From Candidatus Nitrosopolaris wilkensis (GTDB lineage Archaea; Thermoproteota; Nitrososphaeria; Nitrososphaerales; Nitrososphaeraceae): a stretch of 36,870 bases of DNA. The position numbers were made by a program, and so were the translations under genes. Where the stretch lies: positions 1 through 36,870 of the forward strand of contig QHBN01000240.1 in assembly GCA_003176995.1 (NCBI GenBank), given 5' to 3'. Shown piece after piece: positions 1-36,870 of this stretch (its first letter is position 1; each line of letters opens with the position of its first letter). The notes beneath the pieces are model-generated. The model was not told the origin of the DNA, did not search any database, and saw only the letters and a list, made by a program, of their open reading frames with translations.

Positions 1-144
1 TAAGTGTGTAAGTACAACACCTAACCATGCGTTTAGACCTGCGTTCTTTAATTCGGTATAGGGCCTCATCGCTGCGTCGAAGTCTTCGGCATAACTACTA
101 GATCGTATTTTCTTGACCATTCTTAGATGACGGTCCTTGTCCAT
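1..144 (-). CDS. Partial CDS, unknown protein (cut by left window edge)
   Basis: An ATG at 144-142 on the minus strand opens a frame that stays open to base 1, giving 48 N-terminal residues starting MDKDRHLRMVKKIRSSSYAE; the rest lies outside the window. The start is charged and helical and the visible end is hydrophobic (NAWLGVVLTH). A TATA-like element lies 37-46 bases upstream of the ATG, the usual spacing for near-leaderless archaeal genes, which supports a real gene start. I do not recognise the family. Confidence 0.55.
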   Translation of the reverse strand, partial: MDKDRHLRMVKKIRSSSYAEDFDAAMRPYTELKNAGLNAWLGVVLTHL

Positions 145-180
145 TCAAAGTCAAGATCGTTATGACAAATATGGGTAGGG

Positions 181-190
181 AATTATAAAA
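181..190 (-). promoter_or_regulatory. TATA-box-like element for the partial CDS at the left edge
   Basis: The minus strand reads TTTTATAATT, 37-46 bases before the ATG at 144. It is the only such element in the otherwise featureless stretch 145-473, in which I see no other gene or structure. Confidence 0.4.
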
Positions 191-473
191 GTCTGAACAT
201 ATTTAGTGTGAATGCAGGGACAGAATAAAATCATCGGGTGCAAATTCTGACTACTATTTATTGGTCTGAAACGGTGCTTGAAGCATATCGCTAGTAATAT
301 GATTATTCTAGTACAATCTATGTATTATATATCTTGAATAAGAGATATTCGAGTCACACATCATGCTATACTTAAGATATTAATATGCTAAATTAAGTAG
401 CAATCTACTTTATAGTACAATACGAAGTCTAGAGCTAAAAAAAAGGAAATTTTTTCGGACTGCAGGAGGAAAG

Positions 474-767
474 TTATCCTTCTTCCCAGCCCTTTGTGAA
501 CACTGCGTTCTTCTTCAATGGAATTGGCTGGCCTGGCGTATAGTCCATCGGTCTCATCCAGAAAATTGCCTTTGTCGGGCAAACACCAATGCATGCTCCG
601 TCAGAGATGCATCTTTCTGGGTAAAAGACAAATGCTTTACCTCTCTTCCATCCTTCCACGGGCTTTACTCTCAGTACATCTGGACCGAGAGCTGTACAAA
701 TCTCAACACAGAGGGCACAGCCAATACAGTGTTGTTCGCTAATATCCGGAATTATTGCGACTGGCAT
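474..767 (-). CDS. Ferredoxin, 2x[Fe-S] type with one Asp in place of a ligand Cys
   Basis: This 97-residue cytoplasmic electron carrier has two ferredoxin motifs. The first is C14xxC17xxC20xxxC24, followed by Thr instead of the usual Pro. The second is C53xxD56xxC59xxxC63P. In the family, C14/C17/C20/C63 hold one [4Fe-4S] cluster and C53/56/C59/C24 hold the other. Here position 56 is Asp, as in the Pyrococcus ferredoxin (Asp-ligated 4Fe cluster) and the Sulfolobus-type 3Fe cluster. About 28 residues separate the two motifs and a hydrophobic tail follows. TTTAAATA 33-40 bases upstream of the ATG supports this start. The gene stands alone; its redox partner cannot be told from the neighbours. 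Confidence 0.88.
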   Translation of the reverse strand: MPVAIIPDISEQHCIGCALCVEICTALGPDVLRVKPVEGWKRGKAFVFYPERCISDGACIGVCPTKAIFWMRPMDYTPGQPIPLKKNAVFTKGWEEG

Positions 768-1533
768 CTAACTCACTTACCTTCGATCTATACTGAAACT
801 ATTTAAACACTATGCCGTTTTTATAACACTGATATAAAATTACATTCCTATTGAAGAGTATATTCTGCATTCAGAGGTATATGCTGTTTACATGGGGTAT
901 TAAAATCTTGTTCAGGACGAGGGTTCAGTTAGCCTTTATAATATGTTACTGCGAACGTGGTATCTACACGTACTTTATTAATGTACAATATATGCGATAA
1001 TTTTAGACTCGATTTGGACCTTCAATTTATTCTAACTGCGCTCTTTATTCTAGTGCCTGACAAATGTCGGTTTGTTTGCTTATGGTTTGCATATGACCAC
1101 ACGTTAGAATAAAGCACAAGTCTCCAGCCAATTTCGTCACATTCTCTGCAGTCATACATGCAAGATGAAGAAGATCTATGTGCTGCTCCTACAACACACC
1201 CTGATGTACGCTTGAGTTCAAAATACCATTTCAGTCATCCAGGAGATAAAGCGGTTGGTAATTGCTGTCCCGTTTCCAGGCGTGTAGCCCCACGTTGGGG
1301 AAAAATCGTATAGCTTCAACGGTTTTTCACCTCCTCAAAAACGAGATTGTTCTTCATGTTGTATGATTAGACATTCCAATATTAGAGGTTTATCTCTTCC
1401 AGCCCAAAAAAAGATCACACCCAATTCCTGCGGAATCAAAGCCACTTACCTACTTTAGACAGAATTAATCCAATTCCAACATTCTATGTCTTTAGTATTT
1501 TGACAAGAGAACTGCTTAAAGCTGCTAATAAAT
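768..1533. other. 766-base stretch without a convincing gene
   Basis: Apart from the ferredoxin promoter this holds one unsupported ATG frame (1158-1313 +, 51 residues, with a CC pair and PRWGK near the end) and a small GC-rich hairpin CCCCACGTTGGGG around 1280-1292. I recognise neither as a gene. Confidence 0.4.
800..807 (-). promoter_or_regulatory. TATA box of the ferredoxin gene
   Basis: The minus strand reads TTTAAATA, 33-40 bases upstream of the ATG at 767. This implies a transcript starting about 5-10 bases before the start codon. Confidence 0.5.
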
Positions 1534-2835
1534 ATGCATATCTTGCATCAATTGATATTAGTAAACCCTATGTCATTTTCAAACTTATCGCAAATGAGTT
1601 TCGTTATTTCCGATAAACAGAAAACGTTTCTAAAAGAAGTTGACGATATCTGTAGATCAATTCGCCAGTACGAAGAAAAATGCTATCTTGAAGAAAGGTT
1701 GAACGAAAAAATAATTCCAGAATTCGGTAAAATCGGAATGCTTGGCTGTCCTATATCCAGAAGTTATGGGGGCTTGGGATACGACATCCTCACATACATC
1801 CTCGCTATCGAAAGAATAGGTGAAGAGGGCAATTCTTTGCGAACATTCTTTTCAGCACATACCTCAATAGGTCAAATGGTTCTTCAGGGTTGGGCAGATG
1901 AAGACCAAAAGAGTGAATATCTGCCAAAAACTTGTGATGGCAGGAGTATAATGGCCTTTGCCTTGACCGAACCAATGGCTGGGAGCGATCCTTCGTCTAT
2001 GGTTATGAAGTTTGAAGATAGAGGTAATCACTTTCTGCTGGAGGGAAAAAAACACTGGATTGGGAATGGGACATGCGCAAAGGTAATGACAACTTACGCA
2101 AAAGAAGTCGGTGGAAGTCATCCTGGAAAAATATCTGCATTTATAGTCGATGGAGATTCTGATGGTATTTCAACCGAGGAAATGAGAAATAAGTTAGGCT
2201 TACTCACCATCAAAAATGCAGAGATTTATTTTGACAATTGCGTTGTTCCGAAAAAGAACTTGCTTGGATTAAAAGGCCAAGGTTTGAATATTGCATATAG
2301 TGCGTTGATAGATGGTAGACTTAGCGTTGCCGCTGGCGCAGTGGGAGTAATGACAGATTGCCTAGAAGAGTGTGTTTCATATTCGAAGGCACGGGAGCAG
2401 CATGGTTCACCTCTAGCGAAAAAGCAGTTAATACAGGAACATTTAGCTAGAATTGCAATCAACATTGAAAGTTCCCGATGGCTGGTCTACCGCGCCGCAT
2501 TGGCTAGGCAAAATCTGCACGATTACGTAGAACAGTTAAAAACTGAGGATCACCAATGGCAATCCAAATTGAACCGAAATAATAAGGATTATTATTTATT
2601 GAGAAGTTATGCTGATAACTTATCTACTATAGCGAAATTTCATGCGAGCAATTCTGCATTTGATTCAGCTAATAGGTCTGTCCAAATTTTTGGATCATAT
2701 GCTTATAGAAAGAGCAATAGAGTAGCAAGACATTTTTTAGATTCGCGAGCAATTACGATATATGAAGGAACGAACGAGGTGCTAGAGCTGAAGATAGCAT
2801 CAAAAATCCTCGGAGATAATTATAAAGCGTATTAG
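1534..2835 (+). CDS. Acyl-CoA dehydrogenase family protein
   Basis: This FAD-dependent enzyme should introduce an alpha,beta double bond into an acyl-CoA thioester. In the 433-residue frame the ACAD signature ALTEPMAGSDP lies at about residues 143-153, the middle beta domain with GKKHWIGNG at about 171-179, a C-terminal helical domain with KAREQHGSPLAKKQLIQEHL at about 285-304, and the catalytic-base motif YEGTNEV at about 410-416, where E411 matches the MCAD catalytic Glu. An insertion of about 25 hydrophilic residues (about 329-355) lengthens the C-terminal domain. The start is uncertain: the first 20 residues look unlike the family and M13 (1570) or M21 (1594) fits better. The substrate is not predictable, and no beta-oxidation partner is adjacent. 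Confidence 0.9.
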   Translation: MHILHQLILVNPMSFSNLSQMSFVISDKQKTFLKEVDDICRSIRQYEEKCYLEERLNEKIIPEFGKIGMLGCPISRSYGGLGYDILTYILAIERIGEEGNSLRTFFSAHTSIGQMVLQGWADEDQKSEYLPKTCDGRSIMAFALTEPMAGSDPSSMVMKFEDRGNHFLLEGKKHWIGNGTCAKVMTTYAKEVGGSHPGKISAFIVDGDSDGISTEEMRNKLGLLTIKNAEIYFDNCVVPKKNLLGLKGQGLNIAYSALIDGRLSVAAGAVGVMTDCLEECVSYSKAREQHGSPLAKKQLIQEHLARIAINIESSRWLVYRAALARQNLHDYVEQLKTEDHQWQSKLNRNNKDYYLLRSYADNLSTIAKFHASNSAFDSANRSVQIFGSYAYRKSNRVARHFLDSRAITIYEGTNEVLELKIASKILGDNYKAY

Positions 2836-3184
2836 TTACGCGCGTTTACTTTTACATCTTGAAAAGAATAAAAAGTATAAGATAAGGTTCATTTTCTGCT
2901 ATATAGTATCACCCTACAGCAAACCTGCCCGACTCTTGGGATGGAGGTTTGGGAAGTCTTTTGTCATCGGTCGTGGATATGAGGACGTACGTAATTGCAT
3001 ATTATCGTTGAAAGACATTACTGAATACTCATGGATTCAAACTAACACATGGAAATTTATTACTACGACGAAGTAAAAACATATTTGTCAAGGATGGACC
3101 ATGATTATTAAAGAAACCAATCCTATTGTTACTCTGGAGACAGAATATGCACCACGTAAATAATCAGTTGTATGAACTTAGGAG
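2836..3184. other. 349-base gap with no recognisable feature
   Basis: AT-rich sequence with only very short frames on either strand. I see no hairpin or promoter strong enough to call. Confidence 0.3.
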
Positions 3185-3694
3185 ATGTTAAACCAATCTA
3201 ATCAAGTGATTGTCTCCATTCTTTCAGCAGCTGTAATTATTCTGGAAGCTATATCATCTAGTGAAGTAGGATATCTAGCTTATGCATCATCAAAAGAGAT
3301 TTCCAATTGTCCAAAAAACAATAGTGTAAATCAGGCGACAGTACAATCTGCCTCACAAGTTGCAATCGGTAATAACATATAATAAATAATAATTCAGCAC
3401 GGTGATCAGAAAGGGATTGCTGACAACACCATCAACAACAATTGCAAACATAATCATAATCATAATGGAAGAGGCAATAGTTATGGTCATCACAACTCTA
3501 ACAACAATAGCAACAATGCTCCGACTAATGACAACAGTAATAACCTATATCTTGTACAGAGTGCAGGGAGAGATAATAATAATCAGTACTCGATGCAGAA
3601 TTCAAATCAAGTATCATTTTCAGGAAATTTGAACCAGTGGATTTACCATCTGAAGGAAAAAATATTGAGTCATATGTTCGATAACATGAATTAG
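3185..3694 (+). pseudogene. Secreted Asn/His-rich protein interrupted by two in-frame TAA codons
   Basis: One reading frame runs from the ATG at 3185 to the TAG at 3692-3694, broken only by tandem TAA TAA at 3380-3385. The first part (65 residues) has a hydrophobic signal-like segment (IVSILSAAVIILEA) followed by a mature start (NSVNQATVQSASQVAIGNN). After the stops the same frame continues IIIQHGDQKG, then HNHNHNGRG, Asn runs, QNSNQVSFSGNLNQWIYHL and a hydrophilic end. The stops sit in an AT-only AAT/ATA run that would encode poly-Asn in a neighbouring frame, so small compensating slips in a microsatellite are a likely cause. Asn/Gln/His-rich exported proteins of this kind are frequent in soil thaumarchaea. 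Function unknown. Confidence 0.55.
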
Positions 3695-3752
3695 GAAACT
3701 ACACCAAAATAGGCGAATTTATATTTGATGGCATATCAAAAGTGATCGATTC

Positions 3753-5003
3753 ATGAAATCAAAGTCTATGCTCTCGTCATTGTCTTTTCTGTCTATTGTA
3801 GTTATAGTCATAGTTACTGTTTTCATTGGATGGTCCAGTATAGTGATCTTTTCAGAAGGTCAAAAAGAAATACCCAGCATAAGGATTACATCACCGACCA
3901 ACGGTCAGAACATTTCAACTGGCAGTACTCTTACAATTTCAGGGAGTGCGACCGGCACTAACACTACTAGCCCTAGTACTGGTAACAATAAAGATGATAA
4001 TCGCTGTTATGTTTCGGTCATTGTAAATAATATAAGACCATATCAAAATGCAACAGCAGGGGGACCGAAGGGAGTCAATGACTATTCAAAGTGGTATTAT
4101 ACTCTTCCAACCAAATTTGGAGCCATTAAAGAGGGGCAAAATAAACTAACAGGTAGATTATCGTGTTTACAGGCGAGTAATATTAATTCTAACTCAGCCA
4201 ATGTTACCACTAATAACTTGATTAAATGGTTTAGTGTAAATGTAACAGGTGTATCCACACCAATATCATCAACGGTTACCAGGAATAACCAGACGATAAC
4301 AAATTCGACTATAGATCGGTCACAACCACCACATTCCAAAACCGGAGGTAATATCACTATGACCCCAAATAGTACAGCAATAACGCCAGCTACCCATAGT
4401 AATATCACAAGCAATACTACTTCACAAAGCTTAAACAAAGAAAATAATAGTAACAAAATTACTACATCTGGGCGGGGTCTATCTGCTAAGTTGACACAAT
4501 CTCCATCTACATCTAAGTATAATTATAATAATAGAAACGCCAAACCGTTATCGATTTCAATTCAGTCAGCACAAAATATTGTTAACGGTAGAGGTACATC
4601 AACTATAACTGCTATAGCTTATGATGCGAATACTGGCAAGAAAATCAATAACGCAATTGTAAAACTGATGATTGTCTTTACTTCTAACGGTACATCTAAA
4701 GAAATCGTAGGTCACAGCGGAGAGATTACGTACTCTGCGGAAATAAAACCAAACTCAAAAAATAGTAGCAGTATCAATTTTAAGACCACTGTACAGGCAT
4801 CTGCACCAGGATATATTTCTACTTCCAAGACATCCTCATCGTCATCCTTATCATCTACATCTACATCTACATCTACATCAACAATGACATCTAAAAGTAA
4901 TCAGTCTATTATTAATAACAATGGTTCTGACAACCTTACACAAAATATACTAAAAAATGCTCAGAGGCAACTTAAGCAAAATGGTAATGCTCTTGGAAAA
5001 TAG
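3753..5003 (+). CDS. Exported Ser/Thr/Asn-rich protein with two Ig-like regions
   Basis: This 416-residue protein has an N-terminal hydrophobic segment (about residues 11-33) acting as signal anchor. A first Ig-like region at about 40-170 starts RITSPTNGQNISTGSTLTIS and contains two cysteines (in NRCYVSV and RLSCLQ) that could pair. A low-complexity Thr/Asn/Ser linker rich in N-glycosylation sequons follows, then a second beta-sandwich-like region at about 263-355 (TITAIAYDANTGKKINNAIV) and a Ser/Thr tail coded by a hexamer repeat. The domain types suggest a cell-surface or S-layer-associated adhesin-like protein; no catalytic motif is visible. It follows another exported-protein gene, now broken, on the same strand. 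Confidence 0.75.
   Translation: MKSKSMLSSLSFLSIVVIVIVTVFIGWSSIVIFSEGQKEIPSIRITSPTNGQNISTGSTLTISGSATGTNTTSPSTGNNKDDNRCYVSVIVNNIRPYQNATAGGPKGVNDYSKWYYTLPTKFGAIKEGQNKLTGRLSCLQASNINSNSANVTTNNLIKWFSVNVTGVSTPISSTVTRNNQTITNSTIDRSQPPHSKTGGNITMTPNSTAITPATHSNITSNTTSQSLNKENNSNKITTSGRGLSAKLTQSPSTSKYNYNNRNAKPLSISIQSAQNIVNGRGTSTITAIAYDANTGKKINNAIVKLMIVFTSNGTSKEIVGHSGEITYSAEIKPNSKNSSSINFKTTVQASAPGYISTSKTSSSSSLSSTSTSTSTSTMTSKSNQSIINNNGSDNLTQNILKNAQRQLKQNGNALGK
4853..4876 (+). repeat. Hexamer microsatellite (ATCTAC)4 inside the secreted-protein gene
   Basis: Four exact copies of ATCTAC code for alternating Ser-Thr in the C-terminal linker. In-frame expansion or contraction would change linker length without breaking the frame. 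Confidence 0.7.
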
Positions 5004-5096
5004 TCTATTATGACTTGGGCTGAGTACTCGAGAATAATTTATGATAATCGCTGCTGATTGCGCCTGACCGGTGATGCAAATATATCAACATTTTTA

Positions 5097-5175
5097 GATA
5101 TCACCTCCTACACTTACGCAGCGGCGGATGCTTGTTACACCCATTGCACGCACCACCTCAGGCGGTGGTGATATC
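5097..5175. repeat. Nested inverted repeats, possible structured RNA or terminator
   Basis: The outer arms GATATCACC (5097-5105) and GGTGATATC (5167-5175) are perfect complements. Inside them CACCACC (5151-5157) and GGTGGTG (5164-5170) form a perfect 7-bp stem with a 6-base loop; the inner and outer arms share bases, so the two folds exclude each other. The element is clearly GC-richer than its surroundings and lies 94-172 bases past the stop of the secreted-protein gene. The rest of 5004-5342 shows nothing recognisable. Confidence 0.4.
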
Positions 5176-5342
5176 GATCTGGTTTATGGCCAAAAACTCT
5201 CTACTACGACATGCAAAGAATAAAAACACTTTTCGAACCCAAACCAATAAGCAAAACATGTCAGTGTAGAAAGTTTGAGGCCCTCGCGTTAATTATTCTG
5301 TCCGCCACGTATCATGATTATAATTCCCGAAGGCATCAAGTA

Positions 5343-5684
5343 TTATGCTCGTTTCTTAGGTTCAATTCCTGTGAATAATTTAGTACAAAATATTCCTGCA
5401 ATGCACCCATCAACGTATACAGTGAAATCTATTGGAATTGCAGCTATAGAGCCAAGCTCAGCAAATACAATTTGAAGTATAAGCAGCTCTAGTATTTACA
5501 GCAGCAGCTGCTACACCCAGAACTCCTGTCAATTCTATTAATATGAAATTGCTTATCAGGAATAAAGCCATAATCACGTGTGATTTGGAACTGAGCCTGA
5601 CAATAATCCTGCTGCAAGGATCATAATATTTATCATAATCAGAGACGTTGTAGCTAATGATACTAGTAGTAGGAATTCATACAT
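5343..5684 (-). pseudogene. Small integral-membrane protein gene with two compensating frameshifts
   Basis: No single frame is open, but three consecutive segments on the minus strand read as one membrane protein. The ATG at 5684 starts MYEFLLLVSLATTSLIMIN and runs to a TGA after SGSVPNHT; the next segment in another frame reads HVIMALFLISNFILIELTG; the last returns to the first frame with LLILQIVFAELGSIAAIPID and ends FTGIEPKKRA at a TAA (5345-5343). The total span of 342 bases is divisible by three, so two single-base indels about 100 bases apart compensate. At least three hydrophobic segments are visible. I do not recognise the family. Two recent indels or two sequencing errors are possible. 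Confidence 0.45.
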
Positions 5685-5919
5685 TTGTTGTAGATGAGAT
5701 AAATTTACAGAAATAATAATCGTATCCCAATCCTCACCTCGGTGTCCATCAACAAGTTGATGTCTTCTATGATTTGGTCATTCTACCAATTCTTACATAT
5801 CTCTTATATCTTGAGTTTGTTCCATACTGCTTCAAACGGGATACATGAGCACGTCATAAATAAACACAATAAAAGTATATACTCAAACGATCTGTATCGG
5901 TAATCTTAATACTTGCGTT

Positions 5920-6534
5920 ATGTATAGACTATTTAGTATGCATTCCCAAAGGAGACTACTAACTGTATTTGGATTATTGTCTACATTAAGTTCATTGTTG
6001 TTATCATCGTCAGTACTCTCTGTCATACAAGCCTCAGCACAGACAGACCCTAAAAATAATAGCAATAATCTGTTAACGTACCAGAATCTTGCTTATGGCA
6101 TAAAAATTCAGTAACCTTCAGATTGGAGAGTATCAGAAAATAGAATGAGGGAGTATACTAACATAGTTGCATTCTACTCGCCATTAGAAAACCTTGCAGA
6201 CAGAGTCCCTGAACACCTGGCATTATCGAGAGTTGATTATTCACAAAATATAACACTCGACCAATATAATAAATTCCTCAATAGTACACTAAAGAATATA
6301 CCAGGTGTACAAATTATAGAATCCAATCCAACCTCTCTTGCAGGACATCCAGGTTATAAAGTAGTGTATTTATCTATGCCTAGTAAAATACGATTCAAAT
6401 TCCAGGATATGTTGATCTGGACAATGATAGGTGGCAAAGTATATAATATTTCGTTTAATGCAGAAGCAGCAAAGTACCCCACCTTTCTACCCACTATACA
6501 AAAAATGATTAATTCATTCCAAATAACAAGGTAG
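5920..6534 (+). pseudogene. Exported PsbP-like protein with one nonsense codon
   Basis: The frame from the ATG at 5920 to the stop at 6532-6534 is intact except for TAA at 6112-6114. The first part has a signal peptide (LLTVFGLLSTLSSLLLSSSV) with a likely cut after SAQ, and ends NLAYGIKIQ; the frame resumes PSDWRVSENR. Thaumarchaeal PsbP/Mog1-like exported proteins carry the motif YGIxIxYPxxW, so the stop replaces a conserved Tyr (TAT or TAC to TAA by one substitution). The remaining 140 residues (AGHPGYKVVYL, KVYNISFNAEAAKYPTFLP, ending NSFQITR) look complete and undamaged, which points to a recent event. The role of this archaeal family is not established. Confidence 0.7.
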
Positions 6535-6597
6535 CGGGCCTATCTGGACAAAATCTGATTCCTGTAAAACCAAACACCAAAGTATAGAACTCTAGGC

Positions 6598-6780
6598 TTA
6601 GAAGTCATTAAATAAAACGCATTTATTCCTACCCATCTGGTTGTTGCTGTAACAATAATTAATATTCTTTGCTTTCGATTTGGCTTTATATTTTAATTTA
6701 CATGGTTTTGTTGTTAATCTATAACCACAACATGGATACCATAGTCCATCCCACTTTATGAACACAACGTTCCTGCCCAA
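6598..6780 (-). CDS. Small Cys-containing basic protein, unknown function
   Basis: This 60-residue protein begins MGRNVVFIKWDGLWYPCCGY, then RLTTKPCKLKYKAKSKAK. The FxxWxGxxYPCCGxRLxTxP arrangement resembles small basic thaumarchaeal proteins I remember as conserved but unnamed. The CC pair and two later cysteines may bind metal; the Lys-rich middle would suit nucleic-acid contact (inference). It stands alone, convergent with the PsbP-like pseudogene. Confidence 0.55.
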   Translation of the reverse strand: MGRNVVFIKWDGLWYPCCGYRLTTKPCKLKYKAKSKAKNINYCYSNNQMGRNKCVLFNDF

Positions 6781-6972
6781 TAGAGCAGAGGGCTATCCGA
6801 CTGAGCCTATCGACGAATGCAGATTCCTTCAAGTCATTTTACTTAGGTTGTTCATAGCCTACCTAATGTTATACTTTTAGCGGGTTTATTAATGAATTCC
6901 ATATTATGATCACCATTTTTTGAAGTTTTTGGATACCGGGTGAGGACACGATGCATGATGACGGGCTCCACG

Positions 6973-6980
6973 TTTAAATA
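6973..6980 (+). promoter_or_regulatory. TATA box of the cation diffusion facilitator gene
   Basis: TTTAAATA 35-42 bases before the ATG at 7015, the same sequence and spacing as for the ferredoxin gene. Confidence 0.5.
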
Positions 6981-7014
6981 CGATAAATTGGTATGGTACT
7001 TGTTAAAGTAATTA

Positions 7015-8028
7015 ATGGACGAACGTTACGCTGTAGATACCACTGAGGGTGGTAGTCTGACAGCTGTTAAATTGGAAGAAAAACCAGCGGAATCTTCTCC
7101 TATACCAGTAAGTGAAGGCATAAAGTGTGCTCAGAACATTGCAAAAATTTCTGTCATTACTTTAGCTAGTATAGGAATAGTTGAGCTCTTGGTTGGCCAA
7201 ATAAGCGGAAGCGTGGTTGCAACTGCCGATGGAATAGATTCACTCTCTGATACAATGATTTCATTTATAGTGTTTATGGGTCTTGTAATCGCAGGTCGTC
7301 CTGCTGATAGGAAATTTCACTTTGGCTACTACAAGGTAGAGAGTTTTGCCGCACTAATAGCAGCAATAGGAATGATTGTAATTGGATCAATTATTTTATA
7401 CCAGTCATGTGGGTCACTACTACTACAACATAGACACGAAATTCATCAGCCTATTTTGACAATGGTAGTCTTAGCAGCTGCAAGTGTAATATCCCTATAC
7501 AGGGCAATGCAAATGAGGAATATTGCCAATAGGCATAATCTTCTATCATTAAGAACAGATGCTAAGAACTCAATAAAAGATGGTTCAGCTTCAGTGGTAG
7601 CTTTCCTGAGTGTATTGATTGCTACACAACTTGGATTTTCACAGATGGATGCAATCGGTGGTATAATTATTGCGGGATACATCTTCTCAGTTGCATATGT
7701 GTCACTTAAGCAATCATCATTGATTCTTGTAGATTCATGGCAGAATCCAAATGTTACTGACTTGATAGGACAAACCATCGAAGATAAATTCAAAAAGAAG
7801 GATCAGGTCAAGGTTAGATCAATTTTGCTGCGTCCTGCTGGAATGATGATAGTATTTGCTGCTGTCCATATAGAAGTTGATGGGAACAAGAGATTGGCTG
7901 ATGTAGAATTATTGACGAGCGAAGTTGAGATGGCCATCCGCTCAAAAATACCCTATATTAAGAAAATATCAGTGATACCTCATTCAATAACGTCATTGCC
8001 GATACTATCAGAATCGACGTCGATATAA
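7015..8028 (+). CDS. Cation diffusion facilitator (CDF) metal transporter
   Basis: The protein exports divalent metal ions in exchange for protons across the cytoplasmic membrane. It has 337 residues: a hydrophilic 35-residue N-terminus, six membrane segments between about 45 and 235, and a C-terminal cytoplasmic domain (about 245-325) of the ferredoxin-like CDF type. The family motif RKFHFGYYKVESFAALIAA follows membrane segment 2. Of the four metal-site residues, D75 and D79 (DSLSD, segment 2) and D189 (segment 5) are present, but the position that is His in zinc transporters such as FieF is Asn185 (NSIKD). That loss of His may shift selectivity away from zinc, towards Mn, Fe or Co (inference). 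TATA box 35-42 bases upstream; monocistronic. Confidence 0.92.
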   Translation: MDERYAVDTTEGGSLTAVKLEEKPAESSPIPVSEGIKCAQNIAKISVITLASIGIVELLVGQISGSVVATADGIDSLSDTMISFIVFMGLVIAGRPADRKFHFGYYKVESFAALIAAIGMIVIGSIILYQSCGSLLLQHRHEIHQPILTMVVLAAASVISLYRAMQMRNIANRHNLLSLRTDAKNSIKDGSASVVAFLSVLIATQLGFSQMDAIGGIIIAGYIFSVAYVSLKQSSLILVDSWQNPNVTDLIGQTIEDKFKKKDQVKVRSILLRPAGMMIVFAAVHIEVDGNKRLADVELLTSEVEMAIRSKIPYIKKISVIPHSITSLPILSESTSI

Positions 8029-8305
8029 AAGACGGACATACATTCGTTCTGTTAAAAATAAGAATAAGTATTCATCCACCATTTTACGGAATAATGCACT
8101 ACAGTACATGACTGTCGTTTGTAAGCTTTTATACGGTTTCTTTGATTTTTACAAGACCATTGACATGTGATCTGGTCTTTCTCTCCAATTTCTCGATCAA
8201 ATAACATAGCCGTCCTGTGTAATCCATATTTGTAGAGTACGGATTCATAAGTGCCGTACGAGCAACAGAATTCGTATGCAGGGTCCTTTATGCATAGCGA
8301 ACCAG

Positions 8306-8313
8306 TATAAATA
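8306..8313 (+). promoter_or_regulatory. TATA box of the two-gene micro-operon
   Basis: TATAAATA ends 23 bases before the ATG at 8337, implying leaderless or near-leaderless transcription. The preceding 8029-8305 holds nothing else I can name. Confidence 0.55.
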
Positions 8314-8336
8314 TGTATGATGTACAGTAGAGATGT

Positions 8337-8447
8337 ATGGGTATGATTACCATATTACTGGAATCAAAGACAAGAGTAAAACAGAGAGGAAGAAATGACC
8401 AGACGTATGACAACATAATAAACGAATTGATCAAGGGTAGAGAATAA
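8337..8447 (+). CDS. Antitoxin-like micro-protein (36 residues)
   Basis: The protein starts MGMITILLESKTRVKQRGRN and ends in a helix-forming stretch (TYDNIINELIKGRE). A short beta strand followed by basic residues and the motif TYDxIINELI is typical of VapB-like and DUF7557-like archaeal antitoxin or DNA-binding micro-proteins. Its stop TAA shares one base with the next ATG (TAATG at 8445-8449), so the two genes are translationally coupled. No PIN-domain toxin follows; the partner is the DUF2080-like protein. The role as antitoxin is inferred. An internal ATG at 8343 is an alternative start. Confidence 0.6.
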   Translation: MGMITILLESKTRVKQRGRNDQTYDNIINELIKGRE

Positions 8448-8623
8448 TGATAAAAACCAAGAGAAGGATACCTAGAAAAACACGAAGAACCATGCTTGGA
8501 CAGGATCAGAAGGTGCTGACCAAACTCGTCAAACGCGTTGGCAAGAATTCTGACAACCTTGGCAGGATTTATCTACCAGGTCACTGGATTGGAAAAAAAG
8601 TCAAGATCACCATCTTAGAATGA
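8447..8623 (+). CDS. DUF2080-like small basic protein (58 residues)
   Basis: A Lys/Arg-rich N-terminus (MIKTKRRIPRKTRRTM) is followed by the hallmark GRIYLPGHWIGKKVKITIL, matching the DUF2080 pattern GRVYLPxxWxGKxVxVxLxE. That family is described as small proteins often associated with archaeal transposons; the fold looks like a short SpoVT/AbrB-type beta barrel (inference). Overlapping stop and start with the upstream antitoxin-like gene make a two-gene operon behind one TATA box. No transposase is nearby, so this is either a stand-alone module or the residue of an element. Confidence 0.65.
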   Translation: MIKTKRRIPRKTRRTMLGQDQKVLTKLVKRVGKNSDNLGRIYLPGHWIGKKVKITILE

Positions 8624-8765
8624 AATAACCCTAAAACACTTGATTAGTAATATGACAATGACGTTTGATTCGTGGAGTTGAGCTACGATTGGCAAAGAGT
8701 ATGATGGCCTGGATCGAAATGGCTGTAGACCTTTTCTCCCCGATCAGGATATTGATGTACATTGT

Positions 8766-9077
8766 CTAGAAAAAAAGAGACGTGGTTGTTTTATTTTGTT
8801 TTCTCACATTTGCTAATTCATTCAAGAAATAAGTCCAATCTCCATCAGCCTCTTTGAGCACTTTATCTGATTTAGTTCCGGTATCCATGAGGTTTAGTCT
8901 AGTCTTATTATTGTCTATTTCTTCAAGCTCCCACGTTACAACACTTTTTGAGTTAGGCATACCAGGAATTTCCCATGTATAAGCCAGCTTACTCGGGGTG
9001 AGAACGATATCAGTTCCCTGGATGTAATCCTCCCTTCCACCCCTCTGTTGTTGTTTTTTGTAAAAACTGAAATTCAT
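8766..9077 (-). CDS. SRPBCC (AHSA1-type) domain protein, probably N-terminally truncated
   Basis: The 103 residues show the second half of a START-like ligand-binding fold: GTDIVLTPSKLAYTWEIPG, then SVVTWELEEIDNNKTRLNL, and the C-terminal helix WTYFLNELANV. Intact AHSA1 proteins have about 140-160 residues with an N-terminal strand-helix-helix unit that is missing here. Just upstream on the same strand a different frame reads LELEPRVGDR then a TGA, resembling the family's EPRVGGR turn, so a frameshift or nonsense has probably removed the normal start. Function of the intact protein is unknown. Confidence 0.6.
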   Translation of the reverse strand: MNFSFYKKQQQRGGREDYIQGTDIVLTPSKLAYTWEIPGMPNSKSVVTWELEEIDNNKTRLNLMDTGTKSDKVLKEADGDWTYFLNELANVRKQNKTTTSLFF

Positions 9078-9312
9078 CTATCGCCTACCCTGGGTTCCAA
9101 TTCAAGTAATGATAAGGATAATAAGCAACAGCAACGAAGAAATGAGGTGCTAATACAAAAAAGGCCTTGCTTAGAAAGATTGATAATTAGTTTATTGATA
9201 ATAAGATAGCTTAGCTATGGTGACAGTAGAGATAATTTAAAAGGATAGAATTAGTAATTATTATAGTATGTTTAATCATAAGGTTAGTTATAATATTCTT
9301 AAACGCACTTCA

Positions 9313-9320
9313 TATAAAAT
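9313..9320 (+). promoter_or_regulatory. TATA box of the small secreted protein gene
   Basis: TATAAAAT lies 25-32 bases before the ATG at 9345. This spacing favours that ATG over the in-frame TTG at 9330. Confidence 0.5.
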
Positions 9321-9344
9321 ATAACAGCATTGCCACAATTAGCA

Positions 9345-9740
9345 ATGTATACAAGAAAATTGGCTATTTTTGCCGTTGTGTCGACGACGGCATTAGTGCT
9401 TATAACGGCCAGTCTCACTGCTGGTTCCGTGTTAGCTGTAAAGACAGGCACTAATCCTAAAAGCACCGCCTCTCCTAGCAAAGACTTGAAAAACCTCTTT
9501 GCGTGCGAGTCTACTGCAGCCAAGGGTCCTGGAGGACTAACTCAGGATGGGCTTGTGAACTGTTACACCCAAACCTTCTCAGGTAATTCAGCAATACCAA
9601 CAGTAACAGGAGCACCTGACTTTGGCAGTAATAGTGCAAACACCACACACCATAACAGCTCTACTAGCCATACCCATCATCACGGCTCAGGTAAATCAAG
9701 TAGCTCACCAAGTGCAGCAGCCTTAAGTGGGTTAGGATAG
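9345..9740 (+). CDS. Small secreted His/Ser-rich protein
   Basis: The 131-residue product starts MYTRKLAIFAVVSTTALVLI, a clear signal peptide with probable cleavage after SVLA. The mature part carries two cysteines (LFACES and LVNCYTQ), which could form a disulfide, a spacer, then a low-complexity His/Ser tail (HTHHHGSGKSSSSPSAAA). The His cluster may bind metal (inference). No known domain recognised. The small palindrome ATAGCTTAGCTAT at 9206-9218 lies upstream of its TATA box. Confidence 0.7.
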   Translation: MYTRKLAIFAVVSTTALVLITASLTAGSVLAVKTGTNPKSTASPSKDLKNLFACESTAAKGPGGLTQDGLVNCYTQTFSGNSAIPTVTGAPDFGSNSANTTHHNSSTSHTHHHGSGKSSSSPSAAALSGLG

Positions 9741-10209
9741 TAAAAACAGCATATCTAATTACTATATCTAAGACCCGCCAATTCCGATTTTTCTCCCCAT
9801 AGGAGCCGGCGGTATTTTTCGGAACCCAGCAATTAGTCAATGCAGCCGCTTCTGGCGTTGCAATGGGCTGCGAGATCAAGATTTGTATGTCGGCTAATCG
9901 TTGGTTTCATTACGCATAACGTACTGACACTACTGTTACTAGTCGTACTAGGTAATTTGACTGCGGCACTCAACCCGCTTTAAATTGGAAATACTTTTTA
10001 TTCTGGAGTTTACGGTTGTGATTCTGAAATCTCATTTGTAGGATAACATAATCACAATGCTAGTATTCTCTATTTAGTTTGGAATATTTAATGCATCGAC
10101 AATAGCTTGGAAAAGGTGTTGTTAATAAAAAAGGACGATAGGGATTATTGCTTACGAGACTCAAGTGCCACTTACATTGCGACGGACGTAATCTAACCTA
10201 AGCTATGCT
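9741..10209. other. 469-base gap, no gene called
   Basis: Contains a GC-richer patch near 9800-9870 that is open in several frames on both strands but matches nothing I recognise. The rest is AT-rich without structure. Confidence 0.3.
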
Positions 10210-10869
10210 CTATGGGGCTTTTCTAGGTGGAGCGTCGTTTGCTAACATTCTAATGTCTTCCGGTGTCGGTTCGGTTTCCCTCTCAAATTTGGCACTAACT
10301 AGTCCACTGGGAGCAGCTACATATACGGAACTTCCGTCATAGTTATTGATGTATGACTTTGGTACGTAGTAGTGACGGATTCGTGCTACTCCTTCTCTAA
10401 CTACGATAAATTCATTTCCTACTTGTTCAATATCTCCTATGTCCACATTATCGGTTGTCTTCACACGTTTGTGGATTATCTCTTCCCATGGGATATTGAG
10501 TGTCTCACCAGAGTGTTCTGTTTGAAGCTTTACTCCTGATTCCTTTGCCATAAAAGGGATTCCATTTAAGAACTGTGGATATGTGGAATCTACTTTACGC
10601 TTCTGTTCTATATATTCTTGAGTTTGAAACTCAGATTCAGTTGGTGGACTATCTCTTTCATATCTATCTTTTATCTCACGTTTTGTAAGCGACACCCACA
10701 AGTTCTCCCCGTCAAATCCCTGGATGTAATATTTTGGAATAAAATAGCGTTTTTTATGGACTGCACCTTCTTTTACTTCAACATAACCAGTAGCTATACT
10801 TTCTACCTTACCCATATCTTCGTTGTCGCTTGATTTAACTTTTCTGTCAATAATTTTATCCCAGGGCAT
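10210..10869 (-). CDS. Tandem PRC-barrel protein, downstream part of a larger frameshifted gene
   Basis: Two PRC-barrel repeats are visible in 219 residues: MPWDKIIDRKVKSSDNEDMG at 1-20 with the strand YFIPKYYIQGFDGENLW, and IPWEEIIHKRVKTTDNVDIG from about residue 125 with HYYVPKSYINNYDGSSVY. PRC barrels are small beta barrels used for protein contacts (photosynthetic reaction-centre H subunit, RimM). The frame is open upstream of this ATG for at least 22 more codons (PDFETNIPTYASTS and on) and joins the upstream PRC gene if one base slips near 10950. It is therefore most likely repeats 2 and 3 of one three-barrel protein. No signal peptide, so probably cytoplasmic. Confidence 0.75.
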   Translation of the reverse strand: MPWDKIIDRKVKSSDNEDMGKVESIATGYVEVKEGAVHKKRYFIPKYYIQGFDGENLWVSLTKREIKDRYERDSPPTESEFQTQEYIEQKRKVDSTYPQFLNGIPFMAKESGVKLQTEHSGETLNIPWEEIIHKRVKTTDNVDIGDIEQVGNEFIVVREGVARIRHYYVPKSYINNYDGSSVYVAAPSGLVSAKFERETEPTPEDIRMLANDAPPRKAP

Positions 10870-10927
10870 AGCTACTGAATCTGAGGCTGTGCCTGCCGAT
10901 GTACTTGCATAGGTTGGAATATTAGTT

Positions 10928-11308
10928 TCAAAATCTGGATATTGTCTTTGTTACTGTCGTCCTCCTGTCCAGATAATCAGGGGTTTCAAAAGTTGCTGCT
11001 TGCGGTGCTTTTTCCCCTTCAAATCTTGATTTAACATCATCTTTTCTGAGTGAAACCCAGAGATGATCACCGTCGTATCCTTGGAAATAATATTTTGGGA
11101 TATAATAGTACTTCTTATCTACCGTTCCTTCTTTTGTCTGAATATAATCCCTCGTTACACTTTGAATCTTGCCTAGATCTTTGTCATCACTTGACTTTAC
11201 TTTCTTATCAGTCGCTTTATCCCATGATATAATATCGGTCATCTTCGATCCTGATTGTAGTTTCACATTATGCAATTTATCAGTTATATTTTTAACCTTA
11301 GATAACAA
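10928..11308 (-). CDS. PRC-barrel protein, upstream part of the same frameshifted gene
   Basis: The 126 residues contain one PRC barrel: ISWDKATDKKVKSSDDKDLG at about 28-47, then YYIPKYYFQGYDGDHLWVSL. The start may be the internal ATG at M23 (MTDIISWDKA), which fits family starts better. Its last residues (TVTKTISRF) diverge from the repeat pattern, while another frame carries on with YPDFETNIP, aligning with TYPQFLNGIP after repeat 2. The gene is thus broken by a single-base shift at about 10945-10965 and should be read together with 10210-10869. It is divergent from a third PRC gene at 11400. Confidence 0.72.
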   Translation of the reverse strand: MLSKVKNITDKLHNVKLQSGSKMTDIISWDKATDKKVKSSDDKDLGKIQSVTRDYIQTKEGTVDKKYYYIPKYYFQGYDGDHLWVSLRKDDVKSRFEGEKAPQAATFETPDYLDRRTTVTKTISRF

Positions 11309-11399
11309 TTGGCGAAGCCAACAAGCCTAATAAGGGTTATAAAATAACGCCTTAATCATTAAAATACAATGTTTTACTATACTATTCTAGGATATTACT

Positions 11400-11797
11400 A
11401 TGACAACTGATAGTAATAGAGCAGGACCTACCACATTATGGAAAACGCTGAAAGGCAAGAATGTAAGAACTAATGATGGAAAAAACCTAGGCGAAATTAA
11501 GGAGGTGTCTGAAAACTATTTACACGTCGAAAAAGGAACAGTACGCAAGGAGAAATTCTGGATACCAAAATATGTTGCAGATGCTTTTGACGGCAAGACA
11601 CTATGGCTTTTTGATAGACGAAGAAGACATACGTGGAAAATATCAATACGGTACACAGCCACCACAAGGCGATCAATATTCAAGAGTTCGAATCGTTCAA
11701 GGGAACACCATACGGACAAAATGCTAACTATGCAGCAGATTTTAACGATAATATTCGGGTTGTTGAAAATTACAAGAATATCAGGGATTTGAAATAA
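11400..11797 (+). pseudogene. Single PRC-barrel protein gene with two frameshifts
   Basis: The ATG frame encodes a good PRC barrel (LWKTLKGKNVRTNDGKNLGE, then FWIPKYVADAFDGKTLWL) up to about 11610. The family-like continuation then appears in a second frame (IDEEDIRGKYQYGTQPPQGD, about 11618-11685) and a third (EFESFKGTPYGQNANYAADF, about 11690-11797), ending at TAA 11795-11797. Two single-base indels therefore break it; the original protein would have about 130 residues with a C-terminal extension. It is transcribed away from the tandem PRC gene, with a shared 91-base intergenic region. Confidence 0.6.
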
Positions 11798-12077
11798 AGG
11801 TAGTATTCCGAAGTATTGTCATTACACTTCACAAGCAGTTGAGTATGTAAAATCTTTTAGTATATTGTTGACGTTCAAAGTCATCCAAGAGTCTACGAGT
11901 CTAAGCAAAGGATAAAACTATTGTTCGGCGTAATCTAAGTATAGCAGCTAACGTGTGAAAAATATAGGCTTACATGGCATGAGTGGGAGATTATGACCAA
12001 GAACATTCTCCAATATGTTGTATCGATGCCATTTAAGTCATTATGATTTCAGATATCTTTCGTGTCACAAATAACTA

Positions 12078-13751
12078 CTAATCCTTTGCTTTAATTAGAT
12101 GGGAGCCGTTGGCGCTAAATGTTCCAAACTTATCTTTAGCTGCTGTAATCGCAGAATCTGTGTCCACTCCGTTCTCGTTTTGAAATATTGATTGTTTTAT
12201 GATAAATTCCAGTGCTTCTGCACCTTTGGTTCCTTGACGCTTAAAGTCTGGGAGGCCACTGCTTCCTACGTTACGATCAATACTAAATAATCCGAACCTG
12301 GCTTCCGGTCTATAATTTTCAAGCCATTCATAATTATCCATAAAAGACCAATGCAAGTATCCGATAACATTTGCGCCGTTATTGATTGCTCGTTTGACTT
12401 GTTGAATGTGTGCTACAATGAACGGAGCTCTATACTTATCATTTTTATCAGCGACGCCATTTTCAGTAATAAAAACAGGTAGTGTGTTGTTCCATTGATT
12501 TTTTATTCGCATAATCAAATTGTATAATCCTTCTGGGTAGATTTCCCAACCAAGGTCGTTTAGAATGCCATGAGGTTGATGATGGGTTTGTGCGTGAAGA
12601 TTATTTACGAATGATCCGCCAGCGAACTTTGCTGAAGATAGGGCGAGTATATTGCTGTAGCGAATATATACACGTCTATAGTAGTTAATGCCAATGAAGT
12701 CACTTTTATTTTTCCACTCCTCGTGCACGATAAAATCCTTGCTATCTTTATTATGCCTTTGAAGAGTGTTCAGATAGTTTAGGTCTTCCTCTCCACTAAT
12801 AACAGCATTGATAAAGTAATCATTTACAAAATAATCAAAGTTTGCAGCAGCTCTGATATTATCATTTATGGTTGCCCCTATCATTTTTGTTGGTTCTGCT
12901 GGACTGGCAGCTACCATTGCATGTGAGAAACCAACCATTTTGGAAATACCATCTCCATCGGCATCAATGCTATCAAGAGAAGTGATAATGTCATATGCTT
13001 GAACATGGGCTTCAATAAGATTGTGTAATACTTTTTTTGCTCTATTTCCGTCAAGCAAAAAACCAGGCGGCCATAATCCTGCAAGATAGCCTACGCCAAT
13101 CACAGATGCTACAGGTTCAGCTATAGTCACCCAATAGTCAACAAGCTCTTTTAGTTCTTGTACAACTCTTGTAACAAACCTAATGAATTCTTTAACTGTC
13201 TCATAATTCTCCCATCCTCTAAGAGATTTCCAGAATGGATCTGAGGCAGGTGGGTCTGAGAGTGGTAAGTCTCTTAGTGGTGATGGTAACAACCTCTGAC
13301 CTATCTTTTTTGTAAATCTGCTAGGGGGAGTTAATACCCACAAAGGAAGTGTTAAATGGTTCAACGTAATCACAGGAGTCAGGCCCCTTTCTCTCATAGA
13401 TCTTATCATCTGTTTGTAGCCATCAATAGCTCCCTGATCCCATTGATCTTTCTCCGGTTCAACGCGCGCCCACTCTATACCAATTCTAAAAGCATTCATC
13501 CCCAATTTGGTGGCCAAATCAAAATCATTTAGATAGTAATCAGGATCCCAAGTTTTAGCAGCTTCACCGGCAGGCCGAAGCAAAACTTGGGTACTATCTT
13601 TGTACATTAGACTTGGCTTGGTTAACGAGGAAATTCTTTTCTTAATTGATTCTGAGGTTGTAAAATAACTCCAATCATTATTTGTAATCCCTCCTTCAAC
13701 TTGATACGGAGATGTAGAGACGCCCCACAGAAAATCATGAGTTTGTTGCAA
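12078..13751 (-). CDS. Glycoside hydrolase family 1 enzyme (beta-glycosidase type)
   Basis: 557 residues covering a complete (beta/alpha)8 GH1 barrel: FLWGVSTSPYQVEGG at 7-21, NAFRIGIEWARVEPE at 86-100, the acid/base region YWVTIAEPV with E212, the nucleophile motif FITENGVADKND with E430, and the closing LHWSFMDNYEWLENYRPEAR. GH1 members hydrolyse or transfer beta-linked sugars. The Asn that normally precedes the acid/base Glu (NEP) is Ala211 here; that Asn usually contacts the sugar 2-OH, so substrate choice or activity may differ. The start is TTG: an in-frame TGA lies 12 bases before it, and a TATA box sits 31-38 bases upstream. No sugar transporter is adjacent. Confidence 0.92.
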   Translation of the reverse strand: MQQTHDFLWGVSTSPYQVEGGITNNDWSYFTTSESIKKRISSLTKPSLMYKDSTQVLLRPAGEAAKTWDPDYYLNDFDLATKLGMNAFRIGIEWARVEPEKDQWDQGAIDGYKQMIRSMRERGLTPVITLNHLTLPLWVLTPPSRFTKKIGQRLLPSPLRDLPLSDPPASDPFWKSLRGWENYETVKEFIRFVTRVVQELKELVDYWVTIAEPVASVIGVGYLAGLWPPGFLLDGNRAKKVLHNLIEAHVQAYDIITSLDSIDADGDGISKMVGFSHAMVAASPAEPTKMIGATINDNIRAAANFDYFVNDYFINAVISGEEDLNYLNTLQRHNKDSKDFIVHEEWKNKSDFIGINYYRRVYIRYSNILALSSAKFAGGSFVNNLHAQTHHQPHGILNDLGWEIYPEGLYNLIMRIKNQWNNTLPVFITENGVADKNDKYRAPFIVAHIQQVKRAINNGANVIGYLHWSFMDNYEWLENYRPEARFGLFSIDRNVGSSGLPDFKRQGTKGAEALEFIIKQSIFQNENGVDTDSAITAAKDKFGTFSANGSHLIKAKD

Positions 13752-13781
13752 TATTTCTTCTCATAACAATAAAAGATTTCG

Positions 13782-13789
13782 TTTTTATA
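13782..13789 (-). promoter_or_regulatory. TATA box of the GH1 gene
   Basis: The minus strand reads TATAAAAA, 31-38 bases upstream of the TTG start at 13751, supporting near-leaderless initiation at a TTG codon. Confidence 0.55.
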
Positions 13790-13993
13790 TTAATCCTTTG
13801 TTGGCAACTTGATAACCTACTGATAAAGAATTAGCTCATCAAATTTATTCTATCTTTTATACAATGAGGGGATACTATCCTTCTGTTTTATTGTACGTCA
13901 GTATTATGGAATCTCTACCTTACGGAACGATTGGATTACAAATTATACAGCCTTGTTTAATTTACCTTTACCTCTGCAGATATTAATTTACCT

Positions 13994-14140
13994 TTATTCC
14001 TCGGGAAGTGTGCTCAATGTCAGCCGCGATCAGATCAATCCTTCAACATTTGGCGTCCGACTGGCACCATGTACTACTATATCGGTTTCTAATGTCGTAA
14101 ATATTTTTATCTGCAGTAGTTGCGTCAGGACATTGAATTG
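13994..14140 (-). pseudogene. Remnant of a pyridine nucleotide-disulfide oxidoreductase
   Basis: A minus-strand frame without start codon reads FTTLETDIVVHGASRTPNVE then GLI, a TGA (14032-14030), and SRLTLSTLPEE to a TAA at 13996-13994. The core matches the FAD-domain motif of glutathione reductase and mercuric reductase relatives (D-x-V-V-x-x-x-G-R-x-P-N-x-x-G-L). Only about 49 codons remain, so this is a gene scar. Within 13752-14263 I see nothing else beyond promoter elements. Confidence 0.42.
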
Positions 14141-14263
14141 TTAACCACTACCCCTAACCAATCATCCTTGTAACGCACTATGAAGGTTTCATTTATTGAA
14201 CTTCGAAGAGCTCATATTCCTCTATACCTTTTAATAGTCAAAGAAGATCAATAACAGTAATCA

Positions 14264-14557
14264 ATGGATCTTTTACACCATAACAAGAATGTCTGTGATC
14301 AATGTGGCGAAAAATTTGAGAATCATGAAGACCTGATAGCACACGCAAGACATGTACACCATCATCCGATTGTAAAATGTCATGAATGCGGCAAAGAGTT
14401 CATTCATGAAAAAGATAGACTTCATCATGTCAGAGAAGAGCATCAGGTAAAGGTAGATCATCGAACTCATAAATGGGAACATAGTCAAGAGACAAACAAG
14501 GGAAATCCGCAAACGGATCTTGATGAGCATATGCGAAACTTTGGCGATAATTTTTGA
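14264..14557 (+). CDS. Two-finger C2H2 zinc-finger protein
   Basis: 97 residues with two classical C2H2 fingers: CDQCGEKFENHEDLIAHARH at about 11-30, closed by the following VH, and CHECGKEFIHEKDRLHHVRE at about 39-58, closed by EH. Finger spacing (C-x2-C-x12-H-x4-H) is canonical, and the His-rich linker HVHHHPIV joins them. A hydrophilic tail of about 35 residues follows. Such small C2H2 proteins are common in Nitrososphaeria and are probable nucleic-acid-binding regulators. A TATA-like CTTTTAATAG about 30 bases upstream supports the ATG. Confidence 0.82.
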   Translation: MDLLHHNKNVCDQCGEKFENHEDLIAHARHVHHHPIVKCHECGKEFIHEKDRLHHVREEHQVKVDHRTHKWEHSQETNKGNPQTDLDEHMRNFGDNF

Positions 14558-14773
14558 GTGGTTATTTTATTTTATTCACTTATACTATCCGGAGATTTTG
14601 GTTGAGTCGATTAACAAAGTCAACTGACCGATATGATTTGCTGCTTCCTATTTACTATCAGGTTGCTCCTAACAACGTGATAATTGAACAATAATCGAAA
14701 CAAAACCACGATAATATCAGTCGTTTGAAATCTATTTTATAACCTCAAGATTCAGAACTATTTTGCATAAATA

Positions 14774-14785
14774 TATTCTAGAATA
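14774..14785. repeat. Perfect 12-bp palindrome TATTCTAGAATA
   Basis: Self-complementary 12-mer in the AT-rich gap between the zinc-finger gene and the next minus-strand frame. It could be an operator; no adjacent start codon makes that testable from sequence alone. Confidence 0.25.
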
Positions 14786-14893
14786 GTGGTACTGATATAT
14801 TAGGCCGTCGTCACAGCTAAGCTATCTCCTCCTCGGATTTTTCTTTTATGGTACCAAAGAAGTTCAACTTTTCATGACTTTACTGCTTTATGA

Positions 14894-15082
14894 CTAGACT
14901 AGTATTTTTTCTGTCATCTCCTTCAACCTAAGATGTTTCTTTTGCAATTTCATCATTATTGGATCCACAGAGTTACCGACGGCCAAGTTTGCTTTAAGGT
15001 AGAGAGAAAAATTGTCATATCGTGCGTTTGAATAAATTGTTAGGTTCTTTGCTGAAATTATTTGTGAGTTCGAGCTAGTCAT
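14894..15082 (-). CDS. Small hypothetical protein, possibly frameshifted at its end
   Basis: 62 residues from MTSSNSQIISAKNLTIYSNA to an amphipathic end (MMKLQKKHLRLKEMTEKIL). Immediately downstream another minus-strand frame reads HEKLNFFGTIKEKSEEEIA before a stop, which looks like a continuation after a frameshift. No family recognised. This is the only coding-like stretch between 14558 and 15444. Confidence 0.35.
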   Translation of the reverse strand: MTSSNSQIISAKNLTIYSNARYDNFSLYLKANLAVGNSVDPIMMKLQKKHLRLKEMTEKILV

Positions 15083-15246
15083 GGCCTATTCGGATTCGTA
15101 AAAATTGGACAATGATCCCCCCTCTCCCCTTTTCGGTGTTTCGGTCCTTACAAGGACTCTCCAAAGTTAGAATTTCGGTTAAGATGAATACTTTTATTTA
15201 TAAGGAACTAGGTTCTTGTTTCTAGATTAGCTTTTTATTTATTGAT

Positions 15247-15273
15247 AAGGAGTCCTTTTCTCACAGACTCCTT
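15247..15273. repeat. Perfect 8-bp inverted repeat, possible terminator or operator
   Basis: AAGGAGTC (15247-15254) and GACTCCTT (15266-15273) are perfect complements around an 11-base loop, and T-rich sequence precedes them. A second small palindrome, GTCCTTACAAGGAC, lies at about 15147-15160 and shares the AAGGA/TCCTT core. The remainder of 15083-15444 is featureless. Confidence 0.35.
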
Positions 15274-15444
15274 AACTCTCTATATGGTAACTCTGGAAGG
15301 AGGATGGGGCAAAATATTTGGATAACGTCGGATAGAAACGAGTAGTCTCAGTGTATTTGCATGTTTTTTCTTTATTTCATTAATAGCAATGATTCTGCTA
15401 TTAGTTTTATTTTTTGAATTCACCACTTCAGACTCCTCAATCAT

Positions 15445-15954
15445 CTATCTTCTTTCACTCTTTCCTTCATTTTGCCGTATGGTTTTTCTAAAGTCAACGA
15501 TATTCCTTAGGAGATTGTGTAATGCAGGATCTGCCAGTAGATACCTTTTGTGATCAGAAGCTTCCGGTGATAAAAGCAAACCACTATCCACCAATAACGT
15601 TAACGCCACTCTCAACTTTCAACAAGAAGATCTGTTGATAAAATCTTGAATCGAAATTCTATTTCTATTGTTTTTAATTATGCCTTGGAAAAGTAAATAA
15701 TAGTACATGTGCTTAGTTAATTTATAGTCTGGATCCGTTCTCAACACCCTTATGGTTTTCTCTTTTTTGCTTCTTCCGTTAATGAATAAAAAACTAGCTT
15801 GCCTATTCCTGCAGAACCATCTCTGTTTAATAGGTTATCGCTTACCCGCATTTTTAAATGGTTGTAATACGTGAAGTATAGGTGGACATCACTCACAGGT
15901 AGTCTTGTGTTGACTCCAGATATCAGCAATAACTAGAAAGTCAGGAATGATCAA
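15445..15954 (-). pseudogene. Winged-helix-type regulator gene with frameshifts and a nonsense codon
   Basis: Read on the minus strand across frames the protein is: TTG start, IIPDFLVIADI; shift; SGVNTRLPVSDVHLYFTYY, then NRDGSAGIGKLVFYSLTEEA; shift at an A run; IRVLRTDPDYKLTKHMYYY, then ISIQDFINRSSC; TGA (15621-15619); KLRVALTLLVDSGLLLSPE, then HKRYLLADPALHNLLRNIV, ending RQNEGKSERR at TAG 15447-15445. The sequence LLxRDGxxGxGKLVFYSLTxEAKK looks like a winged helix-turn-helix wing. Two frameshifts plus one in-frame TGA make it a true pseudogene rather than a single sequencing error. The length would be about 170 residues. Confidence 0.5.
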
Positions 15955-16196
15955 GAAAACCCTCTAAACCGTCAGATCAAAATGTGGATGGAATATACAG
16001 TATATTCCACCAAAAGTTTCAAGGATTTTTAACTTATTAAGACGTGTTTATGTAATTGCGGAATTTTGAAACCAAATTAACAAAACTTTATGATAGGGGA
16101 ACGATTATTAATTTTAATAAAGGAAGGTGTTTTTCTTTTTAGAATGCGGTATGCGAAACTCTATATTGCCATACTCCGATCTGATTTTATTCTAGC

Positions 16197-16742
16197 ATGG
16201 AGATTCTACAAGATAGTAAACTCGCTAAATATCTTTTTGAAAAATATTCATCAAATCCAAAAAATTGGAATTTCCTTATCTCGACAAGCCCGCTAAGGGA
16301 CGGATTTTTCGATGCGACAGTCTCAAATGTTGACGAGGTATGGCAACTCAAAATTGACTCAATCTACAAACCAGTACCTATTATCCTCGGGGCAAAGGTT
16401 GATCTCGACGCCACAAAAATAGAAAGGAAGATGAGTAATAGTTCTCCGGCGTTTGGATATAGAAAGCTTGAGCCATCTCTGATGATGAATATTCTAAAAA
16501 AGTTAACTCAGGAACAACAAATAAATGCGAACAAAGAACCAGATATTAATAATTATATCAATTCCGTACTTGGGTCTCTGGAAACTGTCGCTCCGGTATC
16601 GGGGGGGAATTATGCTTACGGACCCTTTGTGTTTACTGATAGAAATCCCGCGGGTTCTAATGAATATCAAAAACAGGTTGCCGAAAAATTAGCTCTTAAG
16701 TTACGTGAAAATTTGAGGAATAGGTACTCAGGCTACGGTTAG
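16197..16742 (+). CDS. Conserved-looking hypothetical protein (181 residues)
   Basis: A soluble protein starting MEILQDSKLAKYLFEKYSSN with a mixed alpha/beta appearance (DEVWQLKIDSIYKPVPIILG at about 66-85), a charged helix, and a Gly/Tyr segment (APVSGGNYAYGPFVFTDRNP). It has no signal peptide, membrane segment or cysteines. I do not recognise a family; codon use and length look genuine. It converges on the FEN-1 gene, stops 57 bases apart. Confidence 0.65.
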   Translation: MEILQDSKLAKYLFEKYSSNPKNWNFLISTSPLRDGFFDATVSNVDEVWQLKIDSIYKPVPIILGAKVDLDATKIERKMSNSSPAFGYRKLEPSLMMNILKKLTQEQQINANKEPDINNYINSVLGSLETVAPVSGGNYAYGPFVFTDRNPAGSNEYQKQVAEKLALKLRENLRNRYSGYG

Positions 16743-16798
16743 CGTCAGAATAGCCTGTATTGGCCAGCTAGTGACTTATTCTCGACAACATTCGTTAC

Positions 16799-17821
16799 CT
16801 AGAACCACTTTTCTAATGATTGAGTACGTTGGACGATTGATTTTTTTAGTTTCTCTAGAGATCCAGTTACCCGATCTGTAGAAAAGTTTTTTTCTATACA
16901 AAGGAAATTTATGATATCATCGTAACGCGGTTCAGTGAACTCAACACCGTCAGCATTTGAAACCTCAGGTTTCAGAAAGATATTCCGAATTTCTTGATAT
17001 GGAATATCTGACAATGTGTTCTTAATTTTCTCAACGTTCTCTAATTTGCCGTATTCCCTAATCAGCTTTAGACCAGTTTTGGGACCAACGCCTGGAACAC
17101 CGCCAGGGTTAAAGTCTGTCCCTATCAAAATTCCTACATCTATTAATTGTTCCTGGGTCAATTTAGTTTGATCCAGAACCTGTTGGTGTTCGATAATTTC
17201 TGTTTCAACTTCAAAATACATGTTCCGATTAGGAACTTTTCTCTTGCCACTGATTGCCAAGTTACGGGTCAGTCTTTTTGCCCCAAACAGTATCGAGTCA
17301 TAATCTTGGCTTGCACAGGTATATGCTATACCTGTCTTTGTTAGATGGGCTGCTGTGGCCTCTCCCTCCGAGAGGGCTTGAATATAAGGTATTCCAAGAA
17401 GGTTCAAAATTTCTTTTGATTCTTTTATCATTTTATCAGTCAAAATAGATGTAGCCTGGCTATACTTTCGCGCTTCTTCAAGTCTGCCTTCCGTCACTGC
17501 TTCTTGGTATTTTTGGGACGCCTCCGCTTTTACTTTACGTCTACGTTCAATTTCCTTTGATTTTAATAAAGTGGGCTTGCCATCAAAAACGTAAACAAGT
17601 TTTAAATTGTCAGCCAACAAGTTGATATTACGGTAGAATAATCCGCTCAAATGGCTTGTTACATCCCCCTTGTTGTTCGTGAGAAGTTCTCCTGTTGGGC
17701 CACGAATTGTTGCAAGGAATTGATAGATAGCATTATGCGCATCAACAGCCACTACTTTATTTGCTAATTCCGATATGACTATAGGAGACGGCATGACAAA
17801 CGGTTTTAGATCTAATCCCAT
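16799..17821 (-). CDS. fen: Flap endonuclease 1 (FEN-1), structure-specific 5' nuclease
   Basis: 340 residues from the ATG at 17821 (MGLDLKPFVMPSPIVISEL). FEN-1 removes 5' flaps in Okazaki fragment maturation and base-excision repair. Visible parts: N-domain metal Asp in KVVAVDAHNAIYQF, D in YVFDGKPTL, the I-domain Glu pair in LSEGEATAA, Asp pair in ASQDYDSILFGA, Asp in GTDFNPGG, and the helix-hairpin-helix GVPGVGPKTGLKLI. The last residues QSLEKWF form a canonical PIP box for binding PCNA. The frame stays open upstream to 17956, but those 45 codons do not resemble the family, so the internal ATG is chosen. The Arg-rich region after DGKP matches the clamp. Confidence 0.95.
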   Translation of the reverse strand: MGLDLKPFVMPSPIVISELANKVVAVDAHNAIYQFLATIRGPTGELLTNNKGDVTSHLSGLFYRNINLLADNLKLVYVFDGKPTLLKSKEIERRRKVKAEASQKYQEAVTEGRLEEARKYSQATSILTDKMIKESKEILNLLGIPYIQALSEGEATAAHLTKTGIAYTCASQDYDSILFGAKRLTRNLAISGKRKVPNRNMYFEVETEIIEHQQVLDQTKLTQEQLIDVGILIGTDFNPGGVPGVGPKTGLKLIREYGKLENVEKIKNTLSDIPYQEIRNIFLKPEVSNADGVEFTEPRYDDIINFLCIEKNFSTDRVTGSLEKLKKSIVQRTQSLEKWF

Positions 17822-18313
17822 TACTTTAATTTGACTATAGAAGGATTTTACTTTTTCTTCTGCGCTTTGTCCGCGATATTTTTCAGCATGGCAGGCCCAA
17901 CAATTTGTCGGTATACTTGGATGCCACATAACCATCGTGAAGCCCGTAATGAGCAATATCAGACTACCTAATAAATAAGAGATGACAAAGCAAGTAGTTA
18001 ATTAATAATTGACTTTCCGCCTCAAAATATTGAGCGCTGAACCTGCATGAAACTATTCTATTTGTGATTTATTGTACGAATGATGCAGGTTTATATCTTC
18101 TCTGGTTCCGTCGCTGTGCTGTATGTAACATTTTACAGGCTTCCCAGGTTGGATGTCTTGAAGAACATCTGGGTATCCATGAAATAAACACGTCTTCTGC
18201 TAGACGTGGATCAGAAAAAACTTCATATATCCATTCTCTCAGTCGTTACAATTATTATTCCACTGCCAATCTGTCTATCGGTTCACCTGTAGGTACCGAT
18301 CATTCAAGTTCGC
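17822..18313. other. Intergenic gap between FEN-1 and formate dehydrogenase genes
   Basis: No convincing gene. A plus-strand frame starting GTG at 18064 (86 codons) overlaps the end of the dehydrogenase gene and resembles nothing known. It contains the hairpin listed at 18189-18208. Confidence 0.3.
18189..18208 (-). terminator. Hairpin downstream of the formate dehydrogenase gene
   Basis: CACGTCT (18189-18195) and AGACGTG (18202-18208) form a perfect 7-bp stem around TCTGCT, 106-125 bases beyond the dehydrogenase stop. It could end that transcript or act as an operator; archaeal termination usually needs only T runs, so the role is uncertain. Confidence 0.3.
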
Positions 18314-19370
18314 TCACGTCTTGAACGCATAGCTGTAACTAGGGCTCACCACATTGCCGTTATCTACAATAAGATAATCTCGTTCAATACGACGCCCATT
18401 CATAAAACGGAGAAGGCAGTCCTTTATTCCGTCCGCGTATCTCCTTTGTGCTTCCAAAGTTGTACCGGAGTAATGAGGAACCATTGCATGATTTGGCATA
18501 CGCCGCCACGGATGGTCCTTTGGCGCTGGTTGAGGAAACCAAACGTCACCAGCATAGCCTGCCAAATGACCTTTCTCCAGCGCTTCTACGAGGGAAAGAG
18601 TATCGACGATCCTACCTCGTGCAGTATTGATGAGATATGCACCTTTTTTCATACGGAAAAGAAGATCGCGGTCAAACATGCCGTCTGTCTCAGGCGTTAA
18701 TGGAGTATTGATAGTAATGATGTCGGATTGTTGGACAAGTTGGTCTAAATTAGCATAACGTGCTCCAAGTGCAAACTCTTCTACAGTGCTCAACCGGTGA
18801 TAGTCATAGTATATCATTTTAACATCAAATGCCTTCAGCCTTTCACAAACCCGCTGTCCAATCCTTCCCACTCCTATGATTCCAACAACCTTATCTTCCA
18901 AATCATGTGCATTTGCCGCAATTTCTGCAATATCCCATCTACCATCAAGAACCTGTTTGTAAGCAGGTATGTAATTCCGCACAAGTGCTAAAATATGCAT
19001 TACCACTTGCTCAGCCACACTTACAACATTGCTACCAGTAATCTCAGCCACCGTGATCTTGCGTGCAGCTGCTGCCGCCAAGTCTATATGATCAGAACCA
19101 ATTCCCGCAGTCAGGACGATCTGGAGTTTAGACGCCTTTGAAATTCTTTCCTTTGTAACGTATGCTGGCCAAAACGGAGTAGTAATCAAAATATCCATAG
19201 TAGGGAGATGTTTGTCAAGCTCAGCCTCCTTATCAGTCAATACAACAAATTCATGTCCTTGATTTCGGAGAAAATCTGTTAGGCCAAGGGCATTCTCTGC
19301 GCAACCGAGGAGCTCCGGCGTCTTTTTTTGTTATTTCGCCTCCAGGATAAAGAACTGCTACAATTTTCAT
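18314..19370 (-). CDS. fdh: NAD-dependent formate dehydrogenase, frameshifted near its start
   Basis: The enzyme oxidises formate to CO2 with NAD+. The main frame (18314-19240) has FDH-specific signatures: TTPFWPAYVTKERI, Rossmann GIIGVGRIGQRVCERL, catalytic Arg in INTARGRIVD, GDVWFPQPAPKDHPWRRMP, and the catalytic His in VPHYSGTTLEAQRRYADG. The true start lies upstream: ATG at 19370 gives MKIVAVLYPGGEITKK, then a run of seven A (minus strand, 19329-19323) shifts the frame; one base fewer continues TPELLGCAENALGLTDFL, NQGHEFVVLTDKEAELD into the main frame. The corrected protein has about 351 residues, shorter than bacterial FDHs of about 390-400. Either a homopolymer error, a recent mutation or a phase-variable tract. 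Confidence 0.85.
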
Positions 19371-19580
19371 AACTTCTAAAGTTGCAAAAGTGATTCAAAT
19401 AAGGTTTTCTTAGTCAGAATTCGAAAAATATTATAGCTTGATCTTATAGCATCATGTTTTAACTTGTGCTCTTAGATTTGCAGGATGTCTATGTTAATGA
19501 TTGCCTCTTTTTAAAATATCCTGATATTTCGTCGCCAACCTGTTTTGGTTCCTTTTCATCTTTATCATTTTATATCTCCT

Positions 19581-19876
19581 CTATTCCAACTCTTGTCTTC
19601 GAGATAGATTTGAGGAAAAGAATGAATGAAAAAAGTCATAATACTGTTTTACTTCGCTAGTTCTGTTGTCCTTCCATTTCACTACCACTCGAGTAATACA
19701 TGTTTCTAGCTTAGCATTCAAAATGACAGATAATGAATTATAATCTTTTTCTTGAAATGACTTAATTCATTGTGGATCAGTTGTATGTGAGTTTCTATGA
19801 AACAACTTCCCATGCACATTTTTCTTTCCTAATGCTTCATCAATGGATTGGCATTAGCATTTAGGTCAGGGTCCAT
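19581..19876 (-). pseudogene. Possible decayed gene, unknown family
   Basis: Minus strand: ATG at 19876 gives MDPDLNANA, a one-base shift leads into SIDEALGKKNVHGKLFHRNS, then HTTDPQ, TGA (19769-19767), and the same frame continues IKSFQEKDYNSLSVILNAKL, VVVKWKDNRTSEVKQYYDFF, ending at TAG 19583-19581. The long hydrophilic, amphipathic continuation looks coding. No homology recognised. An 8-bp perfect inverted repeat GTCCATTA/TAATGGAC (19871-19878 and 19891-19898) overlaps its start. The remaining part of 19371-20064 shows nothing. Confidence 0.33.
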
Positions 19877-20064
19877 TAAAGCTGATCTTCTAATGGACTA
19901 CTTTAGTTTTTGGCTGATCCCCTGGGTCCTCTCATTATGATTAGGCGTTTCATACAAAACGTTTAGGATTTGATATGGTAGCTCGAATTTAATGTTAATC
20001 TGTGCACGAAATAATAATATTACTCTACTTTTCACTACCCGAATATTTTCAACGTACTTTCTCC

Positions 20065-20547
20065 CTATCTCTGTTGGTTATTATTACTATATTTCTCCAA
20101 AAACACTATCATAAGCGAGTCGTTTACGGGTATTCGTTTGAACTCAAGGTATCCAAGTTTTTGGTATAAGTATAAATTCCGAGCACTCTTGTATCCTGTA
20201 AACAGTTCATAGCGATCAGCGAATTTAAGGTGTTGTTCAACTGCTTGCATGAGTCTAGTTCCTATACCTTTGTTTTGACAATCTGGTTTGACGATCAACC
20301 GTCCGATATATGCAGTTTCTTTCTCAAGATAAGCTCGTACTGAACCAATTATATTCCAGTCTTCTTCCGTGGCCTTCAGAAATACCTGCTGTGAAAATTC
20401 TTGTTTAATCTCCTTTAATGTCTGTATCAAAGGAGGAAGGCTATAGTCATTATAGATCTCCGCCTCGCTGAGATAAGCACGCATCTGCAAATGAAGAATT
20501 GTCTCGACATCCTCAAGTGAGGCTCGCTTGATCTCTACGTGATCCAC
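20065..20547 (-). CDS. GNAT-family N-acetyltransferase
   Basis: This acetyl-CoA-dependent acyltransferase has 160 residues. The acetyl-CoA-binding loop is QNKGIGTRLMQAVEQHL (Q-x-x-G-x-G/A), preceded by the beta4 strand AYIGRLIVKPDC and followed by the motif B region NLYLYQKLGYLEFKRIP. The start is GTG at 20547, with a TATA-like ATATTTTATGA about 24-34 bases upstream. The acceptor substrate cannot be inferred; the gene stands alone, beside a helicase remnant on the same strand. Confidence 0.88.
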   Translation of the reverse strand: MDHVEIKRASLEDVETILHLQMRAYLSEAEIYNDYSLPPLIQTLKEIKQEFSQQVFLKATEEDWNIIGSVRAYLEKETAYIGRLIVKPDCQNKGIGTRLMQAVEQHLKFADRYELFTGYKSARNLYLYQKLGYLEFKRIPVNDSLMIVFLEKYSNNNQQR

Positions 20548-20601
20548 CTCAATTTAGTTGCAGGGGCACCCTCATAAAATATCTTGCATCAGCATTGCGA
20601 T

Positions 20602-20892
20602 CTAATGGCACGGCTCAACAAATAATTTCGATGTGTAGAAATCATACGAATGAATTTCATCAAATACTATTGCATCAATTGAAGCATTCTGTTCTACCCT
20701 TTCCCAATGAAGCCAATTAAATTGTGACAATAGCAGCTGATGAACTGTTGCAATGCTAGTTGGACTCATAAGGGTGTCAAAAAGAAGACGTTTGGTCATT
20801 ATATTTGACTTATTCCATTTTCCATATTCGCCAATTTTAAGAATTGATGTTCCATCTAAGTTGCCGGTAGTCTTGCTGAAAATGTTTTTCAA
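20602..20892 (-). pseudogene. Fragment of a Cas3-like DExH helicase
   Basis: The frame holds an internal helicase piece: KLKIGEYG-like start (SILKIGEYGKWNKSNIMTKR), the motif Ia/Ib region SPTSIATVHQLLLSQFNWLH, and a Walker B DExH box IVFDEIHSYDFYT. The arrangement TVHQLL...DEIHSYD matches Cas3 and Cas3-like helicases. After SYDFYT the similarity stops within ten residues, and there is no ATP-binding P-loop; upstream another frame reads LCQRQVLEVEKHF, which fits the preceding helicase segment. It is a truncated remnant of a protein of 700 or more residues. No other cas genes or CRISPR repeats occur in the window. Confidence 0.6.
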
Positions 20893-21007
20893 CCTCTAGT
20901 ACTTGGCGTTGACACAACTTTCAAACCAACGCAACAGGAGTTTCAGTTAGACAACTGATGGAGTTGATCAAAGGAACATATATAGGAAATTCGAATCTCT
21001 CACCTTG

Positions 21008-21898
21008 ATGAATATGACTTTTTCAGCTTGCCTGTGTATGATTATATTATCTATGTTTCCGTTCGTACTCCAGCATGTAACGCCAGTTAATATTATGACA
21101 ACACCACCTCTAGTTTATGCGCAATCGTGTATGAATAGCAGCTCCACCACTCTGAAGCCACTTCTGAATACTGGCGGTCTTTATATTTTTCACCCTACCA
21201 ACGAAGGATCTATGGGTCAAGAAAAAATTTGCTCAGCTCCAAGAGCACAATTGATAATAATAAACCATTTCAATAACACGGGATGCTCTACAGGATGTTT
21301 ACCAGCGTCTAACTCTACGATAACTGTTTTAGGAAATAATCCAAAACCCATCGCCTTCAAGGTTTCAACAAAAGATACTACCGTCACATTGGGCCCAGGT
21401 CACTATACCGTTGATGAGCCTAGAATGTCAGTATTTTATGGACAAGTTCTCTCACCTGATTGCTTGGGCGTCATAAGTGCTGGTGAAACCAAGAAATGCA
21501 TCATAATTAACTCATATTCCAATAATGTTCAGACATGGCTAGATAAAATAAATAATATCAAAATCCAATTTGGTTATTCACCGCCATACCCGTTTGTGGG
21601 AAATGTTACACAACTAAATTTCAAGGTGTCTAGTGCAAACACTAGCAAAGGCTTAGACCTAACGCATATACATATTGCAGTGATAAAAAATGTAACTGCA
21701 AACTTCAATAATAGTAACCCGATAAATAACAAAAACTATTTTGTCACATTTGATAATCTAACTGCTCCCCATGGCATTTTCTCACTAAAGTATCAATTCT
21801 TACAAGAAGGAGCACACCAAGTCATCATCAAAATAGCTGTGAGAGATAGTGAAGTTGCTTTAGCATCGTTTGATATTCCAATATTATTGCCAGAGTAA
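21008..21898 (+). CDS. Exported protein of unknown function
   Basis: About 296 residues with a signal peptide (FSACLCMIILSMFPFVLQHV) and probable cleavage after VYAQ. The mature N-terminal half has six or more cysteines (QSCMN, EKICSAP, TGCSTGCLPA, PDCLG, KKCII), likely disulfide-linked; the C-terminal half is beta-rich, with QLNFKVSSANTSKGLDLTHI and a pattern like a carbohydrate- or copper-type beta sandwich (LKYQFLQEGAHQVIIKI). CATATATAG at 20977-20985 lies about 23 bases before the ATG at 21008, supporting that start over the TTG three bases earlier. Extracellular or membrane-surface role inferred; family not recognised. Confidence 0.7.
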   Translation: MNMTFSACLCMIILSMFPFVLQHVTPVNIMTTPPLVYAQSCMNSSSTTLKPLLNTGGLYIFHPTNEGSMGQEKICSAPRAQLIIINHFNNTGCSTGCLPASNSTITVLGNNPKPIAFKVSTKDTTVTLGPGHYTVDEPRMSVFYGQVLSPDCLGVISAGETKKCIIINSYSNNVQTWLDKINNIKIQFGYSPPYPFVGNVTQLNFKVSSANTSKGLDLTHIHIAVIKNVTANFNNSNPINNKNYFVTFDNLTAPHGIFSLKYQFLQEGAHQVIIKIAVRDSEVALASFDIPILLPE

Positions 21899-22134
21899 TA
21901 TAGAATTACTATATTGTCACTACCGTAATAAGTCCTGAAACGAGAGCACGTAGGTTTATCGTTATTCCGACCACATTCGTAATGCAGAAAGCATGGTATA
22001 TTCTAATTTCCTTGCCTTTAGCCACGATCCCTGGCAAATCAATTGAATGCCTGATAGAATGCATAGGTTATTGCAATACAGTGAACCTATCAGAGAGCCT
22101 ATATTTCGTTCTAATTAATACCTAGCAGGATAAA

Positions 22135-22986
22135 TTGAGAAAATCAATTATTATTACTGGAGCTTCTAGCGGTATTGGAAAAGCTACCGTTATAAGGCTA
22201 GTGGAATCGGGCTATCAGGTTTTTGGATTAGCAAGGAGATACGATAAGCTTGTGGCTATTTCCTCTAATTTATTAACATCGTCAAGAGAAAACAAATGAG
22301 ATAATTATATCCCAATGGAATTCGATGTAACTAATCCAGAAAGATTCGGCAGCATCATTAATGATATATTATCAAAGGCTAAAGGAGGTACAATTTACGG
22401 TCTTGTGAATAATGCAGGATACGTTGAACCTGGAGCAATTGAGGATATAACAGTGCAAGATCTAAGAAATCAGTTTGAAACAAACTTCTTTGGGCTCCTT
22501 GAATTCACCAAATAAGTATTACCATTTATGCTGGAAAATGATCAGGGGCGAATTGTAAATATAAGCTCAGTATCGGGATTGATATCCCTGCCATTAATAG
22601 GAGCCTATTCAGCTACGAAGTATGCCGTAGAAGCTATAACTGATGCTTTAAGAATGGAGCTATGGAATACAAACGTCAAAGTAGTAACTGTCAATCCTGG
22701 ACTTGTAGAAACCAATATCAATACAATATCAAAACCAAAAATTGACAAGCTAATAGCAAACAAATCTAGGTTTTCTGAAATATATAGAAAATACCTGTAT
22801 AACGTACCAAAAGGATTGCCTCCAGGTTCTGTTGCAACTGCTATATTAGAAGCAATATCTTCACAAAAACCAAAAACTAGGTACATTGTAGGTTCCACGA
22901 AAGTACGAATTGGAGTTAGGATGAAAAAATTTGTTCCTGATACAGTATTCTTCTCTCAAGTTGCAAAAAGAATGTATCAAGAATGA
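22135..22986 (+). pseudogene. Short-chain dehydrogenase/reductase with two nonsense codons
   Basis: One frame runs from a TTG at 22135 to the stop at 22984-22986 without any indel, but contains TGA at 22297-22299 and TAA at 22513-22515. All SDR landmarks are in frame: NAD(P)-binding TGASSGIGKAT, LVNNAGYVEPG, catalytic Ser in NISSVSGLISLPL and YSATK, then VNPGLVETNI. The TAA falls in LEFTK-stop-VLPFML, where relatives have Gln (CAA to TAA); the TGA after SSRENK is one step from CGA or GGA. Both fit single transitions or substitutions, so this looks like recent pseudogenisation, not a sequencing indel. Confidence 0.75.
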
Positions 22987-23601
22987 TAATTCTTTCTATC
23001 TTTCATTGTGATTTCGTGATTGAGACTCCATACCACTTTTTTGGGACATAAAATTCAATTGGTTAGTTAGACTAGTCTAATTGTTCAGTTCATACTATTA
23101 GTAAACTAAACTAATAGTAGGAAATGTTATTTATATTACAGAGTAATTATGACTACCAACTTCAGTAATTATCAGGCACACAAAGTATAGACATTATTTG
23201 AAACAATCAAACAACAGTCACTAATATGAGCCTAATGCTACCTCTGAGCCGCACCAGTTGGGAGGGACAGAGTTACATTTCATAATTCAGGGGACTAACC
23301 AAAGATGAGATGCACTCGTCTTGCTGATTTACCATTCCTAATACAAACTGAGCTCGCTTATTCTGGGAGAAACCCATCGGGTAGAATGTGTAGGCGACTC
23401 ACCAAAAGTGATTGAATTATTTAAACTAACTTTGTAGTCCTCACAGTCCGAACTATTAGCACAGACACAACATTGTATACACCCTACCGAATTATTTACA
23501 ATATCTGTCTAATTATTTGATAATATTAAGGTTATTTTTATTTATATTATTTTTACTTGATCATAGTAACATCGGACTTATAAAAACTATAAATAGTCAA
23601 A
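22987..23601. other. 615-base gap with palindromes, no gene called
   Basis: After the palindrome pair at 23067-23119 comes a TATA-like TTTATATTA (about 23129) and a short frame (ATG 23149, 13 codons). A second short frame at about 23305-23415 gives 36 residues starting MRCTRLADLPFLIQ. Neither is supported by similarity I recognise. Confidence 0.3.
23067..23119. repeat. 14-bp palindrome next to a 10-bp-stem hairpin
   Basis: TTAGACTAGTCTAA (23067-23080) is a perfect palindrome. Twelve bases later TACTATTAGT (23093-23102) and ACTAATAGTA (23110-23119) form a perfect 10-bp stem with a 7-base loop. The pair follows the broken short-chain dehydrogenase and precedes a TATA-like sequence, so it could be an operator array or a terminator. 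Confidence 0.45.
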
Positions 23602-23616
23602 TTGATATTAAGTTGT

Positions 23617-23946
23617 ATGAGCAATTACAGACTTCCAATAAGAATAGAAATACTCTCGTCTGCCGAGAATGTTTCTTCGCTCGATAACGATCTTCATAAG
23701 ATTCTGGTAGATGCGTCTGATAGTTGTGAATACACTGCTTTTGTTGATAAGGAGGGAGTTACACAAATAAAGATACAATGTACTATTACTGAGGAAGAGA
23801 AGCAACATGCATGGACTCAATTACGGTTAAAACATGCAACCGACTGTTCTTTGTCGGCGGAGCCAAGTGCGGTACCAGCCAATAATGTGCAGTCAGACAC
23901 TGATACTCATTTTATTCATGAGGTTCCAGTGGGTGACGAACTTTAG
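23617..23946 (+). CDS. Hypothetical protein (109 residues)
   Basis: Starts MSNYRLPIRIEILSSAENVS; an alpha/beta beginning with alternating strands (EYTAFVDKEGVTQIKIQCTI) then a helix (TEEEKQHAWTQLRLKHATDC) and an acidic flexible tail. Two TATA-like elements (TATAAAAA and TATAAATA, 23580-23597) lie 20-37 bases before the ATG, which favours this start over the in-frame TTG at 23602. Soluble; no family recognised. Confidence 0.6.
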   Translation: MSNYRLPIRIEILSSAENVSSLDNDLHKILVDASDSCEYTAFVDKEGVTQIKIQCTITEEEKQHAWTQLRLKHATDCSLSAEPSAVPANNVQSDTDTHFIHEVPVGDEL

Positions 23947-24918
23947 ACTCAAATTTATGGATAACGTTGGGGTTCATGTCAAACTATAGTTGTTGACTGA
24001 AATAGCGAGAAAGTAGTGTCTAGTCCATCCCTTCTGTATCGAGAATGTTTGAACCTTAGCCCTGTCAATACTAAATGATATCCTACTATTGTAAGTAGAA
24101 GCAGCTGGTTTTATCGCGTATCCCCGAAACCGTCTAAAAACCCGCAGCCAAGTGCAGTCACAAATGGCATAAGCTCAGAATTCATTGAAGCTGACTCTGA
24201 ACTCTTGTATGATTTGGATGTCCTCATGGGAGCTCACCACAGACATTATCGATTATTTGTAATGTCGCCTCCTCAGTCTTATCGGGAGCATTCTTCATTT
24301 GACCAGCGTTGCTTTGTCCCTATGATTATCTAATCAAGGGCTTGCATGGAGAAATTGGCTATTTCATCTATTACTAAAATTTATTATTGCCACTTGTAGC
24401 GGACACTGCTGAATACTGCTGAGACGAAAAGCAGGATGAGTATTACTCCGATGCAAGTTGGTGGATCACGTGCATACACAATGTGAGGATGATTTGCTTA
24501 GCGCCATATATGAAAAGAACTGTCTATGTCATCTTATTAATGGTAACATTGATAACAATGCCACAGAAAATCTGAAGATTTGTGTACGAGCGATTTAACA
24601 ATGATTACAGGAAAAAGACTTGCATATAATTTCACTTTGATTAAATATATTTGAATTTCGTTCACTGTCTCCAAATTTATTACAACTATCGTGAGTTCTA
24701 AACAATGTACCAGTAGAAGTGGTACCCTCAGTATAGTTATCTAAATATCATCCATTAACGGGCAGGATTACAGCTAATTCCGAGCGATTTCTGAGTGTGT
24801 TTAACCTATATTCAAACACTTTGATGGGCGTTGTTAGCAGGTCAATAGAGCGTTATGTTAAGAGCAGATAAATTTTACTATATGATTTATACTAAACATC
24901 CGGAATCATGTGTAGAAT
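23947..24918. other. 972-base gap, only weak coding traces
   Basis: An 85-codon plus-strand frame without start codon (about 24076-24332) includes the segment EADSELLYDLDVLMGAHHRH, and a TTG frame at 24458-24598 encodes 46 residues. Neither is recognisable. The promoter TTTATAC at 24886-24892 belongs to the next gene. Confidence 0.3.
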
Positions 24919-25197
24919 TTGAAGTATAGGTGCCATACAGATATTGTAGCCATGATACTTGATGCAGCGGTATCCGGTGAAACCAAAACGAAAATAATGC
25001 TGCAAGCTAACCTCAATCATATCCAAATTAAACGATATATTCCTTCATTGCTATCGCAGAAGCTTATCAAACAAAGAATCGACCTAGCATCGCCGTCTCA
25101 AGTATACACAACAACAGAAAAAGGACACAGTTTTTTAGAAAGGTATAGAGAAGTCCAATTGCTAGACGTCACGCTTCGACACGATAAGAATGCATAA
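24919..25197 (+). CDS. Winged-helix DNA-binding protein (ArnR-like)
   Basis: 92 residues forming a single winged helix-turn-helix: DIVAMILDAAVSGETKTKIM as helix 1 and 2, NHIQIKRYIPSLLSQKLIKQ as the recognition helix region, and the wing SQVYTTTEKGHSFLERYREV. The pattern (TKTKIM...L..YL..L....L......YxTTEKGxxFL) is common among small archaeal regulators. The start is TTG; TTTATAC about 27 bases upstream fits leaderless initiation. The gap downstream (around 25250) contains a GTG frame beginning MKYRSRSEL, resembling the start of a second copy that then dies out. Confidence 0.82.
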   Translation: MKYRCHTDIVAMILDAAVSGETKTKIMLQANLNHIQIKRYIPSLLSQKLIKQRIDLASPSQVYTTTEKGHSFLERYREVQLLDVTLRHDKNA

Positions 25198-25767
25198 TGG
25201 AAGGAATAAAAATAAGACGAGATCCCGACCTGACTTCGCTTGTTTTGTGAAATACAGAAGCCGTTCGGAATTATATGAATGCGTCGTGGTAATATGACAT
25301 AATAGTTTCAGGCAGCTTTCGTTGCCAAATTACTCATAATACCTTAATTTACACTGCTTATCGATCTTTGTTCTGATGAAAGAACGTGCACATTCTAATC
25401 AAAATATAGATATCATTGTACTAATTTTTTCGCGAGCTACCGCAGAGCTAATTCTTGAAGAGATTGCTACCTAACAATCTTTACTAAATATCTATATGGT
25501 CTTCTGCTTCTTCCATTCTTCTGCTTCTTTAAAACCCGTTAGCCTTCTATTGGTTTTGTTGGTTTTGCTTTGATCCGTATTTCAGAAGGTTTGATCTCAG
25601 TGGGGCAATTTGATAAGTATATACTTCCTAGTCACCCCGAGACATAGCGCCAGTATTTAATTCAAGGTTCTAATAGTTTACAAACACAAACTATTAAATT
25701 ATATTTTCAAAGTCTTTTTAAACTATTAAATAGTTACGAGAGATTACTAATGGTATAGATAAATGAG
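25198..25767. other. 570-base gap upstream of the integrase
   Basis: Holds the short MKYRSRSEL frame noted with the winged-helix gene, a 32-residue ATG frame at 25376-25474, a duplicated TTCTGCTTCTTCCATTCTTC-type tract near 25500-25530, and AT-rich sequence with repeated AACTATTAAAT (about 25687-25735) directly before the integrase gene. The repeats could be integrase-binding or promoter sequences. Confidence 0.3.
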
Positions 25768-26781
25768 ATGCAAACTGTTGATAACTTCCTAGACTCACTC
25801 AAATCAGAAAGAACTAAAGAGCAATATGCATTTCATTTAAAACGCTTTACCCGATGCGAAAAAGTATCGGATAAAACACCCGATACTCAGATTGTCGATT
25901 ACCTTGTGCAAATGAAAAAAGAAGGTTTATCTTCTTCATATAGAAACATTGCACTTGCAGCAATCAAGCATTACTATACTATGAATGATGTAGTTCTAAA
26001 CTGGAAAAAGATAGCCAAGTTTATTGGCGAACCAAAGTTTGACAACCAAATCAGAGGATATACCCACGAAGAGATTCAAAAGCTGGTTACTGTTGCCGAC
26101 GTAAAATACAAGGCAGTTATTTTAATGCTAGCGTCAACTGGTATGCAAAGGGAAGCTTTGGTTCAAATCAATCCTTTAAAAGATATGGAATATTTGAACG
26201 ATTACCAATTGTACAGAATAAGGATATACAGAAAAACAAAATGGGAGCAAATTTGCTTTACAACGCCTGAAGCTGCTAACGCAATAGACTTGCATATGCA
26301 AACTCGAAATAGACGTTATTTCCATGACGTTCACCCGCAAGCACTTTCAGACAGAATAAGAGACTTGGCCATTAAAGCAGGACTAGGAAAATTACATCCT
26401 CTCACTGAAACTTCTAGACATGGAGTATACAGAAATGATATACCTGCAGTTCATGGACTACGTAAATTTACAATCACACAAATGGCTAAGGCTAAAGTTG
26501 ATACCGAAATTGCCAAACTGCTGACAGGTCATACGATAGGAGTCAGAGGAAGGTATCTCAACTATAGTGAAGACGACTTGTTACAAGAATATCTGAAGGC
26601 TGTAGATAGCCTAACCATAAACGAAGAGAATAGATTAAAATCGGAAGTAAAAGTGTTGGAGGAAAAGAATGCAGAGATTGAATCATTAAATGCCAAAATA
26701 AATTCAATGCAGCAAACACAGGATCAGTTCATAGAATTATCTAAAAAGTTGTATGAAGCTGGGATTCTGAAGAAAGATTAA
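25768..26781 (+). CDS. Tyrosine recombinase / integrase
   Basis: 337 residues. A SAM-like core-binding domain at about 1-90 (SERTKEQYAFHLKRF) precedes the catalytic domain: R128 in STGMQREALVQI, K156/K158 in RIYRKTKWEQICFTTPEA, the HxxR box VHGLRKFTITQMA (H229, R232), H255 in LLTGHTIGVRGRY and nucleophile Y263. Most relatives have GMR-x-(G/S)-(E/A)-L; here the aligned Arg is Gln127 with Arg one step later, which may weaken catalysis. A C-terminal coiled coil (about 285-330) is added. It is the key gene of an integrated element and ends against a fragment of rfcS on the other strand. Confidence 0.88.
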   Translation: MQTVDNFLDSLKSERTKEQYAFHLKRFTRCEKVSDKTPDTQIVDYLVQMKKEGLSSSYRNIALAAIKHYYTMNDVVLNWKKIAKFIGEPKFDNQIRGYTHEEIQKLVTVADVKYKAVILMLASTGMQREALVQINPLKDMEYLNDYQLYRIRIYRKTKWEQICFTTPEAANAIDLHMQTRNRRYFHDVHPQALSDRIRDLAIKAGLGKLHPLTETSRHGVYRNDIPAVHGLRKFTITQMAKAKVDTEIAKLLTGHTIGVRGRYLNYSEDDLLQEYLKAVDSLTINEENRLKSEVKVLEEKNAEIESLNAKINSMQQTQDQFIELSKKLYEAGILKKD

Positions 26782-26952
26782 GTCCGTATGAATAGCTGCA
26801 AATAACAAATGCGACAGCTCATCATCTGGAATATTGATAAGTTGACGCGGAGCGTTGACAATTTCTTTTTGGTCTACAACTCCATCTAGTGTCAATGGCC
26901 GATATTTTTCAACCCACATCAAATTTGAGAGATTTTTGTTTACTGTTGGCAT
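26737..26952 (-). pseudogene. rfcS: 5' fragment of replication factor C small subunit
   Basis: Residues 12-50 (MWVEKYRPLTLDGVVDQKEI, then RQLINIPDDELSHLLFA) match the start of archaeal RfcS, the clamp-loader ATPase. Similarity ends exactly at LLFA, where intact proteins read LLFAGPPGTGKT, at about base 26804; the remaining codons are random and run antisense into the integrase 3' end. The fragment keeps its own promoter (26974-26983) and ATG. Since RfcS is essential, a complete gene should exist elsewhere. The fragment is best explained as the displaced 5' part left at one end of an element that integrated into rfcS. Confidence 0.8.
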
Positions 26953-26973
26953 GTGTGCTGGAATACCTGACTA

Positions 26974-26983
26974 TTTTTATATC
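26974..26983 (-). promoter_or_regulatory. TATA box of the rfcS fragment
   Basis: The minus strand reads ATATAAAAAT, 22-31 bases upstream of the ATG at 26952, so the fragment still carries native transcription signals. Confidence 0.5.
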
Positions 26984-27093
26984 ATAATAAGTTAACTAAA
27001 TAACTCGCCTCCGAGTTTAGCTCGCAGCTTAACAAAAGCTGTCTTGACAAAAGATATAACGATCAATAATTCTAATAAGTACCGACACACATT

Positions 27094-27330
27094 ATGTCGG
27101 TTTCAAGAATCCTACAAGAACGGTATGTGATTCCTATAGTTTGCGGCAGATGTTCGCATGACTGGAATTGTACTGGAAAGAATCCATATTTGACTACGTG
27201 CCCTTATTCTAGAACCAAGTTATTAATTTCTAAGAACAGACGAGCAATCCTACGAACTGGTCCGACTTCTGGGGAGAGGGCAGACCAGTTCATAGTCGTT
27301 TCCAACAAAGGTCGTGACCCCATTGGATAA
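27094..27330 (+). CDS. Small zinc-ribbon-like protein lacking the fourth cysteine
   Basis: 78 residues: MSVSRILQERYVIPIVCGRC, then HDWNCTGKNPYLTTCPYSRT. Many small archaeal proteins carry C-x-x-C-x-H-x-W-x-Y-x-G-x(n)-C-P-x-C; here the last Cys is Ser, though an extra Cys in WNCTG could substitute. Probably nucleic-acid-binding. First of a run of very small Cys-pair proteins in the putative provirus. Confidence 0.6.
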   Translation: MSVSRILQERYVIPIVCGRCSHDWNCTGKNPYLTTCPYSRTKLLISKNRRAILRTGPTSGERADQFIVVSNKGRDPIG

Positions 27331-27484
27331 GTCTCTAGTTGGTTCTAGCATACTTAAAACCTTCGATATCAACCAATGTTTGACTGAAGCCTGTGCTGAA
27401 TGCACGGGTTCGTATAGTGGTTTGGGGATAAAGGTTCGTTGTAAATGTGATTGCCATAGTGGTAGTAGAAGAATGTCGAAGTGA
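27323..27484 (+). CDS. Cys-rich micro-protein (53 residues)
   Basis: Begins at TTG 27323, overlapping the previous stop by 8 bases. Contains C-x4-C-x2-C (CLTEACAECTG) and CKCDCH, seven Cys/His ligands in about 33 residues, which is a strong metal-binding pattern. The opposite-strand open frame here (27369-27617) has no such pattern and is taken as a shadow. The non-ATG start is uncertain. Confidence 0.42.
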   Translation: MDKSLVGSSILKTFDINQCLTEACAECTGSYSGLGIKVRCKCDCHSGSRRMSK

Positions 27485-27662
27485 CATATTTAGAAAAACT
27501 TCCTAATATTTCTAAGGCTGGAACAGTTGACGTCACGGCTGCTATAGTTGCCACAAATACAGATTTGTGTGTGTGTGTGCAGCACAATTTGAACATTCCT
27601 CCCTTCCTATATCCCACGAAGGAATTTATCTAAATATACACCATATCACTAGAGATATTACT

Positions 27663-27688
27663 CTATACTATACTATACTATACTATAC
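27663..27688 (+). repeat. Pentamer repeat (CTATA)5
   Basis: Five tandem CTATA units plus one C, placed 55-80 bases before the regulator ATG at 27743. Every unit holds a TATA-like core, so the repeat probably is or contains the promoter, and its copy number could tune expression. Confidence 0.6.
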
Positions 27689-27689
27689 A

Positions 27690-27720
27690 TTGGTACCAAG
27701 GTACCATTATTGGTACCAAT
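27690..27720. promoter_or_regulatory. Three GGTACC-centred palindromes, likely operator
   Basis: TTGGTACCAA (27690-27699), GGTACC (27700-27705) and ATTGGTACCAAT (27709-27720) are perfect palindromes with centres 8 and 12 bases apart. They lie between the CTATA repeat and the ribosome-binding site of a predicted ribbon-helix-helix protein, the usual place for an autoregulatory operator. Binding by that protein is inferred. Confidence 0.6.
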
Positions 27721-27742
27721 CCTTTTTTTGGAGGTTTACGAT

Positions 27743-28252
27743 ATGAATGGTGAGGATAAATGTCAGCTAAAGGTTTGGGTTTCTCATTCATGTCTAGACC
27801 GTCTCAGGAAGCATATTACTCATAAGTATCCTGATTTTAAGAAGGGTTGGTTAAGTTTGGAGGTTGAAAACCTCATAAATCAAGGTATTGCTAGGTTTAA
27901 GGAAGGGAAGTTAGGGGAGCAGCACACACACACATTAAGACAAAGCAAGAAGCATCAAGAGTTTTTGAGGGTAAAGGGAGGGGTGATTAACTATCTAGTG
28001 GATGAGTTCGGAGATCCTATCGCTGTGCCTGAACGTGATGTGAGAGAAGCGATCATGGCTACGACTGACAGAAGGGACAAAAGGACTGTAGATGCTTGGT
28101 TGAAGATCATGTTTGCTAAAGGACTTTTCAGGGAGGCAGCGGGTAACCGTATTATCATACAGGATGAATTTACTGACACTGATAAAGAGACGAAACAAAA
28201 GGATGAAGAAGCTGATAGAATTCTACGGGCATACCAAACAGGAAGTGGGTAA
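27743..28252 (+). CDS. Ribbon-helix-helix plus winged-helix-like regulator
   Basis: 169 residues from ATG 27743, chosen because GGAGGT (27730-27735) sits 7 bases upstream; the frame is open 11 codons further but those cross the operator. The N-terminus CQLKVWVSHSCLDRLRKHIT and KKGWLSLEVENLINQGIARF fit a beta strand plus two helices of the RHH fold. A basic linker follows, then LRVKGGVINYLVDEFGDPIA and KRTVDAWLKIMFAKGLFREA, which resembles a winged helix. A strong Shine-Dalgarno is unlike the mostly leaderless neighbours and suggests acquisition. Likely a plasmid or viral regulator or partition factor. Confidence 0.6.
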   Translation: MNGEDKCQLKVWVSHSCLDRLRKHITHKYPDFKKGWLSLEVENLINQGIARFKEGKLGEQHTHTLRQSKKHQEFLRVKGGVINYLVDEFGDPIAVPERDVREAIMATTDRRDKRTVDAWLKIMFAKGLFREAAGNRIIIQDEFTDTDKETKQKDEEADRILRAYQTGSG

Positions 28253-28492
28253 TGCTAATGATTTGTGTTTGTAGTCATGCTCTACGGTTCTTCATGGTAC
28301 GGAATATTGCATGTCTGCGATTGTACTAAATTCATTCAGGACACTAGTTATGACCGTTTACAGTAAAATACATTAAAATCCAGTTATGAACTAATTTCTG
28401 AGCTTCTATTATTATAGGAAGTATAAGTTGTAGCTACTGAATATGGTTTTTCGCAAGCACAACCCGCGCAAAAAGGGATAGTTTGTAGGAAG

Positions 28493-28723
28493 TCATTTCG
28501 CTGGTTGCAGTATTGCATGTAAAGTTGAGCAGGTCATATTGGAGTCATGTAGAGATTGTTCATCAATGCAAGGCTCCCCATATGGAGAAAGTTCGGCTGT
28601 AGTCTTGTGAGGATAATCTGTTGTGTTTGGGACATGTCCTACTAAGATTACGAAGGAACCGAAAGCAACAACTATGACTATACCAACCACTATGGTTATT
28701 ATGCCCGCCGTACTATCATTCAT
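28493..28723 (-). CDS. Small single-span membrane protein
   Basis: 76 residues starting MNDSTAGIITIVVGIVIVVA, with one membrane helix at about 6-29 and an exterior hydrophilic tail holding two cysteines (GEPCID and MTCST). No family recognised. It is divergent from the helicase remnant that starts five bases away, so a junction between two DNA segments may lie here. Confidence 0.5.
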   Translation of the reverse strand: MNDSTAGIITIVVGIVIVVAFGSFVILVGHVPNTTDYPHKTTAELSPYGEPCIDEQSLHDSNMTCSTLHAILQPAK

Positions 28724-28727
28724 TTGA

Positions 28728-29574
28728 CTCTACTTTTTTACTGAAAGACGGCTCCTAACTATATCCCTTTCAGCGGCAAATCCTGCATTTGCTGATGAGT
28801 TTGTAAAACAACTTGACGAATTAAGAGTTAAGAAATACATTATTTGCTTATAGACTTGTACATTATAATGACAAAATACCCAACATAAGACTAAACATCA
28901 CAAACAGAGAAAAGCAGTTATTCAAGTCACTTTTGAGGGTATTCCAAAGTACAGATACACAATCTGAGCTATTAAAAGTCGTAAGCCATTTTGTCAGAGA
29001 AAGGAGGGAGTTGAATACTGACAGCTTGCATTCTACACTTTACAGATTAATTAAATTCCTAGTGGATACAGAGCATACTTATGAATTTGAATCTAGCCGA
29101 ATATGGAGAGAGCTAAAAGCATGGTTAGCAGGTTCCGAAATACCCTACAAACCATTATCATATGAAATCTCTCAGTTTGGGACTATATCACAGAAGCAAA
29201 TAACTGAGATCCTAAAATCAGACTTTTCAGCCAAGTCACCGTCACATAATAGCAACAAGGCAAAACTGACTTTTGATAAGGCCATACTTGATAGACTTGA
29301 AGGCAAGTATAACACAGACCTTAATGTTGAGGTGTCCGAGTCTACTGAGGAGGATCTGGAAAGTGAGGATGATCCTACTCATGATCCTACTCAACAAAAT
29401 CGTGCTCAAAATGGGGGTTTTGAGGAGGATGAGGAGGATGAGGAGGATGTACAGCAAAAGGGGGTTCTAGATAAGGGTAGGCCAAAAGAAGGGCTAGAGG
29501 ATAGAGATGATAGAGGTACCTCTTCTTCTTCTAATAATATACATAATCTGAACAAAAGAAGAAAGAGAAGATAA
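28728..29574 (+). pseudogene. C-terminal remnant of an element-type replicative helicase, broken by a 7-bp duplication
   Basis: An open frame without start reads TERRLLTISLSAANPAFADE, then FVKQLDELR; deletion of one 7-base unit in TTAAGAGTTAAGAA (28821-28834) continues it as NTLFAYRLVHYNDKIPNIRL, NITNREKQLFKSLLRVFQ and into the long frame at 28933. The segment resembles the region behind the AAA+ core of D5-type or primase-helicase proteins of archaeal elements (ERR...ANPxFAxEF...LRNxLxxYRLxHYxDxIPxIxLN). A winged-helix-like part (PLSYEISQFGTISQKQITEI) and an acidic tail follow, with three GAGGAGGAT repeats (29422-29448). The ATPase domain is missing. The 7-bp duplication and the lost 5' end mark it as dead. 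Confidence 0.55.
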
Positions 29575-29740
29575 AATTGGTTGAGAAATGGAAGTTGAAG
29601 GATTGGAGGCACGTAGCTAAAATAAAAGACAGGTGGGATAAGCCCACCGACGCTCTGATTGAGGAGTAGAGCAGGTTAGGGAACATGTTGGTGCAATTGT
29701 TGTTAATATGGCCCAATACCATATGCAGTTGAATAGATAA
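29547..29740 (+). pseudogene. Frameshifted remnant of a small helical protein
   Basis: Two consecutive frames read as one protein: EQKKKEKIKLVEKWKLKDWR, KIKDRWDKPTDALIEE to TAG 29667-29669, then, shifted by one base, VEQVREHVGAIVVNMAQYHM to TAA 29738-29740. A TTG at 29577 could start it. It overlaps the tail of the helicase remnant, whose own end (NLNKRRKRR) may itself be a frameshift product. Family unknown. Confidence 0.4.
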
Positions 29741-29788
29741 TTGGGCTAATAGATGTAAGTATTAATAGAGTTCTTTGGCAGTTAGGCT

Positions 29789-29953
29789 ATGGTATTTGCT
29801 CCGGTATGTAAACATGAAATCCCAACAGCTAATGATATGTGGATAGAGGTTTTTAACACTCAGGAATCAGAAACAGGGAAAAAGATAGGTACATACGTCA
29901 TGTTTAGTTGTCCTGAATGTCATACAATTATTGATATCAAAGAAAAGACTTGA
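29789..29953 (+). CDS. Zinc-binding micro-protein (54 residues)
   Basis: Starts MVFAPVCKHEIPTANDMWIE and ends MFSCPECHTIIDIKEKT. One Cys-x-His near the start and a C-P-x-C-H knuckle near the end make a probable zinc ribbon. The opposite-strand frame 29937-30137 overlaps its end and lacks support. Part of the island's series of tiny Cys-pair proteins. Confidence 0.55.
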   Translation: MVFAPVCKHEIPTANDMWIEVFNTQESETGKKIGTYVMFSCPECHTIIDIKEKT

Positions 29954-30225
29954 ACTTTTTATAATCCAAGTATTTCTCTGTTCCGCTTTGGGGTAACACC
30001 CACCGCTTAGCCTTCGTCTTCTGTAGACTGGCGGCGGTGTAGCAATTAATGGCGGTCATACTCATCCGGGTTGTAGCGATGCAATAGGAAGCATGTGTTT
30101 TAACCCACCTTGAAGATAATTGCTGTGGTGGTCTCATTTCCTCAAATATAAAATGGTGGAGTTAGACTTAGCTGTTACTAATGTCAGAAACGTCTTTGGA
30201 CTATAGGATTTAAACCACTAAGCAA

Positions 30226-30399
30226 CTACGTATCAGATGCAAAATCTCTCTTCATACACTCTTCACAGTATACTTCCTCTGCGCTTTGACCAGGTGGCCT
30301 AAATCCTAGAATAAGATCACAACCATGACATTTCATCATAGTCCATCCCATTCTTCTAAATTTATCCATCTCTGTATCATTATCCCATTTTCCTGACAT
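30226..30399 (-). CDS. Zinc-binding micro-protein (57 residues)
   Basis: Begins MSGKWDNDTEMDKFRRMGWT and carries two Cys pairs, MKCHGCDLIL and VYCEECMKRDF, 18 residues apart: a compact zinc ribbon of the C-x2-C...C-x2-C type. Too short for most gene finders but well formed. It is divergent from the gene at 30457. Confidence 0.55.
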   Translation of the reverse strand: MSGKWDNDTEMDKFRRMGWTMMKCHGCDLILGFRPPGQSAEEVYCEECMKRDFASDT

Positions 30400-30456
30400 T
30401 CTTCTTACCTGTGCATCTCTGCTTTAATTAATCTAACAATACTATCTGGACTTTCC

Positions 30457-30693
30457 ATGTTATACCAAATCATTCTTGCATTTCCTGACTTGTCAAGTAT
30501 AGTGACATCACCTCTTTTGACACCATCCCATGAACTGACTGCAAAATATGAAGCCCATGAGCATGAACCTTGGTTCTGTGATAAAGATCACACCAGATTA
30601 ATTAAGAATACAACAGTTGATGCGATAATAGATTACTATTGCAAAGAATGTAACACAACTTTAATCCATCCACATTGCCACCTAAGAATATAA
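30457..30693 (+). CDS. Small Cys/His protein (78 residues)
   Basis: The convincing part is the C-terminal half: HEHEPWFCDKDHTRLI, DYYCKECNTTLIHPHCHLRI, giving C-x3-H, C-x2-C and H-x-H/C groups consistent with zinc binding. The N-terminal 30 residues are hydrophobic and may not be translated; an internal TTG or GTG is possible. No family recognised. Confidence 0.45.
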   Translation: MLYQIILAFPDLSSIVTSPLLTPSHELTAKYEAHEHEPWFCDKDHTRLIKNTTVDAIIDYYCKECNTTLIHPHCHLRI

Positions 30694-30731
30694 ATTGCTT
30701 GAGTCTACTCATTTATTACACTTTCAAAAAT

Positions 30732-30899
30732 ATGGGAAAGAAGTACAGCCTTGGTATAACCACAGTCAAAGATTACATCGACTTAGCCAGATACGATCCT
30801 AGAAAAAATGGGTCATTTTACTTAACACCACTGCCTCCTTACTGGGGCAGTACAGGCTTTCATGCTTGTTTGATTGCTAGGTCAGGATCGTTACGATGA
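30732..30899 (+). CDS. Small basic hypothetical protein (55 residues)
   Basis: From ATG 30732: MGKKYSLGITTVKDYIDLAR, then YDPRKNGSFYLTPLPPYWGS. The frame is open from 30675, but this internal ATG gives a more natural start. Its last 40 bases overlap the end of the minus-strand gene at 30860; at most one of the two ends may be correct. Confidence 0.35.
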   Translation: MGKKYSLGITTVKDYIDLARYDPRKNGSFYLTPLPPYWGSTGFHACLIARSGSLR

Positions 30900-31159
30900 C
30901 AGTGCACAGTTATTCTTCCGTCATCTGCGGATTGCTCAATCTTTACTTCGTATTGATATATTGCTGCTGGAATTTCCACTTCTGACATTGGCATCTCTAC
31001 TTCCTCTTTATGTTGTGTCATACCGGCAATTTGCTCGCTTGTTGATTCTATTTGTTGTGGTTCCTTATGTGTGGGGTAACATTTGTGAATTGTTCCGTCT
31101 GGATTTATTGGTCCACGAATACCGAGTTCTTCTCTCTTTCTGATATCCCAACTGTCCAT
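30860..31159 (-). CDS. Hydrophilic hypothetical protein (99 residues)
   Basis: Begins MDSWDIRKREELGIRGPINP, continues DGTIHKCYPTHKEPQQIEST, and ends KIEQSADDGRITVHCHRNDP. Charged, without membrane segment, with H-x-C and H-C-H groups; typical of virus or plasmid genes. Its ATG shares the tetranucleotide CATG (31157-31160) with the plus-strand ATG at 31158. Confidence 0.45.
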   Translation of the reverse strand: MDSWDIRKREELGIRGPINPDGTIHKCYPTHKEPQQIESTSEQIAGMTQHKEEVEMPMSEVEIPAAIYQYEVKIEQSADDGRITVHCHRNDPDLAIKQA

Positions 31160-31259
31160 GACTCAAATGACAGAAGAACCAAAGAAAAAACTTTCACAGG
31201 CGCAGCTGGATACAATTGCGAAAATCAAAGAACTTGATAGACTATGCCAAAACCTGTGA
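31158..31259 (+). CDS. Micro-protein (33 residues), helical
   Basis: MTQMTEEPKKKLSQAQLDTI followed by AKIKELDRLCQNL: a charged N-terminus and an amphipathic helix. Its end overlaps the next ATG (31244) by 16 bases, suggesting coupling. Short, so only moderately supported. Confidence 0.33.
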   Translation: MTQMTEEPKKKLSQAQLDTIAKIKELDRLCQNL

Positions 31260-31429
31260 TTTGTGTACCCTGTTCAATTCCACGCCGTAAATTCTTCGAC
31301 GACTGCAAAGACCTAAGAATTCATAAACGTATTGTGGAACTGCCTAAAAAAAGAGTATGCATAAATGGCAAACTGTCGTCGGTAACAATTACTAGAACTA
31401 AATTGATACACGGTCTCTTTCATGTTTGA
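31244..31429 (+). CDS. Small basic Cys-pair protein (61 residues)
   Basis: MPKPVICVPCSIPRRKFFDD with C-x2-C, further Cys at CKD and RVC, and a strongly basic middle. Possible zinc-binding nucleic-acid protein. It overlaps the 3' end of the minus-strand membrane gene by 117 bases, so only one of the two overlapping regions is probably functional. Confidence 0.35.
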   Translation: MPKPVICVPCSIPRRKFFDDCKDLRIHKRIVELPKKRVCINGKLSSVTITRTKLIHGLFHV

Positions 31430-31831
31430 CGTACTCATTAATATTTTATCTTTCAGAACGCGACAAGACGCTGTTGTATCAAAACTATTAGTGATCTGTC
31501 TGCTTACCGAGTAATATCCCCAGATCAGAATCATTATCGAGACAATTCGAAGAGGAAGCTGATAAATTGATAGAAAAGAAGATATTCCTACTCCTGCTCC
31601 GCTCCCAAATAAGTATACGAAAAAAGAGCCTAATGTAGGAGTACAACTTGCACACAGGCTTGAAAGCACACCTAGTGAAGACCCAGAAAAAAGGGCTGGA
31701 GTGGAAAGAGTATCCGCCCTTCCGATCCCTGTTCTTAATTTTGCTCTGGTCGAACGTACAGAGATTAAATAAAATACATTCATGCTCACGATTATTCCCA
31801 ATAGAACAGACGTCTTCTTCTGTATGTTCAA
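31313..31831 (-). CDS. Membrane protein with a CASC motif
   Basis: Up to 172 residues; the likely start is M17 at 31783 (MNVFYLISVRSTRAKLRTGI). Three hydrophobic segments: one near the start, SLGVLSSLCASCTPTLGSFF and GSGAGVGISSFLSIYQLPLR into VSIMILIWGYYSV. The SSLCASC motif inside the membrane plus a LPLRIVSIxxLIW segment recalls a group of small archaeal membrane proteins I know only as uncharacterised. The C-terminal 50 residues are hydrophilic and overlap a plus-strand frame. Confidence 0.5.
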   Translation of the reverse strand: MNIQKKTSVLLGIIVSMNVFYLISVRSTRAKLRTGIGRADTLSTPALFSGSSLGVLSSLCASCTPTLGSFFVYLFGSGAGVGISSFLSIYQLPLRIVSIMILIWGYYSVSRQITNSFDTTASCRVLKDKILMSTSNMKETVYQFSSSNCYRRQFAIYAYSFFRQFHNTFMNS

Positions 31832-32141
31832 CGAGTTACACGAAGACCCTGACTTTCAAAAATCTATCCAGTTTTTTAAGGACAACCACTGCGATTGGAA
31901 ACTAAATATGAAGATACAGCCGGTCTTATTCAACGAGGCCAACAACAAAGCTATGCTATCCCATTTACGAGAAATGCTATCAGGTGGTTATCTCATGATA
32001 GACAAACGATTTGAGACTTTGCTTCTACAGTTACACCAATGCACTGATCAAGAGGGACGGGTCCTTAAGGATCAGATGTCAGCAGGGTCAGATGTATTTG
32101 ATTGCGCAAGAATGGCGATGGGATCTTATGAGTTTACTTAG
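31782..32141 (+). CDS. Terminase-large-subunit-like C-terminal domain, probably a remnant
   Basis: 119 residues. The second half, KAMLSHLREMLSGGYLMIDK, FETLLLQLHQCTDQEGRVLK and AGSDVFDCARMAMGSYEF, follows the layout of the nuclease domain end of terminase large subunits of head-tailed viruses (order: hydrophobic strand ending in a basic/acidic residue, helix with L-x2-QL, then a D-x3-D(C/S)xRMA helix with the last metal Asp). The ATPase domain and first nuclease residues are missing; the upstream DNA codes for an unrelated membrane protein on the other strand, so it looks truncated. It suggests the island derives from a tailed archaeal virus. Confidence 0.5.
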   Translation: MLTIIPNRTDVFFCMFNELHEDPDFQKSIQFFKDNHCDWKLNMKIQPVLFNEANNKAMLSHLREMLSGGYLMIDKRFETLLLQLHQCTDQEGRVLKDQMSAGSDVFDCARMAMGSYEFT

Positions 32142-32151
32142 TGATAACGAT

Positions 32152-32280
32152 ATGAAATCTCAAGCAATAAAAATTGATAATATAAAGTCTGCTAGGCTTG
32201 GAGAATGGAGACTTAATGATTTTAGAGTTTTGCCTTCAAACTATGTCTATAGCCGAAGTGAGCAAAAAAGGAGTAAGTAA
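32152..32280 (+). CDS. Small basic protein downstream of the terminase-like gene
   Basis: 42 residues from ATG 32152: MKSQAIKIDNIKSARLGEWR, then LNDFRVLPSNYVYSRSEQKR. Close spacing (10 bases after the preceding stop, 12 before the next ATG) suggests one operon 31782-32703. Function unknown. Confidence 0.45.
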   Translation: MKSQAIKIDNIKSARLGEWRLNDFRVLPSNYVYSRSEQKRSK

Positions 32281-32292
32281 GTAAGATGGATT

Positions 32293-32703
32293 ATGACAAC
32301 GAATCACCCATATGAACAAATGAAAGCCAATCGCAGGAAGATTAACATCGGTCTATGGCGTGGTGGATATTCTGGTTTCTATGATCGTCAGCATTTACCC
32401 CAATGCCCTGGTTGTATTCCCGCAATAAAATTAGAACCGGAGAAAACTCCTGACGGCAAAGATGGCTGGCGCTGTCCTAAGTGCGGTACTTTCTCTGCAT
32501 ATGAAGAAATAACACCAGCACAAAAAGACAAAACACTAAAGCCGAAAGACACTTCAAACTCACAACCTCTAATTATATCACAACCAAAAAAGAAGAAAAC
32601 AAAAAATGTTCTTGGAAATGATATCGACGATGACGAGATAAGAGCAGAGTTGAAAAGCTATGGCGTTGATGCGGCTGATCCTAAGGATTACCTTGCGTCA
32701 TGA
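32293..32703 (+). CDS. Zinc-ribbon protein, probable virion or packaging-associated
   Basis: 136 residues: MTTNHPYEQMKANRRKINIG, then two Cys pairs C-x2-C in QCPGCIPA and C-x2-C in WRCPKCGTFSAYEEI forming a zinc ribbon, followed by a Lys/Pro-rich linker (KKKKTKNVLGND) and an acidic helix (DDDEIRAELKSYGVDAADPK). It follows the terminase-like gene, as small zinc-ribbon genes often do in archaeal proviruses (inference). Confidence 0.6.
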   Translation: MTTNHPYEQMKANRRKINIGLWRGGYSGFYDRQHLPQCPGCIPAIKLEPEKTPDGKDGWRCPKCGTFSAYEEITPAQKDKTLKPKDTSNSQPLIISQPKKKKTKNVLGNDIDDDEIRAELKSYGVDAADPKDYLAS

Positions 32704-32774
32704 CTAGTCAATTATTTGGTATTTTGGTTTTTGCAATCTGCGTGGATGTCCTGGGAGTGAGACATTTACTTATC

Positions 32775-33371
32775 CTAGTTAGTGAAAAATATATGAATAT
32801 GAGTTGCTAGGCCATTCGCATTGTGAGTTATAGGAATGCAACTATGAACTGGGGTTATCAAGTTTATATCTCCCTCGCAATGGGCAAGGTGGGCGGGATT
32901 GGCCTTATTATCAAGAATAACTTGTCGTAACAAGAGTTTATAGGTTATGACTCCCAGATTGCCTACTTTGACATCCACTTCTTTCCCATTGTTATGTGAT
33001 GCATGAGGAGTCTGCCAAAGAACATTGCAATTAGCGTTACAAGTGGACGAAGGTCCGATATCGTTTAATCCACCCCAAGGCAAACTCATGGCTGTTATTA
33101 TCATGGTTTTGCATGGATTCGCCACACTGCAGGAATTTGGTGGAAGTACAACTGGTATTTGACTTACACTGGGAAAATCGAGGGTACTATTGCAATTAGT
33201 ACTAGGTAGATGTGGAGCTCTACAATCTATTTGTCTTTGTGAAAATTCATTTGCTATATCGATAATTGCGGCTTTAGTTGCGGAAGTACCATAAAACAAA
33301 CAACCATGATTCGATTGTGCTTCAAAAGAGAATGTTCCTCCACCTCCGGGACACACAGCAGAACCCGGCAT
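32775..33371 (-). CDS. Extracellular M15/MepA-like metallopeptidase domain, 3' part of a broken gene
   Basis: 198 residues from ATG 33371, but the same frame is open further upstream to about 33520 (QKGNAQYFISGKDEIHATLD, then TITTKVDKLEQ), so this ATG is internal. The metal-site pattern of the D-Ala-D-Ala peptidase/MepA fold is present: H126 and D133 in SHNNGKEVDVKV and the closing H-x-H (H191, H193) in LATHIHIFF, with SLPWGGLNDIGPS before it. Eight or more cysteines fit an exported protein. It continues the secreted PKD gene 33619-34563 after two frameshifts. Because archaea lack murein, the target may be bacterial peptidoglycan or another polymer (inference). Confidence 0.6.
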   Translation of the reverse strand: MPGSAVCPGGGGTFSFEAQSNHGCLFYGTSATKAAIIDIANEFSQRQIDCRAPHLPSTNCNSTLDFPSVSQIPVVLPPNSCSVANPCKTMIITAMSLPWGGLNDIGPSSTCNANCNVLWQTPHASHNNGKEVDVKVGNLGVITYKLLLRQVILDNKANPAHLAHCEGDINLITPVHSCIPITHNANGLATHIHIFFTN

Positions 33372-33618
33372 CTGTTCTAATTTATCTACTTTTGTTGTTA
33401 TTGTTATCGAACTCTCATCAGTGACGGAGCTATCGCCATCCAGTGTGGCATGTATCTCGTCTTTACCAGATATGAAATACTGAGCATTACCTTTTTGGTA
33501 ATAAGGAGAAGTATATTGGATCCATTTGCAGATGATTGAGCATTCGCCTTCGTGTTTGAAAGGTTGTGAGGGAGTGAAGTCGTATTATTATTGTTTGACT
33601 GCGGACGCACAACTGGTG

Positions 33619-34563
33619 TCAGTGCATTTGGAGAAGGGGATCCTGTAGAGCTTTTATTATTTGGTTGGGAGTCGTTGGCACTTGTACACTATTATTTGGA
33701 ACAGTTTGAAGTCTCTGCAATGTATTATTTTGTTTTGCTCCAGTAGTCGGGGCAGCAGGGTTTGGAGGTGCAGAAGTGACAACCTTATTACCAGTTACCT
33801 GAGGAACTTGTTGTCGTTGCTGTATCGGCTGCTTGAATTGTGAAAATGGATATTGTTGGACTAATGGTCCCTGGGGCGGTTGCCCAGCATTAGGAGATGA
33901 GGCACTGAAAGGAATAGTCGGACGCAGGTAATGAAATTGAGGATTATAGGAAACAGTAACACTTGTGCTGGAAGGATTAGTGCCCGTCAAACCATAGCTA
34001 TCTGATACTGATAAACTAAATGTCAGAACGGCAGGAGCTGTTCCAATTGGTAGTTGTGGGGCAATAAATGTAGGATTCGCAGTATTGCTTGCAAATAAAC
34101 TGACAGGTATTCCAGAAGTCTGCATCCACCTATAAAATGCTATACTACCCCCAGGATTTGCATCATGACTTTTAGAACCATCAAGCATAACTCTACTGCC
34201 TTCGGACACTACTAGATTCGAACCAGCCTCAGCTATCGGAGGATTTCTTCCTCCCTGTTGATTTGGATTTAAAGCTGGAGAGAAAAGAGGATTATTGCCA
34301 GGAACCTGGTTAGGAATGGCATCGGCGGTACCTGGTTGAATCGGGCTTTGTCTGGTAGGGCTAGCAGAACCCACTAGATTATTGTTTCCAGTTGTCGACG
34401 TAGGATTAGGCGTTGTTGTCCTGGTTGTTAGTAGCGATGATTTTGGCAAACTGCTAATGCTGTTCTGCGCTTTTGCGTTAGATAACAACAAGCCTGCGGG
34501 TGCAGAAAATATCAAGCTTAGGACTAGTGTTAGGCATATTGCTACAGAAAATAGTTTTTTCAT
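33619..34563 (-). CDS. Exported protein with PKD domain, 5' part of the same broken gene
   Basis: The open piece encodes 314 residues from ATG 34563 (MKKLFSVAICLTLVLSLIFS), a signal peptide with cleavage after AKAQ. A Pro/Asn/Gln linker precedes one PKD/Ig-like domain at about 108-207 (PPIAEAGSNLVVSEGSRVML; DGSKSHD; TFSLSVSDSYG), then a Pro/Gln-rich stalk. It ends IIKALQDPLLQMH, while a neighbouring frame continues the low-complexity stalk (NNKSSTGSPSPNALTPVVRP, about 33660-33510) into the peptidase frame. PKD domains usually serve surface binding. Together with 32775-33371 the intact protein would have roughly 595 residues. Confidence 0.68.
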   Translation of the reverse strand: MKKLFSVAICLTLVLSLIFSAPAGLLLSNAKAQNSISSLPKSSLLTTRTTTPNPTSTTGNNNLVGSASPTRQSPIQPGTADAIPNQVPGNNPLFSPALNPNQQGGRNPPIAEAGSNLVVSEGSRVMLDGSKSHDANPGGSIAFYRWMQTSGIPVSLFASNTANPTFIAPQLPIGTAPAVLTFSLSVSDSYGLTGTNPSSTSVTVSYNPQFHYLRPTIPFSASSPNAGQPPQGPLVQQYPFSQFKQPIQQRQQVPQVTGNKVVTSAPPNPAAPTTGAKQNNTLQRLQTVPNNSVQVPTTPNQIIKALQDPLLQMH

Positions 34564-34785
34564 CAGTATCACATATTTAGGATAACCCTGAGGAGTTCAA
34601 ACGGCAGAGAGGAGAACAATGATTGATTTGCCCTGAATCGGAGATACACTAAACTTGTGAATAATACCACATATATAAATATCACTCACTGCAAGGAAGT
34701 AACATTATTGTCTTCATTTGCGAATTCTATCGGGTGTGTGACTATCTTTCTCCTCTATCTAATCTAACACTGCCCCTTCAAGTTA

Positions 34786-35102
34786 CTACCTACCAAACTT
34801 TTCATTATATTCCACAATAAAGTCTGCACTGTTAGTAATCGTAAGATAAATGTAGGCTATACCTTGGTCTAGTAGTGAAATGTTTTCATTTCTCTTATAT
34901 TCAATTATGACGAAACTTTTAGAATCAGTATCAAAGGCAAGTGTATCTATGCGTAAATCTTGTAATTGAAATTCCGAAGTTACGAGATCAAAACCAAAAA
35001 TTTCTTGTAAGTTATTCTCTACTAACGATTGTATATCTGTTTCAAGTAAGAATTGTTCTTCGTTAATTTCGGATTTGATGATTTAGTATCGAATATTCTC
35101 AT
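34786..35102 (-). pseudogene. Remnant of a DUF5655-associated PD-(D/E)XK nuclease
   Basis: ATG at 35102 gives MRIFDTKSS; a one-base shift leads into SEINEEQFLLETDIQSLVEN, NLQEIFGFDLVTSEFQLQDL, RIDTLAFDTDSKSFVIIEYK and ends YNEKFGR at TAG 34788-34786. The catalytic pattern D (RIDTLAFD) ... E-x-K (IIEYKR) is intact, and the whole matches the N-terminal nuclease domain of proteins that carry DUF5655 at their C-terminus. The normal continuation (a second nuclease half and DUF5655, about 150-200 more residues) is absent, and no start codon opens the main frame. It is invisible to a simple ORF search. The rest of 34573-35460 carries a TATA-like TTTATATA near 34675 and the micro-protein at 35193. 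Confidence 0.62.
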
Positions 35103-35192
35103 ATGTCATTCAAACCGACCTGTTCAATTTAGCCAGAAACCGACTAAATTTATTATTTGCCGTAAATATGGTGAAAATAAAATATGCAATAG

Positions 35193-35297
35193 TCATTTAC
35201 AATAGCACCTATCACAAAGAACCAAGCCTTGTGCTAATCTGTTGTGATTCTTTCCTTGAGGTATATCTTCTTTACAAATATTACAGATATCATCCAT
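35193..35297 (-). CDS. Zinc-knuckle micro-protein (34 residues)
   Basis: MDDICNICKEDIPQGKNHNR followed by LAQGLVLCDRCYCK: two Cys pairs (C-x2-C and C-x2-C) 20 residues apart, a minimal zinc ribbon. Similar 35-60 residue zinc proteins are frequent in thaumarchaea. Short length limits confidence. Confidence 0.5.
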   Translation of the reverse strand: MDDICNICKEDIPQGKNHNRLAQGLVLCDRCYCK

Positions 35298-35460
35298 CTT
35301 TGTTTATTATTCATAATCACATTATGTAACTGAATCTAAATAAATTCGATGATAATCTATGAGTGACTTGATAGCATAAAACCAACCAACTTACTAAGAA
35401 ATGACTACCATACTTAATTATCCCATTACATACAACCACTAATAGGTGAATAGATGAAAA

Positions 35461-35832
35461 ATGGAGAATCAAGTTAACCATGAAAACGATGATTCCTGCG
35501 GATGCTCAAGTCATCCAGGATCTGGAACGAGTGGCTGTTCAGAATGTGGACCCATGCACGGGAGTGGCAAAATGGAATCTATGGACCCATTCGAGATGGT
35601 GATGGCGATGTGGCACAAAGCATCCTTTGCAGCATACTCAGAGTTGATGATAGAGAAACTAAAGAAAAGGATAGAAGCGGCGAATGGTCCTGTTATGGAC
35701 AAAGTGGCTGATGCATTAACGGAAAGCATGGGTAAAGAGTGGCAGGCTATGATACAAAAATCCTCCGCTAAGAAAGAATTACACGAAAAATTGGCAAAAA
35801 TATTTAGTGAAGCAACTCAAAAACAAAAGTAG
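35461..35832 (+). CDS. Cys-rich N-terminus small helical protein, unknown function
   Basis: 123 residues. The first 30 carry a Cys cluster (CGCSSHPGSGTSGCSECGP) fit for metal binding; the rest is helical: PFEMVMAMWHKASFAAYSEL, then KLKKRIEAANGPVMDKVADA and a Lys-rich end. No membrane segment. The pattern looks conserved, but I do not know a named family. Monocistronic. Confidence 0.65.
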   Translation: MENQVNHENDDSCGCSSHPGSGTSGCSECGPMHGSGKMESMDPFEMVMAMWHKASFAAYSELMIEKLKKRIEAANGPVMDKVADALTESMGKEWQAMIQKSSAKKELHEKLAKIFSEATQKQK

Positions 35833-36259
35833 AATATCCTATGTGGTCATAAACTGGCAACAGGAGACGATATCCTTTCCTCCTTTTTTGACAAAAGAAA
35901 TAACTCATCATGAACGTTGCTCTTCAGACCAACCTAATTAATCTATTTAGATAATCATCGCTATTTTTATATAATCTGAACCCTAAAGATACATCGTCTT
36001 TGAAAGGACTTCCAAGAATAAAGCGAAAATCTCTAGGGTTCTAGAGTACCTTATGCCCAACTTGGATTAAAAAGTTTACAATCTGAAATTATCTGGCTTT
36101 TTGACTTATGGCCAACTTCGAGCGCTATTTCAAGTATTGAACCACAGTCAATGTCCATTGATTATGTTGGTTGCTCCATGACCTTACTCGCAATAGCAAT
36201 TAGCCAGGGAGGCCTTTAGACTTAGGATTATACCAAAAAAATACAGATGAAAATGATAC
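35833..36259. other. 427-base gap between the Cys-rich protein and superoxide dismutase
   Basis: Contains only the transporter remnant at 36037-36219 and T-rich stretches (for example CCTCCTTTTTT near 35880) that may end the upstream transcript. Confidence 0.35.
36037..36219 (+). pseudogene. C-terminal remnant of an EamA/DMT-type transporter
   Basis: A start-less plus-strand frame between two stops reads PYAQLGLKSLQSEIIWLFDL, WPTSSAISSIEPQSMSIDYV and GCSMTLLAIAISQGGL. The order (polar loop, membrane helix ending before a Pro, short loop, then a DYVGCxxTLxAIAISQ helix) matches the last two membrane segments of EamA permeases. About 60 of some 300 codons remain. No other part of the gene is recognisable nearby. 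Confidence 0.4.
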
Positions 36260-36870
36260 TTAATCCAATAGACGCTTCAGAATATTTAGTAAGTGCAGCT
36301 TGTCGAATCGCTTCGCCACATCATCCCAGTTTACCACATTCCACCATGCATTAACATAGCTTGCCTTGTCATTTTTGTACTGGAGATAGTATGCGTGTTC
36401 CCACACGTCGCAAACTAGTAATGGAATAGATGCTGGACCGAGTAGTAAGTTGTGCTTCTCTGCACCGAATGTCAATAATTGACCTGAGAGCGGATCGTAT
36501 GCAAGGATGCCCCAGCCAATGCCTTCCACGGTCTTGGCAGCCTCTGTAAATTGAACCTTGAAACCATCGTAACCGCCGAAATCTTCATTAATCTTGTCAG
36601 CTATAGCGCCGCCAGGTTTTCCGCCACCGCCTGATTTCATGTTAGGCCAGAATATAGAATGTAGCGTGTGACCCGCATAGTGGAAGGATAGGTCTCTCTC
36701 AATAGCTTTAATATCTATACCTTGAAAATTGTTCTTCCTTCCATTTTCTAATTTTTCAAGTGCTGCGTTGGCGCCGTTTACATAGGCAAGATGGTGCTTA
36801 TCATGGTGTAGATTCATAATCTCTTGTGATATATGCGGTTCTAGTGCATCTAGCTTGTAGCACAATAGAT
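36260..36870 (-). CDS. sod: Iron/manganese superoxide dismutase, start beyond the window
   Basis: The enzyme converts superoxide to oxygen and hydrogen peroxide. The visible 203 codons cover nearly the whole protein, from YKLDALEPHISQEIMNLHHD to the C-terminal helices. Metal ligands are in place: His in NLHHDKHHLAYVNGAN, His in HYAGHTLHSIFWPNM, and Asp and His in LLVCDVWEHAYYLQYKND. The N-terminal few residues (usually about ten before YKLDALEP) lie past base 36870; the TTG at 36865 is not the true start. Fe versus Mn cannot be decided with certainty. Important for an aerobic ammonia oxidiser. Confidence 0.94.
   Translation of the reverse strand, partial: LLCYKLDALEPHISQEIMNLHHDKHHLAYVNGANAALEKLENGRKNNFQGIDIKAIERDLSFHYAGHTLHSIFWPNMKSGGGGKPGGAIADKINEDFGGYDGFKVQFTEAAKTVEGIGWGILAYDPLSGQLLTFGAEKHNLLLGPASIPLLVCDVWEHAYYLQYKNDKASYVNAWWNVVNWDDVAKRFDKLHLLNILKRLLD

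Follow-up and report, generated by a model that had tools for sequence, protein, structure and literature searches.

The window analysed here is a stretch of 36,870 nucleotides from Candidatus Nitrosopolaris wilkensis (contig QHBN01000240.1), and its right-hand part, from 25708 to the contig end at 36870 (no strand), consists of inserted or rearranged DNA with a left edge near 25707–25710. This edge was located by comparison with a contig of the same genus (G020:C166), which matches the window at about 90%, with gaps, over positions 23532–25710 and then runs into other genes. At the junction the relative carries a frame of 540 aa, and nothing to the right of 25710 matches it. Since the match stops at 25710, after which the window runs into an integrase gene, the small regulatory cassette that is the subject of this study is placed within inserted or rearranged DNA. 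The integrase, a tyrosine recombinase encoded just inside the left edge (25768–26781, + strand), is recognised by Pfam Phage_integrase (E 0.0016, which is below the family cut-off) and by PHROG integrase (E 2e-13). Of the 70 family genomes, 50 contain relatives of it, its own genome gives 13 matches, and the viral contigs and phages searched give none. An integrase gene and the absence of the insertion from the matching site of the relative (~25708, G020:C166) are thus both found, as in a cryptic integrated element. The left edge has no exact repeat of 11 to 16 bp in the rest of the window to its right. Att sites as short as 8 bp have been published, and the right end of the element may lie beyond the contig. 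A terminal inverted repeat (25679–25696/28256–28273) was considered as a pair of element ends and rejected, its left arm lying within DNA that the insertion-free relative also has. A superoxide-dismutase-like gene at the contig end (36227–36850) has further close copies in the same genome (C32 and C229), and this may be why the assembly breaks there.

Between the integrase and the cassette lies a captured piece of 279 bp (26796–27074, − strand) with 91% identity to an intact host copy (G000:C43) of the divergent rfcS/gins promoter. It retains the cut-off 5′ coding ends of both genes, named by eye from their translations. On one side the rfcS start extends, in antisense direction, into the 3′ end of the integrase gene, and on the other the gins-like start points right, towards the cassette. 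The element has acquired a host replication-gene promoter, one side of which faces the cassette. A frame at 27094–27330, a zinc ribbon of known type by eye, was dropped because its codon score was negative and its one viral match was unrelated and repetitive. On the other side of the cassette, the next sizeable rightward frame begins about 600 bp downstream and has no family match. A long frame at 28852–29574 has a good codon score, no ATG, GTG or TTG near its head before 28933, an acidic repetitive C-terminus and no family match, and a viral-contig search with 28852–29571 also gave none. Among the ORFs scanned, from 24919 to 35829, no replication, partition (ParA, ParM) or toxin families were recognised, and unrecognised orphans or DNA past the contig end may include such genes. 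As for a toxin–antitoxin arrangement, the neighbours had no toxin family match and the adjacent frames are orphans. Elsewhere in the same genome, the locus L049 (G000:C16, 4695–10072) carries a paralogous integrase, 51% identical, followed by topoisomerase-VI-A-like and D5-type primase-helicase-like genes (named by eye), and by its predicted gene content it is another integrated element.

The cassette itself comprises a tandem repeat, a cluster of palindromes, a T tract, a Shine-Dalgarno sequence and a gene for an orphan protein of 169 aa (27743–28252, + strand). When scored with the codon usage of the window, the frame of this gene reached +12.1 bits, compared with −40.8 to +1.0 for the five other frames. 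The repeat, (CTATA)5.2 at 27663–27688 (+ strand, 100% match), confirms the five CTATA units of the original prediction, and a pentamer repeated five times was found in 0 of 500 windows simulated with a first-order Markov model. It is followed by three sites with a GGTACC core (no strand), also as predicted. Palindrome 1, TTGGTACCAA at 27690–27699, is a full 10-bp palindrome with its core at 27692–27697; palindrome 2 (27700–27705) is the 6-bp core and nothing more; and palindrome 3, ATTGGTACCAAT at 27709–27720, is a full 12-bp palindrome with its core at 27712–27717. The core centres are 8 bp apart between palindromes 1 and 2 and 12 bp apart between 2 and 3. Palindromes 1 and 3 form an exact 11-nt direct repeat with a spacing of 20 bp, nearly two turns of the helix, and are probably the two halves of an operator. 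A T7 tract (27723–27729, + strand) separates palindrome 3 from the Shine-Dalgarno sequence GGAGGT (27730–27735, + strand), which stands 7 nt before the ATG at 27743. The original prediction contrasted the cassette, with its strong Shine-Dalgarno sequence, with the leaderless genes around it. Of 27 putative genes of the window that were compared, this one alone is preceded by GGAGGT, a rough count given that the start codons of several are uncertain. Two others of the 27 carry different 6-nt matches to the anti-Shine-Dalgarno complement (AGGTGA at 35461 and GTGATC at 3753).

The same prediction treated the CTATA array as a promoter, and while the repeat is real its promoter role is not established, because the strongest TATA-like sequence, TTTATCTA / TCTAAATA (27625–27636, + strand), sits upstream of it. 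This sequence agrees at 7 of 8 positions with an archaeal consensus, a level of match expected 0.35 times per 190 bp. It would put the transcript start at about 27655–27662, and the transcript would then carry the repeat, palindromes, T7 tract and Shine-Dalgarno sequence, the first two perhaps as transcribed leader. If the CTATA array served instead as the TATA element, the start would fall within the palindromes. The original prediction added that the repeat number could tune expression; the 70 family and 400 class genomes hold no second copy of the locus with which the number might be compared. As the T7 tract is directly 5′ of the Shine-Dalgarno sequence, any transcript that bears the latter together with a leader passes through it.

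Simulation and genome searches both indicate that the cluster is unusual. A GC-rich palindromic hexamer occurring three times within 26 bp was seen in 0 of 500 first-order Markov windows, and an identical 10-bp palindrome occurring twice within 40 bp in 1 of 500. In an earlier simulation (n = 200) the GC-rich triple was again found in none, and a triple of any palindromic hexamer, AT-rich ones allowed, in 57. The triple cluster occurs once in the 3.97-Mb genome, and two of the three GGTACC pairs found there at 20 bp or less (G000) belong to it. A search for the operator elsewhere in the genome, one of the checks suggested at the outset, accordingly found no second cluster, and TTGGTACCAA was at chance level, with 10 forward copies against 8 for the reversed control. 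The eight copies outside the cluster all lie within open frames of 116 to 813 codons. Because TTGGTACCAA is at chance level and its other copies are inside open frames, nothing points to a regulon in the host; it is the cluster that is special, not the TTGGTACCAA motif by itself. Beyond this genome, TTGGTACCAAGGTACC with up to one mismatch was found in 4 of 70 family genomes, the three foreign ones having it in unrelated sequence. The pattern GGTACC-N2-GGTACC-N6-GGTACC was absent from the viral contigs of the collection searched and occurred in six genome contigs, all titled bacterial; with 18 fixed bases, roughly that many would turn up by chance in 257 Gb. No pair of identical 10-bp palindromes within 40 bp was present among 136 other loci (529,439 bases). 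A TG/CA-rich 16-nt inverted repeat (94%) has one arm upstream of the operator (27568–27583) and the other inside the 169-aa gene (27919–27934); it is of low complexity and perhaps due to chance.

The 169-aa protein found only its own copy when searched against 70 genomes of the family (1/70) and 400 of the class (1/400), two sets that overlap. It had no match in any of 30 candidate stretches from viral contigs or 47 from genome contigs, none in plasmids, and a single weak one in phages (E 0.7 over 29 residues). Pfam, PHROG and NCBIfam gave no match up to E 5, PADLOC none in the three proteins scanned (this one included), and a sequence search of solved structures only E-values above 1. With the N- and C-terminal halves searched separately (E up to 10, 70 genomes), 18 and 9 genomes were matched, its own included. 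Fourteen of these matches were translated and taken as chance, as they gave stops, antisense-looking frames or an unrelated oxidoreductase-like frame; all were read forward although some lay on the minus strand, and for the latter the translation does not display the match itself. Three further ones, read in correct orientation and over longer stretches, contained no relative. As far as these comparisons reach, the protein and its putative sites are both new in sequence.

The protein had been expected to be a regulator of the ribbon-helix-helix (RHH) or winged-helix type, and structure prediction, which had also been suggested, upheld the second part. The full-length AlphaFold model was unusable (pLDDT 38). 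Residues 62–150 folded alone gave a best of five models with pLDDT 74 and pTM 0.60, and contained the elements H8–28, E33–35, H36–47, H52–65, E68–70 and E75–78 (H-E-H-H-E-E), an order that agrees with the helix, helix, recognition helix and two-strand wing of winged helix-turn-helix proteins. Since the four other models ranged from 67 to 48, we assign a winged helix to the C-terminal half (residues about 69–140) with moderate confidence and without closer kinship. The Foldseek and VIA-align lists were filled with winged-helix chains, none standing out, and among the solved folds listed are LexA, CAP, Fur and the archaeal-virus protein F93, each with an E-value exceeding 0.01. Foldseek gave nothing at E ≤ 0.001, and the best VIA Z of 7.7 is of a size often seen with models that have no true relatives. 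The RHH part fared less well. The N-terminus has the pattern QLKVWVS and after it two amphipathic helices, a strand-helix-helix order that looks RHH-like by eye, and the full-length model, at its pLDDT of 38, has helices at 15–28 and 36–53 after a non-helical start. When 16 RHH segments taken from family genomes were compared with it by hhalign, the score was 9.5, and 29 of 150 shuffles equalled it. The RHH label is a guess.

Our preferred explanation, which we hold to be reasonably probable, is that the locus is a one-gene autoregulatory unit of an integrated mobile element, encoding a DNA-binding regulator of 169 aa. The regulator would consist of a winged helix in its C-terminal half and, perhaps, an RHH N-terminus through which it dimerises. 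Its dimers would bind the full palindromes 1 and 3, which their 20-bp spacing turns to roughly one side of the DNA, and fill the weaker middle core. Bound between promoter and start codon, the protein would block initiation or early elongation, and the gene would thereby limit itself. We infer dimerisation, binding and repression, as well as the transcript start and any other targets on the free element. In favour of autoregulation we count the rarity of the cluster, both in the simulations and in the genome, its position directly before the gene, the codon usage, the strong Shine-Dalgarno sequence, the winged-helix model and the setting in an integrase insertion, and there are documented parallels (PMC4027180, PMC5569661), in which regulators carried by archaeal elements bind paired palindromes within the promoters of their own genes. 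Counted against it are the orphan status of the protein, an RHH region without profile support, the weak fold matches and the chance-level frequency of TTGGTACCAA. The frame, its sites and the simulations are in line with the self-contained gene with a palindromic cluster at its 5′ end that had been proposed, and, judged from sequence features, it is probably a well-formed and functional autoregulatory gene of an integrated element.

Control might instead be exerted on the RNA, with a transcript starting at about 27660, an 11-bp palindrome hairpin before T7 acting as attenuator and CCUUU pairing with the GGAGG of the Shine-Dalgarno sequence. The TATA-like site upstream of the array suits such a leader, a terminator-like match (27700–27717 plus the T run) resembles an intrinsic terminator when taken with the preceding hairpin, and the leader 27687–27748 folds at −17.4 kcal/mol (z −2.7, equalled by 0 of 200 shuffles) with the 11-bp hairpin formed and the Shine-Dalgarno sequence paired. 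Two copies of any DNA palindrome can always pair as RNA, however, so that an operator of this kind brings the hairpin with it and the z-score is not independent evidence. Moreover, the longer leader 27660–27760 drops to z −1.65, with 11 of 200 shuffles folding equally well, the Shine-Dalgarno stem includes two G-U pairs, there is no Rfam match, and the self-symmetry of each arm would be needless if RNA alone mattered. We consider this reading unlikely. A cluster that works at both levels, as a DNA operator and as a leader hairpin whose T7 and Shine-Dalgarno-facing pyrimidines set a basal level of both attenuation and translation, with CTATA as an adjustable spacer, seems rather improbable; we know of no combined DNA/RNA switch built from one palindrome family in archaeal elements. 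It is very unlikely that the locus is decayed or fortuitous, an unexpressed leftover frame beside a coincidental cluster. The lack of a homologue in any collection searched and the gene-poor surroundings would fit, but the frame is intact and well scored, GGAGGT is at 7 nt, the simulations gave 0 of 500 and there is a foldable domain.

Two further alternatives concern maintenance of the element. The palindromes could be iterons which, together with an AT-rich CTATA unwinding element, form a replication origin whose winged-helix initiator also represses its own gene. The scanned ORFs yielded no further recognisable replication protein, which is compatible with this, but a replication gene may sit outside the contig, in a part of the element that continues past its end, and the sites are short, just three in number and confined to the stretch immediately in front of the gene. 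Replication initiation is mentioned as another possible role of the wHTH proteins of cryptic elements in the accessible text of PMC6563490, which calls functional assignment of such proteins premature and warns against it without experiment; for the present protein we think it unlikely. A partition or plasmid copy-control locus, with the repeats as centromere or the gene as copy repressor of a replication operon, was suggested by the original prediction and is scarcely probable. RHH proteins with repeated sites have both roles elsewhere, and ORF56 of pRN1 is described as a copy-control repressor (accessible text of PMC4234260), but no ParA, ParM or replication-protein match was obtained among the scanned ORFs, and no operon partner follows immediately downstream, the next sizeable rightward frame, without a family match, starting about 600 bp further on.

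If autoregulation is correct, the locus would add an unrelated regulator with a compact operator to the few characterised transcription switches from the elements of archaea whose gene content is ammonia-oxidiser-like. Where genetic tools are scarce, it could serve as a small part for induction or repression. It would also illustrate the way in which a cryptic integrated element stays silent when no replication gene can be recognised on it, although no new class of system would be opened.

Among known systems, the met boxes of MetJ are tandem palindromic 8-bp sites with a centre spacing of 8 bp, the same as between palindromes 1 and 2, the third site here differing in its 12-bp distance; nothing found here links the 169-aa protein to the MetJ family. 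Like the present gene in its proposed role, orf56 of pRN1 is a self-contained repressor gene, and it heads an archaeal plasmid operon (PMC4234260); it is cotranscribed with the replication gene orf904, whereas no such gene is recognised downstream here. SvtR of SIRV1 spreads over a number of sites and so represses the gene that encodes it (PMC5569661), and it and other archaeal-virus RHH repressors resemble the 169-aa protein as small regulators of archaeal elements, self-repression being a proposal in the present case. As described there, SvtR binds imperfect inverted repeats and has a proved RHH fold and no winged helix, whereas the RHH fold here is a guess. In gene content the locus can be likened to NitUzo-E2, which is the smallest of the cryptic integrated elements in Thaumarchaeota and has an integrase, a wHTH protein and hypothetical genes (PMC6563490), but NitUzo-E2 is bounded and of 2.6 kb, and the insertion here, if single, is at least 11 kb. 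Stf76 of pSSVx and ORF80 of pRN1, wHTH proteins of Sulfolobus plasmids, are likewise element-borne winged helices, and the promoter of each one's own gene contains sites built from a pair of small palindromes. According to PMC4027180, these sites are TTAA-N7-TTAA, with 11 bp from one motif centre to the other, and occur twice at a distance of 60 bp; they lie upstream of the start, whereas the palindromes here adjoin the Shine-Dalgarno sequence and differ in sequence and spacing. The proteins are also shorter (76 and 80 residues vs 169), and the family searches gave no sequence relation. The simplest reading of the locus is that the protein regulates its own synthesis, an ordinary strategy; an orphan in sequence, the gene is ordinary in kind.
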